From Bacteroidales bacterium 6E (GTDB lineage Bacteria > Bacteroidota > Bacteroidia > Bacteroidales > Prolixibacteraceae): a DNA stretch of 64,000 nt. This document shows positions 1-64,000 of the stretch, piece by piece (within the stretch, counting starts at the first letter, position 1; every line of letters begins with the position of its first letter). The notes below the pieces were generated by a model. It saw nothing but the letters and a program-made list of their open reading frames with translations, made no database searches and was not told where the DNA came from. The position numbers and the translations under genes were made by a program. Location of the stretch: NCBI GenBank assembly GCA_001270045.2, contig DF970673.1, forward strand, positions 12,124 through 76,123, given 5' to 3'.

Positions 1-43
1 TCAGAATGATATTCTACAGAACGTTTTGCCTTTAAAAGCGCTG

Positions 44-73
44 CAAAAATAAAACATTTTGCATTATTCCAAA
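44..73 (-). promoter_or_regulatory. Leftward Bacteroidota-type promoter
   Basis: On the minus strand TATTTTTG (51 to 44) matches the Bacteroidota -7 box TAnnTTTG, with TTTG (73 to 70) 18 nt upstream as the -33 element. It points leftward out of the window, so it probably drives a gene starting just beyond position 1. It lies downstream of the metF terminator-like hairpin, consistent with a new transcription unit. Confidence 0.5.
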
Positions 74-83
74 AGTATTCTCG

Positions 84-116
84 AAAAAAATAAGGAATTT
101 GTAGACTTTTAATTCC
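84..116 (-). terminator. Terminator-like hairpin after metF
   Basis: Read leftward, GGAATT (116 to 111) pairs with AATTCC (99 to 94), and a T7 tract (90 to 84) follows shortly after. The stem is short, so termination may be weak. It sits about 50 nt past the metF stop. Confidence 0.45.
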
Positions 117-163
117 CTGGTTTTCCTTACCTCTTCATTATCAGGATTGTCTTCGAATGCCTT

Positions 164-1117
164 TTAGAAGGCTGCCTTCACGATATCCCCTACATTGTCG
201 GATATGCCATACGTGTATATATGCAGTGATGGTACACCTGCCGCCACCAACTCTTTCGACTGGTGAATGGCCCATTCGGTACCGACCCTTTTGGCTTCTT
301 CATCGTTCCTGCAAGCTGTCAGGGCTTTTGCCAGTTCAACCGGGATATCAATACTGAAGATCTTTGGCAGAACTGTCACCTGATTTTTCAATGCTATTGG
401 TTTAATTCCTGGTATAATAGGTACTGTGATACCCATCTGGCGGCACTTCTCGACGAACGAGAAATAGACTGCATTGTCAAAGAACATCTGCGTAACGATA
501 TAGTCGGCACCTGCGTCTACTTTCTGTTTCAGATACAAGAGATCGGTTTCGGGATTGGGAGCTTCCATGTGCTTTTCCGGATAGCCTGCCACACCAATAC
601 AGAAATCGAGTGGATGGTTGTTCTTCAGGTCAGGATCAAGATATTTTCCATTCCTCAGGTTCACCATCTGTTCAACCAATTCGTTCGCATGGGCATGCCC
701 TTCAGGCTCAGGCCGAAAGACTGAATCACCCTTTCTGCCATCTCCCCTTAAAGCCAGTACATTCCGAATTCCCATGAAATTCAGGTCAATCAAGACATGT
801 TCAGTCTCACTTTTGGTAAAACCCCCGCATAAAATATGCGGCACCACCGGGATATTGTACTTGTGTTGAATAGCTGCCGCAATGGCAACTGTCCCTGGTC
901 TCTTACGGGTAATTTTCCGTGTGATCGTCCCGTCGGGCTGCTCCTTGTATTCAATTTCATCGCGATGGGTCGTGATGTTGATGTACGCTGGATTAAAATC
1001 TAGAAGACTTTCAATCGTGCGGTAAATACGTGATGCATCATTCCCCTTTAGCGGGGGCAGCAATTCGAACGAGAAAATGGTTTTCCCTGATTTCCTGATG
1101 ATGTCTGTTACTTTCAT
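164..1117 (-). CDS. metF: Methylenetetrahydrofolate reductase MetF
   Basis: Reduces 5,10-methylene-THF to 5-methyl-THF with reduced flavin; the product is the methyl donor for MetH, encoded in the same operon. The 317-residue protein has the family layout: an N-terminal FSFELLPPLKG segment (the usual FEFFPP region), a barrel strand with NVLALRGDG, and the substrate-site region DFCIGVAGYPEKH followed by DAGADYIVTQMFFDN. I chose ATG 1117 rather than the longer frame from 1150, because homology-like sequence begins at MKVTDIIRKSG. FAD cofactor and the pathway role are family knowledge. The gene is last in the leftward metH operon, 36 nt after a small membrane-protein gene. Intact. Confidence 0.95.
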   Translation of the reverse strand: MKVTDIIRKSGKTIFSFELLPPLKGNDASRIYRTIESLLDFNPAYINITTHRDEIEYKEQPDGTITRKITRKRPGTVAIAAAIQHKYNIPVVPHILCGGFTKSETEHVLIDLNFMGIRNVLALRGDGRKGDSVFRPEPEGHAHANELVEQMVNLRNGKYLDPDLKNNHPLDFCIGVAGYPEKHMEAPNPETDLLYLKQKVDAGADYIVTQMFFDNAVYFSFVEKCRQMGITVPIIPGIKPIALKNQVTVLPKIFSIDIPVELAKALTACRNDEEAKRVGTEWAIHQSKELVAAGVPSLHIYTYGISDNVGDIVKAAF

Positions 1118-1153
1118 TCTCTTTGTTTCACGGAGCGGATTCCGTAGCATTGA

Positions 1154-1324
1154 CTAGTTAAGTATCTCTTCCACCTTGTTTACGGTTTTGTCAATCTCCC
1201 GTTTCACTCCTTTTTCGACTGAATTATTGAAGTGGAATGCCATATCCAACAAAAACATGGCTGCCATACCCACTACCAGTCCAAAAATAAACCAATTCAT
1301 TGCTTTACCATTCGATTTTTTCAT
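1154..1324 (-). CDS. Small single-pass membrane protein, unknown function
   Basis: A 56-residue protein starting at ATG 1324. It has a basic N-terminus (KKSNGK), one hydrophobic helix at about residues 9-28 (WFIFGLVVGMAAMFLLDMAF) and a charged, probably helical tail (VEKGVKREIDKTVNKVEEI). No family is recognised. Its place between metH and metF on the same strand, with only 36 nt to metF, supports a real co-transcribed gene. A longer in-frame start at 1375 exists, but ATG 1324 puts the helix in a normal N-terminal position. An inner-membrane location is likely; no catalytic residues are visible. Confidence 0.6.
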   Translation of the reverse strand: MKKSNGKAMNWFIFGLVVGMAAMFLLDMAFHFNNSVEKGVKREIDKTVNKVEEILN

Positions 1325-1475
1325 AACGCCTTCAATATTTAGGGTTGTTTTAAGATAAGTGACTTTTGCAGGCACCTTTGAGTATTAAGATATATATTTT
1401 CTCGTGAAAAACATTCTTCTTTCCGTTCCCTGACAAATCAGGCAATTAATATGAAATCAAAGGTGAATGTTAAAG

Positions 1476-4400
1476 TTATTTATAATTCAGGTTAGCCGGA
1501 AGAAATTTTTCAATGTAATCCACACCGACTCCCCTTCGTGCAGCATAATCCTCCACCTGGTCGCGACCAACTTTCTCGACTCCGAAATAGCGGCTTTCAG
1601 GATGGGCAAAGAACTGTCCGCATACCGATGCATTCGGATACATGGCAAAATGCTCAGTCAGTATAATGCCAGACTCTTCAGCTTTCAGAAGGCTGAACAT
1701 GTTGGCCTTTTCAGAATGTTCGGGACAAGCGGGGTATCCGGGAGCGGGCCTGATTCCCTGATAATCGACATGGAGGAGTTCTGCCAAAGAAAGGTTTTCG
1801 TCGGGGACATACCCCCAATATTCTTTCCTGACGATAAGATGAAGGTATTCGGCAAAAGCCTCACTCAGCCGGTCAGCCAGTGCCTCGATCATGATTACTT
1901 TATAATCGTTGTGGTCGGCATGGAATTTCTCCTTCCACTCTTCAATCCCTATTCCGGCTGTAACAGCAAATGCACCACAATAATCTCCCCGGTTCGATTC
2001 CATCGGAGCCACAAAATCTGACAGGCAAAGGTTGGCGAGTCCTGGTTTCTTTTTCTCCTGTTGCCGCAAATGATAGAATCGCCCTAATTCAGTGGTACGT
2101 TCGTCACTGGTGTATAGAACAATGTCATCACCATCTGAATTGGCAGGCCATAATCCCATGACGCCATTGGCCGTGAGCATTTTCTTTTCGATGATCTCGT
2201 CCAACATTTCATTGGCTTCGGCATAGAGCTTTCGGGCGGTTTCGCCTTGCACCGGATCATCGAATATTTGTGGAAAGCTACCTTTCAATTCCCAGGTGAA
2301 GAAAAAGAAAGACCAATCGATATATTGTCTCAGGATTTCCAATGGGAAATTGTTGAACTTTTTCAATCCAGTGAACTTTGGAGTATAAATAGGCGCATTC
2401 TTCCAATCAGTTTTGGGTTTATTGGCCCTTGCCTGCTCCAAAGTAAGGTATTCCTTGGGTTTTCGCTGACCCTGAAAGCCCCTGATTTCTTCGTATTCTT
2501 TTCTGACAGTTGCAGTATATTCAGGATTACCCGACAACAAGGCCGATACTACCTGGGTGGAACGCGATGCATCCTTGACATGTACGACAGGTCCCGAATA
2601 TTCAGGTTCAATCTTTACAGCCGTATGGATCTTTGAGGTAGTTGCCCCCCCGATCAATAGTGGGAGTTTCATTTTACGCTGCTCCATTTCACGGGCGACC
2701 TCGACCATGATTTCAAGCGACGGGGTGATCAGTCCGCTGAGGCCGACAATGTCGACATTCTCGCGGATTGCAGTGTCCAGAATCTTGTCGGTAGGAACCA
2801 TCACGCCCAGGTCGATGACATCGTAATTATTGCATCCCAGAACCACTCCGACAATGTTTTTGCCAATGTCATGGACATCACCTTTCACGGTTGCCATCAG
2901 GATTTTCTTTCTTTGCTCGGGTTGTGGGTATTTTTCTTTGTCGGCTTCAATATAAGGCAACAGCCAGGCAACAGCTTTCTTCATTACCCTGGCCGATTTG
3001 ATGACCTGTGGCAGAAACATCTTTCCGCTTCCAAAGAGGTCGCCGACCACATTCATTCCATCCATCAGTGGGCCTTCGATGATTGATAAGGCTGGTACGT
3101 ATTTCGTAACCGCTTCGGCCATGTCTTCTTCCACAAAGTCGGTGATTCCTTTAACCAAGGCGTGTTCCAGTCTTTTTTCCAGCGGTTGGTTTCTCCATTC
3201 GTCTTTCCGGATTTCGACAGTGGTACCTGATTTCAATCTTGAGGCGAATTCAAGCAGTCGTTCAGTGGCATCGGGACGGCGGTTCATGACTAAATCTTCG
3301 GTCAATTGAAGCAATTCGGGTTCGATTTCATCGTAAATCTGGAGCATGCCCGGATTGACAATGCCCATATCAAGTCCTGCCCTGATGGCATGAAAAAGGA
3401 ATACCGAGTGGATGGCTTCCCTGACCAGGTCGTTACCCCTGAAAGAGAAAGAGACATTGCTAACTCCACCGCTCGTTCGGGCGTATGGGAGGTTTTCCTT
3501 GATCCACTTGACGGAGTTGATGAAGTCGACAGCATAATTGTTGTGTTCCTCCATGCCTGTCCCGATGGTCAGGATGTTGGGGTCAAAGATGATGTCCTCA
3601 GGCGGGAATTTTACTTTTTCGGTCAAAATTCTATAAGCCCGGGCACAGATTTCCTTTCTCCGCTCCAGGTTATCGGCCTGTCCTTTCTCGTCAAAAGCCA
3701 TGACCACGACGGCAGCCCCATAACGTTTCACTTTACTCGCCTGTTCAATAAATTGTCCTTCTCCTTCCTTCAGACTGATGGAGTTGACTATGGCCTTGCC
3801 CTGCACACATTTAAGGCCTGCTTCGATGACACTCCATTTGGAGGAGTCGATCATTACAGGCAATTTGGCGATATCGGGTTCGGCCATCATCAGGTTGAGA
3901 AAGGTTACCATTTCCTTTTCGGCATCCAGCATGGCATCGTCGAGGTTGACGTCAATGGCCTGGGCACCATTTTCCACCTGGTCACGCGCCACTGAGAGGG
4001 CTTCCTCATATTTCCCTTCCCGGATCAGTCTGGCAAACTTTCTGCTGCCCGATACATTACATCGCTCCCCGATATTCATGAAGTTTGACTCGGGTGTGAG
4101 GGTAACCGGTTCAAGTCCGGTAAATCTCGTGAGGTGATCGTGTGGAACAACCTTATGGGGTGAAGCCGATTGCGCCATTTGAGCAAACTCCCGGATATGG
4201 TCGGGAGTAGTGCCGCAACAACCGCCAATGATATTGACATACTGGTGATCGAGATAATCCCTGATATACTGCCCCATGATCAGGGGTGTTTCATCATATT
4301 TGCCGAACTGGTTGGGTAAACCTGCATTGGGGTGCGCACTGACATAAAAAGGTGCCTTTTGAGACAACTCCTTCACATAGGGTCTAAGTTCCGAGGCTCC

Positions 4401-5141
4401 AAGTGAACAGTTCAAGCCGATCGATAAAAGATCGATGTGTGAAACCGAATGCAGAAATGCTTCCAGGGTCTGGCCTGATAGTGTCCGGCCACTTGCATCG
4501 GTAATGGTACCCGAAATCATAACAGGTATTTTTTTGTCCCGGGCTTCCAGAACCTCTTCTATCGCGAAGATGGCAGCTTTTGCGTTAAGGGTGTCAAATA
4601 TGGTTTCAACCAGTAATAAGTTGGCTCCCCCGTCAAGGAGGCCTTCGATTTGCTCCCGATAGGCCGATTTGATTTCGTCGAAGGTAACTGCCCGGTAACC
4701 CGGATCATTGACGTCAGGTGATAGCGACAGGGTTTTGTTGGTGGGCCCGATGGCACCTGCCACATATCTTGGCTTATCGGGATTGGCTGCAGTGAATTCA
4801 TCAGCCAGCCGGACAGCAATCGAGGCCGATGCCTTGTTCATTTCATAAACACGGTCTTCCATGCTGTAGTCAGCCTGGGAAATTCTTGTGGCATTAAAGG
4901 TGTTTGTCGACAATATATCGGCACCTGCCTCAAGGTATTGCCTGTGTATATCAGAGATAATGTCAGGCCGGGTCAGGGATAGGAGGTCGTTATTCCCTTT
5001 CAGGTCGGCCGGATGGTCTTTGAACAATTCCCCACGGAAATCCTTCTCCTCTAGCCGGTACTCCTGTATCAGTGAACCCATGGCACCATCCAGCACCATC
5101 ACCCGGTGCTTCAATATTTCTCTGATATCTGGTTTTTTCAT
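1476..5141 (-). CDS. metH: Cobalamin-dependent methionine synthase MetH
   Basis: Transfers a methyl group from 5-methyl-THF to homocysteine through enzyme-bound cobalamin. At 1221 residues it is full length and carries all four modules. The homocysteine-binding barrel spans about 1-330, with zinc ligands C245 and C308/C309 ([11 protein letters not shown]). The pterin-binding domain spans about 350-620 ([14 protein letters not shown]). The B12 domain spans about 650-890, with the DxHxxG signature ([11 protein letters not shown]) that supplies the cobalt-ligating His. The C-terminal AdoMet reactivation domain has [15 protein letters not shown]. First gene of the operon metH-small membrane protein-metF. 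No B12-independent metE is seen here, so this enzyme implies cobalamin uptake or synthesis elsewhere. No truncation. Confidence 0.98.
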
Positions 5142-5205
5142 GATACTGTTCCTTTAATCCGGATGACAATTGTGCGTTCCGACAAATTGTTCGTTAAGTC
5201 CGGAT

Positions 5206-5248
5206 AATTCTTCAATAAATCAGATCTTCATCGGATGATTGAAGAATT
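5206..5248 (-). promoter_or_regulatory. Inverted repeat in the metH leader
   Basis: AATTCTTCAAT (5206-5216) and ATTGAAGAATT (5238-5248) form a perfect 11-bp inverted repeat with a 21-nt loop. It lies between the likely metH -7 box (5266-5273) and the metH start codon, so it would fold as a hairpin near the 5' end of a leader of about 120 nt. It does not match the cobalamin or SAM riboswitch cores I know. A role in regulation of the methionine operon is inference only. Confidence 0.4.
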
Positions 5249-5265
5249 TTTGTTGTTGAAAGATG

Positions 5266-5273
5266 CAAAATTA
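5266..5273 (-). promoter_or_regulatory. metH: Likely metH -7 box
   Basis: TAATTTTG on the minus strand (5273 to 5266) fits the TAnnTTTG consensus. No convincing TTG lies at the expected -33 distance. Transcription from here would give a metH leader of roughly 120 nt. Confidence 0.4.
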
Positions 5274-5439
5274 AGACAAGAAACTATTTATTATTCATTG
5301 TCCTCTAAAAATCACGGTATTTGATAAGGATTCTTCATATTCGATACATAGCCGGATGGAGCCACAAGTGGTTCACTCATGGGAATTTCCCATAATTGTT
5401 ACCCTTTTTATGATTATTTTTTGACTTAATTGGACCTTA

Positions 5440-5469
5440 TTGTATAGAAGTGATGAACGATTATCTTTG
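5440..5469 (+). promoter_or_regulatory. Promoter of the DUF5916 gene
   Basis: A perfect -7 box TATCTTTG (5462-5469) with TTG (5440-5442) exactly 19 nt upstream gives a textbook Bacteroidota vegetative promoter. It leaves a leader of about 30 nt before ATG 5506 and supports choosing that start over the upstream in-frame ATG at 5440. Confidence 0.75.
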
Positions 5470-5505
5470 TGCACACCAAAAAACCAAACGGAAAAATTCT
5501 CCGCC

Positions 5506-7686
5506 ATGTTAAAAAAATCAGTCTCTGCCTTATTGCTTGCAGTAATCTTTTTTGGGAATACCCTTGCAAAGGATCCTGTGAAAGGAAAAAGCGGTCAGGT
5601 CATTAAAACCAATAATCAGGATTTTGTTTATACCGCAAAAAAGATGGAGGGAACGATCCATCTGGATGGTGTTCTGGATGAACCTGACTGGCAGAGTGCC
5701 CAGGTGGCAGATAATTTTTATCTGGTTCTCCCGGTGGATACCGGTTACCCTGCGCAACCGTCCGAGATATTGTTGACCTATGATGACAAGGCGTTTTATA
5801 TGGCGATTACATTCTTCGATACCATTCCGGGCAAAAGAATTGCCGAGTCATTCAGAAGGGATTTTGTATTTGGCAACAACGACAACTTCCTGGGCTTTTT
5901 TGATACATTTCTCGATCAGACCAATGGCTTTTCATTTGGCGTAAGTGCCTCTGGAGCTGTCTGGGACGGAATTATGCACAGTGGTTCGACCGTGAACCTC
6001 GATTGGGACAGCAAGATAGAATCAAAGACCAAACATTACGACGATAGGTGGGTAACTGAAATGAAAGTCCCATTCAAGTCGGTCAGATATCCCAGTGACA
6101 GCCAGACCTGGTTCGTCAATTTCAGCCGCCAGGACCTGAAAACCAATGAGAAATCATCCTGGGCACCCGTTCCACGGCAGTTCCCGACAGCATCACTTGC
6201 CTATACAGGAGTTTTAAAATTTGACCAGCCCTTGCCCAAACCTTCTTTCAATTTTTCGGTGATCCCTTATGTATTCAGCAGTTATCACCAAAATAAGGAA
6301 GCCAATACGGACGGCTGGAGGAATGATGTGGGTTTCGATGCCAAAGTGGGGATCTCATCTTCCATGAACCTTGACCTGACATATAACCCTGATTTTGCAC
6401 AGGTGGAGGTTGATCAGCAACAGATGAATGTCGACAGGTTTGAATTGTTTTATCCCGAAAAGCGTCAGTTCTTTCTTGAGAATAGTGACCTGTTTTCAGG
6501 CTATGGGTATGGAAATGCGGTTACCCCGTTTTTCTCACGCCGAATCGGCCTCGACGCCCCGGTGCTGGCAGGAGCCCGGCTCAGTGGAAAGATTGGTAAC
6601 AATCTTCGGGTGGGTTTTATGAACATGACCACCGAAAAAACGGACATGCACCTGTCAAGGAATTTTACTGTCCTCACCGTCCAGAAAAAGCTGTTCTCAA
6701 GGTCCAACCTTGGATTTATCATGGTCAACAAGGAATACCTGAACCAACCTGATACTGCCAGCTTGTTCAATCGGGTAGCCGGTGCTGATTTCAATCTGGC
6801 TAGCGCCAATAATTACTGGAATGGAAAGTTCTTTTATCATCGTTCTTTTCAACCAGGGAATCCCGACAAGCAATATGCTGAGGGTGTCAGTGTCGGGTAT
6901 AATCGAAAAAACATCAATGTCAGGCTCTCCCAAACGAGCGTTGGAGATAATTACCGTGCCGAGACCGGTTTTGTTCGAAGGACTGGTTATCACTTTTGGG
7001 GACCGGAAATGAAATATATCTTCATTCCCAACAAGACTGTACTTTCACACGGCCCATTTGCTCAACTCGAGTATTATTACGATTCTGGTTTCGAACTTAA
7101 TGAAATCGTGAACACCTATGGGTATCAGCTTGAATTCAGCAACAGGATGATATTCGAGGTGGGCATGAAAGACTTGTATGTCAGGCTTGATCACGATTTT
7201 GATCCCACCCATGTTAGTGACCATGTGTTATCCGCAGGAACTGATTACAGGGACCAGCAATATTTTATCGAGTATACCAGTGATAACCGAAAATTGCTGA
7301 AGTGGCAGGCTACTGCAGCTCATGGTACTTTTTATGAAGGTGACCTCAGTTATATTGAGGGTATGGTTAACTATCGCTATCAACCATATGCCAATTTAAG
7401 TGTAAAGTTTACATATTCCGATTTCACCCTTCCTGCACCGTTTACCCGGACACAGCTGCTGTTGGTTGGACCGAAGCTCGATTTGACCTTTACAGATAAA
7501 CTGTTTCTCTCGACTTTCGTGCAATACAACGAACAGATTGACAACGTGAACCTGAACATGAGGTTTCAGTGGAGGTACCAGCCTGTATCTGATTTATTTA
7601 TCGTTTATACCGACAATTATATGCCCGGAACCTGGAATTCGAGAAACAGGGCATTGGTATTTAAACTGACTTATTGGTTGAATTAA
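5506..7686 (+). CDS. DUF5916 family outer-envelope protein with CBM9-like domain
   Basis: A 726-residue exported protein. Residues 1-23 (KKSVSALLLAVIFFGNTLA) are a signal peptide. A CBM9-like beta-sandwich follows at about 30-220 (MEGTIHLDGVLDEPDW, typical of DUF5916 proteins). The rest, about 230-726, is rich in alternating aromatic/polar strands (QVEVDQQQMNVDRFELFYPEKRQFFLEN is about residue 300), consistent with an outer-membrane beta-barrel. The -7 box at 5462 lies between the longer frame start (5440) and ATG 5506, so 5506 is chosen. The family has no established biochemical function; carbohydrate binding is inferred from the CBM9-like fold only. The 3' end overlaps the convergent neighbour by 4 nt. 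Confidence 0.85.
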   Translation: MLKKSVSALLLAVIFFGNTLAKDPVKGKSGQVIKTNNQDFVYTAKKMEGTIHLDGVLDEPDWQSAQVADNFYLVLPVDTGYPAQPSEILLTYDDKAFYMAITFFDTIPGKRIAESFRRDFVFGNNDNFLGFFDTFLDQTNGFSFGVSASGAVWDGIMHSGSTVNLDWDSKIESKTKHYDDRWVTEMKVPFKSVRYPSDSQTWFVNFSRQDLKTNEKSSWAPVPRQFPTASLAYTGVLKFDQPLPKPSFNFSVIPYVFSSYHQNKEANTDGWRNDVGFDAKVGISSSMNLDLTYNPDFAQVEVDQQQMNVDRFELFYPEKRQFFLENSDLFSGYGYGNAVTPFFSRRIGLDAPVLAGARLSGKIGNNLRVGFMNMTTEKTDMHLSRNFTVLTVQKKLFSRSNLGFIMVNKEYLNQPDTASLFNRVAGADFNLASANNYWNGKFFYHRSFQPGNPDKQYAEGVSVGYNRKNINVRLSQTSVGDNYRAETGFVRRTGYHFWGPEMKYIFIPNKTVLSHGPFAQLEYYYDSGFELNEIVNTYGYQLEFSNRMIFEVGMKDLYVRLDHDFDPTHVSDHVLSAGTDYRDQQYFIEYTSDNRKLLKWQATAAHGTFYEGDLSYIEGMVNYRYQPYANLSVKFTYSDFTLPAPFTRTQLLLVGPKLDLTFTDKLFLSTFVQYNEQIDNVNLNMRFQWRYQPVSDLFIVYTDNYMPGTWNSRNRALVFKLTYWLN

Positions 7687-8474
7687 TATCCGGAAGAAGA
7701 ATCGGAACCCGCAGCATTTCGCTCTCTCATATAAATGAGATAATACTCCCTGATGGATGCCCTGACTTCATATTCGGTGGCTGTGTAGGGGAGAACATTC
7801 TGTGCGTTGAACCAGACCATGAATTCATCAGCCTGTCCGTCGTTCAGCCCGGTTAACAGCTTTACCATCTCCTTGTTGTAATTTTTGGAGTGCATTTCCC
7901 AATTTTTTTCCAGGGCCATGGCCTCCCTGACCTTCCTTTTCTGGATTTCCTTCTTGCCAAGATAATATTGCCAGTATGACATGGGATTAAAAAAGGCTGC
8001 AATGACAGGTGGTTTTTCATTGAACGCATCTCCTCTCAGTTCGGGAGCAATATCAACCTGCTTGCCAACCGGGATTCCATCCATATTGACTTTCTGCTTG
8101 TCACCCGAGACCTGCACTTCCTGCAATGGATAAACGATAGGTTCAAGATAAATCTTAAGTATATTATCCTGTGAATGAAAACGGGGAACGCGTACCGATC
8201 CTGTCTTGAATCCCATGGCTGATATGACCAGTGTATCAATGTTTAGCATTTCAAGGGAAAAGTGCCCACTGACATTGGTGCTGGCTCCAGTCCGGTTCCT
8301 GTAATTAATAATGTTGGCGTAAGGTACGGGCTGACTGTCTCCCCGACTGAGAACCTGGGCTTTCAGGCGTATCAGGATAGGATCATCATCAATGCCCGAC
8401 TCCTGTGCCCGCAATGCGAAAGTGCAGGCAAGAAGCAGGAATAGAAAAATGATATGTGTCAGAGATTTCTGCAT
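7683..8474 (-). CDS. Secreted protein with carboxypeptidase-regulatory-like domain
   Basis: A 263-residue protein with a clear signal peptide (residues 1-23, IIFLFLLLACTFALRAQ). A single CarboxypepD_reg-like beta-sandwich follows at about 32-115 (KAQVLSRGDSQPVPYANIINYRNRTGASTNVSGHFSL). The remainder is charged and helical (KKEIQKRKVREAMALEKNWEMH) with no recognised domain. In Bacteroidota this fold is usually a module of TonB-linked envelope proteins, but no plug or barrel is present here. The protein is therefore likely periplasmic. Convergent with the DUF5916 gene; 72 nt separate it from the transglycosylase gene upstream on the same strand. Function unknown. Confidence 0.75.
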   Translation of the reverse strand: MQKSLTHIIFLFLLLACTFALRAQESGIDDDPILIRLKAQVLSRGDSQPVPYANIINYRNRTGASTNVSGHFSLEMLNIDTLVISAMGFKTGSVRVPRFHSQDNILKIYLEPIVYPLQEVQVSGDKQKVNMDGIPVGKQVDIAPELRGDAFNEKPPVIAAFFNPMSYWQYYLGKKEIQKRKVREAMALEKNWEMHSKNYNKEMVKLLTGLNDGQADEFMVWFNAQNVLPYTATEYEVRASIREYYLIYMRERNAAGSDSSSGY

Positions 8475-8546
8475 CAGAATTATTCAGTTTGCCAAAGATA
8501 TAAGCTGAATTGTTGCATACATTATATTCAACATCTTTTAACATCC

Positions 8547-9470
8547 TTATTCGGATGGGATCTTCACGAGGTAAGTCCTGGAATCCTTGTTGGTCAGTTT
8601 ATTGTCACGAAGCCAGGGATTGTAATATTTCAATGTTTTGTATGTGATTCCATGACTGATGGCAAAATCGGCAAAGTCTTCGACCGGACCCTTGATTTCG
8701 ACTTCCCTTGTTTTCCAGAGAGGATATAATTCATCTTCACTTACATTAAATCCATACTTCAAGGGATTTTCAAGGATCAATTTCAACGCCATGATACGAT
8801 AAACATATCGCTCAGTTTCCTCCGCCAGTAACAAGTCGTAATAACTGGCAACCTTTTGTCGTACCAACTGGCGGTCAATTCCAGTGAAACCGGCATTGTA
8901 TGAGGCTGCAACCAATGCCCAGTCCTGGTATTTGGCAAATGCCTTCCTGAGATACTTTGAGGCAGCCCGTGTCGATTTTTCGATGTGATAACGTTCATCC
9001 ACCTCACTGGTAACTTCAAGCCCGTTTTCTTTCGCGGCCGAGGAGATTAATTGCCACAAACCAACGGCACTGGCAGGTGATACTGCCTTGGGATTCAAGC
9101 CACTTTCGGCTACAGCCAGATACCTGAAATCAGCAGGGATGCCTTCTTCCTTAAGAATGGGATCAATCATGCTGAAAAACCGGGGAGCCAGTTTAATTAG
9201 CCGGATGGTCTGGGAATGGAAGTATGCATTGACCAATAATTCCCTCTCAAGGTTTTCCCTGACATCAAACCTGTCGAGTGGCACGGCATCACCAACAAAT
9301 TGTATGGAGTCGGGCAGAGGGGGAGCCTGGTATACAGGTCGGGAAGTGGATATTTCTTCAGGATCTTCAAAATTGCTGTTCCTGTTTTCATTTTTCAAGC
9401 TGCAGGTAGTCAGCATAATTGTGCCTGCCAGCATGATGATTCCTGCGATGCCAAACCACTTTGTTTTCAT
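8547..9470 (-). CDS. Lytic transglycosylase lipoprotein (MltD-like)
   Basis: Predicted to cleave peptidoglycan glycan strands with 1,6-anhydro ring formation. From ATG 9470 the 307-residue protein begins with a lipoprotein signal ending in LTTC. The family-1 SLT fold follows at about 90-220: FRYLAVAESGLNPKAVSP holds the catalytic Glu (AESG), then ASAVGLWQLISSAAKENGL and AASYNAGFTGID. A degenerate LysM-like segment closes the C-terminus (FAISHGITYKTLKYYNPWL). The longer frame from 9524 would put 18 extra polar residues before the signal peptide and is rejected. The protein is probably anchored to the periplasmic face of a membrane. A -7 box lies at 9494-9501. Confidence 0.88.
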   Translation of the reverse strand: MKTKWFGIAGIIMLAGTIMLTTCSLKNENRNSNFEDPEEISTSRPVYQAPPLPDSIQFVGDAVPLDRFDVRENLERELLVNAYFHSQTIRLIKLAPRFFSMIDPILKEEGIPADFRYLAVAESGLNPKAVSPASAVGLWQLISSAAKENGLEVTSEVDERYHIEKSTRAASKYLRKAFAKYQDWALVAASYNAGFTGIDRQLVRQKVASYYDLLLAEETERYVYRIMALKLILENPLKYGFNVSEDELYPLWKTREVEIKGPVEDFADFAISHGITYKTLKYYNPWLRDNKLTNKDSRTYLVKIPSE

Positions 9471-9493
9471 GACGTTTAACTTTTCGTTCTTTG

Positions 9494-9501
9494 CAAAAAT
9501 A
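9494..9501 (-). promoter_or_regulatory. -7 box of the lytic transglycosylase gene
   Basis: TATTTTTG on the minus strand, 23 nt before ATG 9470, fits TAnnTTTG. A -33 element at the usual distance is not clear. Its position downstream of the longer in-frame start favours ATG 9470. Confidence 0.45.
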
Positions 9502-9532
9502 TTCTTTTCGATGGAAGAGCCCATATAAAGAA

Positions 9533-9565
9533 GAGCCGAATGATCAACCCCGGGTCATTCGGCTC
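9533..9565 (-). terminator. Hairpin terminator after the serpin gene
   Basis: GAGCCGAATGA (9533-9543) and TCATTCGGCTC (9555-9565) form a perfect GC-containing 11-bp stem with an 11-nt loop. Read leftward it is followed by the T-rich TTCTTTATA, so it most likely ends the serpin transcript. It lies about 65 nt past the serpin stop. The T tract is poor. Confidence 0.6.
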
Positions 9566-9631
9566 CTCAATTATCGCACCATTTTTTCAGGTTGTCTGAT
9601 TCAAACTTTTCTAGAAAAATAATGGACTAGC

Positions 9632-10909
9632 TTATGAATATTCAGGTGCCCTGATTTCACCAATAAACAGGATTGCACCGGTTGATTTTTCGGTAATGAC
9701 AAAAAGGAAAGGCCTGTCGACTGTAAAGTAGATCTTCTTGGGCATGTCAGAGGGCATACTCGTTGTATACATGCCTACCGCAGTGACGGCAGCGGCTTCT
9801 GTACCATTTTCATTGACATCGATATAGGTTTTGTGTTTCACAAAGCCGATGTATAGATCTTTTCCACCGGTAATCCCGGAAAAGTCGGCTGTATTGGGAT
9901 TGAACGCTGAAGGCATACCCATTGTAGCCAGGATGTCGTTCAAGGTCATTTCCCATGCAAACTTAAACCGGGGCATTGACACAACCACGTTGTCATGTTT
10001 CCTGAATTCCTTCAGCCATCCTTTCCAATTGGCAAGGTTCATGTCAGCGATAAGGTTTTGGTTAGTCTGGTCTTGGTCTGGAAGGAGCACAGTCATCCTG
10101 TATTGGCCTTTGCCATATGGCAGATGGATGGCGCTGAACTTGTCATTGCTGAAATATTCAAGTGAGGTTTCCTGCGACATGGTTGCAACATCTTTCATAG
10201 TGCCGTCACCGTGCCTGAAAGGAAGCTCATGGGTTTTGTTCTCGTCAAATTTATATTGCCATATGCCATTGAAATAGATGGCATTCAACAGGACCATGGC
10301 AAGGTCACTATCGATTTGGTCAATGATTTCAGGTATTTTATCCCTGGTTTTTTCGGCAACCCATTGGTTTATAATGTCTTTTGCATCAACAGCATTAAAG
10401 TTCAATGATTGTATCTCTGCGTCATAATAGTTTTTGTTGGTTGCAATAAACTGCTCCTTCACCGTCAATTCCTGTCGATAATAGATCGCATTGGCTATTT
10501 CCAGAAGTACATCCGGATCGGCCGATTTCAGTGCAGAAAGCAGAGCCTTATGTGACTCATTGATTTGTGCGGTTGATAATCCATTCAGTCGTAGGGTTTT
10601 CTCCATTTCCGTTTTGGTGTTTCCTTCAGCTCCATTATATGTCATCGAAAGAGCCAGACTTACACTGAGAGGTGAAACCATGGTGTTGTCGTTGGGATTC
10701 GCCTGTTGTGTCACCTTTTTGAAGAAATCCAGTCCAAATGCGTTGTCAGCCTCAATCAATTCAGCTGATTTCTGTGGAAGATCAAACGGGTTTTCTTGCT
10801 CTGGTTCCTGCTTTTGGCATGATACCAGGGCAATGCTCATCAGAAAAATAAACAGTGCAGTCATCGTGGTTGTTTTTCGGGTAATACGATTCGTTTTCAT
10901 TGCTTTCAT
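9632..10909 (-). CDS. Serpin-family protease inhibitor, predicted lipoprotein
   Basis: A 425-residue serpin with a lipoprotein signal (LFIFLMSIALVSCQK, Cys near residue 31). The serpin fold is complete: VTQQANPNDNTMVSPLSVSLALSM, the LLNAIYFNGIWQYKF shutter region, the hinge VNENGTEAAAVTAV, and the C-terminal DRPFLFVITEKSTGAILFIGEI. The hinge has small residues at P12-P9, the mark of inhibitory rather than non-inhibitory serpins. The presumed P1 lies in the MYTTS stretch; the exact bond cannot be set by eye. Tannerella miropin is a characterised relative. Transcribed from an ECF-type promoter back-to-back with that of the neighbouring sigma gene. ATG 10900 is an alternative start. Likely role: protecting the cell surface from proteases. 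Confidence 0.92.
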   Translation of the reverse strand: MKAMKTNRITRKTTTMTALFIFLMSIALVSCQKQEPEQENPFDLPQKSAELIEADNAFGLDFFKKVTQQANPNDNTMVSPLSVSLALSMTYNGAEGNTKTEMEKTLRLNGLSTAQINESHKALLSALKSADPDVLLEIANAIYYRQELTVKEQFIATNKNYYDAEIQSLNFNAVDAKDIINQWVAEKTRDKIPEIIDQIDSDLAMVLLNAIYFNGIWQYKFDENKTHELPFRHGDGTMKDVATMSQETSLEYFSNDKFSAIHLPYGKGQYRMTVLLPDQDQTNQNLIADMNLANWKGWLKEFRKHDNVVVSMPRFKFAWEMTLNDILATMGMPSAFNPNTADFSGITGGKDLYIGFVKHKTYIDVNENGTEAAAVTAVGMYTTSMPSDMPKKIYFTVDRPFLFVITEKSTGAILFIGEIRAPEYS

Positions 10910-10930
10910 GGTTTAATCTTTATAACAACT

Positions 10931-10957
10931 TAGACGGAAGAAGTTTTGAAAGGTTGC
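10931..10957 (-). promoter_or_regulatory. ECF-type promoter of the serpin gene
   Basis: On the minus strand GCAACC (10957 to 10952, within TAACGCAACCTTT) is followed after 15 nt by CGTCTA (10936 to 10931), 21 nt before the serpin ATG. AAC in the -35 and CGTC in the -10 are general hallmarks of ECF sigma promoters. The same -35 sequence occurs at 10972-10984 (other strand) and 22195-22205. Confidence 0.65.
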
Positions 10958-10975
10958 GTTATTGAAAATCGTAAC

Positions 10976-11003
10976 GCAACCTTTTTAAATCATTATACAT
11001 CTT
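10976..11003 (+). promoter_or_regulatory. ECF-type promoter of the sigma factor gene
   Basis: GCAACC (10976-10981, within TAACGCAACCTTT 10972-10984) and CATCTT (10998-11003) are 16 nt apart. The -35 arm is the exact inverted copy of the serpin -35, so the 13-bp inverted repeat here is two divergent -35 elements with a 10-nt gap. The leader to the TTG start at 11098 would be about 90 nt. This suggests autoregulation by the encoded sigma factor. Confidence 0.6.
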
Positions 11004-11097
11004 GAAGAAACAAGGATAGTTGAGATTCCTTTTCAGATATTTGCCAGGGTAATAGCCGGTAATTATCCTTAATTTTGTAGAAAAATTTTTCGACAAC

Positions 11098-11658
11098 TTG
11101 GAAGACATCAGGGACATAATTGATGCCTGTATTTCGGGGGATAACCGGGCCCACGAAAAGCTTTACCGTATGCTGGCGCCCAAAATGTATGGGGTTTGCC
11201 TGCGATATGCCAAGGATGCTGATGAGGCCAAGGATAATCTGCAGGATGGATTTGTTACGGTTTTTACCAAGTTAAGGGATTTCAGACATGAAGGTTCTTT
11301 CGAAGGATGGGTAAGGAGAATAATGGTGAATGTTTCACTTGACCGATACCGGAAAAATCAGCCTCTCCTTTTTGTGGATGAAGTGCGCGCCCATGATGTG
11401 GCAACCCACGAAGAGGAAGCAATGGCAAACCTGCCGGTGGAAGATCTGGTCAGGACGATCAGGGAGTTGCCTCCTCAATACAAGATGGTTTTCAACCTGT
11501 ATGTTTTTGAAGGTTTAAGCCACCAGGATATCGGTAAGCAGCTGGGCATCACTGAAAGCACATCAAAATCCAATCTTTCACGGGCTCGTGAAATTCTTCG
11601 GCAAAAACTGGAAAGTCAATATGGAGAAATGAAAAAAAACAGGAGATACTCAATATGA
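11098..11658 (+). CDS. RNA polymerase ECF sigma factor
   Basis: A 186-residue sigma-70 family protein with only regions 2 and 4, as in ECF sigmas. Region 2 is at about 10-85 (YGVCLRYAKDADEAKDNLQDGFVTVF, then FEGWVRRIMVNVSLDRYRK). Region 4 is at about 115-170, with the helix-turn-helix LSHQDIGKQLGITESTSKSNLSRAREIL. The only plausible start is TTG 11098 (MEDIRDIIDACISGDN), since no in-frame ATG precedes the conserved core. The next gene overlaps by 4 nt (ATGA) and encodes a protein with anti-sigma features, so the two are translationally coupled. The ECF-type promoter at 10976 suggests positive autoregulation. Its proposed targets are the serpin and the 22.2 kb and 15.8 kb envelope operons. Confidence 0.95.
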   Translation: MEDIRDIIDACISGDNRAHEKLYRMLAPKMYGVCLRYAKDADEAKDNLQDGFVTVFTKLRDFRHEGSFEGWVRRIMVNVSLDRYRKNQPLLFVDEVRAHDVATHEEEAMANLPVEDLVRTIRELPPQYKMVFNLYVFEGLSHQDIGKQLGITESTSKSNLSRAREILRQKLESQYGEMKKNRRYSI

Positions 11659-13037
11659 GAAGGGAAGATAAACTGGACCAACTGCTTCGGGAGCGTGTCG
11701 AAAATTATGCCCCTGATCCCCCTGAATGGGTCTGGAATTCCGTTCAATCGGAATTATCTGTCCGTAAAGGCAAAAGTAAGGTAGTCCTTATCAGGTGGGC
11801 TGCAGCTGCTGCCATTTTGATAATTGCATCAACCACTTTGCTGCTGTTCGACAGACAGGAAGAAGCTCAATTTGCATCAGAACAGAATACTTTAAACGTT
11901 CCTGCGACATCACCTGCAAATGCACCCAGACAAGATAAGCCTCTTGAATCACCTTCAACAGTCGGGTCTGTACAGATTACACATTCCGGTGTATCAGTTC
12001 CCGATCAGGTTCAGGAAAAACCGGTTCCCGATATTTCAGCGAAAATGTTATCTGTGCCTTCCGACAAGAGCCTTTATGCAAATCGATTCAGCCAAATGGA
12101 CGTCATGGAAAGTCGCGCTGCCAGGAATTTGTCAGGGAACAACAATATTCATGAAAGGCAGAAACTGATAATCCCTGCTGATCGCCTGACACATGAGGAC
12201 CAAATGATCATCGCGGCCAATCTGGCTGGCCGAAATGAAGATGAATACCAGGAATCAGGTGGGTGGAAGCTTGGTGTTCATGTTTCCCCTGCTTTCTCAT
12301 CACATAATGCTGACCACACTGCCATTTACGCGAGTAACATGACTTATTCGGGCGACAATTCTGACGCCACAATGGGAGGAGGTATATCGGTCCAGTATAA
12401 AACTAATTCAAGGTGGAGGATCGAAAGTGGTATGTACTATTCCAAAACGGGAGGTAGCAGTGGTAACTCTTTGAGTCCGCGAAATGCACATGCCGATTTT
12501 GTGTCGGCTCCGGGTTCTGCCGAAAAATATTTCAATACCTTGGTGAATTCAAATCGGGGTCAGCTCGAAATGAACAGTACGGCCGGGGTCATCCGTTTCG
12601 ATGGCACTCCTGCCCAAGCCGAAATGATTACCATGCCTGTTGGTGGTTTTGGACTTACAACTGCCATGCTCTCACCAGGTGAGTTTACACAGGTTTTTGA
12701 TTTTGTGGAGATTCCACTTTTTGCGAGATACCTTCTTTATGACTCCCGGTTGGATGTGGAATGGGTTGGTGGAGTAAGCAGTAACTTCACAGTCGGAAAC
12801 AATGTTTACATGGAATCCAACAGCAACAGGGAAAGAGTGGGGACAACGGAAGACATCTCGACTTTCTCGGTCGCAGGAACTACAGGTATAGGCCTGGCTT
12901 ATTCCCTGGGGAAAAATCTATCGCTTTCCGTCGAACCGAGGTTCACTTATTACCTAAGCTCCATTAACCATAGTGGAGAAGTAAACTTCAGGCCTTGGCG
13001 ACTTGGAGTGTATACTGGACTTAGCTATGAGTTCTGA
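11655..13037 (+). CDS. Dual-membrane anti-sigma factor/outer-membrane beta-barrel fusion (Dma-like)
   Basis: A 460-residue protein with four parts. Residues 1-42 are charged and cytoplasmic, with the motif PPEWVWNSVQSEL. One inner-membrane helix lies at 43-65 (VVLIRWAAAAAILIIASTTLLLF). A Pro/Ser/Gln-rich low-complexity linker covers about 66-190. A beta-barrel-like domain covers about 200-460, from WKLGVHVSPAFSSHN to a terminal Phe (GVYTGLSYEF). This matches the dual-membrane-spanning anti-sigma (Dma) family described in Bacteroides thetaiotaomicron, where the N-terminus holds the cognate ECF sigma and the barrel sits in the outer membrane. The 4-nt overlap with the sigma gene supports the pairing. 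There is no cleavable signal peptide. Anti-sigma activity is inferred. Confidence 0.8.
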   Translation: MRREDKLDQLLRERVENYAPDPPEWVWNSVQSELSVRKGKSKVVLIRWAAAAAILIIASTTLLLFDRQEEAQFASEQNTLNVPATSPANAPRQDKPLESPSTVGSVQITHSGVSVPDQVQEKPVPDISAKMLSVPSDKSLYANRFSQMDVMESRAARNLSGNNNIHERQKLIIPADRLTHEDQMIIAANLAGRNEDEYQESGGWKLGVHVSPAFSSHNADHTAIYASNMTYSGDNSDATMGGGISVQYKTNSRWRIESGMYYSKTGGSSGNSLSPRNAHADFVSAPGSAEKYFNTLVNSNRGQLEMNSTAGVIRFDGTPAQAEMITMPVGGFGLTTAMLSPGEFTQVFDFVEIPLFARYLLYDSRLDVEWVGGVSSNFTVGNNVYMESNSNRERVGTTEDISTFSVAGTTGIGLAYSLGKNLSLSVEPRFTYYLSSINHSGEVNFRPWRLGVYTGLSYEF

Positions 13038-13069
13038 TTCCGTTGGATAACGAATGGTTCATTTAGGGT

Positions 13070-15631
13070 TTATCTGATGGCACCCCCGAAAAAGAGTGCA
13101 TTTGCCACAATTTTGTTTCCTGCTAGCCATGTACCCCTGAAATTCATGGGCTCAAAGATACTGATAACCCTTCCTGATCCATTGGCAATGGAAGTCACTA
13201 CAGGAGCTCCTTCCAGTCTCTCAAGATTCTTTTTTGAGATATAACCGCTCAATAGGGGATTTTTTGCAAACCTGACAGGTGCTGTAAACTGTCCTGAGGG
13301 TGTATTGGCCACTCTTATGCCACTTTTAAAGATCGGTAACTCTTTTTGGTTATATCCATAAAGCAGTGGATGGCTGATGTCCATTTCAGCTTTCAAAATG
13401 ACCCCGGAAATTGAATGGATGGTTGCTGTCTCCTCCCTCCCGGCATAAATAACCTGAAGTGTTGTATCGGGACGGACTGTATTCTTAAAGGTCAGTTTGG
13501 CTAATTCCTTATCGGCAATCCATTGGTTTGCATCACCCATAGCCATCAGGATACCTCCTTCCGAAACCCAGTCCTTCAACTTTTGGGTTCCCCGCTGACT
13601 GATTGACCTGAGATTTCCACCCGGCAAAATAATGTTCGTATATCTGTTTAGATCGATTCTGTCAAGTGATGTGATTTCAGCCAGTGTGACCGGGATCTCG
13701 TAGCGCTGGTCAAGCAAGTGCCAAATTTCCCCTGCTTCCCGACTGCTGACTGTCTCTCCGATGATCATCAATATCTCTGGTTTCTTAAGAGGAATGAAAT
13801 AGTTGCTGCCTAAATCAATTCCTGAGCTTGTCATGCCAGTGCTAACTCCATGAATATTTACGGCCCATTTTTCGGTTATATTCTTCAGTAGGCTAAATAA
13901 TTCAGCTTTGCTTTGCTTTTGTCCTGATACAGGGATCAGGATGGTGCCATATGAATAATCCCGGACGGAGGATTCCGGTCCTGCCTTGAAGTTGCGGGTA
14001 GCAACCAGGGTACGGATCCCCGCCTGCTGTAATTGCCATAAAGCCGCCGGAGCACTGTAATCATCCCAGCTCATCAACCAGGCATAACTTTCTTCGGGTC
14101 CGATCAGGGCACCTGAAGTCATCAATGTTTCAGAAGGTGTATCCGACATCATTTCTGGTAGATCCCTTTGGTTCCTGATTTCAGCATATTGTAATCCAAA
14201 AGCCAGGGGTAAGGTCCATGTCGAGACATCATAAAAAGTACTGTCGGCGAACCTGGTATTGGTCTCCATCATTCCCCTGATCAATCGGTATTGAGGCTGG
14301 TTCATCGGTATGATAATGGCCTTGCCTGGCTGAAATTCAAGGTTATTGATGGTGCTTTGTCGGGTCAATGCATAAAATTTTATACGATGCGTGGTAAGTA
14401 TTTCCGTAAATGCACCAAGTTTTTGCGGATCATGGTTTTCTCCCAAAACATAGGCTTTTACAGGATCATTCTTGGCCATTTCCAGGGATTCCTGAAAAAA
14501 CGCTTTCTGGCTTTTGAGCAAATCCTTGCGAAGCTTCATGCCGGCTTCCAATGTGGATAATGAAAGGTCGAACTGGTTTTTTACAGCACTTGCAAGTGTT
14601 TTGATTCCCTGGGTGGTTTCCCTTACTTTCCCCCGGTATCCTGCCTGCTCATAAAGGATTCCCACACTTCCATTGACATCCGGATAAGAGGAGCCTTTCC
14701 CGAGATAAAAGTCGTCGAAGCTTTCTTCGGTATAATAAAGTTCTCCACGCTCATCAAATTTCCGGCTGTGGAAAGCTGCAATATTGGCTGTAAGTTCATG
14801 ATTGCGCAGTGGAACAAGCGGATTGATCCGCGAGAAAATTCCGGGTTGGAAAAAGAAGGTGCTGTTGGCCCCCATTTCATGGTGGTCATTGACGATATTG
14901 GGTTTCCATTCGTGGAATTTTTGGATCCGGCCTTTGCTTTCGGGATGTACCACAAAGAGGTAATCCCGGTTGAGGTCGAACCAGTAATGGTTGGTGCGTC
15001 CTCCCGGCCAGGCTTCACTAAATCCCCTGGAGGCCGGATCAGATACATCGGTCTTTCCCTGGTGCATGTTGACCCAGGTGCTATGGCGTGTCAGGCCATC
15101 CGGATTTAAGCTGGGATCAACAAGAATGATGGTCTTGTTTAGCAAAGAGTCGATGGAAGGACCTTCTGCTGCAGCAAGATAGTACATGGTTACGACAGCT
15201 GCATTTGGTGCACTCGACTCATTTCCATGCACACCATATCCCAGCAATATGACCAGGGGCACATCATCTGCGGGAATGTTTTGTCCCGGATCGGAGAATT
15301 GCGCGTGCCTTTCTTTCAATTGTCCAAGATTCTTTTGGTTTTCTTTGGATGTGAAAATGAGATATAGCAAGGGTCTGTTCTCGTGTGACCGGGCATATTC
15401 CTCAATCACCAACCTTTCGGAAAGCCTTTCGAGTTCTCTGGCATACGAAACGATCTGGTCGTGAGACAAATGCCTCTCTCCCGGAATATGTCCGAAAAAG
15501 GTTTGGGGATCTGGAATATCCTGCCTGTACGAAGGTTCGACAGGTAAAAAACCGGCAATGGTGGACTGGGCTTTTATCCCTGAAACGACCAAGATCAGAA
15601 CAATGACCAAAAGATTAATGGTTAAACGCAT
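13070..15631 (-). CDS. Secreted M14-family zinc carboxypeptidase
   Basis: An 853-residue exported metallopeptidase with a signal peptide at residues 1-21 (LLVIVLILVVSGIKA). The M14 catalytic domain covers about 50-370. Zinc ligands are H135 and E138 (GVHGNESS) and a His of VNDHHEMG (H250/H251). Also present are VDPSLNPDG, FDLNRDYLF and a likely catalytic-Glu segment GILYEQAGYRG. The C-terminal half has a class I glutamine-amidotransferase-like fold (EILMIIGETVSSREAGEIWHL is near residue 625, later NIILPGGNLRS). This is the layout of large Bacteroidota M14 proteins. Predicted to trim C-terminal residues from peptides in the periplasm or outside. Convergent with the anti-sigma gene, divergent from the TonB receptor. 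No ECF-type promoter was found for it. Confidence 0.9.
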   Translation of the reverse strand: MRLTINLLVIVLILVVSGIKAQSTIAGFLPVEPSYRQDIPDPQTFFGHIPGERHLSHDQIVSYARELERLSERLVIEEYARSHENRPLLYLIFTSKENQKNLGQLKERHAQFSDPGQNIPADDVPLVILLGYGVHGNESSAPNAAVVTMYYLAAAEGPSIDSLLNKTIILVDPSLNPDGLTRHSTWVNMHQGKTDVSDPASRGFSEAWPGGRTNHYWFDLNRDYLFVVHPESKGRIQKFHEWKPNIVNDHHEMGANSTFFFQPGIFSRINPLVPLRNHELTANIAAFHSRKFDERGELYYTEESFDDFYLGKGSSYPDVNGSVGILYEQAGYRGKVRETTQGIKTLASAVKNQFDLSLSTLEAGMKLRKDLLKSQKAFFQESLEMAKNDPVKAYVLGENHDPQKLGAFTEILTTHRIKFYALTRQSTINNLEFQPGKAIIIPMNQPQYRLIRGMMETNTRFADSTFYDVSTWTLPLAFGLQYAEIRNQRDLPEMMSDTPSETLMTSGALIGPEESYAWLMSWDDYSAPAALWQLQQAGIRTLVATRNFKAGPESSVRDYSYGTILIPVSGQKQSKAELFSLLKNITEKWAVNIHGVSTGMTSSGIDLGSNYFIPLKKPEILMIIGETVSSREAGEIWHLLDQRYEIPVTLAEITSLDRIDLNRYTNIILPGGNLRSISQRGTQKLKDWVSEGGILMAMGDANQWIADKELAKLTFKNTVRPDTTLQVIYAGREETATIHSISGVILKAEMDISHPLLYGYNQKELPIFKSGIRVANTPSGQFTAPVRFAKNPLLSGYISKKNLERLEGAPVVTSIANGSGRVISIFEPMNFRGTWLAGNKIVANALFFGGAIR

Positions 15632-15726
15632 AGGATTGATGTCAAATTTTTTCTTTGAAAAATAGCAATAAAATCAAACTGTTGATTCAATGATTGATTT
15701 TATGTTATATTTAACCAGGTATAAAG

Positions 15727-15754
15727 GCAACCTGGGTAGACGTTCTTACGTCAT
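15727..15754 (+). promoter_or_regulatory. Possible ECF-type promoter of the TonB-receptor operon
   Basis: GCAACC (15727-15732) and CGTCAT (15749-15754) lie 16 nt apart, the same arrangement as the sites at 10976 and 22197. The bases after GCAACC differ (TGG, not TTT). The -10 is about 100 nt before the receptor ATG. Part of it lies in small inverted repeats (GACGT/ACGTC at 15740-15753). Less certain than the other three sites. Confidence 0.4.
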
Positions 15755-15852
15755 TCATTTAATAAACCTGGAAGCTGCTTATCTTATGAATGCCATATAA
15801 TGTTGATTCAATATGATCATCAAAATGACATCTCAAATCGAAATGATTTGTA

Positions 15853-18627
15853 ATGCCCAGCATGCTTTTGATACAAACAAGTAATTTAAGACCATTTGTT
15901 TTGATTCACGATCGCCTCATAAGAACCTTGATCAGGCTTGGCCTGATGTTTCTTTTTATGCAGTTTGCCAGCCCATCCCGGGCCCAGGATATTTCTGAAA
16001 TCAGGATCACCGGCCGATATGGAGGTCTGCCAGCTGCCGAGTTTTTCAGGCAAGTCACTGATTCGCATGGAGTTCGTTTCTTTTATAAATCAGAGTGGAT
16101 TGACACTGTTACGGTTCGCCGTGATTTTGACCAAACCCCGCTGGTTCAGGCTTTGAACTCCATATTTCAGAACCGTAATATTACCTGGCAGGTATTTCAG
16201 GAACATTCCATTATTCTTTTCCCGATTCCGGTTAGTGACCGCCAAAAATATGTTGATGCACTGCAGCTTTTGGTGATAGGGAATCCCCTGAATGAGGGAA
16301 GGTACAAAACGGCAGTGCTTGAAGGTAGAATTGTGGATGGAAAAACTGGCGATCCGCTTCCCGGGGCCGTGATTCTTGATGTTGGAAGCAACAAGGGATC
16401 CTCGACTGACCGGGGAGGTTACTTTACCATGGAACTTTCCACCGGAGAGCATCAGATTCAATTTTCATATTTGGGATATCAACCCGTGAATCAGAGGATT
16501 AGATTAATCGAGAATGGATATGCTGAAATTGAGATCTTTGAGGAAAGCCATAGCATTGCCGAGGTAACCGTGACAGGAGAATCGGCTGATCTTCCTAAAG
16601 CACAGATGAGCATGATCAGGATGGAAGTCCGCAAAATAAAGGATCTGCCGGCACTCATGGGAGAAGTGGATGTCATGCGGGGCATGACCATGCAGGCCGG
16701 TGTCCAGACCGTTAGTGAACTTTCTTCGGGGTTCAATGTCCGTGGCGGAAATACTGACCAAAACCTGTTGCTTATCAATGGCAGCCCAGTCTTTAACAGT
16801 TCCCACCTATTTGGTTTTCTGTCATTGATCAATCCTGACCTTGTGGATAATGTAAGGATGTTTAAGGGAGGAATGCCTGCCCGCTATGGTGAAAGGGTCG
16901 CCTCGGTAATGGAGGTTGAGCTGAAAGATGGAAATGCCGAAGCAATGCGGGTATCAGGGGGTCTGGGAATCATTAATTCACGTCTTGCCTTTGACGGACC
17001 TGTATCAGGCAATAAAAAGCTAACCTTGAATATGGGGGGGCGTAGTTCCTATACCAACTGGATATTACGTGAAATTCCTAATCCTGATATATCTCAGAGT
17101 ACCACAGGATTCTATGACCTCGCCGGTAAAATTACCTACAAGTTTAATCCGCACAACCGTATCAGCGGAATGGGATATTACAGCCACGATGAATTCAGTA
17201 CCAGTGCCAACACCATCATGAAATATGGTAGCTTATTGGCCGGAATACAGATCCGGAACCGCCTGTCGGACAAAATGACTGCCGAAGGAGGACTCTCATA
17301 TAGTCAATATGACTATTTACTGACCGACATGGCCAATGATGTGGAGGAGCTTGCCTATGATCTTTCAAACCGTATGCAATACGGTGGATTCAAATATAAT
17401 ATCAGGTTCAGGCCGGATGAAAGACATACCTTGGAAGGTGGCGTAAACCTTGTGGGATACAGGATAGACCCTGGCGAAGTCCGGGGTGTTTTCGATCCGA
17501 CCGTCATTGCCAACCAGAAACTAAATGAGGAAAAGGCCTTGGAATGGGCTGCATATCTGGGCGATGATTTTACTATTACACCGCAGTTGTCGGTTTCAGC
17601 CGGAATTCGTTACAGCGGTTTCTCGGCCATAGGGTCTCCGGTTGTTTACATATACGATCCAAACCGTCCCAAAACCCCACAATCAGTCATTGACAGCCTG
17701 ACTTTTGCGCCTGGTGAGGTGGCAAAGACATATGGGAATTTTGAACCCAGGGTCATGGTAAGATATGAACTACCGGAAGGAAGCGCATTTAAACTGAACC
17801 TTCAAAGAATAAGCCAATATGTTTTTCAAATCAGCAACAATGCCGTTATCTCTCCTGCTGAAAGCTGGAAAATGAGTGATTATCATCTGGAACCCCTGAT
17901 TAGTGACCAGATAGCCCTGGGTTACGAAAGTCAGGCTTTTAAACAGGAGTTCGAACTTTCGGTGGAGGCCTATTACAAAAGGCTTCAAAACCTGATTGAA
18001 TACAAGAATGGTGCACAGTTATTGATGAATCCCCATGTTGAAACAAGCCTGATACCTTCAGATGGTTATTCGGCGGGGATAGAGCTACAGGCCCGCAAGA
18101 ATTATGGACGACTTACTGGTTGGGCTAACTATACTTTCTCCAGAACCATGCGCCGTACGAATTCTGACCTTGAAGAGGAAAAACTATGGAACGGTAATTA
18201 TTATCCTTCCATCTACGATAAGCCTCATGACTTTTCAATGGTGGCAACCTATAATATCAGTCGAAGATGGCGGTTTACCGGTAATTTCGTTTATGTGTCG
18301 GGACGTCCCGTAACTTTGCCGGAATTGCAGTATTCCTATGCGGGAGAATCCTTGATCTTTTATTCGGAGAGAAATAAGTACAGGATGCCTTCCTATCATC
18401 GGCTCGATGTTTCCATTACGCTGGATGAAAATCTGCGGAAAAAAAGAATGTGGAAGGGGAGCTGGACGTTATCGGTCTATAATCTTTATGGCCGCAACAA
18501 TCCCTATTCAGTCTATTACCGAAAAACCATGCCAACTATGGATAACGGTTACAGACTCTATAGTCTGTTCAAGCTTTCGGTCATTGGGGTTCCCATTCCG
18601 TCTTTAACCTATAATTTTAAGTTTTGA
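15853..18627 (+). CDS. TonB-dependent receptor with STN and CarboxypepD-like domains
   Basis: A 924-residue outer-membrane transporter. After a long N-region and signal peptide (LIRLGLMFLFMQFASPSRAQ, cleaved near residue 44) comes an STN domain at about 48-115 (LPAAEFFRQVTDSHGVRFFY). A CarboxypepD_reg-like domain follows at about 154-235 (GRIVDGKTGDPLPGAVILD), then the plug at about 245-365 (FNVRGGNTDQNLLLINGSPVF, GGMPARYGERVASV). The 22-strand barrel runs to a terminal Phe. STN domains usually signal to a FecI/FecR pair, yet no FecR-type anti-sigma is present here. The downstream DUF4249 gene starts 2 nt after the stop, the usual partner arrangement. Substrate unknown; peptide or protein-derived material is a guess from the neighbouring peptidase. 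Confidence 0.93.
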   Translation: MPSMLLIQTSNLRPFVLIHDRLIRTLIRLGLMFLFMQFASPSRAQDISEIRITGRYGGLPAAEFFRQVTDSHGVRFFYKSEWIDTVTVRRDFDQTPLVQALNSIFQNRNITWQVFQEHSIILFPIPVSDRQKYVDALQLLVIGNPLNEGRYKTAVLEGRIVDGKTGDPLPGAVILDVGSNKGSSTDRGGYFTMELSTGEHQIQFSYLGYQPVNQRIRLIENGYAEIEIFEESHSIAEVTVTGESADLPKAQMSMIRMEVRKIKDLPALMGEVDVMRGMTMQAGVQTVSELSSGFNVRGGNTDQNLLLINGSPVFNSSHLFGFLSLINPDLVDNVRMFKGGMPARYGERVASVMEVELKDGNAEAMRVSGGLGIINSRLAFDGPVSGNKKLTLNMGGRSSYTNWILREIPNPDISQSTTGFYDLAGKITYKFNPHNRISGMGYYSHDEFSTSANTIMKYGSLLAGIQIRNRLSDKMTAEGGLSYSQYDYLLTDMANDVEELAYDLSNRMQYGGFKYNIRFRPDERHTLEGGVNLVGYRIDPGEVRGVFDPTVIANQKLNEEKALEWAAYLGDDFTITPQLSVSAGIRYSGFSAIGSPVVYIYDPNRPKTPQSVIDSLTFAPGEVAKTYGNFEPRVMVRYELPEGSAFKLNLQRISQYVFQISNNAVISPAESWKMSDYHLEPLISDQIALGYESQAFKQEFELSVEAYYKRLQNLIEYKNGAQLLMNPHVETSLIPSDGYSAGIELQARKNYGRLTGWANYTFSRTMRRTNSDLEEEKLWNGNYYPSIYDKPHDFSMVATYNISRRWRFTGNFVYVSGRPVTLPELQYSYAGESLIFYSERNKYRMPSYHRLDVSITLDENLRKKRMWKGSWTLSVYNLYGRNNPYSVYYRKTMPTMDNGYRLYSLFKLSVIGVPIPSLTYNFKF

Positions 18628-18629
18628 GG

Positions 18630-19709
18630 ATGGCAAGATCAATTATAATAGCGTTCATTCTGGCAGCCATGACCTGGTCGTGCGAGGAAATATATCTTCC
18701 TGAACTGGAGAAAATGGATAATCTTCTTGTGGTTGAGGCAAGATTTGTATATGGACAACCAGGCCAGATCGTCAGGTTGTACCGGACTGTCAACTTCAAT
18801 GATCCAATGGGCATTTACCCGAAGGTTTCCAATGCAATGGTCAGCCTGGTCGATGGTCATGGAACTTCGATAGCGCTTTCTTCACAGGGTGATGGAAATT
18901 ATTATTTGGGACAGGACCTTGAAGCCAATGAGACTTATAAGTTGGTTATCACCCTCGAAGGCAAGGATTATGAATCAGCTTACCAATCCGTACCTGTTGT
19001 TTCTGAAATTGATTCTGTTTATGCTGTCTATATGGAGAAGATCGTTCCTTCAGGAACTGACCAGTCAGCAGATGAACTTGGACGTCTCAGGGGATTTCAA
19101 TTGTACGCCGATATTGGCAGGGATGAGGGTACCGCTTATTATCGTTTTACGCATCGGCTGATTGCACAATATTCCTTTAACATCAAAAAGCCCGTAAACG
19201 GGATCCCCACAGATATCACGGTTTTTGCCTGGCAATCCATGACGCCCGGTGGAATATTCAATATTGCCTCTCCACCTGAGTATTCATCACAGGCAGGAAT
19301 TGTAAAGCACCCCCTGGTGTTCCTGAATCGTGATTATACAATTCAAAAGCAGGATACAGCCACCTATTTTCAGGGATGGATCAGCATTACTTCACAATAT
19401 GCCATTTCTGAGGAAACATGGGAGTTTTACAGAGACCTGAACAGGCAGCTTTCTGCAGGGGATAAACTTTTTGACCCCATGCATACCCAGGCTAGAGGAA
19501 ACCTAAGGTGTGTGTCTGATCCATCAGAGGTGATACTGGGTAATTTTGAGATATCTACAATGAAAGAGAGCCGGTATTTTTTGATTTCTCCTGGAAATGA
19601 AAATTTCCTGCTGAAAAAAATTCCGGTACATTATTGGATCCCGGACAATGGAGCTGTTGAGTCAGTGCCGCCAGAATGGTGGGAAAGCAGATCGAAAACC
19701 TATCCTTGA
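18630..19709 (+). CDS. DUF4249 family lipoprotein, TonB-receptor partner
   Basis: A 359-residue lipoprotein (signal IIIAFILAAMTWSC, lipid-modified Cys near residue 18). It has an N-terminal beta-sandwich typical of DUF4249 (LLVVEARFVYGQPGQIVRLYRTVNF, VSLVDGHGTSIALSSQGDGNYY). ATG 18630 is 2 nt after the receptor stop; a TTG overlapping the stop is the other possible start. DUF4249 proteins are regularly encoded beside STN/plug TonB receptors in Bacteroidota. They are thought to act as surface lipoproteins analogous to SusD, though this has not been shown for the family. No catalytic motif seen. Confidence 0.85.
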   Translation: MARSIIIAFILAAMTWSCEEIYLPELEKMDNLLVVEARFVYGQPGQIVRLYRTVNFNDPMGIYPKVSNAMVSLVDGHGTSIALSSQGDGNYYLGQDLEANETYKLVITLEGKDYESAYQSVPVVSEIDSVYAVYMEKIVPSGTDQSADELGRLRGFQLYADIGRDEGTAYYRFTHRLIAQYSFNIKKPVNGIPTDITVFAWQSMTPGGIFNIASPPEYSSQAGIVKHPLVFLNRDYTIQKQDTATYFQGWISITSQYAISEETWEFYRDLNRQLSAGDKLFDPMHTQARGNLRCVSDPSEVILGNFEISTMKESRYFLISPGNENFLLKKIPVHYWIPDNGAVESVPPEWWESRSKTYP

Positions 19710-19744
19710 ACAGGATTTAGGGATCATGGTTAAAATTATGAGGA

Positions 19745-21460
19745 ATGATTGTTGACAGAATGAAAATAAGGCTTGCAATGACCGGACTCGGCAGATATTG
19801 TATTATCCTCTGGATAACAGGCATGCTTTTGGTGGCTTTATCCAGACCAGTGATTGCGGATTCAGAAAACTCAGTGCTCTTTACAGATCGAACCTGGGCT
19901 CTGTCAGGTGATACAATATGGTTTAGGGTCTCCTGGACAGGTGATTCCAATATGATGGGAAATGTACTGCATGTGCAGCTTGAAAATATGGAAAATGAAG
20001 TGGTTACTGGGGTAATGGTAACGATCGATCATGGGAGAGGGTCGGGTTATATTCCTGTGCCTGACTCACTTGCAACTGGTGCATATTGGCTTAGGGGCTA
20101 TTCGGGTTTCATGCGCAATGGCGATTCTGCGACAACCCTCAGTCGGTTAATAACAGTATTTCATCGATTCGACAGGGATATTACAAGCCTTCAGGTTCCT
20201 GACCAGATCCTGCCTGTAAAGACATCTGTCCCGGAGGGTTTGGTTAATCTTCATATTCTCCGGAGTGCCTGGACTCCGGGTGATACAGTCTCCTTTTCAG
20301 TCAACCTTTCAGAGGATGCCAGTCGGTCAGTCCGTGAGCTAACTGTCAGTGCATTTCTGGATGTTCCAGTGCCTCTTGATCTGGCAAGTCATTATGTAAC
20401 GGGATTGACTCCAGCGCTGAATTTTGAGGGGGTATCATTTCCTCCTGAAAAAAATGGTTTTTTGATTGAGGGGGTAGTTAAACCCAGGCAGGGTGAAACC
20501 CTTCCGGAGAGATCGTTGGTAATGCTTTCCATTTCGGATTCTATCCCCTATTTTGATTATTACGTTACTGATTCAAGAGGGTATTTTCAGTTTATGCTCT
20601 CATCGGCCTTCGGTACAGCCGAGATCTTCGTGAGGGCAGTCGCGGCAAATGGGCAAGAGTTGTTTACTGATCTGACTGAAGGATTGATGACCGGAGCTGA
20701 CAAAATGCCAATACAGGAGAGACTTCTGAACCCGGACGAAATGACTTCACTAAACAATATGCTTGAGTCAGCATGGTTTGAGCGCATTTTTGGAGGTGAG
20801 GTAGCATGGAAGGATCGCGAATTCAGGATGGTCCACCCTTTTGATCAGGCTTTTTATGGAGAGCCTTATCAACGTGTTTACCCGTCTGAGTTTTTTGATT
20901 TGCCTGACTTTATGGAAATCTCAAGGGAGCTGCTGCCAGGAGTACGTTTCAGACAGAGGGACAATCATTTTGTCATCCACATGCTGAATCTTGATGAACG
21001 ATATTATTTTGAAAACGGCCCGCTTCGTTTGATCAATGGAATACCCGTTTTTGACAATGATTTATTGTATGGTTTTAACAGTACTGATATACATTACATC
21101 GATATAATCCTGCAGGAAAGGGTTTTTGGAGATATCAGTTTTAAAGGGATCCTTGCCATTTACATGAATGATGGAAATGAAAAATGGTTACAGGGTCAGA
21201 ATAACCTTGGACGGTACAGGATCCCATGCCTTCAAATTCCGAAGGCTGCAGGGATTTATAAAACAGCTTTAAGCCAGGGTAGTGATCAACTTCCGGATTT
21301 TCGCAGGGTTTTCCTGTTTGAATCTGTGAATACTACTGCTGGAAATAAGATGTTCAGTTTTCCATCCTCCGATCTTAAGGGAACCATGGTGGTCAGGCTT
21401 GAAGGCGTGACGAATTCCAATGAGCCTTTTGAAATCATCCGAAAAATTGAAATGAAATGA
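19745..21460 (+). CDS. Secreted MG2-like protein
   Basis: A 571-residue exported protein. The signal peptide is about residues 6-38 (ILWITGMLLVALSRPVIA); ATG 19760 is an alternative start. The first domain resembles the macroglobulin MG2 fold found in many Bacteroidota envelope proteins (VLFTDRTWALSGDTIWFRVSW, then SLATGAYWLRGYSGFM). A second beta-sandwich with YYVTDSRGYFQFMLSS follows at about 225-300. The C-terminal part resembles a plug-like segment (LRLINGIPVFDNDLLYGFN, IHYIDIILQERVFG) without a barrel. Longer relatives combine MG2 and plug domains. Same strand, 35 nt after the DUF4249 gene, and it overlaps the next gene by 4 nt, so it is part of the receptor operon. Role unknown. Confidence 0.65.
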   Translation: MIVDRMKIRLAMTGLGRYCIILWITGMLLVALSRPVIADSENSVLFTDRTWALSGDTIWFRVSWTGDSNMMGNVLHVQLENMENEVVTGVMVTIDHGRGSGYIPVPDSLATGAYWLRGYSGFMRNGDSATTLSRLITVFHRFDRDITSLQVPDQILPVKTSVPEGLVNLHILRSAWTPGDTVSFSVNLSEDASRSVRELTVSAFLDVPVPLDLASHYVTGLTPALNFEGVSFPPEKNGFLIEGVVKPRQGETLPERSLVMLSISDSIPYFDYYVTDSRGYFQFMLSSAFGTAEIFVRAVAANGQELFTDLTEGLMTGADKMPIQERLLNPDEMTSLNNMLESAWFERIFGGEVAWKDREFRMVHPFDQAFYGEPYQRVYPSEFFDLPDFMEISRELLPGVRFRQRDNHFVIHMLNLDERYYFENGPLRLINGIPVFDNDLLYGFNSTDIHYIDIILQERVFGDISFKGILAIYMNDGNEKWLQGQNNLGRYRIPCLQIPKAAGIYKTALSQGSDQLPDFRRVFLFESVNTTAGNKMFSFPSSDLKGTMVVRLEGVTNSNEPFEIIRKIEMK

Positions 21461-22185
21461 ATAGGCAAAAGTTACTGATGATTCTGGTCGTGGTTTTCAA
21501 TGCGATCACTTCTGCCGGACAGATGGAGGATTTTTACTGGGGTGATCCGGCTAATATGGGTAACCCTGGGCCAGGTAAGCTTATGGGGGCAAACTTCAGC
21601 TTCCTTGTCGGCACTTCAAATAATCATTTTTATCACAAGGATTGGAATGATGGTACCATTTTGACTGTTGATAATGTACTTCATGAAAATATAAGGCTCA
21701 GGTACGATGGGTTTCATGACGAGTTGATTGCCTTCAATGTAAGGACCAATGGACTTGTTAAAGTTGACAAAAATACGGTTGTGGAATTTACCGCGATAAC
21801 CGGTCCGGGAAAAGTGGAGAAGTTCCGAAAATTGAATATAGCTGGGCCTGGAGGAAAGCAGTTGTTTGCAGAGGTGCTCTATGAGGGAGATATAATACTG
21901 GTTCGAAGTAACCGGATCGAAGAATACAAAACATCTCTTTATAAGGATCAATTGGGCAAGTTGAAGAATACCATGTTCCTGTTAAACCAGCAATACTATC
22001 TTGTTCATCCAGATATGACAATACAGCGTATGCATGCCGGGAGAAAACCAATACTCAGCCTTTTCCCTGATAAAAAGAAAGAAATCAGGCGATTGTTGCG
22101 CATGGAAGAAGTATATAGTTACAGGATTGAGAACTTGCCATCCATCATCAGGTTACTCGACGAGAATGACTTTTTTCGGAAATAG
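21457..22185 (+). CDS. Exported protein of unknown function
   Basis: A 242-residue protein with a signal peptide (LLMILVVVFNAITSAGQ). The body is mixed strand and helix (LRYDGFHDELIAFNVRTNGLV, FAEVLYEGDIILVRSN) and the C-terminus is basic and charged (PDKKKEIRRLLRMEEVY). I do not recognise a family. Its start overlaps the preceding stop by 4 nt (ATGA), which ties it to the TonB/DUF4249 operon. The next gene has its own ECF-type promoter in the 60-nt gap. Probably periplasmic. Confidence 0.65.
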   Translation: MNRQKLLMILVVVFNAITSAGQMEDFYWGDPANMGNPGPGKLMGANFSFLVGTSNNHFYHKDWNDGTILTVDNVLHENIRLRYDGFHDELIAFNVRTNGLVKVDKNTVVEFTAITGPGKVEKFRKLNIAGPGGKQLFAEVLYEGDIILVRSNRIEEYKTSLYKDQLGKLKNTMFLLNQQYYLVHPDMTIQRMHAGRKPILSLFPDKKKEIRRLLRMEEVYSYRIENLPSIIRLLDENDFFRK

Positions 22186-22196
22186 TCAAACTCAAC

Positions 22197-22223
22197 GCAA
22201 CCTTTCCTTCAAACATCCATCTA
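22197..22223 (+). promoter_or_regulatory. ECF-type promoter of the beta-barrel/LVIVD operon
   Basis: AACGCAACCTTT (22194-22205) repeats the 12-nt core of the sigma/serpin -35 elements exactly. CATCTA (22218-22223) follows 15 nt after GCAACC. The ATG is 22 nt downstream. Shared long -35 identity with the sigma gene promoter argues that one sigma factor reads all three. Confidence 0.65.
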
Positions 22224-22245
22224 CTTATAAAAATCAAATACGACC

Positions 22246-23067
22246 ATGAAAAGATGGATAATAATGGTTTTGCTGGTATTTTCGGCAGTAGTCGTTTTTG
22301 CACAAAGTGCTTATTACCAGAGAGCCTCCCAGTTTGAGCGAGGCTATATTTACTTCAAGGACGGTTCAGTTTTCAAAGGATCTTATCTCTACTCCCCTGA
22401 CATGGATAAAATCCGAATCAATTCCGGCAGGAATTCAATGGTTTTGGATGCCTCAGAGGTCGAAAAGATTTCCAAAATGCGTCCTCCCAGGCAATATGCC
22501 GGCGACGATATAAAAGACGACTTTACAGTAAAGCCGCCGCGCTTATTTAATATTACGGATGCCGGATTGCTGGTGGGAAATCCTGACAATAGCCAGTCGG
22601 CACCTCTGGTTTTCGGGACTGCCATGTTCTATAATTTTCATGGTAACTTTTCTGCTGGAGCTGGGCTTGGGGTAGAGTTCCTTAAAGAAACCTATGTTCC
22701 CTTGTCATTGAACCTGATGTATAAACTTAAAAGCACCAGGGTTACGCCCTACTTTAACCTTCAGGCTGGATACCAGATGCCCGTTGAGGATTCGAGGGCA
22801 TTGTATTACAGTGTTGTTCCCGATTACATCAGCTCTTCCATCATATGGCCGGGACCATGGCCGACCTCCCAGACCGAGTTGGAAGCCAAAGGGGGTTTAT
22901 TGTTGAACCCTACCTTTGGGATCCTGAGTTTCAATCGTTTTGGATATGGATTTAACATGTCGGTTGGTTATCGATTCCACAGATTGAGATATTCAGGCGA
23001 AAATGATTACAATCTGGATATTGATTTCAATCGCCTGTCTGTAAAACTGGGTGTAGCCATCAACTAA
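22246..23067 (+). CDS. Outer-membrane beta-barrel protein
   Basis: A 273-residue protein with a signal peptide (IIMVLLVFSAVVVFAQ). A small N-terminal domain follows at about 30-80 (GYIYFKDGSVFKGSYLYSPDM, VEKISKM). From about residue 105, alternating strands are typical of an 8-10 strand barrel (AGLLVGNPDNSQSAPLVFGT, FSAGAGLGVEFL, YFNLQAGYQMP, FNMSVGYRFHRLRYSG). It has its own ECF-type promoter and is 10 nt upstream of the LVIVD lipoprotein gene. Likely an outer-membrane protein induced by the sigma factor at 11.1 kb; function unknown. Confidence 0.75.
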   Translation: MKRWIIMVLLVFSAVVVFAQSAYYQRASQFERGYIYFKDGSVFKGSYLYSPDMDKIRINSGRNSMVLDASEVEKISKMRPPRQYAGDDIKDDFTVKPPRLFNITDAGLLVGNPDNSQSAPLVFGTAMFYNFHGNFSAGAGLGVEFLKETYVPLSLNLMYKLKSTRVTPYFNLQAGYQMPVEDSRALYYSVVPDYISSSIIWPGPWPTSQTELEAKGGLLLNPTFGILSFNRFGYGFNMSVGYRFHRLRYSGENDYNLDIDFNRLSVKLGVAIN

Positions 23068-23077
23068 TTTAAAAGCC

Positions 23078-24367
23078 ATGAAAAAACTATATATCATTTC
23101 ATTCCTTCTGATAACCCTTACCATGTCGTCATGCAGGGATACCTATACCGAAGTGTTTACCGCCAATTCCCCTGTCTATATGGGTTATGAGGAACTCCGA
23201 AAGGCAGTGAAGCCATCTCAGGCAAGGTCTCTTGAGAAACCCGGGAAGATTTATTTCAAGGATAATTATCTTTTCGTGGTGGAAGACCGCAAGGGAGTAC
23301 ATATTGTGAGCATTGAGATTCCGGCCAGCCCACAGATTCTTCAATTTATTGAGGTTCCCGGTTGCGTGGATATAGCAATCAAGGGAAGTACGCTTTATGC
23401 CGACAGCTACATAGACCTGGTGGCGATTGATGTCTCAGACCTGAATAACATTAAAGAAGTTGCCCGCGTTAAAGATGTATTGCCTTATCTTGTTCCTCCT
23501 GCAGATAACGATTATCGCATGGCGGAAGTTGATAAGGAAAAGGGTGTTGTCATCGATTGGGAGATTAAAAAGGTAAGGCAAGATATGGATTATGAGTACT
23601 ATCCAATCTTTCCGATTTACCCCATATGGGGTGGAGCCAAGGAGATGGATTACACCAGTTCTAGTGGCGGCGGCGTTGGTGGCAGCTCTGGCTCATCTTT
23701 TGGGGTGGGAGGATCCATGGCCCGGTTCGGACTCTATAAAGAGTATTTGTATGCGGTCGACAACAGCAAATGCTACATGTTTGATGTCAGCAATCCTGTC
23801 AGTCCAATCACTGCCGGGAGCCAATCTGTTGGGTGGGATGTTGAAACCATGTTTATCTATGACCATCATATGTTTTTGGGAACCATGAATGGTATGATTA
23901 TTCTTTCCCTTGAAGTTCCCCTGGCCCCTAAATATGTCAGTACATTCAATCATGTCACCAGTTGCGACCCCGTGGTGGTTTCGGATGGTTATGCCTATGT
24001 GACGCTAAGGGGCGGCCAAGTATGCCGAAGCACAACCAACCGGCTTGATGTAATACGGCTGGCAGATGATTACAAGAGCAATCAAATGGTGGCAACCTAT
24101 GTAATGAACAGTCCTTACGGGCTTGGTATCGACGGGGATATTCTCTTTGTGTGTGATGGTGATGCCGGACTGAAAGTTTACAATGTCGAAGATAAACTGA
24201 CGATCAATTCTCATCAACTGGCGGTTTTCCCCAACATCAAAACATATGATGTTATTCCGTTCAATGGTCTTCTGTTCATGATTGGTTCCGATGGATTTCA
24301 TTTGTATGATTATTCCGACTTGCAGAATATAAGGTTGCTTGGGAAAATTCCTGTTTCCATTAATTAA
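23078..24367 (+). CDS. LVIVD-repeat lipoprotein
   Basis: A 429-residue lipoprotein (signal IISFLLITLTMSSC). Beta-propeller-like LVIVD repeats run through the body: DNYLFVVEDRKGVHIVSIE, DLVAIDVSDLNNIKEVARV, LYAVDNSKCYMFDVSNPVSP, and DILFVCDGDAGLKVYNVED. A Gly/Ser-rich loop interrupts them at about residues 196-212 (SSSGGGVGGSSGSSFG), unusual for a propeller and probably a surface-exposed insertion. Last gene of the two-gene ECF-promoter unit, followed by a strong terminator. LVIVD proteins are surface-associated in several bacteria, but no reaction is known. Probably a binding scaffold at the cell surface. Confidence 0.82.
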   Translation: MKKLYIISFLLITLTMSSCRDTYTEVFTANSPVYMGYEELRKAVKPSQARSLEKPGKIYFKDNYLFVVEDRKGVHIVSIEIPASPQILQFIEVPGCVDIAIKGSTLYADSYIDLVAIDVSDLNNIKEVARVKDVLPYLVPPADNDYRMAEVDKEKGVVIDWEIKKVRQDMDYEYYPIFPIYPIWGGAKEMDYTSSSGGGVGGSSGSSFGVGGSMARFGLYKEYLYAVDNSKCYMFDVSNPVSPITAGSQSVGWDVETMFIYDHHMFLGTMNGMIILSLEVPLAPKYVSTFNHVTSCDPVVVSDGYAYVTLRGGQVCRSTTNRLDVIRLADDYKSNQMVATYVMNSPYGLGIDGDILFVCDGDAGLKVYNVEDKLTINSHQLAVFPNIKTYDVIPFNGLLFMIGSDGFHLYDYSDLQNIRLLGKIPVSIN

Positions 24368-24417
24368 AAATTGAGCTCAGAATTCAAGAGAATAATGCAC
24401 TTAATGTTCAAAAAATG

Positions 24418-24453
24418 GAGGTTGTCTTAGAAATAAGATAGCCTCTTTTTTTT
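24418..24453 (+). terminator. Rho-independent terminator after the LVIVD operon
   Basis: GAGGTTGTCTTA (24418-24429) pairs with TAAGATAGCCTC (24434-24445), with a 4-nt loop and a G-T wobble. Eight Ts follow directly (24446-24453). Confidence 0.85.
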
Positions 24454-24572
24454 GTAATACTCATCACGCATCCCGGTAAAGGATTCTGTCAAGATTTGGT
24501 ACAGGTCTTACATCCCTTATTACTCTTTGCAAACCTTTCGCTATGTTTTACCATCATTACACCATATCCAAT

Positions 24573-24616
24573 TGGTAAAACTATGGTAAAAGACTGGAGA
24601 AACAATGGTAAAACCC
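24573..24616. repeat. Four-unit tandem repeat with 11-nt period
   Basis: Units start at 24573, 24584, 24595 and 24606, consensus TGGTAAAACNA. Three units share TGGTAAAA and the third is TGGAGAAAC. An inverted TTTTACCA lies at 24546-24553. The repeat lies in a 303-nt stretch (24454-24756) without a gene, between the LVIVD terminator and the 3' end of the convergent aspartokinase gene. I see nothing else there apart from the hairpin at 24718-24741. Confidence 0.6.
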
Positions 24617-24717
24617 AAAAGAGGCATGAGACATGGTTATGCCCAAAGTTGATATCAAAGGGAGTTTTCCAATGATTTTTTCTGGTTATGAATTGCCCCG
24701 ACTTATGAAACATCCGC

Positions 24718-24741
24718 GCCTGAAAAACAAATGGTTCAGGC
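24718..24741 (-). terminator. Possible weak hairpin after aspartokinase
   Basis: GCCTGAA and TTCAGGC form a 7-bp stem with a 10-nt loop starting 15 nt past the aspartokinase stop. No T tract follows on the minus strand, so it may only stabilise the 3' end. Confidence 0.3.
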
Positions 24742-24756
24742 TTTCTGATCTAACAC

Positions 24757-26079
24757 TTATACGATATCATTCAGAAGCCGGTCACTAAGCGTTTGCAATG
24801 TTGATTTCTTGTGAGAGGTTGGTACCAGAACAGAAATGTTGAAACGGCTTCCACCATAGGAAATCATTCGGATGGGAATGCCATCCATTGCATTGAAAAC
24901 ACGTGATGCGAAGCCGGTTTCCTCACGAATGATGTCTCCAACAATACAGACAATACTCATGTCCTGATCCACATCAACTTCACCGAACTGCAATAAATCG
25001 GCAAGTATGCCTTGGAGATGCCTGGTGTTGTCAATTGTCAGTGATACGGCAACCTCAGAAGTGGAAATCATGTCAATTGGTGTCTTGTATTTTTCAAATA
25101 CTTCAAAGACACGCTTCAGGAAGCCATATGCCATTAGCATTCGACCCGACCTGATCTTGATGGCAGTGATGCCGTCTTTTGCTGCAACAGCCTTGATTCC
25201 GCTGCCATCCGAATCAGTAGTGATCAGGGTGCCGCTGTCTGCAGGATTCATAGTGTTTTTCAGTCGAACCGGTATATTTTTGACCCTTGCCGGTGAAATG
25301 GTCTGTGGATGCAAAATCTTGGCTCCGAAATATGCAAGCTCTGCAGCTTCGTTGAAAGAGAGTTGGTCAATTTTCCGGGTATTGCTGACAAATCGCGGAT
25401 CATTATTATGAAATCCATCGATGTCTGTCCAGATCTGGATTTCGTCAGCTGAAATGGCTGCCCCAATGAGTGAAGCAGTGTAGTCACTGCCACCGCGGTC
25501 CAGATTGTCAATACGACCCTGGGGGTCACGGCAGATGAATCCCTGTGTAATATAGTAATCGGTTTTCGGAGTTCCGTTAATGATTTCGGAAAGCAAGGTT
25601 TCAGTTGCTTCAAGGTCAGCAGCTCGTTCGTCGTCGATGCGCATAAAATCAAGTGCCGGAAGTAATGCAACGCTATATCCGTTTTCTTCCATTAGCAAAG
25701 TGAAAAGCCTGGTGGAAATCAATTCGCCCTGGGCAACCGTGATTTTTTCCTCCCACTCGCCAAATTCTGAATGGGTAAGGTTATACAGCAGCGAAAACAC
25801 CTCGTCGATTACGCTTGATCCTTTTTGTTTGAAATTATTGGTGGCAAAAAGTTCATTGACAACTGCGTCGTATTTTGTTTTTAGGGTATCTATGATGGAA
25901 ACTGCTGTTTCCTTCTCCTTGTTGTAAAGATGTTTGGAAATCTCAACCAAGCTGTTGGTTGTACCCGACATGGCTGAAAGAACCACGAGTTTCTGTTCTC
26001 CATCGGTGATAATACCCATCACCATTCGCATGTTCTGCGGGGAACCAACTGAGGTTCCTCCAAACTTTAAAACTTTCAT
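24757..26079 (-). CDS. lysC: Aspartate kinase (monofunctional)
   Basis: Phosphorylates L-aspartate with ATP, the first step to lysine, threonine, methionine and diaminopimelate. From ATG 26079 the protein is 440 residues: KVLKFGGTSVGS at the N-terminus (amino-acid kinase fold), then FICRDPQGRIDNLDRGGSDYTASLIGAAI and EIQIWTDIDGFHNNDPRFV. Two ACT domains occupy about 300-440 (IKIRSGRMLMAYGFLKRVFEVFEKYKTPIDMI, SIVCIVGDII) and imply feedback control by an end product. No homoserine dehydrogenase domain is fused. The frame continues upstream to 26130, but MKVLKFGG is the conserved start. Stands alone on the minus strand. Confidence 0.93.
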   Translation of the reverse strand: MKVLKFGGTSVGSPQNMRMVMGIITDGEQKLVVLSAMSGTTNSLVEISKHLYNKEKETAVSIIDTLKTKYDAVVNELFATNNFKQKGSSVIDEVFSLLYNLTHSEFGEWEEKITVAQGELISTRLFTLLMEENGYSVALLPALDFMRIDDERAADLEATETLLSEIINGTPKTDYYITQGFICRDPQGRIDNLDRGGSDYTASLIGAAISADEIQIWTDIDGFHNNDPRFVSNTRKIDQLSFNEAAELAYFGAKILHPQTISPARVKNIPVRLKNTMNPADSGTLITTDSDGSGIKAVAAKDGITAIKIRSGRMLMAYGFLKRVFEVFEKYKTPIDMISTSEVAVSLTIDNTRHLQGILADLLQFGEVDVDQDMSIVCIVGDIIREETGFASRVFNAMDGIPIRMISYGGSRFNISVLVPTSHKKSTLQTLSDRLLNDIV

Positions 26080-26328
26080 ATGATATTGTTCTTTATGGTC
26101 GCAAAGATGAAAAAAAATCAATATCTCCAAATAAATTCATGTGAAATGCGACAAAAAACTTCATTTTGACCCTTATGTGATCGTTTTTTTAACACAATGA
26201 AAAAAAGGTTAGGTTGGTTCACTAATTTCGATGAGGCAAAATTTTATTACAGCCTTCTTTACGGAAAACTTAGGGTTTAGATATGATTTCCAAGCTTTTT
26301 TTACGGGGTTGTTTAACGAAACAGATAT

Positions 26329-27036
26329 TCAGAATCTTCCATAAATTGTGTGATTCATGGAGTTGAACCAGATGGTGGAGTATATGGAGAACCCATCGCG
26401 GTTTGTGGTCAGTTTTCTTTGAAGGTATAAGACAGGTTCTCCCTTTTTTACATTTAGTATGGCCGCGATGGTATCCGGACAGCCAATCGCCTTAAGTCGC
26501 TGTTCCCCGCCTGTAATTTCGATTTGGTATTGGTTACGTAGGATTTCAAAGAGGGATTTGTTCTGAAAAGTACGGCCGGTGAACCGTGGCAGATTCAGGT
26601 TTGGCAAATGGTTGATGTCATAAAATACCGGTACTCCCTCCACATAACGAAGTCTTTCCATATAAATGCAGCCCGATTCCTTCTCAGCTTCAGTCAATTC
26701 AAAAGGAAAGTTTTCGTCCCAGGGTCTAATGACAGGTTTCTGCAATATTTCTGTCTTGAGATAGCGACTCCCAATGGCTGATGCAGTACCCGATACCGAC
26801 AGGATGCCAATGCTTTGGGGAGGTTTTCTGACAATGCTGCCTTTCCCTTTTTTCTTTTGAATCAAATCATCCCTCACCAATGAGTCAAGTGCCTGTCTGA
26901 CAGTAGGACGTGTAAGGTTATGGACTGCACATAGTTCATTCTCGGATGGCAGAAGACTGCCTTCTTCATAAACCCCCGATAAAATATGTTTACGCAGGAG
27001 TTCATAGAGTTTTCTGTATTGAGGTGTCTGACTCAT
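26329..27036 (-). CDS. GntR/HutC-type transcriptional regulator with UTRA domain
   Basis: A 235-residue regulator. The winged helix covers residues 1-70 (YRKLYELLRKHILSGVYEEGSLLPSENELCAVHNLTRPTVRQALDSLVRDDLIQKK describes the region in order). A UTRA effector domain covers about 95-232 (ESGCIYMERLRYVEGVPVFYDINHLP, KGEPVLYLQRKLTTNRDGFSIYSTIWFN). Divergent from the E2-E1 dehydrogenase operon; a palindrome of HutC-family type at 27076-27091 overlaps that operon's -33 element. It probably represses the dehydrogenase genes until a small-molecule ligand binds the UTRA domain. The ligand is unknown: sugar phosphates and amino-acid derivatives are typical for the family. Confidence 0.9.
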   Translation of the reverse strand: MSQTPQYRKLYELLRKHILSGVYEEGSLLPSENELCAVHNLTRPTVRQALDSLVRDDLIQKKKGKGSIVRKPPQSIGILSVSGTASAIGSRYLKTEILQKPVIRPWDENFPFELTEAEKESGCIYMERLRYVEGVPVFYDINHLPNLNLPRFTGRTFQNKSLFEILRNQYQIEITGGEQRLKAIGCPDTIAAILNVKKGEPVLYLQRKLTTNRDGFSIYSTIWFNSMNHTIYGRF

Positions 27037-27075
27037 GGGTGTAAAGTTAATCTATTTTTAAATACAATGATTGCA

Positions 27076-27107
27076 ACTTGTATAGACAAGTAATTTCATT
27101 AACTTTA
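27076..27107 (+). promoter_or_regulatory. Operator and promoter of the E2-E1 operon
   Basis: ACTTGTATAGACAAGT (27076-27091) is a palindrome with 6-bp arms around ATAG, close to the GTATAGAC-centred sites bound by HutC/UTRA regulators. It contains TTG (27078-27080), which lies exactly 19 nt before TAACTTTA (27100-27107), a near-match to TAnnTTTG. A bound repressor would cover the -33 element. The divergent gntR gene lies 40 nt away and may be autoregulated. Confidence 0.65.
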
Positions 27108-27206
27108 CGGCCGATATTTTTTTTACGCTTTAAAATATCTGATATTCAGTTTGAAGCGAATCTGTTCTAAAAAGTATTTGTCAGTACAAGTTTAAAGGAA
27201 TTAATT

Positions 27207-28487
27207 ATGGCAGAGTTTGTAATCATGCCTCGCCAGGGCCAGTCGGTGGAGACCTGTATTCTGGGACAATGGTATAAGGAAGTGGGAGACACCGTAAAGT
27301 CGGGTGATCTTCTTTTTTCATATGAAACCGATAAGGCTGCTTTTGATGAGGAAGCCAAATCTGATGGAGTCCTGTTGGCCATTTTTTATAATCCGGGCGA
27401 TGAGGTGCCAGTATTGGCCAATATTGGTCTGATTGGAGAGGCAGGAGAGGAGTTTGAATTACCTGAGCAACAGTCATCGGCTGAAACTCCTGAAGCCTCT
27501 GATGAAGTTGCTAAAGTCATCGAATTTAGCCTTGATCCTGATCAGGGGGGTGATGAAAGGATTAGGATTTCACCGCTTGCCCGAAATATGGCCATAAAGC
27601 TGGGTGTTGATTATACCGTTTTGGAAGGAACTGGTCCGCAGGGCAGAATTATTGCCCGCGATGTAGAAAGTTATTCTTTAAATGAAAAGTCCTACAAGAC
27701 GGGGAGAGAGCTTTATGGACCTGATGAGATTAGCCCGATCAATAAAACCGAATCTAATATTTTACCGGAAAATATAGTATTAAGACAGGAATATGACTTG
27801 AAGCCTCTGACAAATATCCGTAAGCTGATTGCAAAATCAATGCACCAATCATTACAAAACTCGGCACAGTTGACTCACCATTTAAGTGCAGATGCAAGGA
27901 AGCTATTGTCTTATAGAAAGAAGTTTAAAGCGGATTTTCAGACAGGAAAAATTTCGGAGAACATTACCATTAACGATATGGTGTGTTATGCCGTGATCCG
28001 TTCACTGAAGAAGTTCCCCCAAGTGAATGCCCATTTTATGGGAGATCAGATGAAGATCTTCAGGAAAGTTAATTTGGGATTTGCAGTGGATACTGATCGG
28101 GGCCTGATGGTTCCGGCACTAAAGGATGCTGATGACCTTTCCATTGGTGGACTCTCGAACCAGCTTGGCAAACTTGCAGACAATTGCAGGAAAGGGAATA
28201 TTAACCCCGATCTCCTGAATCCGGAAGCTGCTTCCTTTACGGTTTCCAATCTTGGAAATTACGGTGTCGAAATCTTTACTCCTGTAATAAATCTTCCTCA
28301 GACAGCCATTCTTGGTGTGAATACCATCATCCCACGGCCAATGGATCTGGGAGATGGTGTTTATGGATTTGTTCCCATGATTGGTCTCTCACTTACATAT
28401 GACCACCGTGCCCTCGATGGCGGTGAAGCCACCCGTTTTCTGTCCGACATTGCACGCGAAATTGAAAATCTAGTATTTGTATCATAA
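27207..28487 (+). CDS. 2-oxoacid dehydrogenase E2 (dihydrolipoamide acyltransferase)
   Basis: Transfers an acyl group from the lipoyl arm to CoA. The 426-residue protein has a lipoyl domain at 1-80 with lipoyl-lysine K43 (SYETDKAAFDEEA). An E3/E1-binding domain follows at about 115-155 (RISPLARNMAIKLGV, GPQGRIIARDV). The catalytic domain covers about 200-426 with H400 and D404 (TYDHRALDGGEATRF). Adjacent lipoyl-side residues differ from the common ETDKATME. The E1 gene follows after 36 nt. No E3 (lipoamide dehydrogenase) gene lies in the window, so E3 must be encoded elsewhere. Pyruvate or a branched-chain/acetoin-type substrate cannot be told apart by eye. Confidence 0.92.
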   Translation: MAEFVIMPRQGQSVETCILGQWYKEVGDTVKSGDLLFSYETDKAAFDEEAKSDGVLLAIFYNPGDEVPVLANIGLIGEAGEEFELPEQQSSAETPEASDEVAKVIEFSLDPDQGGDERIRISPLARNMAIKLGVDYTVLEGTGPQGRIIARDVESYSLNEKSYKTGRELYGPDEISPINKTESNILPENIVLRQEYDLKPLTNIRKLIAKSMHQSLQNSAQLTHHLSADARKLLSYRKKFKADFQTGKISENITINDMVCYAVIRSLKKFPQVNAHFMGDQMKIFRKVNLGFAVDTDRGLMVPALKDADDLSIGGLSNQLGKLADNCRKGNINPDLLNPEAASFTVSNLGNYGVEIFTPVINLPQTAILGVNTIIPRPMDLGDGVYGFVPMIGLSLTYDHRALDGGEATRFLSDIAREIENLVFVS

Positions 28488-28523
28488 CTGCTTATACGAT
28501 AGCGACTTTTAAATAGTACACAT

Positions 28524-30992
28524 ATGCCAAAGAATCAGTATATAGATCCCAAAAGTGTAAGGAAGCCTGGAATGATTGAGTTCAGGCCTGTTCCGGTGAA
28601 TCAATATAATCGAACCATCAAAGAGGAGAGAACCCGTTACAGTGATGACGACCTTATGCGTATCTACCATGATATGCGGATGATTCGCGAATTTGAAACC
28701 ATGCTCAATCTGATCAAGATCAGGGGTGAATATAATGGGATTGCTTATAATCATCCCGGTCCGGCGCATCTCTCCATTGGACAGGAAGCTGCAGCAGTTG
28801 GAATGGCATATACCCTTTCGGTTGATGACTTTATTTTTGGATCACATAGAAGCCATGGAGAGATTCTGGCAAAAGGGCTTTCGGCCATTCATCAATTGAA
28901 TGATGAGCAACTGTCACAAATCATGCGGTCACATTTCAATGGAGCTACGCTTCGTCCTGTTGCAACCGACCATAAGGGTTCTGTCAAGTCGTTGGCAGTG
29001 AAGTTTCTTCTTTATGGAACACTTGCCGAGATTTTTGCCCGTAAAACTGGATTTAATAAAGGATTGGGCGGATCTATGCATGCATTCTTTACCCCGTTTG
29101 GGGTTTATCCCAATAACGCCATCGTGGGCGGATCAGGTGATATTGCGGTAGGTGCGGCACTATTCAAGAAAGTTAACCGAAAGAAGGGTATAGTTGTTGC
29201 AAATATCGGGGATGCATCCATGGCTTGTGGTCCGGTTTGGGAAGGAATTTCATTTGCCACCATGGATCAGTTTTCAGAACTTTGGGATGGAGATATGAAA
29301 GGTGGCCTTCCTTTAATCATAAACATCATGAATAATCAGTATGGTATGGGGGGGCAAACATGTGGTGAAACCATGGGCTATGGGATTGCCGCGCGAATTG
29401 GCGCAGGAGTTAACGAAGACCAGATGCATGCCGAAAGGGTCGACGGTTATAACCCCTTGGCTGTTATTGATGCATATGTCAGGAAGCGCAAGCTAATTGA
29501 AGAAAAAAGAGGACCTGTATTGCTTGATGTACTTACCTATCGCTATAGTGGGCATTCTCCTTCAGATGCCTCTTCTTATCGCTCGAAAGAAGAAGTGGAG
29601 GCATGGGAAGCCGCTGATTCAATCGCATGGTTTGGACAGGAACTGATCAACGAGGGAATTGCCAGCGAAGAGGTGCTTCAGAAAGTGGATGAAGAAATCA
29701 CGTCAATCGTATCGTGGGCACTTAAGCTTGCTATTGACGATGAAGTTTCTCCACATATGGATATGAAGAACCAGCCTGACCTCATAGGCGAAATGATGTT
29801 TTCAAATGAGTCAATAGACCGATTGGAGGACAGGGCTCCCGAGGTAAATCATCCCATGGAAGAGAATCCTCGCGTTAAGCAGTTAGCCTCAAAGGAAAGA
29901 TTTGCATTTGATGTCCAAGGGAAACCGCATTCAAAAATCAAGAACTATGTTGTCAGGGATGGGATTTTCGAGGCAATAATAGATCGTTTTTACAAAGATC
30001 CAACGCTGATTGCCTATGGGGAAGAAAATCGTGACTGGGGTGGAGCCTTTGCTGTATATCGTGGTTTAACAGAGGCATTGCCTTACCATCGCCTTTTTAA
30101 TTCTCCTATTTCCGAGGCAGCCATTGTCGGAACAGCCATAGGCTATGCCATGTGTGGCGGCAGGGTAGTGCCTGAAATCATGTATTGTGATTTTCTGGGA
30201 AGGGCAGGGGATGAGGTGTTTAACCAGCTTCCCAAATGGCAGGCAATGAGTGGAAATGTTCTCAAAATGCCGGTTGTTCTTCGGGTTTCTGTCGGATCGA
30301 AATATGGTGCACAACATTCACAGGACTGGACTGCGCTCGCAGCACATATCCCCGGATTGAAAGTAGTCTTCCCGGTAACGCCCTATGATGCCAAGGGGCT
30401 GATGAACAGTGCTCTTCAGGGAACAGATCCCGTTATATTTTTTGAGAGTCAGCGGGTTTATGATATGGGAGAATTGTTTCATGAGGAGGGCGTACCTGAA
30501 GGATATTATGAAATTCCAATTGGGGAACCTGATGTAAAACGAAGAGGGAATGATGTTACCATTCTTTCGATTGGAGCCACACTTTATCGTGCCTTGGAGG
30601 CAGCTGATATCCTGAGTGAAAAGTACAATTTGTCGGCCGAAATCATTGATGCAAGATCGCTTGTGCCATTTAATTACCAGACTGTTATTGATTCGGTACG
30701 CAAAACTGGCAGAATAGTTGTTACAGGAGATGCTTCCACAAGGGGGTCATTCTTACGTGAATTAGCTTCGACCATTACTGAGCTGGCCTTTGATTACCTC
30801 GATGCACCACCGGTAGTTGTCGGGTCACGGAATTGGATTACGCCGGCATATGAATTGGAAGAATATTTCTTTCCACAAGCTTCATGGATTGTTGATGCGA
30901 TACATCAAAGGATTCTACCCTTGAATGGGCATCAATCATCGATTGATTTTTCGGAGAGTGCTCAACTAGAACGAAATGCCAGAGGAATTTAA
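28524..30992 (+). CDS. Fused 2-oxoacid dehydrogenase E1 alpha/beta subunit
   Basis: Thiamine-diphosphate-dependent decarboxylase of a 2-oxoacid dehydrogenase complex. At 822 residues it joins an alpha part (about 1-450) to a beta part (about 465-822). The TPP motif runs from G229-D230 ([10 protein letters not shown]) to N270-N271 ([10 protein letters not shown]). The beta half shows [46 protein letters not shown] and [16 protein letters not shown]. Alpha-beta fusion is common in Bacteroidota. Transcribed with E2 under the GntR-type operator, so it probably belongs to an inducible catabolic complex rather than the housekeeping pyruvate dehydrogenase. Substrate unknown. Confidence 0.92.
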
Positions 30993-31043
30993 TTCACTTG
31001 CATTTCGTTTGATATTTGAAAAGCTGTATTATTTCGGGAGAAC

Positions 31044-31075
31044 AAAACTGTATCATTTCAGTTTTATTCTTTTTC
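31044..31075 (+). terminator. Candidate terminator after the E2-E1 operon
   Basis: AAAACTG (31044-31050) and CAGTTTT (31059-31065) form a 7-bp stem, followed by ATTCTTTTT. It lies between the convergent E1 and M23 peptidase genes and could serve both. Confidence 0.5.
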
Positions 31076-31078
31076 TTG

Positions 31079-31969
31079 TTAGAATATACGCAGAACGGCT
31101 CCTATTTTTAGTACCGATTGGCTTGTCAGGTTATTCAGTTCACAAAGTTCATTAACCGTGACCTGGAACCTGCGGGCAATCAACCAAAGAGAATCTCCTG
31201 ATTTTACAACATATTCAGAAGGAGTGTCCTTCATGTCTATGACATGGTTCTTAGGAGTCGTTTTTGGTTTTTGTACCAGATCGGCCAACATTTCTTTGCC
31301 ATATATTTCCGGCCTGATCCTGCCCGCATCAAAATCGTAAACCAATTCCGGATTATAAGCCCTGCCATTCTCCCTGATCTCAAAGTGGAGATGCGTTCCG
31401 GTAGCTCTTCCGGTTCTCCCTCCCAAACCAATAATTTGCCCTGTATTAACGGTATCACCTGGGTTAACTAAAATACTTGACAGATGGGAATAATAAGTTT
31501 CCAAGCCATGAAAGTGATTTATGACCACCAGTTTGCCATAACCATAATAAGAAGTGGCACGTGTGACGATACCCTGGTAGGCTGCAACGACCGTATCCCC
31601 TAACTGAAGTTTAATGTCTGTGCCAGTATGCATCCTGCCTTTTCTCATCCCGTATTTACTGATCACTTTGCCTGGAAAAGGAACGACAAATTGATCGAGG
31701 ACCTCGCTGAACGAAGGTATTGCATCTTCGTCAATCAGGAAAACATCCTCTGAAACTGCAAATTCAGGACCGATATCGAGAGTGTCCGTAAATAATTCCT
31801 CGTCCAAAACGTATAATGATACCGAGTCAGTGCGTGTATGAAAACCTGCCTCAGCGCGAAAAGCGAATAGTAGGAATACAATAAAAAATGTAAGTAATAG
31901 CTTGATAAATAATACTTTCACGTTTTGCAGAATTTGGTTTGTTTTGTTTCGTTTGTTTACAGCAACCAT
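31079..31969 (-). CDS. M23 metallopeptidase with C-terminal LysM domain
   Basis: A 296-residue envelope protein, probably a peptidoglycan endopeptidase or a regulator of one. The N-terminus has a hydrophobic segment at about 18-45 (LFIKLLLTFFIVFLLFAFRAEA), a signal peptide or anchor. The LytM/M23 domain covers about 95-215, with zinc-site motifs HTGTDIK (HxxxD) and THLHFEIR (HxH), both intact, so the enzyme is likely active. A LysM domain ends the protein at about 250-296 (YVVKSGDSLWLIARRFQVTVNELCELNNL). Convergent with the dehydrogenase operon. A -7 box TATTTTTG lies at 31987-31994 on the minus strand, 18 nt before the ATG. Confidence 0.9.
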   Translation of the reverse strand: MVAVNKRNKTNQILQNVKVLFIKLLLTFFIVFLLFAFRAEAGFHTRTDSVSLYVLDEELFTDTLDIGPEFAVSEDVFLIDEDAIPSFSEVLDQFVVPFPGKVISKYGMRKGRMHTGTDIKLQLGDTVVAAYQGIVTRATSYYGYGKLVVINHFHGLETYYSHLSSILVNPGDTVNTGQIIGLGGRTGRATGTHLHFEIRENGRAYNPELVYDFDAGRIRPEIYGKEMLADLVQKPKTTPKNHVIDMKDTPSEYVVKSGDSLWLIARRFQVTVNELCELNNLTSQSVLKIGAVLRIF

Positions 31970-32099
31970 TTCTGTACGGCTGGAGGCAAAAATATAGAAA
32001 ATTTTTCAAATGAAAATGTGAAATTTTCTATTGGCAGGATACCAAAGGATAGATTTTTAGTCCGTATTTCATTAATTTGGGACTATTATTGAGTTTGCT

Positions 32100-33323
32100 A
32101 TGGAAAATTATTATTCATTTCTCATTAAAAAATTACAAAGTCAAGATCAATCATTCAGTAAAGGGAAAATCCGAAAGGTCAATGGTCATATTCATTCGCC
32201 ATTTTCTTTTAGTGCCTTTACAAATATTCAACAGCCTTTTTCAATGGCGGTTGAAGAAGATATTTCTGTTCTGGGGATCAATGATTTTTATACAACAGAT
32301 GGATATCCGGTTTTTGCAGAACTAGCCCGAGAGATGAAAGTATTTCCCTTGTTCAATATTGAATTTATGGGTCTACAAATGGAGGAACAGAAGGCCGGTA
32401 TCCGTGTAAATGACCCTCAGAATCCTGGTAGAACCTATATCAGTGGCAAGGGATTGGCTTTTCCGGTTTCATTCAGAGAACAGGCAAGTGCGAAGATGGA
32501 TCTCCTGATGAAAGAGAGTAACCGTCAGACATATAAGATGGTAGAGATGCTCAATCTTCATCTTGAAAGGAAATCGGTTGGTATCAGCTTTACTGCAGAG
32601 GAGCTGCATCGAACTTTTGCCCGCAATCTCTTCAGGGAAAGACATATTGCAACCGCAGTCAGAAACGCCGTATTTGAAAAGTATTCAGATGCGGAAACCA
32701 GAAAAGCGATACTGGAGAAAATTCTGGGATCAACTGTTCCTGAAAACACCTTAAATGATCATTCCAGCCTTGAAAATGAGATCAGGAATAAGCTGCTTAA
32801 AGCTGGAGGGCCCGCCTATGTACCCGAAGATGAGGACGCATTCCTATCACTTGAGCAAGTACTTCAACTTATAATTGACGGTGGGGGTATACCTTGTTAT
32901 CCTGTACTTCTGGATGATGCGAAGGGAAACCTTACTGACTTCGAAGCAGATTATTCAGCAATGGCTCAAAAGCTTAAGGATAAAGGGATATTCATGATTG
33001 AATTGATCCCTGGACGAAATGATTTTCACATTCTGAAAGAATTTGTGAAGTTCTTCGACCAAAAGGGGTTTGTGATCACTTTCGGTACCGAACACAACAC
33101 TCCCAAGCTTGATCCATTGACTGTTTCGTGTCGGGGAGGGGTTCAACTTGATGAATTTCTGATGGAGATTAATTACAGGGGTGCATGCATTATTGCAGCC
33201 CATCAATTTCTGGTCTCCATTGCGAAGGAAGGATTTCCAACACAACGTTTTCCTGAGACAAACCGGTTGAATGAACTCGCCAATTTGGGGGGAAAAATCA
33301 TTGAAAATTTTATACATAGTTGA
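32100..33323 (+). CDS. PHP-superfamily metal-dependent hydrolase-like protein
   Basis: A 407-residue cytoplasmic protein. PHP-type metal-binding motifs are spread along it: NGHIHSPFSFSAF at about residue 29, GINDFYTTDGY at about 60, and NIEFMGLQ at about 85. ITFGTEHNTPKLDP lies near 330, and a late His (CIIAAHQF) near 372. A helical insertion at about 130-260 separates the two metal half-sites. This is the general layout of PHP phosphoesterases, but I do not recognise a specific subfamily. Its stop overlaps the region of the next start, and three same-strand genes follow one another closely, so it is probably the first gene of a sugar- or polyol-catabolic operon. A poor -7 box (TAATTTGG, 32073-32080) precedes it. 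Confidence 0.7.
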   Translation: MENYYSFLIKKLQSQDQSFSKGKIRKVNGHIHSPFSFSAFTNIQQPFSMAVEEDISVLGINDFYTTDGYPVFAELAREMKVFPLFNIEFMGLQMEEQKAGIRVNDPQNPGRTYISGKGLAFPVSFREQASAKMDLLMKESNRQTYKMVEMLNLHLERKSVGISFTAEELHRTFARNLFRERHIATAVRNAVFEKYSDAETRKAILEKILGSTVPENTLNDHSSLENEIRNKLLKAGGPAYVPEDEDAFLSLEQVLQLIIDGGGIPCYPVLLDDAKGNLTDFEADYSAMAQKLKDKGIFMIELIPGRNDFHILKEFVKFFDQKGFVITFGTEHNTPKLDPLTVSCRGGVQLDEFLMEINYRGACIIAAHQFLVSIAKEGFPTQRFPETNRLNELANLGGKIIENFIHS

Positions 33324-33325
33324 TA

Positions 33326-35299
33326 ATGAACAGCAGAATTGATGAGTTAGTAGAGGTCTCCCGATATTATGGACAGAGAAAGGATTTTGTTATAGCCGGT
33401 GGTGGAAATACTTCATGGAAGGATGATCAATATCTTTATATCAAGGCCAGTGGGATCAGTTTATCAACAATCACGGAGCATGGATTCTGTATTCTTGACC
33501 GAAGCAAGTTGAATGACATTTCTTCGATGGTCTTCAGTAGCGATTCCGCAACCAGAGAAGAACAGGTAAAAAACGCACTGATGGCATGTCGGATTAATCC
33601 GGATACCGGACTGCGGCCTTCTGTTGAAACTTCTCTTCATAATCTATTTGAATATTCATTCGTCGTCCATACCCACCCAACATTGGTAAATGCACTGATG
33701 TGCAGTAAGGACGCTTTGAATAAAACGGAAGAGTTATTTGGTGACATTGCCTTGTTTATCCCATATTCCGACCCCGGATTTATGCTTTTTACAATCATCA
33801 GGCAAAAGATTCTGGATTACCGGGCACGGAAAGGGCATGATCCGCATCTGGTATTTATTCAGAATCATGGTGTTTTCGTGGCTGCGAACACAACAGACGA
33901 AATCAAAGGACTTTATCATCGGATAGAGAAGGCAATCCGGAGTTTTGTCAAACATGTCCCTGACAATAAACCATTGCCTTTATCAGATATAATCACAGGT
34001 ATAATTCCTGCGGTTCGAATGCTTCTGTCAACAGAAACGGTCCAATTGGTGCGGGGATTTCATTCAACAGTTTTGGATCATTTTATTACTAATTCCGTTC
34101 AATTTGGCAAAATATCCATGCCCTTTACCCCTGATCAAATGGTTTATTGCCAATCGGAATATTTGTTTATTGAAAATTCTTCATCACAACATGAGATATT
34201 GAGTGAAATCAGCGCAAAGGCCAGGGAATACAGAGACCGAAAAGGGACAAATCCAAAATTGATTTTTGTTCGTGGAGAGGGAGTTTTGGTGGTTGCCAAT
34301 ACGGCCATGGCTCTTGACTACCTTGCTGATATCGTAATGGATTTTACTATGATCGCCTTCCTTTCCGAAAATTTTGGTGGCCCCCATCCAATGACTGCTG
34401 AACAGGTTTTATTTATTGAAAACTGGGAAGTTGAGAACTACCGCAAAAAAGTATCTCTAGGTGCAAATAATGGGGGTAGGGTTGAGAATAAGGTGGTTAT
34501 TGTCACAGGTGCTGCCCAGGGATTTGGGGCTGGTATTGCAGAACTGATGTTTGAACAGGGAGCAAACATTGTAATAGCTGACATGAATAAGGAAAAGGGT
34601 ATTGAAATGACGGAAACCCTTAACCGAAAAGCCACAATGAACAGGAGCATATTTTTAAAAGTGGATGTTTCAGATCCACTTTCAGTGAGCACGATGGTGA
34701 ACAAGGTGGTTTCCTTTTTTGGTGGAGTTGATGTAGTGATATCCAATGCCGGGATTTTGCGTGCCGGGGGAATTGAAGATATGACGCCTGAAACATTTGA
34801 CCTTATGACCCGCGTGAATTATAACGGATACTTCCACTGTGTGAAATATACCGGGCCCGTCATGAAGTTGCAACATCAATATCGTCCTGATTATTATATG
34901 GATATTATTCAGATAAACTCAAAATCAGGATTGAAGGGGAGCAACAAAAACTTTGCCTATTCCGGCGGCAAGTTCGGGGGTATCGGATTGACACAGTCTT
35001 TTGCCCTCGAGCTAATGCCATACAGAATTAAAGTAAATGCGGTATGTCCCGGGAATTTTTTTGATGGTCCGCTTTGGTCCGATCCAGTTAACGGACTATT
35101 TGTACAATATTTAAGGGCGGGAAAAATCCCTGGAGCACAAAGTGTTGAAGATGTAAAGAATCATTATGAGAGCCAGGTTCCTGCCGGACGGGGGTGTACT
35201 GCCCTCGATGTGGTGAAGGCAATTTATTATATCATTGAACAAGAATACGAGACAGGTCAGGCCGTTCCGGTAACTGGCGGTCAGGAAATGTTGGGCTGA
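33326..35299 (+). CDS. Bifunctional class II aldolase/short-chain dehydrogenase
   Basis: A 657-residue fusion. The N-terminal class II aldolase/adducin-like half covers about 1-385. It has zinc-binding His motifs VVHTHPTLVNALM and IQNHGVFVAANT, and a second FVRGEGVLVVANT copy. The C-terminal Rossmann short-chain dehydrogenase covers about 390-657, with VIVTGAAQGFGAGIAE, NAGIL and the catalytic Ser-Tyr-Lys as INSKSG and YSGGK. The fusion resembles the RhaD/YuxG-type enzymes of deoxy-sugar degradation, which cleave or oxidise sugar (phosphate) intermediates. ATG 33326 is preferred to TTG 33320, which overlaps the previous stop. Middle gene of the PHP-aldolase/SDR-dehydrogenase operon. Substrate not determined. 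Confidence 0.9.
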   Translation: MNSRIDELVEVSRYYGQRKDFVIAGGGNTSWKDDQYLYIKASGISLSTITEHGFCILDRSKLNDISSMVFSSDSATREEQVKNALMACRINPDTGLRPSVETSLHNLFEYSFVVHTHPTLVNALMCSKDALNKTEELFGDIALFIPYSDPGFMLFTIIRQKILDYRARKGHDPHLVFIQNHGVFVAANTTDEIKGLYHRIEKAIRSFVKHVPDNKPLPLSDIITGIIPAVRMLLSTETVQLVRGFHSTVLDHFITNSVQFGKISMPFTPDQMVYCQSEYLFIENSSSQHEILSEISAKAREYRDRKGTNPKLIFVRGEGVLVVANTAMALDYLADIVMDFTMIAFLSENFGGPHPMTAEQVLFIENWEVENYRKKVSLGANNGGRVENKVVIVTGAAQGFGAGIAELMFEQGANIVIADMNKEKGIEMTETLNRKATMNRSIFLKVDVSDPLSVSTMVNKVVSFFGGVDVVISNAGILRAGGIEDMTPETFDLMTRVNYNGYFHCVKYTGPVMKLQHQYRPDYYMDIIQINSKSGLKGSNKNFAYSGGKFGGIGLTQSFALELMPYRIKVNAVCPGNFFDGPLWSDPVNGLFVQYLRAGKIPGAQSVEDVKNHYESQVPAGRGCTALDVVKAIYYIIEQEYETGQAVPVTGGQEMLG

Positions 35300-35331
35300 C
35301 ACAAATTGTAATACCTTAAAAAATCTGTAGA

Positions 35332-36624
35332 ATGAATACAACAGCAGTCAGAATGTATGGGAAAAACGACCTGCGACTTGAATCTTTTGAGTTGCCGGCA
35401 ATCAAGGAAGACGAAATCCTGGCGAAGGTGGTTTCCGATAGCATCTGCATGTCATCATATAAAGCTGCCCATCAGGGGAGCGACCATAAAAGGGTTCCTG
35501 ATAATGTTTCAGAGCATCCTGTAATCATAGGGCATGAATTCGCCGGCGAGATAATCGAAGTTGGGGCACGCTGGAGCCATAAATTTAAGCCTGGTCAGAA
35601 ATACTCCATACAACCAGCCATATATTACCCGGAGGGCCCGGTTGGGATACTCAGTGCTCCCGGATATAGCTATCAGTACATCGGTGGAAATGCTACCTAT
35701 GTAATAATTCCGAAAGATGTACTTGAGCAGGATTGCCTCCTTGTTTACAATGGTCCCGGGTATTATCCGGCATCCCTGGCAGAACCGCTTTCTTGCGTGA
35801 TTGGTGCAATGCATGCTAACTATCATACACGTCCCGGATCTTATGTACACGAAATGGAAATCAAACAAGGGGGCCGAATGGCAATCCTTGCAGGTGTAGG
35901 CCCAATGGGTTTGGCAGCCATCAATTACGTAGTTAACCGGCGAGACCGAAAGCCATCACTACTGGTTGTCACAGATATTGATCAGAAACGACTAGATCGG
36001 GCAGCTGAAATTTTTTCAGTCGAATGGGCAAAAACCAGGGGTATTGATTTGGTGTACCTGAATACCTCTGATAGTGAAGACCCGATCGCTCTCCTTCGCC
36101 AACAAACAAAAGGTATAGGATATGACGATGTTTTTGTTTTTGCACCGGTATCCAACGTAATTGAACAGGGTGATGCGATTCTGGCCAATGACGGATGTCT
36201 CAACTTCTTTGCCGGGCCATCCGATCCTGGATTTTCCGCAAAAATGAATTTTTATAATGTCCATTATGCTTCCACCCATATTGTTGGAACCTCCGGAGGT
36301 AATAATGATGATATGGTGGAAGCTTTGGAATGCATGTCAAAGGGATTGGATCCTGCTGGTTTGGTGACGCATATAGGCGGACTGAATGCTGTCATAGATA
36401 CGACATTAAATCTGCCCTCGATTCCAGGTGGGAAAAAGTTGATATATACTCATAAGGACCTTCCTTTGACTGCAATCAGCGATTTTGGAATCTTGGGTAA
36501 AACACTGCCATTTTATAGTGATCTGGCTGCCATTATTGCCAAAACCAATGGATTATGGTCGGTCGAAGCGGAAGAATATTTACTCCAAAATGCACCTGAA
36601 ATCTCAGATAGGTTGAGTATATAA
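35332..36624 (+). CDS. Zinc-dependent medium-chain alcohol dehydrogenase
   Basis: A 430-residue MDR-family enzyme resembling sorbitol/L-sorbose-1-phosphate reductases. The catalytic zinc site is C39 (DSICMSSYK) and H68-E69 (IIGHEFAGEI). The usual CxSD is replaced by CMSS. The Rossmann nucleotide-binding segment is AILAGVGPMGLAAINYV, with VTDIDQKRLDRA suggesting NAD preference through the acidic residue after the strand. The family's structural-zinc four-Cys loop is absent. The protein is longer than the roughly 350 residues of classical members. It follows the aldolase/SDR gene by 32 nt and is closed by a strong terminator. Likely interconverts a polyol or sugar phosphate and a ketose. Confidence 0.87.
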   Translation: MNTTAVRMYGKNDLRLESFELPAIKEDEILAKVVSDSICMSSYKAAHQGSDHKRVPDNVSEHPVIIGHEFAGEIIEVGARWSHKFKPGQKYSIQPAIYYPEGPVGILSAPGYSYQYIGGNATYVIIPKDVLEQDCLLVYNGPGYYPASLAEPLSCVIGAMHANYHTRPGSYVHEMEIKQGGRMAILAGVGPMGLAAINYVVNRRDRKPSLLVVTDIDQKRLDRAAEIFSVEWAKTRGIDLVYLNTSDSEDPIALLRQQTKGIGYDDVFVFAPVSNVIEQGDAILANDGCLNFFAGPSDPGFSAKMNFYNVHYASTHIVGTSGGNNDDMVEALECMSKGLDPAGLVTHIGGLNAVIDTTLNLPSIPGGKKLIYTHKDLPLTAISDFGILGKTLPFYSDLAAIIAKTNGLWSVEAEEYLLQNAPEISDRLSI

Positions 36625-36627
36625 ATA

Positions 36628-36660
36628 AAAATGCCATCCTGAAAGATGGCATTTTCTTTA
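36628..36660 (+). terminator. Rho-independent terminator of the PHP-aldolase-dehydrogenase operon
   Basis: AAAATGCCATC (36628-36638) and GATGGCATTTT (36645-36655) form a perfect 11-bp stem with a 6-nt loop, beginning 3 nt after the dehydrogenase stop. A T-rich tail follows. Confidence 0.88.
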
Positions 36661-36678
36661 ACCAAACTAAACAAACTT

Positions 36679-36762
36679 ATGAAGAGATCAATATCTCCAA
36701 TTGTGTATTTGACTGTTCATATGAATAAAGGATTAATAGGGAGGTTAAATATTTTAAAATAA
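36679..36762 (+). CDS. Possible 27-codon small ORF between two terminators
   Basis: An ATG at 36679 opens a 27-codon frame ending TAA at 36760-36762, directly before the palindromic terminator. It begins MKRSISPIVYL, basic then hydrophobic. The A-rich leader before it (accaaactaaacaaactt) is like Bacteroidota translation start regions. It lies about 20 nt after the operon terminator. No promoter box was found upstream, so it may be read through, be an old gene start, or not be translated at all. The peptide is too short for a family call. Confidence 0.3.
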   Translation: MKRSISPIVYLTVHMNKGLIGRLNILK

Positions 36763-36792
36763 AAAAAAAGGGAGCTAATTAGCTCCCCTTTT
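36761..36792 (-). terminator. Palindromic terminator after aroK
   Basis: GGGAGCTAATTAGCTCCC (36770-36787) is an 18-nt perfect palindrome. Read leftward it is followed by nine Ts (A9 at 36761-36769); read rightward by CTTTT. It could act both ways, ending the aroK-side transcript and any rightward small-ORF transcript. Confidence 0.8.
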
Positions 36793-36884
36793 AATTGTTA
36801 ACCCCCAAATACACATGTCAGACAGATATCTGACGTGAAGTATGACAAAATTAATGTACTTTTTTAAAAATGCAACTCAATTTG

Positions 36885-37409
36885 TTATTTTTTTATCCGT
36901 TTACCTGTGATAATGGCAATTTCTCTGGATGCAATGGCCACCGCTTCATCCGGTCTAGTTATTCTGATCTGGGCTTTTGAATAAAACGGAACTCTTTTTT
37001 GTAGTGTTTCCGTTATGAAATGCACCAGTTGTTCACGATTTTTGCCTCGGATGAGCGGCCTGTCTGTTTTTGATTTCAATAACCTTTCAGCCAAAATCGC
37101 AGGGTCGATGTCCATAAACAATGTAATTCCGGTTTCATTCATGAGCTCCATATTGTCGAAAAAGCAGGGTGCTCCCCCACCAGTTGCGATTACGACTTCA
37201 CTGAATTGAGATACTTCCTCAAGGGCCTGTCTTTCCTTATTTCGAAAGCCTGATTCTCCCAATTCTTCAAAAAGCTGTGGAACTGTCCTGCAATTCCTCT
37301 CTTCTATATATTTGTCGAGATCAATAAAGGAAAGACCGAGGCTTTTTGCCAGGTTCAAGCCTAATGTTGACTTTCCACATCCCATATATCCTACAAGATA
37401 AATTCTCAT
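36885..37409 (-). CDS. aroK: Shikimate kinase
   Basis: Phosphorylates shikimate at O3 for aromatic amino-acid synthesis. The 174-residue protein has the P-loop GYMGCGKST at 7-15, substrate residues in FIDLDKYIE (Asp of the DxD-like site), FRNKERQALEE (conserved Arg) and the GGGAP loop (ATGGGAPCF). LID-region arginines lie in LLKSKTDRPLIRGK. The start is 1 nt past the parC stop, so it is the last gene of parE-parC-aroK. The terminator is at 36761-36792. Length and motifs are normal. Confidence 0.96.
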   Translation of the reverse strand: MRIYLVGYMGCGKSTLGLNLAKSLGLSFIDLDKYIEERNCRTVPQLFEELGESGFRNKERQALEEVSQFSEVVIATGGGAPCFFDNMELMNETGITLFMDIDPAILAERLLKSKTDRPLIRGKNREQLVHFITETLQKRVPFYSKAQIRITRPDEAVAIASREIAIITGKRIKK

Positions 37410-37410
37410 T

Positions 37411-40035
37411 TCAGAAAAGGCTCATCTGATTGGCATCTTCCTCGCCGGGACGTTGGATCTCAAACGGAATATCATCAACCGGTGCATTTCCTGGTTCCAT
37501 ATCTTCATTTGTAGGGATATCATGTTCATCCTTTATTACTGGTTCCAGTTCACGGATATTCTCGACATAGAAGTTCGATAGCCTTTTGCCTTTTGCTTTC
37601 CAGCTCTTAATTCCAATGAATTCCGCAACTTCGATGATTTCATTTTCCCGGTCACTGTTTTTACCCCCGAATTCGATTTCAAACCGTGGATAACGAACCC
37701 AGGTCACACTCACCAGTTTATTTCCAGGATTCTCACCAATGAATCCGATAAGTTTATTGAGGGTTTCCTCAATTTCGAATCGCTTCACATAGTAATATTC
37801 CTGTTCAGCATCGTAATAGACGACAGAAAGGATCTTGGAAGGATCAAATTTTTCGATGGCAAGAATGTTGTTTTCGAAATGATTGCTGAGGTCGTAATTA
37901 TATAGCTGATATTCTCCTGATTTATAAATGACAAGAATTTTGTCTTCTCCCTTGAATTCTCCAAGGTATTTGCCTCTTTTATCAGCGTTAAGTCTTTGCA
38001 CATCCGGGTCAAAATAGATTTTCAAGCCTCCCAGGGTTGAAATCCCTCTTTCATGCAGGGTTATTTTATGGACATCATATTTTGTCAGGATATTACCCAT
38101 GGATTGTCGTCCTTTGATAGTCAATTCACCCATGTCCACTTCGAAGACCAGTTTCTTGATTCTCGGTTTTGGTTTAAGAATAACCCTGAGAACCTCAGCT
38201 TCCCCGTTGGGATTATTACTGAAATATAGAATACGGGAGCCTTTGTTGCCCATGGTTACGTCATATTCCTTATCCCTTGTAACTCCCGTAACGGCAAATC
38301 TCTTCATGTAGGCAAATCCGGTCTTCCCATCACGATAAACAACATTATAGATGGTTCGGTCATCATCTTTCCGAAAGATATCAACATGGATGACATTTTT
38401 ACCGATAAAAGCTTTTTCACTTACCTTGGTTACAAGGTAGGTCCCATCGCGCCTGAATATGATTACGTCGTCAAGATCGGAACAATCGCAAATATACTCT
38501 GCCTTCTTCAGACTGGTTCCAAGGAAACCTTCATTACGGTCGATATAGAGTTTCTCATTGGCAACCACGACTTTGGCGGCGACGATATTTTCAAAGTTTC
38601 GTATTTCGGTACGTCGTTCACGGCCCTTGCCATATTTTGATTTCAGTTTTTCGAACCAATCGATTGTGAATGGAATAATATTGGCGATTTTTTCGTTAAT
38701 CTGTTCAATTTCCTCCTCGATGCCCAATAAAAGTTCAGTGGCCTTAAATGCGTTGAACTTCAGGATTCTTGCCATCCTGATTTCCATCAGTTTCATGATG
38801 TCGTCTCGCGTAACCTCCCTTTTCAAATTGGGTTTCCAGGGATCGAGCCTTTTATCGATATGCGCCACTGCCGCATCCATGTCCTCAGCTTCTTCAAATT
38901 CCCTGTCTTTGTATATTCTTTCTTCAATGAAGATCTTTTCAAGTGATGAAAAATGCCATGCCTCTTCAAGCTCACTCTTTCTTATCTCGAGTTCCAGTTG
39001 GAGGAGTTGCCGGGTGGCATCGACTGATTTTTTTAGGATTTCAGTTACCCCTATGAATGCCGGTTTGTCATTTTCTATGATGCAGGAGTTGGGGCTAAGT
39101 GATATCTCACAATCAGTGAAGGCATAAAGTGCATCAATGGTTTTATCTGAAGAAACACCTGGTGTAAGATGAACAAGGATCTCGACATTTGCAGCCGTGT
39201 TGTCATCGATCTTCCTAATCTTGATTTTGCCCTTCTCGTTGGCCTTAATGATCGACTCAATAACCGTGGTTGTGGTCTTGCTGAAAGGAATCTCTGTGAT
39301 AACCAGAGTTTTACTGTCTCTTTTTTCGATCTTTGCCCTAACTTTTATCGCGCCTCCCCTTACTCCGTCGTTGTATTTGGAAACATCGACTGATCCACCG
39401 GTCGGAAAGTCTGGGAATAATTCGAAACCCTCATTCTTCAAATAGGCAACCGCGGCATCGATAAGCTCAACAAAATTGTGTGGGAATATTTTTGAGGCCA
39501 GCCCGACTGCAATCCCTTCAACACCTTGTGCAAGTAGCAGTGGAAATTTGGCTGGAAGTGTAACCGGTTCTTTTTTCCTTCCATCGTATGATAGTTTCCA
39601 CTCAGTCGTTTTCGGGTTGAAAAGAATTTCATGTGCAAATTTGGAGAGCCGTGCTTCTATATAACGTGGTGCAGCGGCTCCGTCTCCGGTGAGAATATTT
39701 CCCCAGTTTCCCTGGGTATCAACCAACAAATCCTTTTGTCCAAGCTGGACGAGAGCGTCACCGATTGAGGCATCCCCATGTGGATGGTATTGCATGGTTT
39801 GTCCAATAATATTGGCAACCTTGTTGTACCTTCCATCATCCATTTCACGCATCGCGTGTAATATTCTTCTCTGCACAGGTTTCAGACCATCGATGACATA
39901 AGGCACAGCTCTTTCCAGAATGACATAGGAAGCGTAATCGAGAAACCATTGTTTGTACATTCCCGACAGATAGGTAATTCCTTCCTTGGATCCTTCCGGC
40001 TTGTTATCTGGTGCCTGATATTGTTCTTCCTGCAT
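37411..40035 (-). CDS. parC: DNA topoisomerase IV subunit A (ParC/GyrA-like)
   Basis: Breakage-reunion subunit of a type IIA topoisomerase that decatenates or relaxes DNA. At 874 residues it has the winged-helix breakage domain with active Tyr Y125 (AAPRYIEARLS). The resistance-determining loop is HPHGDASIGDALV (residues 84-96), where the Ser of E. coli ParC is replaced by Ala. A coiled coil lies at about 330-460 and beta-pinwheel repeats at about 500-750. The acidic tail ends in NQMSLF. The parE gene lies 23 nt upstream and aroK 1 nt downstream. Called parC because the pair is ParE/ParC-like in Bacteroidota; GyrA-type activity cannot be excluded. Confidence 0.9.
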   Translation of the reverse strand: MQEEQYQAPDNKPEGSKEGITYLSGMYKQWFLDYASYVILERAVPYVIDGLKPVQRRILHAMREMDDGRYNKVANIIGQTMQYHPHGDASIGDALVQLGQKDLLVDTQGNWGNILTGDGAAAPRYIEARLSKFAHEILFNPKTTEWKLSYDGRKKEPVTLPAKFPLLLAQGVEGIAVGLASKIFPHNFVELIDAAVAYLKNEGFELFPDFPTGGSVDVSKYNDGVRGGAIKVRAKIEKRDSKTLVITEIPFSKTTTTVIESIIKANEKGKIKIRKIDDNTAANVEILVHLTPGVSSDKTIDALYAFTDCEISLSPNSCIIENDKPAFIGVTEILKKSVDATRQLLQLELEIRKSELEEAWHFSSLEKIFIEERIYKDREFEEAEDMDAAVAHIDKRLDPWKPNLKREVTRDDIMKLMEIRMARILKFNAFKATELLLGIEEEIEQINEKIANIIPFTIDWFEKLKSKYGKGRERRTEIRNFENIVAAKVVVANEKLYIDRNEGFLGTSLKKAEYICDCSDLDDVIIFRRDGTYLVTKVSEKAFIGKNVIHVDIFRKDDDRTIYNVVYRDGKTGFAYMKRFAVTGVTRDKEYDVTMGNKGSRILYFSNNPNGEAEVLRVILKPKPRIKKLVFEVDMGELTIKGRQSMGNILTKYDVHKITLHERGISTLGGLKIYFDPDVQRLNADKRGKYLGEFKGEDKILVIYKSGEYQLYNYDLSNHFENNILAIEKFDPSKILSVVYYDAEQEYYYVKRFEIEETLNKLIGFIGENPGNKLVSVTWVRYPRFEIEFGGKNSDRENEIIEVAEFIGIKSWKAKGKRLSNFYVENIRELEPVIKDEHDIPTNEDMEPGNAPVDDIPFEIQRPGEEDANQMSLF

Positions 40036-40058
40036 TTTAAATCTTGGGTTTTGAGTTT

Positions 40059-41894
40059 TTAGGCAACTTCGTCCTTCTCTATATAAAGGTTTTCAATGAT
40101 GAAGTCCTGACGTTCAGGCGTATTTTTGCCCATATAAAATTCAAGCATCTGGGTCATCGATTCGTGCTTCTTCATTTGCACTGGTTCAAGCCGGATATTC
40201 TCACTGATGAAGTTTTTGAACTCATCGGGGGAAATCTCCCCTAAACCTTTAAATCGGGTAATTTCAGGATTGCCTTTTAGTGTTTGGATTGCCTGAAGTT
40301 TTTCCTCTTCTGAATAGCAGTAGATAGTCTGCTTCTTGTTTCTTACCCTGAACAACGGGGTTTGAAGGATGAATAAGTGTCCACGACGAAGTAATTCCGG
40401 AAAGAATTGAATAAAGAAAGTGATCAGAAGAAGCCGGATGTGCATACCATCGACATCAGCATCTGTGGCAATAATCACTTTATTGTATCTCAGGTCTTCA
40501 ATGTCATCTTCAATGTTCAGGGCTGCCTGAAGCAGATTAAACTCTTCATTTTCATAGACAACTTTTTTGGTAAGTCCATAAGTGTTCAATGGTTTTCCCT
40601 TCAGGCTGAAAACTGCTTGGGTGTCCACATCCCTTGATTTGGTAATGGATCCACTGGCTGAGTCCCCCTCTGTGATGAAAATGCTTGTATCCTCTTTTTT
40701 CTCGTCATTGTCGTTGTAATGGATCCGGCAATCACGGAGCTTTCGGTTATGCAAGCTAACCTTTTTTGCCCTTGCCTTTGCCAGCTTTTTAATGCCTGAG
40801 ATAGCCTTTCTCTCGCGTTCTGACTCCTGGATCCTTCGCAGGAGCACTTCTGCTGTGTCAGCGTTTTTATGCAGATAGTTATCCAGCTCCTTGGCCACGA
40901 AGTTGGTGACATAAGTCCTGACTGTCGGGCCATCGGGACCTATGTCACGAGACCCGAGTTTTGTTTTGGTTTGTGATTCGAATACCGGTTCCTCTACCTT
41001 GATGCTTATGGCAGCCACAATGGATGCCCGAATGTCGCTAGGGTCAAAATCTTTTTTATAAAAGTCACGAATGGTTTTCACCACTACTTCCCTGAAAGCC
41101 TGAAGATGTGTTCCTCCCTGGCTTGTGTGCTGCCCGTTAACGAACGAATAATAATCTTCACCGTATTGATTCCCATGGGTCATGGCAATCTCGATGTCTT
41201 CACCTTTCAAATGGATAATTGGGTATAAGGGCTCCCCCTCAAGATTTTCCTCCAGAAGATCTCTTAGTCCGTTTTTTGAGTAATACTTTTGTCCGTTATA
41301 TTCTATGGTCAATCCTGCATTCAGGAAGGTATAGTTCTTGATCATGTTGATGACATAATCATTGATGTACCTGAAGTTCCTGAAAACGCTTTCATCCGGT
41401 CTGAAAACAACCATGGTACCGTTGGGTTCAGAGGTGTCGGCTAGAGGCAAATCATCTATCTGTATTCCTTTACTGAATCTAAGCTCCTTTACCTGTCCCT
41501 CACGGATTGCCCTGATGGCGAAATCGATTGATAATGCATTGACTGCCTTGATTCCGACCCCATTGAGCCCAACCGATTTTTTGAATACCTTGGAGTCATA
41601 TTTGGCTCCAGTATTCATTTTACTGACAACATCAGCCAATTTGCCGAGTGGAATTCCGCGACCATAGTCACGTACCATAACCTTATCCTGCTCGATAAAT
41701 ACTTCAATCTTCTTTCCATGGCCCATCATAAACTCATCAACCGAGTTGTCTAGGACTTCCTTCAGCAGGACATATATACCATCATCGGCGGCAGATCCGT
41801 CTCCCAGCTTTCCAATGTACATACCCGGCCTTCTGCGGATATGTTCCTGCCATTCCAATGTTTTAATGGTTCCTTCGTCGTATTGCGCGGTCAT
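40059..41894 (-). CDS. parE: DNA topoisomerase IV subunit B (ParE)
   Basis: ATPase subunit partner of the adjacent ParC. The 611-residue protein has a GHKL ATPase: [14 protein letters not shown] (Mg/ATP Asn and Glu), [11 protein letters not shown] and [16 protein letters not shown] transducer domain follows, then the TOPRIM domain at about 400-520 with [10 protein letters not shown] and [22 protein letters not shown] differs slightly from the usual VVEGDSAGGS, as in other Bacteroidota ParE proteins. A -7 box TATATTTG lies at 41915-41922. Start [15 protein letters not shown] follows it closely. First gene of parE-parC-aroK. Confidence 0.94.
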
Positions 41895-41914
41895 ATATAG
41901 TTTTCAGTTTGATG

Positions 41915-41922
41915 CAAATATA
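41915..41922 (-). promoter_or_regulatory. -7 box of the parE-parC-aroK operon
   Basis: TATATTTG on the minus strand matches TAnnTTTG and lies 20 nt before the parE ATG. No clear -33 element. Confidence 0.45.
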
Positions 41923-42020
41923 GATAAAACCTTGGGCTTTTCAGGGTTGAAAAAATACCAGTAATAAACAGGCTGTAGTTGAAAAACCAATGGTAATGAA
42001 TGGGTTGAGTGAGTGTGCTA

Positions 42021-42044
42021 AGTTGAAAAAAAAACTTTTCAGCT
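42021..42044 (-). terminator. Candidate terminator at the MutS-like 3' end
   Basis: AGTTGAAAA (42021-42029) pairs with TTTTCAGCT (42036-42044), one G-T pair, with a loop and 5' arm rich in Ts on the minus strand. It overlaps the MutS-like stop codon. Weak stem; function uncertain. Confidence 0.4.
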
Positions 42045-43832
42045 GTTACTTTTGATGATACCCATCTTTTTCATCAAAAGTGACGCATTCATGGTTCTCA
42101 CAATACCAGGCCTGAGTTTGTAATCAAAAACAAGCTCATCCCCATCATGCAAAATTTCAAAGCAATAGTTGGTGATGCGGTCAGGATAAAGTTTTTCCAT
42201 TTCCGTTAGTTGAACATCATGGGTGGCAAGGATTGTTGCCGATTGGGTTGTTGCGAGTTCCCTTACAAGATATTGTGATCCCTTTAATTTATCGGTTGAG
42301 TTTGTGCCTTTCAGCATCTCGTCCAGCAGTACAAGCATGGCCTCGCCGCTTCTCAATCTTTCCATCAGTTTGGCAAGACGCTTCAATTCAGCCAAAAAGT
42401 ATGATTCCTCCATCAGCAATGAATCGGTAGTTCTCATGCTCGTATAGATATCAAGTGGGTAATATTGCATCTTTTCTGCAGTTACCGGACATCCCAAACC
42501 TGCCAACACGAAGTTCAAACCGACAGATCTGAGGAATGTACTCTTACCGGCCATGTTCGCCCCTGTAATTATTGCAATTTCTGACCATTCTTTTATGTAA
42601 ATGTCATTGACGATTCTCTTTTCGGGTTTCAACAACGGGTGTCCAAGGCCTGTTGCATCAAGAATGATATTCTCTTTTAAGGGAATAGGCCAGGTGTATT
42701 TTGGATTATGATCGGCAAAAGTTGCCAAACTGGTCAGTGCATCAAAGACATCAATCGTCTTAAGCCAGCTTTTAAGTCTTGAAGCGTTTGCTTCTTGCCA
42801 GTCGTGTAAACGGATAATGGATTTTAAATCCCAGATGAGAAGTGAATTAAGAATCATTCCGGGAATGATATTTTGCCGGATCTCAAATTGTGCCATCCGT
42901 TTTTTTAATGACCTGAAAGCACTGGTAGCCTTTACGTCTTTAGTGATATTATCTCGAAGCGATTGTAATTCAGCGCAATGAAAGTCTTGCTTCTCTATCA
43001 AATCGAGAAGAGAAATATATTTCTCTGTCGTTTGAGTTCTGTTTCCAAATAATAAATAATATCTATCAATGATTTTGCGATAATTGAAAATAAGTCCCAG
43101 GTTAATGAGTATCATAAGCAATAGCCAAAGGTGTGTCCCTCCCGTAATCAGCCACACTAATGCGACACCTGATAATCCCGGTAGGATGTAAATCATTGTT
43201 CGCAATATTTTCAAATTTTTTATTTGATATTGGTCGGAAGAATTGCCTGTAAGCATCGCTTTCTCTGCATCTGACACTTCCAATAAACTGCCTTCAAGAA
43301 TAAATTGGGTCCTCCAGTCACGAAGTTGTGTGAGTTCAAGGATTGAATTTTGTCTTACGTTGATTTCGTCAGGTTTTAGAAGGGGAGCCTGCAACCATTT
43401 AGCCAAAACTTCCTTCCCCCCTGATGTAGTCGTCCTGTTCAACATTTGAAACAGTGAACCTTTCCCGAATATATCCAAATCGAATGTATAAGGGTGGTTG
43501 GGATTACTAAATTCATTACCATCTTGAAAGTCTCCAAATCCATGATGGGCTGCCTTTATTTCCCTTTCGCATAATATCGACAACACCTGGTTTCTCTTCT
43601 TGTCCCTGGAAGTTTGAATGTGTTTTCTGACCAGGAAAAGGAAAAATGCGAATGAGGCAGCTGGGAGCAATATGGCCGGGACCAGTGAATGTCTGAAAAT
43701 CCAATAGAAAACGAAGGTGCCTAAAAATGCTATTAGCCGCAGGATAGAGAATTGTTCCATCCTTCGGGATAGCATGGCTGTCTTACTGCAGGCGTCTTCA
43801 TTTTTTGACAGGTAGTATTCAATGATGGTCAT
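42039..43832 (-). CDS. Membrane-anchored MutS-like ATPase
   Basis: A 597-residue protein with the MutS C-terminal ATPase and no mismatch-recognition domain I. Four hydrophobic helices are predicted: about 28-46, 51-70, 212-230 and 233-251. The ATPase covers about 385-590, with Walker A IITGANMAGKSTF (about 421-433), YFLAELKRLAKLMER, Walker B VLLDEMLKGTNS and ILATHDVQLTEME. MutS lever/clamp helices fill the middle (LKKRMAQFEIRQNI). Relatives are common in Bacteroidota under the name MutS, but the membrane helices argue against cytosolic mismatch repair. The gene stands alone on the minus strand, about 145 nt upstream of parE. Role unknown. Confidence 0.85.
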   Translation of the reverse strand: MTIIEYYLSKNEDACSKTAMLSRRMEQFSILRLIAFLGTFVFYWIFRHSLVPAILLPAASFAFFLFLVRKHIQTSRDKKRNQVLSILCEREIKAAHHGFGDFQDGNEFSNPNHPYTFDLDIFGKGSLFQMLNRTTTSGGKEVLAKWLQAPLLKPDEINVRQNSILELTQLRDWRTQFILEGSLLEVSDAEKAMLTGNSSDQYQIKNLKILRTMIYILPGLSGVALVWLITGGTHLWLLLMILINLGLIFNYRKIIDRYYLLFGNRTQTTEKYISLLDLIEKQDFHCAELQSLRDNITKDVKATSAFRSLKKRMAQFEIRQNIIPGMILNSLLIWDLKSIIRLHDWQEANASRLKSWLKTIDVFDALTSLATFADHNPKYTWPIPLKENIILDATGLGHPLLKPEKRIVNDIYIKEWSEIAIITGANMAGKSTFLRSVGLNFVLAGLGCPVTAEKMQYYPLDIYTSMRTTDSLLMEESYFLAELKRLAKLMERLRSGEAMLVLLDEMLKGTNSTDKLKGSQYLVRELATTQSATILATHDVQLTEMEKLYPDRITNYCFEILHDGDELVFDYKLRPGIVRTMNASLLMKKMGIIKSNS

Positions 43833-43942
43833 GATTCCGTTTCAGTGTTTGAGTTGAGCTTTCCAAAATATCCGTTATGGAAGCTGTGAAAACAATTTCG
43901 TCAATTGAGTGGCATACCTGTGATGATATATTCAATTCCAAC

Positions 43943-44647
43943 TTATTGTGTGATGGGTGGGGGTGTTATGAAATTGTATTTGTGGAATACGTATACGATT
44001 AATAAAACCGTTACGCTTATTATGGCGAAAGTCAGAAACAGGAGCCATACATTGCCTGATTTAAGGGGTGTTTTTTCAAATCGTGGCAAGCGGGTGACAA
44101 AGAACCTGGTTTCGATAAAAATCAAAAAGCGATAAAAGATATATCCCAGTCCTATGCCTAAAGCCCATCCGCCAATGATATCCAGCGGATAATGATTACC
44201 ATTATATATACGGGTATATGATATCAGGACGGCCCAAATCAGGATGGTAAAAAAACTCAGCCTGTTTCGGAAAAGAGGAGCAGTAAAGGCTAGGATAAAG
44301 AAGGTGTTGGAGGCGTGTGAAGAAACGAAGCCATAGAGGCCCCCCTTTCGAAGAACAACATGGACCAAATCTCTGATTATCGGATCATGACCAGGCCTGG
44401 GTCTTTGGGTGATCATTTTAATTAAGGTGGATATCTGGTCACTGGCAATAAGGCCAAGTATCATCATAAATATGATCAACATTGCCTTTCGCTCATAATT
44501 GCGAAAGGCAACCAAAATGATCATCAGGTAGAAGAAGAGCCAGGTTTCCTTCCGGGTGAAAAGAAGCATGGCTGAATCCCAAAATGGGGAATGTATCTGA
44601 TTGAGGGATAGGAAAAGGTTGCTGTCGAATTGCAGTATGGTTTCCAT
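43943..44647 (-). CDS. PAP2-family integral membrane phosphatase
   Basis: A 234-residue membrane enzyme with about six helices. The phosphatase signatures are intact: KMITQRPRP (KxxxxxxRP), GFVSSHASN (PSGH-type motif 2, Ser instead of Pro) and TRIYNGNHYPLD (motif 3, SRxxxxxHxxxD-type with Thr instead of Ser). Likely substrates are undecaprenyl pyrophosphate, phosphatidic acid or another lipid phosphate. It follows obgE by 9 nt and so ends the operon hpt-adk-obgE-PAP2. Confidence 0.88.
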   Translation of the reverse strand: METILQFDSNLFLSLNQIHSPFWDSAMLLFTRKETWLFFYLMIILVAFRNYERKAMLIIFMMILGLIASDQISTLIKMITQRPRPGHDPIIRDLVHVVLRKGGLYGFVSSHASNTFFILAFTAPLFRNRLSFFTILIWAVLISYTRIYNGNHYPLDIIGGWALGIGLGYIFYRFLIFIETRFFVTRLPRFEKTPLKSGNVWLLFLTFAIISVTVLLIVYVFHKYNFITPPPITQ

Positions 44648-44656
44648 CCTTTAAAT

Positions 44657-45649
44657 CTATGCATGTGTTAAAATCGACCATATACGGTCTTTGAGTTCAA
44701 TAATATTATAACCGGTCACGGAAGAGAAAAACAGGTGGGGTATATCATGTAATTCCTTGCTGATGTCTTTCATCAGTTCTTCGTCGAGCATGTCTGATTT
44801 GCTTATGGCCAGGAATCTCTGTTTGTCAAGTAACTCGGGATTGTACTTACCCAGTTCATTCATCAAAATCTGGTATTCCTTTCGATAATCTTTGGCATCA
44901 GCAGGGATGAGGAACAATAGCATTGAATTTCTTTCAATGTGGCGCAAGAATCTTAGCCCAAGGCCTTTGCCGGTATGAGCCCCTTCAATGATGCCGGGTA
45001 TGTCAGCCATGACAAATGATTGTCTGTCGCGGTAGCTGACAATGCCTAAATTGGGAATCAGGGTTGTGAAAGGATAGTCTGCAATTTTCGGTTTGGCTGC
45101 AGAAACTGCTGCGAGCAATGTCGATTTTCCCGCATTCGGAAATCCAACCAGTCCAACATCGGCCAGAACTTTCAGTTCCAGGATTACCCATCCTTCTATG
45201 CCAGGTTCACCTGGTTGGGCATACCTGGGTGTTTGATGAGTGGCTGATTTGAAATGTGTGTTACCAAGTCCTCCGCGTCCTCCGGGCATCAGAATCCGTT
45301 CTTCTTTGTCCTGGGTAATTTCCATCATGAATTCCCCGGTTTCGGCATCACGGACCACGGTGCCAAGCGGTACCTCAATGTATTTATCCTCTCCACTTGC
45401 TCCGAAACTGCATTGCTTGCCTCCCGATTCTCCATGCCCGGCCTTGATATGGCGCTGATATTTCAGGTGAAGCAATGTCCACATTTGGGCATTTCCCCGG
45501 AGGTATACATTTCCGCCCCTGCCACCATCTCCTCCGTCGGGTCCACCCTTGGGGACAAATTTCTCGCGCCTCAGATGGGCGGATCCGGGTCCACCGTTTC
45601 CCGACTGGCAAAATATCTTTACGTAATCAACAAAATTGGATTCTGACAT
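44657..45649 (-). CDS. obgE: Obg family GTPase
   Basis: Essential ribosome-associated GTPase involved in 50S assembly and stress. The 330-residue protein has the glycine-rich Obg fold at 1-158 ([27 protein letters not shown] is its core). The G domain follows at about 160-330, with the P-loop [25 protein letters not shown] (G3) and ISKSDMLD (G4). Length is normal. It is 24 nt from adk and 9 nt from the PAP2 gene. Confidence 0.96.
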
Positions 45650-45672
45650 CTGTGGAATTATACTGTTATAAT

Positions 45673-46248
45673 TTATTGCAAGGTATCAACGGCTTTTATT
45701 AACCTGTCTGCAATATCTTCAATATTACCCATGCCATTGATGCTGTAATATTTACCTTGATCAGAATAATACCTGATCAAAGGTGCTGTCTTTTGGTTGT
45801 AAACTTCAATGCGGTTTTTGATGATGCTCAGATCCTGGTCGTCGCTGCGGCCTGATATAAGCCCCCTCTTCAGGAGACGGTCAATTAATTCCTGTTCTTC
45901 AACTTCAAGTGATAGCATTCCTTTCAAGGGTGCCCCTTGTTTAATTAATAATTTATCAAGGGCGACTGCCTGGTCGACTGTTCGGGGAAATCCATCGAAA
46001 ATAAAACCTTTTGCCTCGGGTGTGGATTCCATTTTTTGTCTGATCATGCAAATCACTACCGAATCCGGCACCAGTTCACCCTTGTCAATGTATTTTTTTG
46101 CCTGATTGCCAAGGGAGGTTTGCCGGGAAATCTCGTTTCGGAGAATTTCCCCTGTCGATAAGTGGTTGAGGTGATATGTACTGATCAGAAACTCAGCCTG
46201 GGTGCCTTTGCCGGCGCCTGGAGGGCCAAACAGAACTAGATTCAGCAT
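45673..46248 (-). CDS. adk: Adenylate kinase
   Basis: Catalyses ATP + AMP to 2 ADP. The 191-residue protein has the P-loop [10 protein letters not shown] (about residues 7-16), the AMP-binding [21 protein letters not shown], and an arginine-rich short lid ([14 protein letters not shown]). No zinc-binding Cys lid is present: this is the short form. 12 nt past the hpt stop and 24 nt before obgE. Confidence 0.96.
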
Positions 46249-46260
46249 GACTAACAGGTT

Positions 46261-46800
46261 TTATGGTACGATCGAATAAATGTCAATCAGATTTCTTCCT
46301 TGCCCGTCGTAATCCAGCCCATATCCAACAATGAAGTCGTTGGGGATTTCCAGTCCAATATAATCGAGTTTTACACTTTTTATCATGGCCTCTGGCTTAA
46401 ATAACAAGGTGGCTATCTTTACTTCTTTAGGCTTTAAAATAGCTAACTGGGCCATGATTTCTTCGATGGTCTGACCTGAATCGACGATGTCCTCCAAAAC
46501 GATGACCGACCTGTCTTCAATGGATTCATTTAATCCAATCAGTTGCCTGATGGCTCCGGTGGAATGGATACCCTTATAAGATGCCATCTTGACAAAGGTG
46601 ATTTCAGCTCCCTGAACATCAATCCGTTTGAAAAGATCGGCCGCAAACATAAAGGACCCGTTCAGCACACAAACAAACAAAGGATTCTTCCCCTCCAGGT
46701 CGCGGTTCATATCTGCAGCCATGTGTTCGATGACCTCACGAATTTTTTCATAAGGAATGTAGAGCTGGAACTCTTTGTCGAGCAACTTTATTTTTTTCAT
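46261..46800 (-). CDS. hpt: Hypoxanthine phosphoribosyltransferase
   Basis: Purine salvage enzyme making IMP/GMP from base and PRPP. The 179-residue protein has the PRPP-binding motif VIVLEDIVDSGQTI (about residues 94-107) and the N-terminal VCVLNGSFMFAADL loop. PNDFIVGYGLDYDGQGRN is the C-terminal base-binding segment. First gene of hpt-adk-obgE-PAP2, divergent from purE, another purine gene. The shared 115-nt region between them holds no clear regulatory palindrome. Confidence 0.94.
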   Translation of the reverse strand: MKKIKLLDKEFQLYIPYEKIREVIEHMAADMNRDLEGKNPLFVCVLNGSFMFAADLFKRIDVQGAEITFVKMASYKGIHSTGAIRQLIGLNESIEDRSVIVLEDIVDSGQTIEEIMAQLAILKPKEVKIATLLFKPEAMIKSVKLDYIGLEIPNDFIVGYGLDYDGQGRNLIDIYSIVP

Positions 46801-46915
46801 AACAAATTGGATTTCTGATGATATGGGCAGGTCTGATATTGATTAAAAACTTATTTTAGCAATGAACAGGCAAAGTAACAAAAACAATTTAAACACTTAA
46901 AAGAAAAATTCAGAT

Positions 46916-47422
46916 ATGACACCGAAAGTTAGCATTATTATGGGAAGTACCTCCGATCTGGGAGTGATGGAAGCAGCTGCAAAGATTTTTGATGAATTTG
47001 AAATTCCATTTGAAATTAATGCCTTGTCGGCCCATCGAACACCTGATGAGGTTGAGAAATTTGCCCGGGCTGCCAAAGGCAGGGGTATTAAGGTAATTAT
47101 CGCAGGAGCTGGTATGGCGGCCCATTTGCCTGGAGTTGTTGCAGCCATGACCCCACTGCCTGTGATTGGGGTGCCGATCAAGGTGGGTTTTGAAGGTCTT
47201 GATGCCTTGCTGTCAATAGCCCAGATGCCTCCCGGCATTCCTGTTGCCACCGTTGCAGTTAATGGTGCAATGAATGCTGCCCTTTTAGCGATTCAAATGA
47301 TGGCTACAGGAGATAGCGACCTGATGGAAAAGTTTGTAACCTACAAGGAAAACCTGAAGAGTAAAATTGTAAAGGCAAACAAGGAATTGTCAGAAGTGAA
47401 ATTCAGGTTTAAAACAAATTGA
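46916..47422 (+). CDS. purE: N5-carboxyaminoimidazole ribonucleotide mutase PurE
   Basis: Step of purine biosynthesis: N5-CAIR to CAIR. The 168-residue protein has the class I PurE signatures IIMGSTSDLGVM (about residues 7-18), SAHRTPDEV (catalytic His) and IIAGAGMAAHLPGVVA, with IAQMPPGIPVATVAVNGAMNAALLA further on. No purK lies in the window. Ends with a strong terminator at 47467. Divergent from hpt. Confidence 0.97.
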   Translation: MTPKVSIIMGSTSDLGVMEAAAKIFDEFEIPFEINALSAHRTPDEVEKFARAAKGRGIKVIIAGAGMAAHLPGVVAAMTPLPVIGVPIKVGFEGLDALLSIAQMPPGIPVATVAVNGAMNAALLAIQMMATGDSDLMEKFVTYKENLKSKIVKANKELSEVKFRFKTN

Positions 47423-47466
47423 TCCGGAATATGGTCATGTTGTAAACTTGCATAATTTTTTCATGG

Positions 47467-47520
47467 AACGGGAAACTTCAGCTGCCGTATAAAAGACGGT
47501 TGTTAGGTTTCCCGTTTTTA
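47467..47520 (+). terminator. Terminator after purE
   Basis: AACGGGAAAC (47467-47476) and GTTTCCCGTT (47507-47516) form a perfect 10-bp stem enclosing an inner CCGT/ACGG hairpin. It is followed by TTTTA. From here to 47690 no gene or clear motif apart from a TACTTTG box at 47652 is seen. Confidence 0.8.
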
Positions 47521-47690
47521 ATGGTTATATTCTGGATAATAAAGGGTTGCGATTGATTTGAGATCGGTAAATTTTTGTGGAGTGTGACCTCCAATATTAC
47601 AAATGCTCTTTTAAGTGAAAATATAAATAGCATATGTAAAAAATAAAACCTTACTTTGAGCTGGAAATTAAAACCAGTTGGTTCACGCTC

Positions 47691-48503
47691 ATGAAGGTAT
47701 TTCTTCTTTTTGCCTTAATGTTATCCGGCTTGTTTTTGACAGCCGGACAAGGGCTTACCAATACAAGTGCCCGCTCTGTTTCCATGGCGAATGCCGTTAT
47801 TGCATCTCCCTCCAATGAATCACTGTTCAGTAATCAGGCTGGATTAGCTGGCATCCGGGATTTTCTGATCACGGTCACTTATGAATCCAAGTATGGTTTG
47901 AATGAGTATTCGACCATGGCCCTTGGTACCGTAATCCCTTTCGCCAAAGGAACTGCGGGAATATCATTCACACAGTTTGGCCGAAAATTATACAGGATTA
48001 GCAAGACAGGCATTGCATATTCCAGGAATTTTGGAGAAAGTGTGGCCGCTGCCTTGCAATTTGATGTTTTATCAGAGTCTTTCCCCGAGAACAGTCTTCC
48101 ATTTATGACCATGACGGTTGAAATGGGCATGATTACCATAATCAGTCCAATTGTCAAAGTCGGGTTCCATCTCTGCAATCCCTTTTCTTACACGAAATCG
48201 GCAATTGTTTCCATGCATCGGAGACCTTCGGTTTTCAGGTGTGGAGTTGCATGGATTATCAGCAACGAGTTGAACTATTTTGGCGAAATTGAAAAGATGT
48301 CCGGAAACTTACCATGCATAAAGACTGGTATTGAGTTTTCTGCATTGGGTGCATTTAAATTGCGGGCCGGAGTGCAGGGAGTCGATCTTCAGCCGTCTGC
48401 CGGATTTGGATTTATTAATGACAGACTGATGGTTGATATGGGTTTCAGCTACCATGGAAATCTTGGATTTTCACCAATCATAACCCTAAATTATTGCCTA
48501 TGA
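47691..48503 (+). CDS. Outer-membrane protein of unknown function
   Basis: A 270-residue protein with a signal peptide (LLFALMLSGLFLTAGQG). The N-terminal segment after cleavage (NTSARSVSMANAVIASPSNESLFSNQAGLAG) looks like the plug-like start of FadL/PorV-type barrels. Strands alternate to the C-terminus (GTAGISFTQFGRKLYRISKTGIAYSRNF, LRAGVQGVDLQPSAGFGFI, NLGFSPIITLNYCL). The stop overlaps the next gene by 4 nt, so the two are translationally coupled. Family not fixed; transport or anchoring at the outer membrane is likely. Confidence 0.6.
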   Translation: MKVFLLFALMLSGLFLTAGQGLTNTSARSVSMANAVIASPSNESLFSNQAGLAGIRDFLITVTYESKYGLNEYSTMALGTVIPFAKGTAGISFTQFGRKLYRISKTGIAYSRNFGESVAAALQFDVLSESFPENSLPFMTMTVEMGMITIISPIVKVGFHLCNPFSYTKSAIVSMHRRPSVFRCGVAWIISNELNYFGEIEKMSGNLPCIKTGIEFSALGAFKLRAGVQGVDLQPSAGFGFINDRLMVDMGFSYHGNLGFSPIITLNYCL

Positions 48504-50524
48504 GAAGGGTTTTTTATCTATTGGTGGTGATCGTAATTTTCACGTTTAGTTCCTATGCGCAAGTTTTTTCTTATTCGCTCGAAAGTTTCATTGAAGAACT
48601 GACCGAAAATTCTGAGGAAGGAATCTCTGATATGGCATTGATTGAAGATTTACAGGTACTTTATGAGGCACCCATCGATTTAAACAGAGCAACACTGGAA
48701 CAACTTTGCGAGATTCCTTTTTTGGATCCAATGGTCGCCGGAAATATCCTGCAGTACCGACTTGAAGCAGGGAAATTTTTGACTGTTTATGAATTATCAT
48801 CTGTCGAAGGAGTGAGCCCTGCGCTGGCTTCAAAGCTTTCTCTTTTTGTTTTTGTATCGGAAGGAGGCCATTCTACAACCCCTATATCGAATAAACAGAT
48901 ACGACAACAGCTATTGATTAAGGGTTGGCAAACTTTCCCCCTTTCGGCGGGATACTTGCCAACTGACAACAAGCCAGCTGCCTATCTTGGTGATCCCAGA
49001 AAATATTATGCCCGATATGAAATTTCAAATAACAAGACTTTTAAAGCTGGCCTGACTGCTGACAAAGATCCCGGGGAGCCCTTCTTCTCAGGTCCAAACC
49101 GATTTGGATTTGATTTTTACTCCGGACACCTTACTTTGCATCTCAAGCCTGACATCTCTTATGTGATTGTGGGTGATTATTCCTTAAAAGCAGGACAAGG
49201 TCTGATTCTTCAGCCAGGTTTTTCTTTGGGTAAAACTGCAAATATATTGAATTCAGGTAATCCGGGCATGCGCTTGCGACCATATACCTCAACTGATGAA
49301 AATTTCTTTTTCAGAGGTATTGCTACACAAATCAACTTTCAAAGATTTGATGCCGTGTTTTTTGCCTCCCATAAGAAATCAGATGCGAATAGAATCTTTC
49401 ACGATGATGGTTCAATTTCCATCTCAGGCTTACAAACGTCAGGATACCATCGTACACGTTCCGAGATGGAAGACAAAAACAAGGTTGGCCATTCGGTGAT
49501 TGGTACCGTCCTGTCAATGTTAAATGGTAGAACCAGGTGGGGTACAACATTTTTATACGAAAGGTTTCAATTTCCAATTATTAATAATTCACAGCTATTT
49601 AACAGATTTCAGTTTCAAGGTAATGAAAATGCCAACTTTGGAATTGATTACCGTCATGTCAGGGGAAAGTATCAGCTGTTTGGTGAAGGTGCCATCAGTT
49701 TAAATGGTAGCATATCGTTTATCCAGGGATTTCTGGCTCACCTTCACGATCAGATGTCGCTTTCAATGCTTTACAGAAGTTATGGTTTCAGGTACCATGC
49801 TACCTGGGGTAATGGTTTTGGGGAAACAAATCAGGTGAATAATGAATCAGGGTATTATGCCGGTTTTCGGCTGTTGCCGGTATCAGGAGTTTCGTTATCA
49901 GGGTATGTTGACTGGTTCGCTTCAAAATGGATGAGCTTCTCAACTGTCGGACCTTCACGAGGAAGAGACATGTTGGTTCAGGCTGATATTCAGCTTGCAG
50001 GGAAGATGGATGGTTATGTCAGGTATAAGAGGAGGATCAAAGGCAAAAAAATCAATCCAGGGAATGCTTTACATGATGAGGATAATAAAAGGTCGGGACT
50101 TCGGTTGCATCTTAATTATCGACCCGCTTCTAATTGGGTATTACGCACCCGTGTCGAGAATTCCTTCATTCAGATGGATAAAACAGAAAAGGGGTTTATG
50201 GTCCTGCAGGATGTGGGGTGGACTTCCTCTGATCCTGAGTTTTCAATAGTTTTCAGGGCTGCCTGTTTCAAGACAGACAGTTACGAGTCAAGAATTTATG
50301 CCTATGAAAACGACTTGTTATACAATTTTTCCACTATCTCGTTTTTCGGAAAAGGATACCGTACCTATTTGAACCTAAAATACCGATTTTCAAGTCATTT
50401 GGATATGTGGCTCAAGATCGCCTATACCGCTTATTTTGAGCAGGATAATATCGGTTCAGGCTACAATATGATTGAGGGAGACTCAAAATCTGAAATGAAA
50501 ATTCAATTTCGGTACCGGTTATAA
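48500..50524 (+). CDS. Secreted HhH-domain beta-barrel outer-membrane protein
   Basis: A 674-residue protein (the frame could also begin at TTG 48494). A signal peptide (VFYLLVVIVIFTFSSYAQ) is followed by a ComEA-like double helix-hairpin-helix at about 48-125 (APIDLNRATLEQLCEIPFL is the first hairpin, YELSSVEGVSPALASKLSLF the second). A large barrel-like region fills about 150-674 (LTLHLKPDISYVIVGDYSLKAGQG, FRYRL at the end). HhH domains bind DNA in the ComEA uptake protein. Finding one fused to an outer-membrane barrel is a known Bacteroidota arrangement of uncertain function. Coupled by ATGA overlap to the preceding barrel gene. Confidence 0.72.
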   Translation: MRRVFYLLVVIVIFTFSSYAQVFSYSLESFIEELTENSEEGISDMALIEDLQVLYEAPIDLNRATLEQLCEIPFLDPMVAGNILQYRLEAGKFLTVYELSSVEGVSPALASKLSLFVFVSEGGHSTTPISNKQIRQQLLIKGWQTFPLSAGYLPTDNKPAAYLGDPRKYYARYEISNNKTFKAGLTADKDPGEPFFSGPNRFGFDFYSGHLTLHLKPDISYVIVGDYSLKAGQGLILQPGFSLGKTANILNSGNPGMRLRPYTSTDENFFFRGIATQINFQRFDAVFFASHKKSDANRIFHDDGSISISGLQTSGYHRTRSEMEDKNKVGHSVIGTVLSMLNGRTRWGTTFLYERFQFPIINNSQLFNRFQFQGNENANFGIDYRHVRGKYQLFGEGAISLNGSISFIQGFLAHLHDQMSLSMLYRSYGFRYHATWGNGFGETNQVNNESGYYAGFRLLPVSGVSLSGYVDWFASKWMSFSTVGPSRGRDMLVQADIQLAGKMDGYVRYKRRIKGKKINPGNALHDEDNKRSGLRLHLNYRPASNWVLRTRVENSFIQMDKTEKGFMVLQDVGWTSSDPEFSIVFRAACFKTDSYESRIYAYENDLLYNFSTISFFGKGYRTYLNLKYRFSSHLDMWLKIAYTAYFEQDNIGSGYNMIEGDSKSEMKIQFRYRL

Positions 50525-50568
50525 CTTGTTATTTTGTTACTTTGCCGTGTTCAAAAACCGAATAGATC

Positions 50569-51723
50569 ATGCAGGTAAATGAGTTTGATGACATTAGGCC
50601 ATACAATGATGCAGAACTACCTGAGAAATTAGGATTACTGCTTAAAGATCCAGTTTTCAATGAAGTAATGGGCTACATCTTTCGAAATCCTGAACTGAAA
50701 GAAAATAAATTGCAACACCTGAAAAAAATCAGGTCTATTGAACAACTTCAAACAACTTTTGTAAGACATCTTGTTGAAATAATTCTTCATAACACTACCA
50801 AGGGTCTCACCTGCAGTGGATTGGAAAACCTTGACAAATCAAAGTCCTATCTTTTTGTATCCAATCACCGTGACATCATTCTTGATTCTGCATTTTTGAA
50901 TTACCTGATTCTGTCTAATGGCATGAATACTACCCAGATTGCCATAGGAGACAATCTGCTGATATATGATTGGATTAAACACGCGGTTAAGTTGAACCGG
51001 GCATTTGTTGTTAAAAGAAATATTGCGGCCCGGGAACTTTTGGAAGCATCCCGAAAGTTGTCGACGTATATAAGAGGTTCCATCACGGAAAACAACACCT
51101 CCGTTTGGATTGCCCAACGGGAAGGAAGAACCAAAGATGGTGATGACCAGACCCAGCTGTCACTGCTTAAAATGCTCAACATGAGCAATAGTAAAAGTTT
51201 GGCTGAGGGATTTGGGGAGTTGACCATCATTCCGCTTTCCATATCATACGAGATTGAGCCATGCGGCTTGTGCAAGGTTGAAGAACTTGTAAAACGTGAT
51301 TCTGAAGAAGGCTACAGTAAAACAACCGCTGATGATTTGAAGAGTATGGCATCCGGATTGTTCAGCCAAAAAGGCAGGGTGCATTTTTCATTCGGAAAAC
51401 CTATTCTAACCAGCTTTTTGGAGCAAAACAATCACCTTCAGCCCAATGAATTTATTCAAGAGCTGGCAATCCGTATTGATCACAGGATCCACCAGTATTT
51501 TAAACTCTGGCCATATAATTATGTGGCATATGACATGATGTACGGAGCAGGGGAATTTATCGACAATTACACTTCACAGGATATGACAGCATTCTCTGAA
51601 ATGATTGAGGAAGCAAAAAAAATGGTGCCTTCAAATCCGGAAGAAGCTGCCAAAAAATTCATCCGTATGTATGCAAAGCCTGTTGAGAATTCATTGATTG
51701 CCATGGAGGTATTTCGGACTTAG
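50569..51723 (+). CDS. Glycerolipid acyltransferase (PlsC/PlsB-like)
   Basis: A 384-residue acyltransferase. The catalytic NHRDIILDS (HxxxxD at about residues 104-109) and the motif REGRTKDGDDQT (about 183) are intact. LTCSGLENLDKSKSYLFVSNH leads into the first. The region after residue 300 is helical (DMTAFSEMIEEAKKMV). Predicted to acylate glycerol-3-phosphate or lyso-phosphatidate at the inner membrane; the acceptor cannot be told by eye. TTACTTTG at 50537-50544 is a possible -7 box. Convergent with recJ with only 2 nt between. Confidence 0.85.
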   Translation: MQVNEFDDIRPYNDAELPEKLGLLLKDPVFNEVMGYIFRNPELKENKLQHLKKIRSIEQLQTTFVRHLVEIILHNTTKGLTCSGLENLDKSKSYLFVSNHRDIILDSAFLNYLILSNGMNTTQIAIGDNLLIYDWIKHAVKLNRAFVVKRNIAARELLEASRKLSTYIRGSITENNTSVWIAQREGRTKDGDDQTQLSLLKMLNMSNSKSLAEGFGELTIIPLSISYEIEPCGLCKVEELVKRDSEEGYSKTTADDLKSMASGLFSQKGRVHFSFGKPILTSFLEQNNHLQPNEFIQELAIRIDHRIHQYFKLWPYNYVAYDMMYGAGEFIDNYTSQDMTAFSEMIEEAKKMVPSNPEEAAKKFIRMYAKPVENSLIAMEVFRT

Positions 51724-51725
51724 AT

Positions 51726-53447
51726 TCAGATATCTTTGGTCCTGATGTCCCGGATGTAAAGCTGTAGGTTCGTTTTTCCCCTGAATTCGTTGATGGCAAC
51801 TGAATAGCATATATCAAATGGCATTCCGGACTTGATTACCGGCATCTTTTCTGACATGTTAAATGCAATTCCGGCATATACAGCAGACGAATCGTCTGGT
51901 TCAACCAAATCCAGTTTCAGGTGTTCCGAGTTTTTACCGACCAGTCGGCTTGTTCCTGCATCAAGAACATCCTCGGTAATGAACACTGGCATTTGATTAT
52001 GGGGACCGAAAGGTTCAAACTGTCGAAGTATCCTGAAAAAGCGTGGGGTAATCTCGTGGAGTGCCAGTTTTGTGTCAATGTCAATAGTCTGTATTTGGGG
52101 CTGGCCTGCCATGCTTCGCGTGACGATCTCTTCGAATCGTCGTGAGAATTCCGAAATGTTTTCAATTTTCATTGTCAAACCTGCCGCATACATATGTCCT
52201 CCATAGGATTCCAGCAAATCGCTGCATGAGCCGATAGCCTCGTATAAGTCAAAATCCTTTACTGATCTCGCTGATCCTGTTGCTAGACCATTTGATTCTG
52301 TCAAGACTACAGTAGGCCGGTAGTAAAATTCTGTCAGTCTGGAAGCGACAATTCCAACAACACCTTTGTGCCAATCGCGGTTATATATCACGGTACTGTT
52401 CCGGTTCTTCAACTCCGGGTTGTTCTCTATCATGTCGAGCGCATCCTGGGTAATGTCCCTATCCAGTGTTTTCCTGATTTCATTAAATGAGTCAATTTCT
52501 CCGCCCAGGGCATCCGAACTGTCTTCATCGAGCGAAACCAAAATTTGCACTGATTTCTTTCCATGCTCAATTCTCCCTGAAGCATTAAGTCTTGGCCCAA
52601 TTTTAAATACGATATCACTGATGGTAATATCGCCAGCCGTTAGTCCTGAATAGTTGATGATGGTCTGAAGTCCCATCCCCGGCTCTTTATTCAGTTTTTT
52701 CAGGCCATAATATGCTAGCACCCTGTTTTCTCCTGTTATAGGTACAATATCTGATGCAATGCTTACAACCACTAGGTCAAGCAGATTATAAAGTTTATCT
52801 GTTGGTAATTTCTTCCGCATTGTGTAAGCCTGCAACAGCTTGAAGCCAACACCACAACCTGATAATTCCTTATATGGATAGGTACAATCGGGTCTTTTTG
52901 GATCGAGAACAGCTACAGCGTCAGGAATGGAGTCCCCGGGGTTGTGATGGTCACAAATGATAAAATCAAGTCCCTTTTGACGTGCATAACTGATTTTCTC
53001 AACCGCCTTGATGCCACAATCGAGCACAATAACCAGCGAAAAGTCTTCTTCTGCTGCATATTCTATGCTGCGAGGACTTATACCATACCCCTCGGTATAT
53101 CTGTCAGGTATATAGAAATCAATGTTTTTGAGATGGTCTTTGAGGAAAAGGTACATCATCGCCACCGAGGTAGTGCCATCAACGTCATAATCACCATAAA
53201 TCATTACCTTCTCCTGGTTTTCAATGGCTTTTTCCAGACGCTCCACGGCTTTGTCCATGTCTTTCATTAGGAAAGGGTCATGAAGGTCGGAAAGTCTGGG
53301 CCGGAAAAAAGCCTTGGCTTCGCTAAATGTCTTTATGCCTCTTTGAACCAAAAGGTTCGTAATCACCATATTAACATTTAACGCAGCCGACAGATGCTTT
53401 ATGTCATTACCTTCCCCCTGGGGCTTCAAATTCCATACTTTCTCCAT
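51726..53447 (-). CDS. recJ: Single-stranded-DNA exonuclease RecJ
   Basis: 5'-3' ssDNA exonuclease of recombination and mismatch repair. The 573-residue protein has DHH-family motifs: YGDYDVDGTTS (about residues 83-93), ICDHHNPGDSIPDAVA (DHH), and DHHA1-type GRIEHGKKSVQIL and SGRTAGS-like GLATGSARS with SYGGHMYAAGLTM. The OB-fold C-terminus is present. Length normal. A -7 box TATCTTTG lies at 53488-53495. Confidence 0.95.
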   Translation of the reverse strand: MEKVWNLKPQGEGNDIKHLSAALNVNMVITNLLVQRGIKTFSEAKAFFRPRLSDLHDPFLMKDMDKAVERLEKAIENQEKVMIYGDYDVDGTTSVAMMYLFLKDHLKNIDFYIPDRYTEGYGISPRSIEYAAEEDFSLVIVLDCGIKAVEKISYARQKGLDFIICDHHNPGDSIPDAVAVLDPKRPDCTYPYKELSGCGVGFKLLQAYTMRKKLPTDKLYNLLDLVVVSIASDIVPITGENRVLAYYGLKKLNKEPGMGLQTIINYSGLTAGDITISDIVFKIGPRLNASGRIEHGKKSVQILVSLDEDSSDALGGEIDSFNEIRKTLDRDITQDALDMIENNPELKNRNSTVIYNRDWHKGVVGIVASRLTEFYYRPTVVLTESNGLATGSARSVKDFDLYEAIGSCSDLLESYGGHMYAAGLTMKIENISEFSRRFEEIVTRSMAGQPQIQTIDIDTKLALHEITPRFFRILRQFEPFGPHNQMPVFITEDVLDAGTSRLVGKNSEHLKLDLVEPDDSSAVYAGIAFNMSEKMPVIKSGMPFDICYSVAINEFRGKTNLQLYIRDIRTKDI

Positions 53448-53487
53448 GCTTTGCCTTTCCGCCGTTACCTTATGCGTTAGATTTGTG

Positions 53488-53495
53488 CAAAGATA
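53488..53495 (-). promoter_or_regulatory. recJ: -7 box of recJ
   Basis: TATCTTTG on the minus strand (53495 to 53488), 40 nt before the recJ ATG, matches TAnnTTTG exactly. No obvious -33 element at the usual distance. Divergent from the lysS promoter about 160 nt away. Confidence 0.55.
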
Positions 53496-53655
53496 TAAAA
53501 TGCAAAATGATAACGATAATAAAAGACAATAAGGGCGGCAAAGATTTTTCCAACCTTTTGATTCATAATTTTATAGGTCGTAAAATAGGCTGTCCATATT
53601 GATTTTCGACCAATTTTGGCATCTGGCTGGTTCTGAGTGTAAATGATTCTTTTTC

Positions 53656-53663
53656 TATCTTTG
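53656..53663 (+). promoter_or_regulatory. lysS: -7 box of lysS
   Basis: TATCTTTG at 53656-53663 matches the -7 consensus; the lysS ATG is 31 nt downstream. The -33 element is weak. Confidence 0.55.
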
Positions 53664-53694
53664 CAAAGTTTTTTTGTAAAGTAAATATTTGAGC

Positions 53695-55440
53695 ATGACA
53701 AACATATCGTTAAGTGAACAAGAGATTATCCGCCGAAATTCCCTTCAGAAATTAAGAGACTTGGGCATAGATCCATATCCAGCTGCAGAATATCCCGTCA
53801 ACAGCCTTGCCGCTGAAATTAAGAGCCAATATAATCCTGACATGAATAATTTCAGTGAGGTATGCCTTGCAGGGCGTTTAATGACACAAAGGATCATGGG
53901 CAAGGCTTCTTTTGCCGAATTGCAGGATTCCAGCGGCCGTATCCAATTATATATTAACCGTGATGAAATTTGCCCGGGCGAAGATAAATCACTTTACAAT
54001 GAAGTGTTTAAGAAACTTCTTGATATTGGTGACATCATTGGGGTGAAAGGGAATGCCTTCATTACTCAAATGGGTGAGCTTTCGGTGAATGTGATAGAAC
54101 TGACAATACTTAATAAATCTTTGAGACCACTGCCTGTCGTAAAGGAAAAGGATGGCGTTACTTTTGACGCTTATACTGACATGGAGCAGCGTTACCGGAT
54201 GAGGTATGTCGACTTGATCGTCAATCCCCATGTCAGGGATGTTTTCGTGAAAAGAACAAAGATTATCAATACCATGCGAGAGATGTTCAATGAAAATGGA
54301 TATCTCGAGGTTGAAACCCCAATACTTCAGCCGATACCCGGCGGTGCTGCGGCCAGGCCTTTCATTACCCATCACAATACTCTGGATATACCCCTGTATT
54401 TGCGAATTGCCAATGAACTTTACCTCAAAAGGCTGATTGTCGGTGGCTACGATGGAGTTTATGAATTCGCCAAGGACTTCAGGAATGAGGGTATGGACAG
54501 GACGCATAATCCTGAGTTTACCGTGATGGAAATTTATGTGGCTTACAAAGATTACAGGTGGATGATGAATTTCACCGAAAGAATGATTGAAAGGGTGGCG
54601 TTGGCTCTGCATGGGACTACTAAGGTCCAGCTTGGTGAACATACCATCGACTTTAAGGCACCTTATCCAAGGGTTACCATGTATGATGCCATCAGGGATC
54701 ATACCGGGTACGATATTGCAGGAATGACCGAGGAAGAGCTGCGACGCGTTTGCGATAAGCTCGGAATTGAAACCGATCCAACGATGGGCAAAGGAAAGCT
54801 GATCGATGAAATATTTGGCGAAAAGTGTGAGCATCATTACATACAACCTACCTTTATCATTGATTATCCTATCGAAATGTCACCACTTACCAAAAAGCAC
54901 AGAGACAATCCTGCCCTCACTGAAAGGTTTGAGCTTATGGTTTTTGGAAAAGAACTGGCCAACGCATACTCTGAATTGAACGATCCAATCGATCAAAGGG
55001 AGAGGTTTGAAGAGCAATTACGACTTTCAGAGAAAGGTGACGATGAGGCTATGTTTATCGACCAGGATTTTCTTAGAGCATTGGAGTATGGTATGCCGCC
55101 AACATCGGGTATGGGTATCGGTATCGACCGTCTGACTATGTTTATGACCAATAACCTTTCCATCCAGGATGTCCTGTTCTTCCCCCAAATGAGACCGGAA
55201 GTCAAGAAGCAGGAAACCATGAGTAAAACTGAGGACTATCTTCAGATTGGAGTCCCGGAACCTTGGGTGGATGTTCTTCGTAATATGGGATATTCACAGG
55301 TTTCCAAACTTAAGGAAGTCGAGAAGCATACCAAGCTGCACCAGGAGTTGTGTGGATATAATAAAAAGAATAAACTTGGTTTACAGAACCCGTCACAAGA
55401 CGAGGTAAAAGCTTGGATTGATGCTGCTATAACCAATTGA
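53695..55440 (+). CDS. lysS: Lysyl-tRNA synthetase (class II)
   Basis: Charges tRNA-Lys. From ATG 53695 the protein is 581 residues; TTG 53689 is an in-frame alternative. The N-terminal OB anticodon-binding domain covers about 60-165. The class II core has motif 1 (PILQPIPGGAAARPFIT), motif 2 (FRNEGMDRTHNPEFT) and motif 3 (GMGIGIDRLTMF). A C-terminal extension of about 80 residues past motif 3 (VPEPWVDVLRNMGYSQVSKLKEVEKH is its core) is typical of Bacteroidota LysRS. Heads the lysS-gpsA-pgi group. Confidence 0.97.
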   Translation: MTNISLSEQEIIRRNSLQKLRDLGIDPYPAAEYPVNSLAAEIKSQYNPDMNNFSEVCLAGRLMTQRIMGKASFAELQDSSGRIQLYINRDEICPGEDKSLYNEVFKKLLDIGDIIGVKGNAFITQMGELSVNVIELTILNKSLRPLPVVKEKDGVTFDAYTDMEQRYRMRYVDLIVNPHVRDVFVKRTKIINTMREMFNENGYLEVETPILQPIPGGAAARPFITHHNTLDIPLYLRIANELYLKRLIVGGYDGVYEFAKDFRNEGMDRTHNPEFTVMEIYVAYKDYRWMMNFTERMIERVALALHGTTKVQLGEHTIDFKAPYPRVTMYDAIRDHTGYDIAGMTEEELRRVCDKLGIETDPTMGKGKLIDEIFGEKCEHHYIQPTFIIDYPIEMSPLTKKHRDNPALTERFELMVFGKELANAYSELNDPIDQRERFEEQLRLSEKGDDEAMFIDQDFLRALEYGMPPTSGMGIGIDRLTMFMTNNLSIQDVLFFPQMRPEVKKQETMSKTEDYLQIGVPEPWVDVLRNMGYSQVSKLKEVEKHTKLHQELCGYNKKNKLGLQNPSQDEVKAWIDAAITN

Positions 55441-55521
55441 TTGGTAGGGATATCCATTGAAAAGGTCTGGATTTAATGCCGGAAGAAAGGATGGGTATCC
55501 AATTATTTAAACCGTCTTCGA

Positions 55522-56520
55522 ATGAATGAGAAAGAACAGAGGGTAGCATTGCTGGGTAGCGGTAGCTGGGCAACAGCTGTGGCCAAAATACTGATGGAGA
55601 ATGTCGGGCAAATTAACTGGTTTATCCGTGACGATGATACCATCGAGCAGTTCAGGCAATACCGTCACAATCCAGGTTATATGCGCGGAGTCATATTCGA
55701 TATCAACCGGATTCGGTTTTCATCCGACATCAACCAGGTGGTAAGGGATTCGGATATTCTGGTTGTGGTCATTCCTTCAGCTTACCTGCTGGATTATATA
55801 AGTGGTCTGACCGAAGATATTTCAAACAAGCTGATAATATCGGGAATCAAAGGACTGGTGCCTGACAATCATATGGTGATTGCCGAATATTTCCACACAC
55901 GTTTTCTGGTACCTTATGAATCTATTGGTATTATTGCCGGTCCTTCTCATGCGGAGGAAGTGGCACTTGAAAGACTTTCTTACCTCACGCTGGCTTGCCA
56001 GAGTGAAGAAAATGCATCTCTTTTTGCAAGGCTCTTTTCTTGTTCCTACATCAGAACAAATATTTCTGACGATATCTGGGGTACGGAATACAGTTCTGTG
56101 ATCAAAAATATTATTGCCATCGCTGCCGGGATTGTACATGGACTGATGTATGGCGATAACTTTCAGGCGGTTTTGGTTTCCAATGCCATTCTTGAAATTG
56201 AGAGATTTGTGAATGCCGTTCATCCGATTACCCGTGATATTAAAAGTTCTGCATATCTGGGCGATTTGCTGGTTACTTCCTACTCCCAATTCAGCCGAAA
56301 CCGTACCTTTGGCAATATGATCGGCAAAGGGTATTCAGTCCGCACAGCACAACTTGAAATGCATATGGTGGCCGAAGGGTATTATGCAGCCAAATCAATC
56401 AGGGACATTAACGCCAGATATAATGTTGATATGCCTATTTGTGAGGCTGTTTACCAAATTCTCTACAACAACCGATCACCCCGAAAAGAGATTCAGAAGC
56501 TGACTGAAAAATTATCATAA
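55522..56520 (+). CDS. gpsA: Glycerol-3-phosphate dehydrogenase GpsA
   Basis: Reduces DHAP to sn-glycerol-3-phosphate for phospholipid synthesis. The 332-residue protein has the Rossmann motif [13 protein letters not shown] and [13 protein letters not shown], with [19 protein letters not shown] and a Lys-Asn catalytic segment [16 protein letters not shown]. Length normal. 81 nt after lysS and 13 nt before pgi. Confidence 0.95.
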
Positions 56521-56533
56521 ATATTTTCAAAAA

Positions 56534-57868
56534 ATGAATATAGATTATTCAAGAACTTTGGGATTTGTCAGCCAGGAGAGCATTAATGCCTACCGGGCTG
56601 TTACCGAAAAAAACAATATGGCTCTTGACCTGAAAACAGGAAAGGGAAATGATTTTCTGGGTTGGGTCAACCTTCCGTCATCGATAGATGAAAATGTTTT
56701 GGCTGATGTCGAAGGGACAGCAAACCGTCTGAAGGCAAAAAAAATTGACATTCTGGTTGTTGTGGGAATTGGTGGCTCATATCTTGGAGCCAAGGCCGTA
56801 ATTGACGCCCTCTCTGACAACTTCGCATCATTCAGGCCAGCCAAAAATCCTTTGGTTGTATTTGCAGGACAGAATATAGGGGAAGATTATCTTTATGAAC
56901 TTCGTGATTTGTTGAAATCAAAGGAGTACGCATTGGTGGTCATATCCAAATCGGGTACAACCACTGAGCCTGCCATTGCATTCAGACTCCTGAAACAGGA
57001 TATTGAGGCAAGATATGGCAGACAAGAAGCCCGTGAACGGATCATTGCCATAACTGATGAATCCAAAGGTGCACTGCGGAAACTGGCTGAAACGGAAGGA
57101 TACAAAACCTATGTTATTCCCGATGATGTTGGTGGCCGCTATTCAGTTCTCACACCGGTCGGACTCGTTGCGATTGCTGTTGCCGGTTTCAATATCCGTG
57201 AATTGGTCAGGGGAGCGGTTGAAATGGAGAAGAGTACTTCAGCAAACGTATCATTTGATAACAATCCTTCGGCTGCCTATGCCGCCGTGAGGAATGAACT
57301 TTACAGGAAAGGTTATTTGATCGAGATACTCGTAAATTATAATCCCAAGTTGCACTATTTTGCCGAGTGGTGGAAGCAACTTTTTGGAGAAAGTGAAGGT
57401 AAGGAAGGAATGGGAATATTTCCTGCAAGTGTGGATTTTACATCTGACCTTCATTCGATGGGGCAATATATCCAGGAAGGTGAAAGGAAACTATTTGAAA
57501 CTGTCATTTCCGTGAAATATCCTGACAGGGATGTCTCCATCCCAACTGATCCCGAAAATCTTGACGGACTGAATTTCCTAGCCGGCAAGCGAGTTGATGA
57601 GGTCAATAAAATGGCTGAATTGGGTACTGCAATTGCCCATGTTGACGGTGGGGTCCCCAATATCCGGATAACCATTGACAAACTGGATGAATACAACCTG
57701 GGCCAACTCATTTATTTCTTTGAGAAGGCTTGTGGCATAAGTGGATATACCCTGGGTGTAAATCCATTTGACCAACCGGGTGTTGAAGCATACAAGAAGA
57801 ATATGTTTGCGCTTCTTGAAAAACCAGGTTTCGAGGCTGATACCAAAGCCATTAAGGCGAGGTTGTAA
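56534..57868 (+). CDS. pgi: Glucose-6-phosphate isomerase
   Basis: Interconverts glucose-6-phosphate and fructose-6-phosphate. The 444-residue protein shows [48 protein letters not shown]-type signature ([19 protein letters not shown]) and the conserved Glu region in [13 protein letters not shown]. Its length is typical of the compact bacterial form. Last gene of lysS-gpsA-pgi; a strong terminator follows at 57903. Confidence 0.96.
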
Positions 57869-57902
57869 TCATTTAAGTTTTCACCCTGAAGGGGATCGAA
57901 TA

Positions 57903-57942
57903 AAAGAAGGTACGGAGAAACATAAGGATCCGTACCTTCTTT
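57903..57942 (+). terminator. Terminator after pgi
   Basis: AAAGAAGGTACGGA (57903-57916) and TCCGTACCTTCTTT (57929-57942) are a perfect 14-bp inverted repeat with a 12-nt loop, 34 nt past the pgi stop. The T-rich 3' arm suits rightward termination. It also lies just beyond the 3' end of the convergent gene at 57981. Confidence 0.82.
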
Positions 57943-57980
57943 CTATTGTGGAATGTCCGAATTTCCCACGCCAATTTCAG

Positions 57981-58604
57981 TCATAACTTAAAATAATATC
58001 CGAGCTTTATTCCCCCAAAGAGGGGGCCTGTGCGAATATTGTCAGCCGTGGTAGCTGCGACCTCAATACTTATATGCCAATTGTCGGGTGTCAGATAACG
58101 AACTCCTACGGGCATGTACATGAAGAATTCCTCTTTTTGCTGCCCGCTTCCGACTCCCGAGTACCCTGCCATGAGTCCCATGTAAGGTGACAGGCCTTCA
58201 ATTTTTCTGAATTGTACGGGATGTAACGAGATCCCTCCATAGGCTGTTGAAAGATCTATCCCGGTTTCCAGATTGACCACCCGGCCTAATGCATAACCTA
58301 AATATGCTGATCCGTAATTCATGGTGGCTCCCAATAAATTGACTCCAACCAGCAATGCCTTTTCCCTTCTTAAGCTTCTTCTCCTGCGTAAAGGATGAGG
58401 CTGGGAAGCATCAGTTGGAAATTCAATCAGGAATTTTGATTCTGCAAGTATGTATTCATCTGACCCGAAAGTCAAAGTGGTCTTTCCTTCCTTGCTGGTT
58501 CTTTCAGAAGGCAATGCCTTATTGCCGAAACTGCTGATAGGAATCACCCAAAGTCCCAATGCCAGGAAAAATGTCAATAATCCGCCTTTTCCCATGATTC
58601 CCAT
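57981..58604 (-). CDS. Predicted outer-membrane protein of unknown function
   Basis: About 207 residues from ATG 58604. ATG 58595 and ATG 58655 are possible, and the frame extends to 58700. A signal-like segment (GGLLTFFLALGLWVIPISSFG) is followed by a basic patch (PHPLRRRRSLRREKALLVG). A barrel-like region has ATMNYGSAYLGYALGRVVNLETGID, SPYMGLMAGYSGVGSG and LFGGIKLGYYFKL at the C-terminus. The tandem ATGGGAATC/ATGGGAAAA start region makes the start uncertain. No family recognised. Divergent from the EamA transporter gene. Confidence 0.6.
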   Translation of the reverse strand: MGIMGKGGLLTFFLALGLWVIPISSFGNKALPSERTSKEGKTTLTFGSDEYILAESKFLIEFPTDASQPHPLRRRRSLRREKALLVGVNLLGATMNYGSAYLGYALGRVVNLETGIDLSTAYGGISLHPVQFRKIEGLSPYMGLMAGYSGVGSGQQKEEFFMYMPVGVRYLTPDNWHISIEVAATTADNIRTGPLFGGIKLGYYFKL

Positions 58605-58715
58605 GATTCCCAGGCTCTGAATGTTTTGATCATTTAACCACCTCACTTCCTGCATTGGCTTAATTTTGTGCTGCAAGTTATATTTTACTTTCCAACACAC
58701 AAGAGATTCTTTTTC

Positions 58716-58723
58716 TATTTTTG
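58716..58723 (+). promoter_or_regulatory. -7 box of the EamA transporter gene
   Basis: TATTTTTG matches TAnnTTTG and ends only 4 nt before the ATG at 58728. If used, the mRNA would be almost leaderless. No clear -33 element. Confidence 0.5.
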
Positions 58724-58727
58724 CGAC

Positions 58728-59636
58728 ATGAAATCTGATCGGTTTAAAGGTTATTTCTTTGCCATTTTGGCGACCATATCATACTCCAACGTATATATCT
58801 TCAGCAAGGCGGCATTGAATGAGATCCATATCATTCAGTTCGGTTTTTTCTGGTATGCATTTGGGGCAGTTCTGAATACCGGATGGTCTGCTTTTCGCGG
58901 CAATCTTGGAAAAATATCGGGGCTTAAGTGGCCTCAATTCAGGATCCTGATATTACTGGGAATTTTGGAAATCCTTACGAACTCAACTTTTTTCCTGTCG
59001 ATTCACATTATTCCTGACCCTTCGGTAACCTCTTTTCTCGGAAATCTGTATCCGGTATTTCTGACCCTTGGTGCTGTGGCATTCTTAAAGGAGCGGTTTA
59101 CCCTGATCGAGTCAAGCGGGGTATTGCTGGCCTTTGCCGGAGCTTTTATAATCAGTTACAGCGGGGGGAGTGATCTGTCGGCTATGTTTATTCCGGGAAC
59201 GATGATTGTGGTGATCAATGCCATACTGGCGGCAACAACCTCGTTGGTAGTGAAGGTCAATGTCAAGAGACTCTCGCCCGAACTGATAACCCTGAACCAC
59301 AATCTTTGGTTATTGGTATATTCAACAATACTGATGTTTGCGACCGCAAAATCGTTTGATGTGCCTTCAAGTTCTCTTGTGAACATGGCGATAGGATCCT
59401 TCCTCGGCCCATTCATGGGTATTCTGACGATTTATTACTCTTTCCAGTATATTGAAGCTTCCCGTTCCTCTATTGTGCAGAGTCTGAAGGGTATCGTGGT
59501 GCTTATTGGTGCTTGGCTCTATTTTCAAACCCTGCCATTGCCACACCAGCTTTGGGGCGGATTGTTAACGGTGGCTGGTGTCCTGGTCATGACCCTGGCA
59601 CAGGCCAATATCCTGCGTTTAAAAAAGCGTTCCTGA
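58728..59636 (+). CDS. EamA/DMT-family transporter
   Basis: A 302-residue inner-membrane protein with ten predicted helices in two EamA repeats (about 10-140 and 155-295). Helices include FFAILATISYSNVYIFSKAAL, ILILLGILEILTNSTFFLSIH, GVLLAFAGAFIISYSGG and LWGGLLTVAGVLVMTLAQA. The frame reaches back to 58668, but the TATTTTTG box overlaps that part, so ATG 58728 is preferred. Members export or import amino acids, nucleotide sugars or other metabolites; the substrate is not predictable here. Confidence 0.88.
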   Translation: MKSDRFKGYFFAILATISYSNVYIFSKAALNEIHIIQFGFFWYAFGAVLNTGWSAFRGNLGKISGLKWPQFRILILLGILEILTNSTFFLSIHIIPDPSVTSFLGNLYPVFLTLGAVAFLKERFTLIESSGVLLAFAGAFIISYSGGSDLSAMFIPGTMIVVINAILAATTSLVVKVNVKRLSPELITLNHNLWLLVYSTILMFATAKSFDVPSSSLVNMAIGSFLGPFMGILTIYYSFQYIEASRSSIVQSLKGIVVLIGAWLYFQTLPLPHQLWGGLLTVAGVLVMTLAQANILRLKKRS

Positions 59637-59675
59637 AGGTTGTGTTAGGAAGACATCCCAACTCAAAAAGCTTTT

Positions 59676-59683
59676 TATCTTTG
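59676..59683 (+). promoter_or_regulatory. tyrS: -7 box of tyrS
   Basis: TATCTTTG, 16 nt before the tyrS ATG (59700), matches the -7 consensus. The -33 element is unclear. Confidence 0.55.
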
Positions 59684-59699
59684 CACAAAATTTTAAGAG

Positions 59700-60995
59700 A
59701 TGAATTTTGTAAATGAACTGTCGTGGCGCGGAATGATCCACGATGTTATGCCAGGCACGGAAGAGCAGTTTGAAAAGGAGATGACTTCCGCTTATGTCGG
59801 AATTGATCCAACTGCCGATTCACTTCATATTGGTCATTTGGTAGGTGTCATGATGCTGAAGCATTTACAGCGGTCAGGCCATAAACCAATAGCCCTTGTT
59901 GGGGGAGCAACAGGCATGATCGGTGATCCGAGCATGAAATCACAGGAGCGTAACCTCCTCGATGAATTTACTCTGAGACACAACCAGGATTGTTTGAAAC
60001 GGCAGCTTGCCAAATTTCTGGATTTTGACTCGAATGAGCCCAATGCTGCGGTTATGGTTAACAACTATGACTGGATGAAGAATTTTACATTTCTTGATTT
60101 CATTCGCGATATCGGGAAGCACATTACCGTTAATTATATGATGTCAAAGGATTCCGTGAAAAAGAGAATCTCTTCAGAGTCTTCTTCTTCTGGTATGTCA
60201 TTCACGGAGTTTACTTATCAGTTGGTTCAGGGATACGACTTTTTGTACTTGTACCAGAATTATAACTGCAAGTTGCAGATGGGAGGTTCCGATCAATGGG
60301 GTAACATAACCACCGGGACTGAACTTATCCGCCGAATTGCCGGAGGCACCGCATTTGCCATGACTTGTCCCCTCATAACCAAGGCAGATGGCGGAAAATT
60401 CGGCAAGACTGAGTCTGGCAATGTATGGCTCGATCCCGAGAAAACTTCTCCCTACGAGTTTTACCAGTTTTGGTTAAACACTTCTGATGAGGATGCCGAA
60501 AAATACATCAAGATATTTACGCTCCTTGGTCAGGAAGAGATAAATGAACTGGTTACAATGCACCGTGATGCGCCTCATCAACGTGCATTGCAAAAGAGAC
60601 TGGCGGAAGAAGTGACCGTAATGGTTCATTCACGCGACGATTATGACATGGCTGTGGAAGCATCACAGATACTGTTTGGACAGGGAACGGCTGACCAGTT
60701 GAAAAAATTAAACGAAAAAACACTGCTGTCGGTATTCGACGGTGTTCCCCGGTTTGAAGTAGACATGTCTGAATTGGTAAGTGGCATTAATGTGGTCGAC
60801 CTCCTGACCGAAAAGGCAGCCGTCTTTCCCTCAAAAGGAGAGATTCGCCGGACGATTCAATCCAATGGGTTAAGCATCAACAAGGAAAGAGTTATATCAG
60901 CCGATTTTGTCATTGATCAGTCTGCCTTACTCGGAGACAGATATATTCTTGCCCAAAAAGGTAAAAAGAATTATTACCTGATCATAGTCCGGTAA
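59700..60995 (+). CDS. tyrS: Tyrosyl-tRNA synthetase
   Basis: Charges tRNA-Tyr. The 431-residue class I synthetase has the HIGH motif in [12 protein letters not shown] (about residues 41-44), [14 protein letters not shown] for tyrosine binding, and KMSKS as KFGKT (about 231-235). An S4 RNA-binding domain closes it at about 365-431 ([20 protein letters not shown]). KFGKT is the usual form in this TyrRS class. Own -7 box upstream. Intact. Confidence 0.97.
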
Positions 60996-61067
60996 TTTAC
61001 TGACCTTTAAAATAAACCCGGGCATTTGTCGTTAAACCAAATATTCGGAATTAACCAGATCAAATTT

Positions 61068-62030
61068 ATGAACGACTTCTTTGATAACCAACGAATTCTC
61101 GACATTGTCTGGAATCGCCGTCTTCATTTCGTAATTATCGGACTTTGTGCCATTATCGTGGCAGCGGTATTTTCTTCGCCTGTATTTATCACCCCTAAGT
61201 ATAAATCCACTGCGAGACTTTACCCCGTCAACCTGAGTGTACTCAGTGAGGAGTCGGAATCGGAGCAGATGCTGGAGATCTTGAATTCAAATGATATCAA
61301 ACTGAAAATGTTTGATACTTTCAATCTGTATGATGTATACAAGGTAAGGAGAGATGATCCATTGTATCTGACCTATATGCTGGCTATTTATAATGATCAT
61401 TTCTCGGTGCGGAAAACTGAATTTGAGACGGTTCAGATTGAAGTCCTTGATGAGAACCCGGTAAGGGCATATGAAATGTGTGATTCGCTGATCGATTTTT
61501 ACAATCTCAAGGTTAGGGAAATGCACTCTGCCAAAAACTGGGAAATGGTAAAGATTGCTTCTGATAATTTGATGAAAAGGGGTAAAGAAAGAGACTCCCT
61601 GGCTGATTTATTAAGCGAAATACGCCGGAATTACCAGATCCTGGATATGCAAAGCCAGGTTCCGGAAGTGACCAGAGGTTACATGAAAGCGCTTGCCGAA
61701 ACTGGAGAAAATTCTGCCGGAACACGCGAAATTAAGAGGCTATATGACAATATGTTGGAAAAGGGTACTGAAGCCTTGGTTATGGAAAGGCATTTCGCCT
61801 ACCTGAATAATACTATCGATTCTCTTACTGAGCTTTACCATGTTAACTATTCAGAGGCAAACAAGAGTATCACTTACGCGCATGTGGTGGAAAGACCATT
61901 GGTACCTGATAAAAAGGCTTATCCGGTCAGATGGCTGATCGTTGCCTTTACACTGATGTCTTCCCTGTTTTTTGCTCTGCTTGTTTTTATGGCGTTGGAT
62001 TACAGGAAAAGAGAGAAGAGGGGTGTTTAA
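61068..62030 (+). CDS. Wzz-like polysaccharide chain-length regulator
   Basis: A 320-residue inner-membrane protein with the Wzz/GumC layout. TM1 is near residues 20-40 (FVIIGLCAIIVAAVFSSPVFI), followed by a periplasmic domain with coiled-coil segments (MKRGKERDSLADLLSEIRRNYQIL region at about 170-200). TM2 is near 290-312 (WLIVAFTLMSSLFFALLVFMALDY), preceded by Pro-rich VVERPLVPDKKAYPVRW. ATG 61068 is chosen over TTG 61026, which would add polar residues. No tyrosine kinase domain is fused. It overlaps the ligase/polymerase gene by 8 nt, so the pair probably acts on an exported polysaccharide. Confidence 0.82.
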   Translation: MNDFFDNQRILDIVWNRRLHFVIIGLCAIIVAAVFSSPVFITPKYKSTARLYPVNLSVLSEESESEQMLEILNSNDIKLKMFDTFNLYDVYKVRRDDPLYLTYMLAIYNDHFSVRKTEFETVQIEVLDENPVRAYEMCDSLIDFYNLKVREMHSAKNWEMVKIASDNLMKRGKERDSLADLLSEIRRNYQILDMQSQVPEVTRGYMKALAETGENSAGTREIKRLYDNMLEKGTEALVMERHFAYLNNTIDSLTELYHVNYSEANKSITYAHVVERPLVPDKKAYPVRWLIVAFTLMSSLFFALLVFMALDYRKREKRGV

Positions 62031-63465
62031 GGATTCTCGCATACAACTGATTGCTTTCTATGCGATTTCACTTCTGTTTATATTCCTGAACATCTGGTTT
62101 GTTTTCGCAAAGAACTCTATGGTGATTAATCTGTTGCCATTCGCATTGTTCTTTGTTTTGCTCGCGATTTTTTCCCTCGACCGTGTTCTGATGATCGTGG
62201 TTTTTTTCACGCCGCTTTCATTGCCTTTGAAAGAACTGGCAGGTGGGTTATCTTTCGATATGTTTCTGCCTACTGAACCTTTGCTGTTTGGCGTCCTTTT
62301 GATATTTCTTCTTAGGGTATCGGCCGACCGCGGTTTTGATAGAAGGATTCTCTCACACCCGGTTTCCATTGCCATCTGGATTTATTTGCTTTGGTTATTT
62401 GTGACTACCCTGACCAGCACGATGTTTTTGGTATCTTTTAAGTTTCTGCTTGTCAGGATTTGGTTCATTGTGGGTTTCTATCTGCTCGCCATGAAACTTT
62501 TTGATAGTAATCGGAAATTTGACCAGTTTGTATGGGTGTATGTTACCGCACTTCTGCTTGTCATTGCTTATACCATATTCCGTCATGCCGGATTTGGTCT
62601 GCTGAACAAGCAGGCTGCCCATTGGGTAATGACGCCCTTTTTTAATGACCATACTTCATATGGCGCGGTGCTCGCCATGTTCATTCCAATTATGGCCTTT
62701 TTTTCGGTCCGTAAGGACTTCTCTCCATCTGTCAAATGGTTGGCCAGGGGAGTATTGGGGGTTCTTTTTATTGCCTTTATTTTGTCCTATACGAGGGCAG
62801 CATGGTTAAGCCTGATTTTTGCCATTGGAATATGGGTGCTGATATTGCTCAAAATCCGCTTTCGGACCATGGTCATTACTGCCGTTAGCTTAATCTCCGT
62901 GGTTTTGCTTTTCCAAAACCAGTTGGTCCAGTATCTTGAGCGTAATGAAGATGAATCTTCTTCCAACCTGCTTGAACATTTCAGCTCCATGTCAAATATA
63001 ACCTCCGATGCTTCGAACCTTGAGCGTCTCAACCGATGGGGATGTGCCATCCGAATGTTTGAAGAACGGCCTGTATTTGGATTCGGACCGGGGACTTATA
63101 TGTTTAAATATGCACCTTTCCAATTATCCCGGGACAAGACCATCATCAGCACCAACATGGGGGATGCCGGAAATGCCCATAGTGAATACCTTGGACCTTT
63201 GTCTGAAAGTGGTCTGGCAGGGATGCTAACATTTCTTCTGGTAGTCATCATGGTTGTTTATACTTCTGTTAAAACATACAGCCGTCTCAAGGATCCAAGG
63301 TTGAAGGGAATTCTGGTTTCGACTTTTCTGGGACTTGTCACTTACTATGCCCATGGGTTTATGAACAATTTTCTGGATACCGATAAGGCAGCCGTTCCTT
63401 TCTGGGCATTTACGGCTATGATTGTCTGGATTGACCTAAATAGCCGGTCAGCGAAAGTGGATTGA
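62023..63465 (+). CDS. O-antigen ligase/polymerase-like membrane protein (Wzy_C family)
   Basis: About 480 residues with roughly 11 transmembrane helices. Wzy_C/WaaL signatures lie in the C-terminal half: SYTRAAWLSLIFAIGI, the periplasmic loop with FEERPVFGFGPGTYMF, and NAHSEYLGPLSESGLAG (conserved His). The likely start is GTG 62023 (VFKDSRIQ), overlapping the Wzz-like stop by 8 nt. The ATG frame at 61972 would reach far into the upstream gene. Predicted to ligate or polymerise undecaprenyl-linked glycans at the periplasmic face. No glycosyltransferases are adjacent. Confidence 0.85.
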   Translation: MFKDSRIQLIAFYAISLLFIFLNIWFVFAKNSMVINLLPFALFFVLLAIFSLDRVLMIVVFFTPLSLPLKELAGGLSFDMFLPTEPLLFGVLLIFLLRVSADRGFDRRILSHPVSIAIWIYLLWLFVTTLTSTMFLVSFKFLLVRIWFIVGFYLLAMKLFDSNRKFDQFVWVYVTALLLVIAYTIFRHAGFGLLNKQAAHWVMTPFFNDHTSYGAVLAMFIPIMAFFSVRKDFSPSVKWLARGVLGVLFIAFILSYTRAAWLSLIFAIGIWVLILLKIRFRTMVITAVSLISVVLLFQNQLVQYLERNEDESSSNLLEHFSSMSNITSDASNLERLNRWGCAIRMFEERPVFGFGPGTYMFKYAPFQLSRDKTIISTNMGDAGNAHSEYLGPLSESGLAGMLTFLLVVIMVVYTSVKTYSRLKDPRLKGILVSTFLGLVTYYAHGFMNNFLDTDKAAVPFWAFTAMIVWIDLNSRSAKVD

Positions 63466-63582
63466 CCAGCCTGGCTTGATCTCGTATGTATCATCAAGGA
63501 TTCAACAGACTTTCATCCCATTTGGAGAAATTGTAATGAATCCTTTAGTTGGCATGAGAATACAGATGAGGCTTCATAAAAC

Positions 63583-63613
63583 AAAAAATCCGGAGAAATT
63601 GCTTTGCCCGGAT
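63583..63613 (-). terminator. Terminator after efp
   Basis: Read leftward, ATCCGG (63613 to 63608) and CCGGAT (63593 to 63588) form a 6-bp GC-rich stem with a 14-nt loop. Six Ts follow directly (63588 to 63583). It lies about 20 nt past the efp stop. Confidence 0.7.
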
Positions 63614-63634
63614 CCTTTATAAATTCAATGTATA

Positions 63635-64000
63635 TTATTGCTTCACCCTTTCGCTGTAAGACCTGTCGCGGGTATCCACTTTCAGGATCTCTCCCTCGTT
63701 GATAAACAGTGGAACCATAATTTCGGCACCGGTTTCCAGCGTTGCTGGTTTTAATGCTGTCGAACTGGCTGTATTTCCTTTTTCGCCAGGGACAGTATAG
63801 GTTACCGCGAGCTCAACAAACGGAGGTAATTCCGCTGTCAATGGGGTTTCAGTGTCGGCATGGATCTGCACTTCAATAACCTGACCCTCTTTCATGAGAT
63901 CATTGTTTTCAATCAATTCGGGATTCAGGGAAATCTGCTCAAATGTTTCCAACTGCATGAAATGACATCCCATATCATCCTTAAACAGATATTGGTAAGG
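63635..64000 (-). CDS. efp: Elongation factor P, 3' part only (runs off the window)
   Basis: The C-terminal 121 residues of EF-P, which relieves ribosome stalling at polyproline stretches. The visible part begins [15 protein letters not shown], typical of the end of domain I and start of domain II. Domain II follows ([24 protein letters not shown]), then domain III, which ends [30 protein letters not shown]. The N-terminal domain with the loop that carries the modified residue lies beyond position 64000, so its modification type cannot be seen. The hairpin terminator follows at 63583-63613. Confidence 0.93.

Follow-up and report, generated by a model that had tools for sequence, protein, structure and literature searches.

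What is a perfect 13-bp inverted repeat doing between the starts of two divergent genes? In the window (the whole 64-kb stretch of DNA that was analyzed), positions 10949–10984 read AAAGGTTGCGTTA-ttgaaaatcg-TAACGCAACCTTT, that is, two 13-bp arms around a 10-nt loop, with no strand of its own. On one side, on the minus strand, lies a gene (9632–10909, start at 10909) for a serpin lipoprotein with the inhibitory hinge ENGTEAAAVT (PF00079, E = 1e-114). On the other side, on the plus strand, lies a gene for an ECF-type sigma factor (11098–11658; PF08281 and PF04542) with a TTG start at 11098; most orthologs, 59 of 81, likewise have TTG as their aligned first codon. An earlier sequence-only reading had described this repeat, with its arms 10 nt apart, and had named a serpin and a sigma gene as its neighbors; letters and coordinates match exactly, and the domain matches confirm both genes.

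We consider it highly probable (about 0.88), judging from sequence comparison, that the repeat represents two back-to-back divergent promoters of one ECF sigma factor, of the form ACGCAACC(www)-N13-CRTCTW, which serve the sigma operon and the serpin gene. The likely reader is the sigma factor encoded at 11098, acting with a Dma-like partner.

Two divergent sites with a conserved spacing

Both arms contain the hexamer GCAACC. The predicted -35 core facing the sigma gene is located at 10976–10981 on the plus strand (conserved form ACGCAACCwww, 10974–10984) and is followed after 16 nt by a predicted -10 element, CATCTT, at 10998–11003. The core facing the serpin gene is located at 10952–10957 on the minus strand and is followed after 15 nt by CGTCTA at 10931–10936, 21 nt before the serpin ATG. 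The same two spacings had been noted by the sequence-only reading. In the closest relative (L070, Prolixibacteraceae UBA5740) both promoters are kept, including CATCTT and, with a spacer of 16 nt, CGTCTA, while the outer letters of the repeat and its loop have changed.

The strongest single result is the spacing between GCAACY and CRTCT. We scanned 81 divergent serpin/sigma intergenic regions, from the window and 80 relatives, for the two motifs at any distance from 3 to 29 nt. A spacing of exactly 16 nt was found in 62 cases for the sigma side and in 65 for the serpin side; 12 further cases had 15 or 17 nt and four lay elsewhere, whereas the reversed control gave no matches at any spacing from 3 to 29 nt in the same 81 regions. 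Among the cases at 15–17 nt, 127 out of 139 thus had a spacing of 16, and the serpin-side spacer in the window (15) is one less than this family mode.

When the best match over 15 positions was considered, 61 of the 81 regions reached a score of at least 13 on the sigma side and 66 did so on the serpin side, compared with 1 of 162 control regions. The logo of the orthologous intergenic regions agrees with both -35 cores, and the letters AC ahead of GCAACC are nearly fixed there. Every -35 element of the site set contains AAC and every -10 element CRTC; an AAC-containing -35, a CGTC/CATC-like -10 and a fixed spacing are the features of ECF-type promoters. These comparisons strongly support a reading of each arm as the -35 element of a bipartite site, ACGCAACCwww-N13-CRTCTW (GCAACC-N16-CRTCT). 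The proposal that the 13-mer is a -35 element is thereby borne out as to its identity but not its extent, since the conserved -35 is ACGCAACC and not the whole 13-mer.

The same two-part site is enriched elsewhere, as the genome-wide check suggested with the sequence-only reading had anticipated. The pattern CGCAACY-N15-17-CRTCTW had 10 matches in the own genome against 0 in the reversed control. Seven of the 10 lie 21–94 nt ahead of a gene start, in the direction of transcription, and three lie inside genes; most loci of the family are likewise placed just upstream of genes. A search of 140 Prolixibacteraceae genomes, the family concerned, gave 256 matches of GCAACCTTT-N11-14-CRTCTW against 34 of the reversed control, counts that are not independent because the genomes are kin, and an order-wide sample showed the same enrichment with few control matches. 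Only the two-part site is enriched: ACGCAACC alone gave 81 matches against 89 in the control. The choice of pattern also mattered. TAACGCAACCTTT as an exact query was too strict, finding in the genome of 4,436,542 bases nothing beyond its two copies at 10949–10984, the divergent arms themselves; a loose own-genome pattern, CAACCTTTN10-14CRTCWW, gave 7 matches against 4 and mixed true with coding matches.

It should be mentioned that some sites have a gap two bases shorter (N11; L069, G039:C11 and G043:C1), and at least one of them (L069) precedes the gene of a different ECF sigma factor. Such sites may point to another group of ECF factors that uses a similar -35.

Perfect inverted repeats of at least 13 bp with a loop of up to 20 nt were found twice in the window and in none of four block shuffles (0 in each); the other one, at 57903–57942, has 14-bp arms and a 12-nt loop. 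Such a repeat could also be an intrinsic transcription terminator or another RNA hairpin. Its 13-bp stem is followed by a T-run on the plus strand, and the 36-nt stretch folds at -18.1 kcal/mol. However, the flanking genes are divergent, with nothing obvious there to terminate, the full palindrome is retained in just 2 of 59 loci, and the distance between the two -35 elements in orthologs ranges from 11 to 583 bp. What has been conserved is how far each arm lies from its own CRTCT box, and this would not be expected of a hairpin. Instead of a conserved stem-loop and T-run past a gene end, we found an unconserved stem between divergent gene starts, and we regard a terminator as extremely improbable.

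The variable distance between the arms, with no clear helical phase, also makes it very improbable that the repeat is an operator through which a dimeric repressor or activator controls both genes. Symmetric sites between divergent genes are typical of such operators, but single arms also precede other genes without a partner arm, and each time a -10 box follows at the fixed distance; this reading was rejected as well. As judged from the orthologs, the inverted repeat arises simply because two identical -35 elements face away from each other. The preference for back-to-back promoters over a terminator, already voiced from the letters alone, thus holds, given the rare palindrome, the conserved distance from arm to CRTCT and the enrichment of the two-part site.

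The sigma gene, its partner and the reader of the site

To which sigma factor could the site belong? It was present upstream of 20 of 20 sigma orthologs in the family that have no serpin neighbor and upstream of 23 of the 27 orthologs from other families, but of none of 20 paralogous ECF genes. The 117 genomes with a strong sigma ortholog contained 2.15 sites on average and the 23 genomes without one 0.17, about the control level, although these groups are not phylogenetically independent. This distribution points to the sigma factor encoded at 11098 as the likely reader. The sites might instead be ECF promoters read mainly by another ECF sigma factor, the neighboring sigma gene being only one of its targets. 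Bacteroidota have many ECF factors, overlapping regulons are considered likely in Flavobacterium (PMC9723704), and a few sites with the 11-nt gap stand ahead of a different ECF gene (L069). Nevertheless, the number of sites falls to background in genomes lacking the sigma ortholog, and the site is nearly always upstream of this ortholog and never of its closest paralogs, so that reading by another factor is improbable. Among the NCBIfam matches listed for the 11098 sigma, our likely reader, the general sigma70-ECF family alone was above the cut-off.

Besides its ECF promoter, the sigma gene very likely has another one of the housekeeping type. The octamer TAATTTTG at 11070–11077 on the plus strand is a likely sigmaA box of the form TAnnTTTG, which the primary sigma factor of Bacteroidota uses as its -7 box (PMC7366714). 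Of 81 orthologs, 63 had TAnnTTTG in the 75 nt upstream of the sigma start, mostly 27–35 nt before it, compared with 10 of 81 reversed controls. The conservation of this box suggests basal transcription with autoinduction on top as the likely design.

The next orf, at 11655–13037 on the plus strand, overlaps the sigma stop by 4 nt (ATGA), and in 78 of 81 loci the gene for a similar protein comes next after that for the sigma factor, the two usually overlapping. The AlphaFold model of its product, of moderate confidence overall (mean pLDDT 61.7), contains helices at residues 4–15 and 24–64, including a transmembrane stretch, a disordered region at 67–170 (pLDDT below 50) and strands at 204–459 forming a C-terminal barrel; its best PDB matches are outer-membrane barrels. 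A head, one transmembrane helix, a disordered tether and a barrel, encoded beside an ECF sigma gene, make up the architecture of the Das/Dma systems. By this likeness to the architecture described for Dma, the protein is a candidate Dma-like anti-sigma factor.

The serpin and other predicted regulon members

The serpin matches PF00079 across the full fold, and its hinge, ENGTEAAAV, corresponds to the ExGTEAAAA-like hinge of inhibitory serpins (PMC8233489). A hinge of the form ExG[TS]EAAAV was present in nearly all relatives found, though the search pattern itself selects for such hinges. A divergent serpin gene within 1 kb of the sigma gene was revealed in 83 of the 118 family genomes with the sigma factor and in seven of 27 loci from other families. 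Where serpin genes were not linked to the sigma gene, the site pointed toward the serpin in nine of 20 cases and in the opposite direction in none; 11 of the 20 had no site, two of the 20 having little upstream sequence. In genomes without the sigma factor, none of the four serpins tested had a site. The unlinked serpins with a site indicate that the association is not merely one of neighborhood, and a serpin from yet another family (L220) is also located behind the site. Together with the shared site on both sides in relatives, these data agree with the earlier suggestion that the serpin is under the same factor as the sigma gene itself.

Two to five tandem serpin genes lie beside the sigma gene in several relatives (L103, L110, L112, L113, L115, L121, L124; G033, G034), and their presumed P4–P2 reactive-loop residues differ, which would fit inhibition of varied proteases. 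As a secreted lipoprotein with an inhibitory hinge, the serpin likely serves to trap proteases, either on the cell surface or within the periplasm, under envelope stress. It is conceivable, though unlikely, that the serpin inhibits an envelope protease that would cut the Dma-like anti-sigma factor, in which case the sigma factor would switch on its own brake.

The genes behind the seven own-genome sites are those for the sigma factor, the serpin, an OMP starting at 22246 and four lipoproteins, of which one is NigD-like (NigD_C, 3e-24) and one an FKBP-type isomerase (3e-19). NigD-like genes were also found behind the site in another family. The OMP gene follows the third promoter copy in the window, GCAACC-N15-CATCTA at 22197–22223 on the plus strand, which ends 22 nt before the ATG at 22246. 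The predicted regulon operon (22246–24367, plus strand) consists of this OMP beta-barrel-like gene (22246–23067) and a gene for an LVIVD-repeat lipoprotein (23078–24367), and homologs are found behind the same promoter in relatives. In this region (22193–24367) the third copy lies between two co-oriented genes; one relative (G467, L226) has its OMP/LVIVD homologs divergently behind the site.

In six loci of one genus (L044, L051, L052, L055, L059 and L061) a gene for a large PKD-like secreted protein begins exactly 30–31 nt downstream of the site and is probably another regulon member. One relative has a weakly trypsin-like lipoprotein (L058:445–1470) behind the same promoter, so that a protease candidate and protease inhibitors may share a regulon.

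Proposed circuit and comparison with known systems

Very probably, we deal here with an envelope-sensing sigma factor of Bacteroidales that switches on itself and a neighboring serpin, in an arrangement kept in dozens of relatives. The Dma-like protein encoded by the overlapping gene would keep the sigma factor at the membrane: its N-terminal head would bind sigma in the cytoplasm, and its C-terminal barrel would sit in the outer membrane. An envelope problem, the presumed inducing signal, would be sensed by the barrel or the tether and lead to release of the sigma factor. From starts predicted downstream of the CRTCT boxes, the released factor would transcribe its own sigma/anti-sigma operon, a feedback loop atop basal sigmaA-type transcription, and, in the other direction, the serpin gene. 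It would also transcribe the OMP/LVIVD operon at 22246 and the genes for the NigD-like and FKBP-type isomerase lipoproteins and for two more lipoproteins.

The physiological role of bacterial serpins was called enigmatic in a recent phylogeny (PMC8233489), and the locus offers a rare clue to their purpose. If the proposed circuit is true, Prolixibacteraceae and several other Bacteroidales families have a sigma system that senses the outer membrane and counts a serpin among its core, conserved outputs, and the promoter code ACGCAACC-N16-CRTCT (counted from GCAACC to CRTCT) allows its regulon to be read from the sequence of genomes not yet studied. Serpin function would then become testable, and so would Dma signaling. 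According to a transcriptome paper of 2020, no recognition motif was known for any alternative ECF sigma factor of Bacteroides thetaiotaomicron (PMC7366714). The serpin arm and the promoter code appear to be new, although the general kind of system is known and an ECF21 motif may have been published earlier.

The SM6 motif of Flavobacterium psychrophilum (PMC9723704), from the same phylum, is likewise an ECF-type promoter with CGT in the -10 region and has one ECF/anti-sigma operon among its targets. Unlike our site, it serves largely T9SS genes, and the available text of that paper gives no GCAACC-type -35. SigP of Porphyromonas gingivalis is also a Bacteroidota ECF sigma factor for envelope or secretion genes, but its partner is PorXY and its proposed motif is C(T)AAA(G/C/T)A(T)A(C)T(A/G)A (PMC4800418). 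The PM2 motif of B. thetaiotaomicron (-10/-30 boxes, TGTT) was considered and found to be a different element.

The best solved-structure match of the serpin is miropin of Tannerella forsythia (PDB 5ncs, E = 6e-86). The hinge GTEAAAVTAV is identical, and both proteins have T-S at the presumed P1-P1′, whereas the residues before the presumed P1 are GMYT here and EMVK in miropin. The literature searched contained nothing on the regulation of miropin and no link between serpins and sigma factors in Bacteroidetes.

The closest parallels come from the Das/Dma systems of B. thetaiotaomicron, as described in one paper and in work that it cites (PMC13088901). Dma proteins are partners of ECF21 sigma factors, and here as there an ECF sigma gene lies beside a gene for a protein with an N-terminal anti-sigma head, a transmembrane helix, a long disordered tether and a C-terminal beta-barrel. 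Dma1 controls nigD1 and vesiculation, and the induction of nigD1 in the dma1 mutant is matched by the NigD-like gene behind our promoter. Similarly, das2 itself belongs to the genes whose expression rises most when dma2 is mutated, which parallels the autoregulation proposed here. In contrast, the divergent pairing of a serpin gene with the sigma gene, with a promoter in common, sets our locus apart, as neither a serpin nor a promoter motif figures in that text. From its sequence and architecture, the locus may best be described as an ECF circuit of the Das/Dma-like kind that has a serpin as an output.
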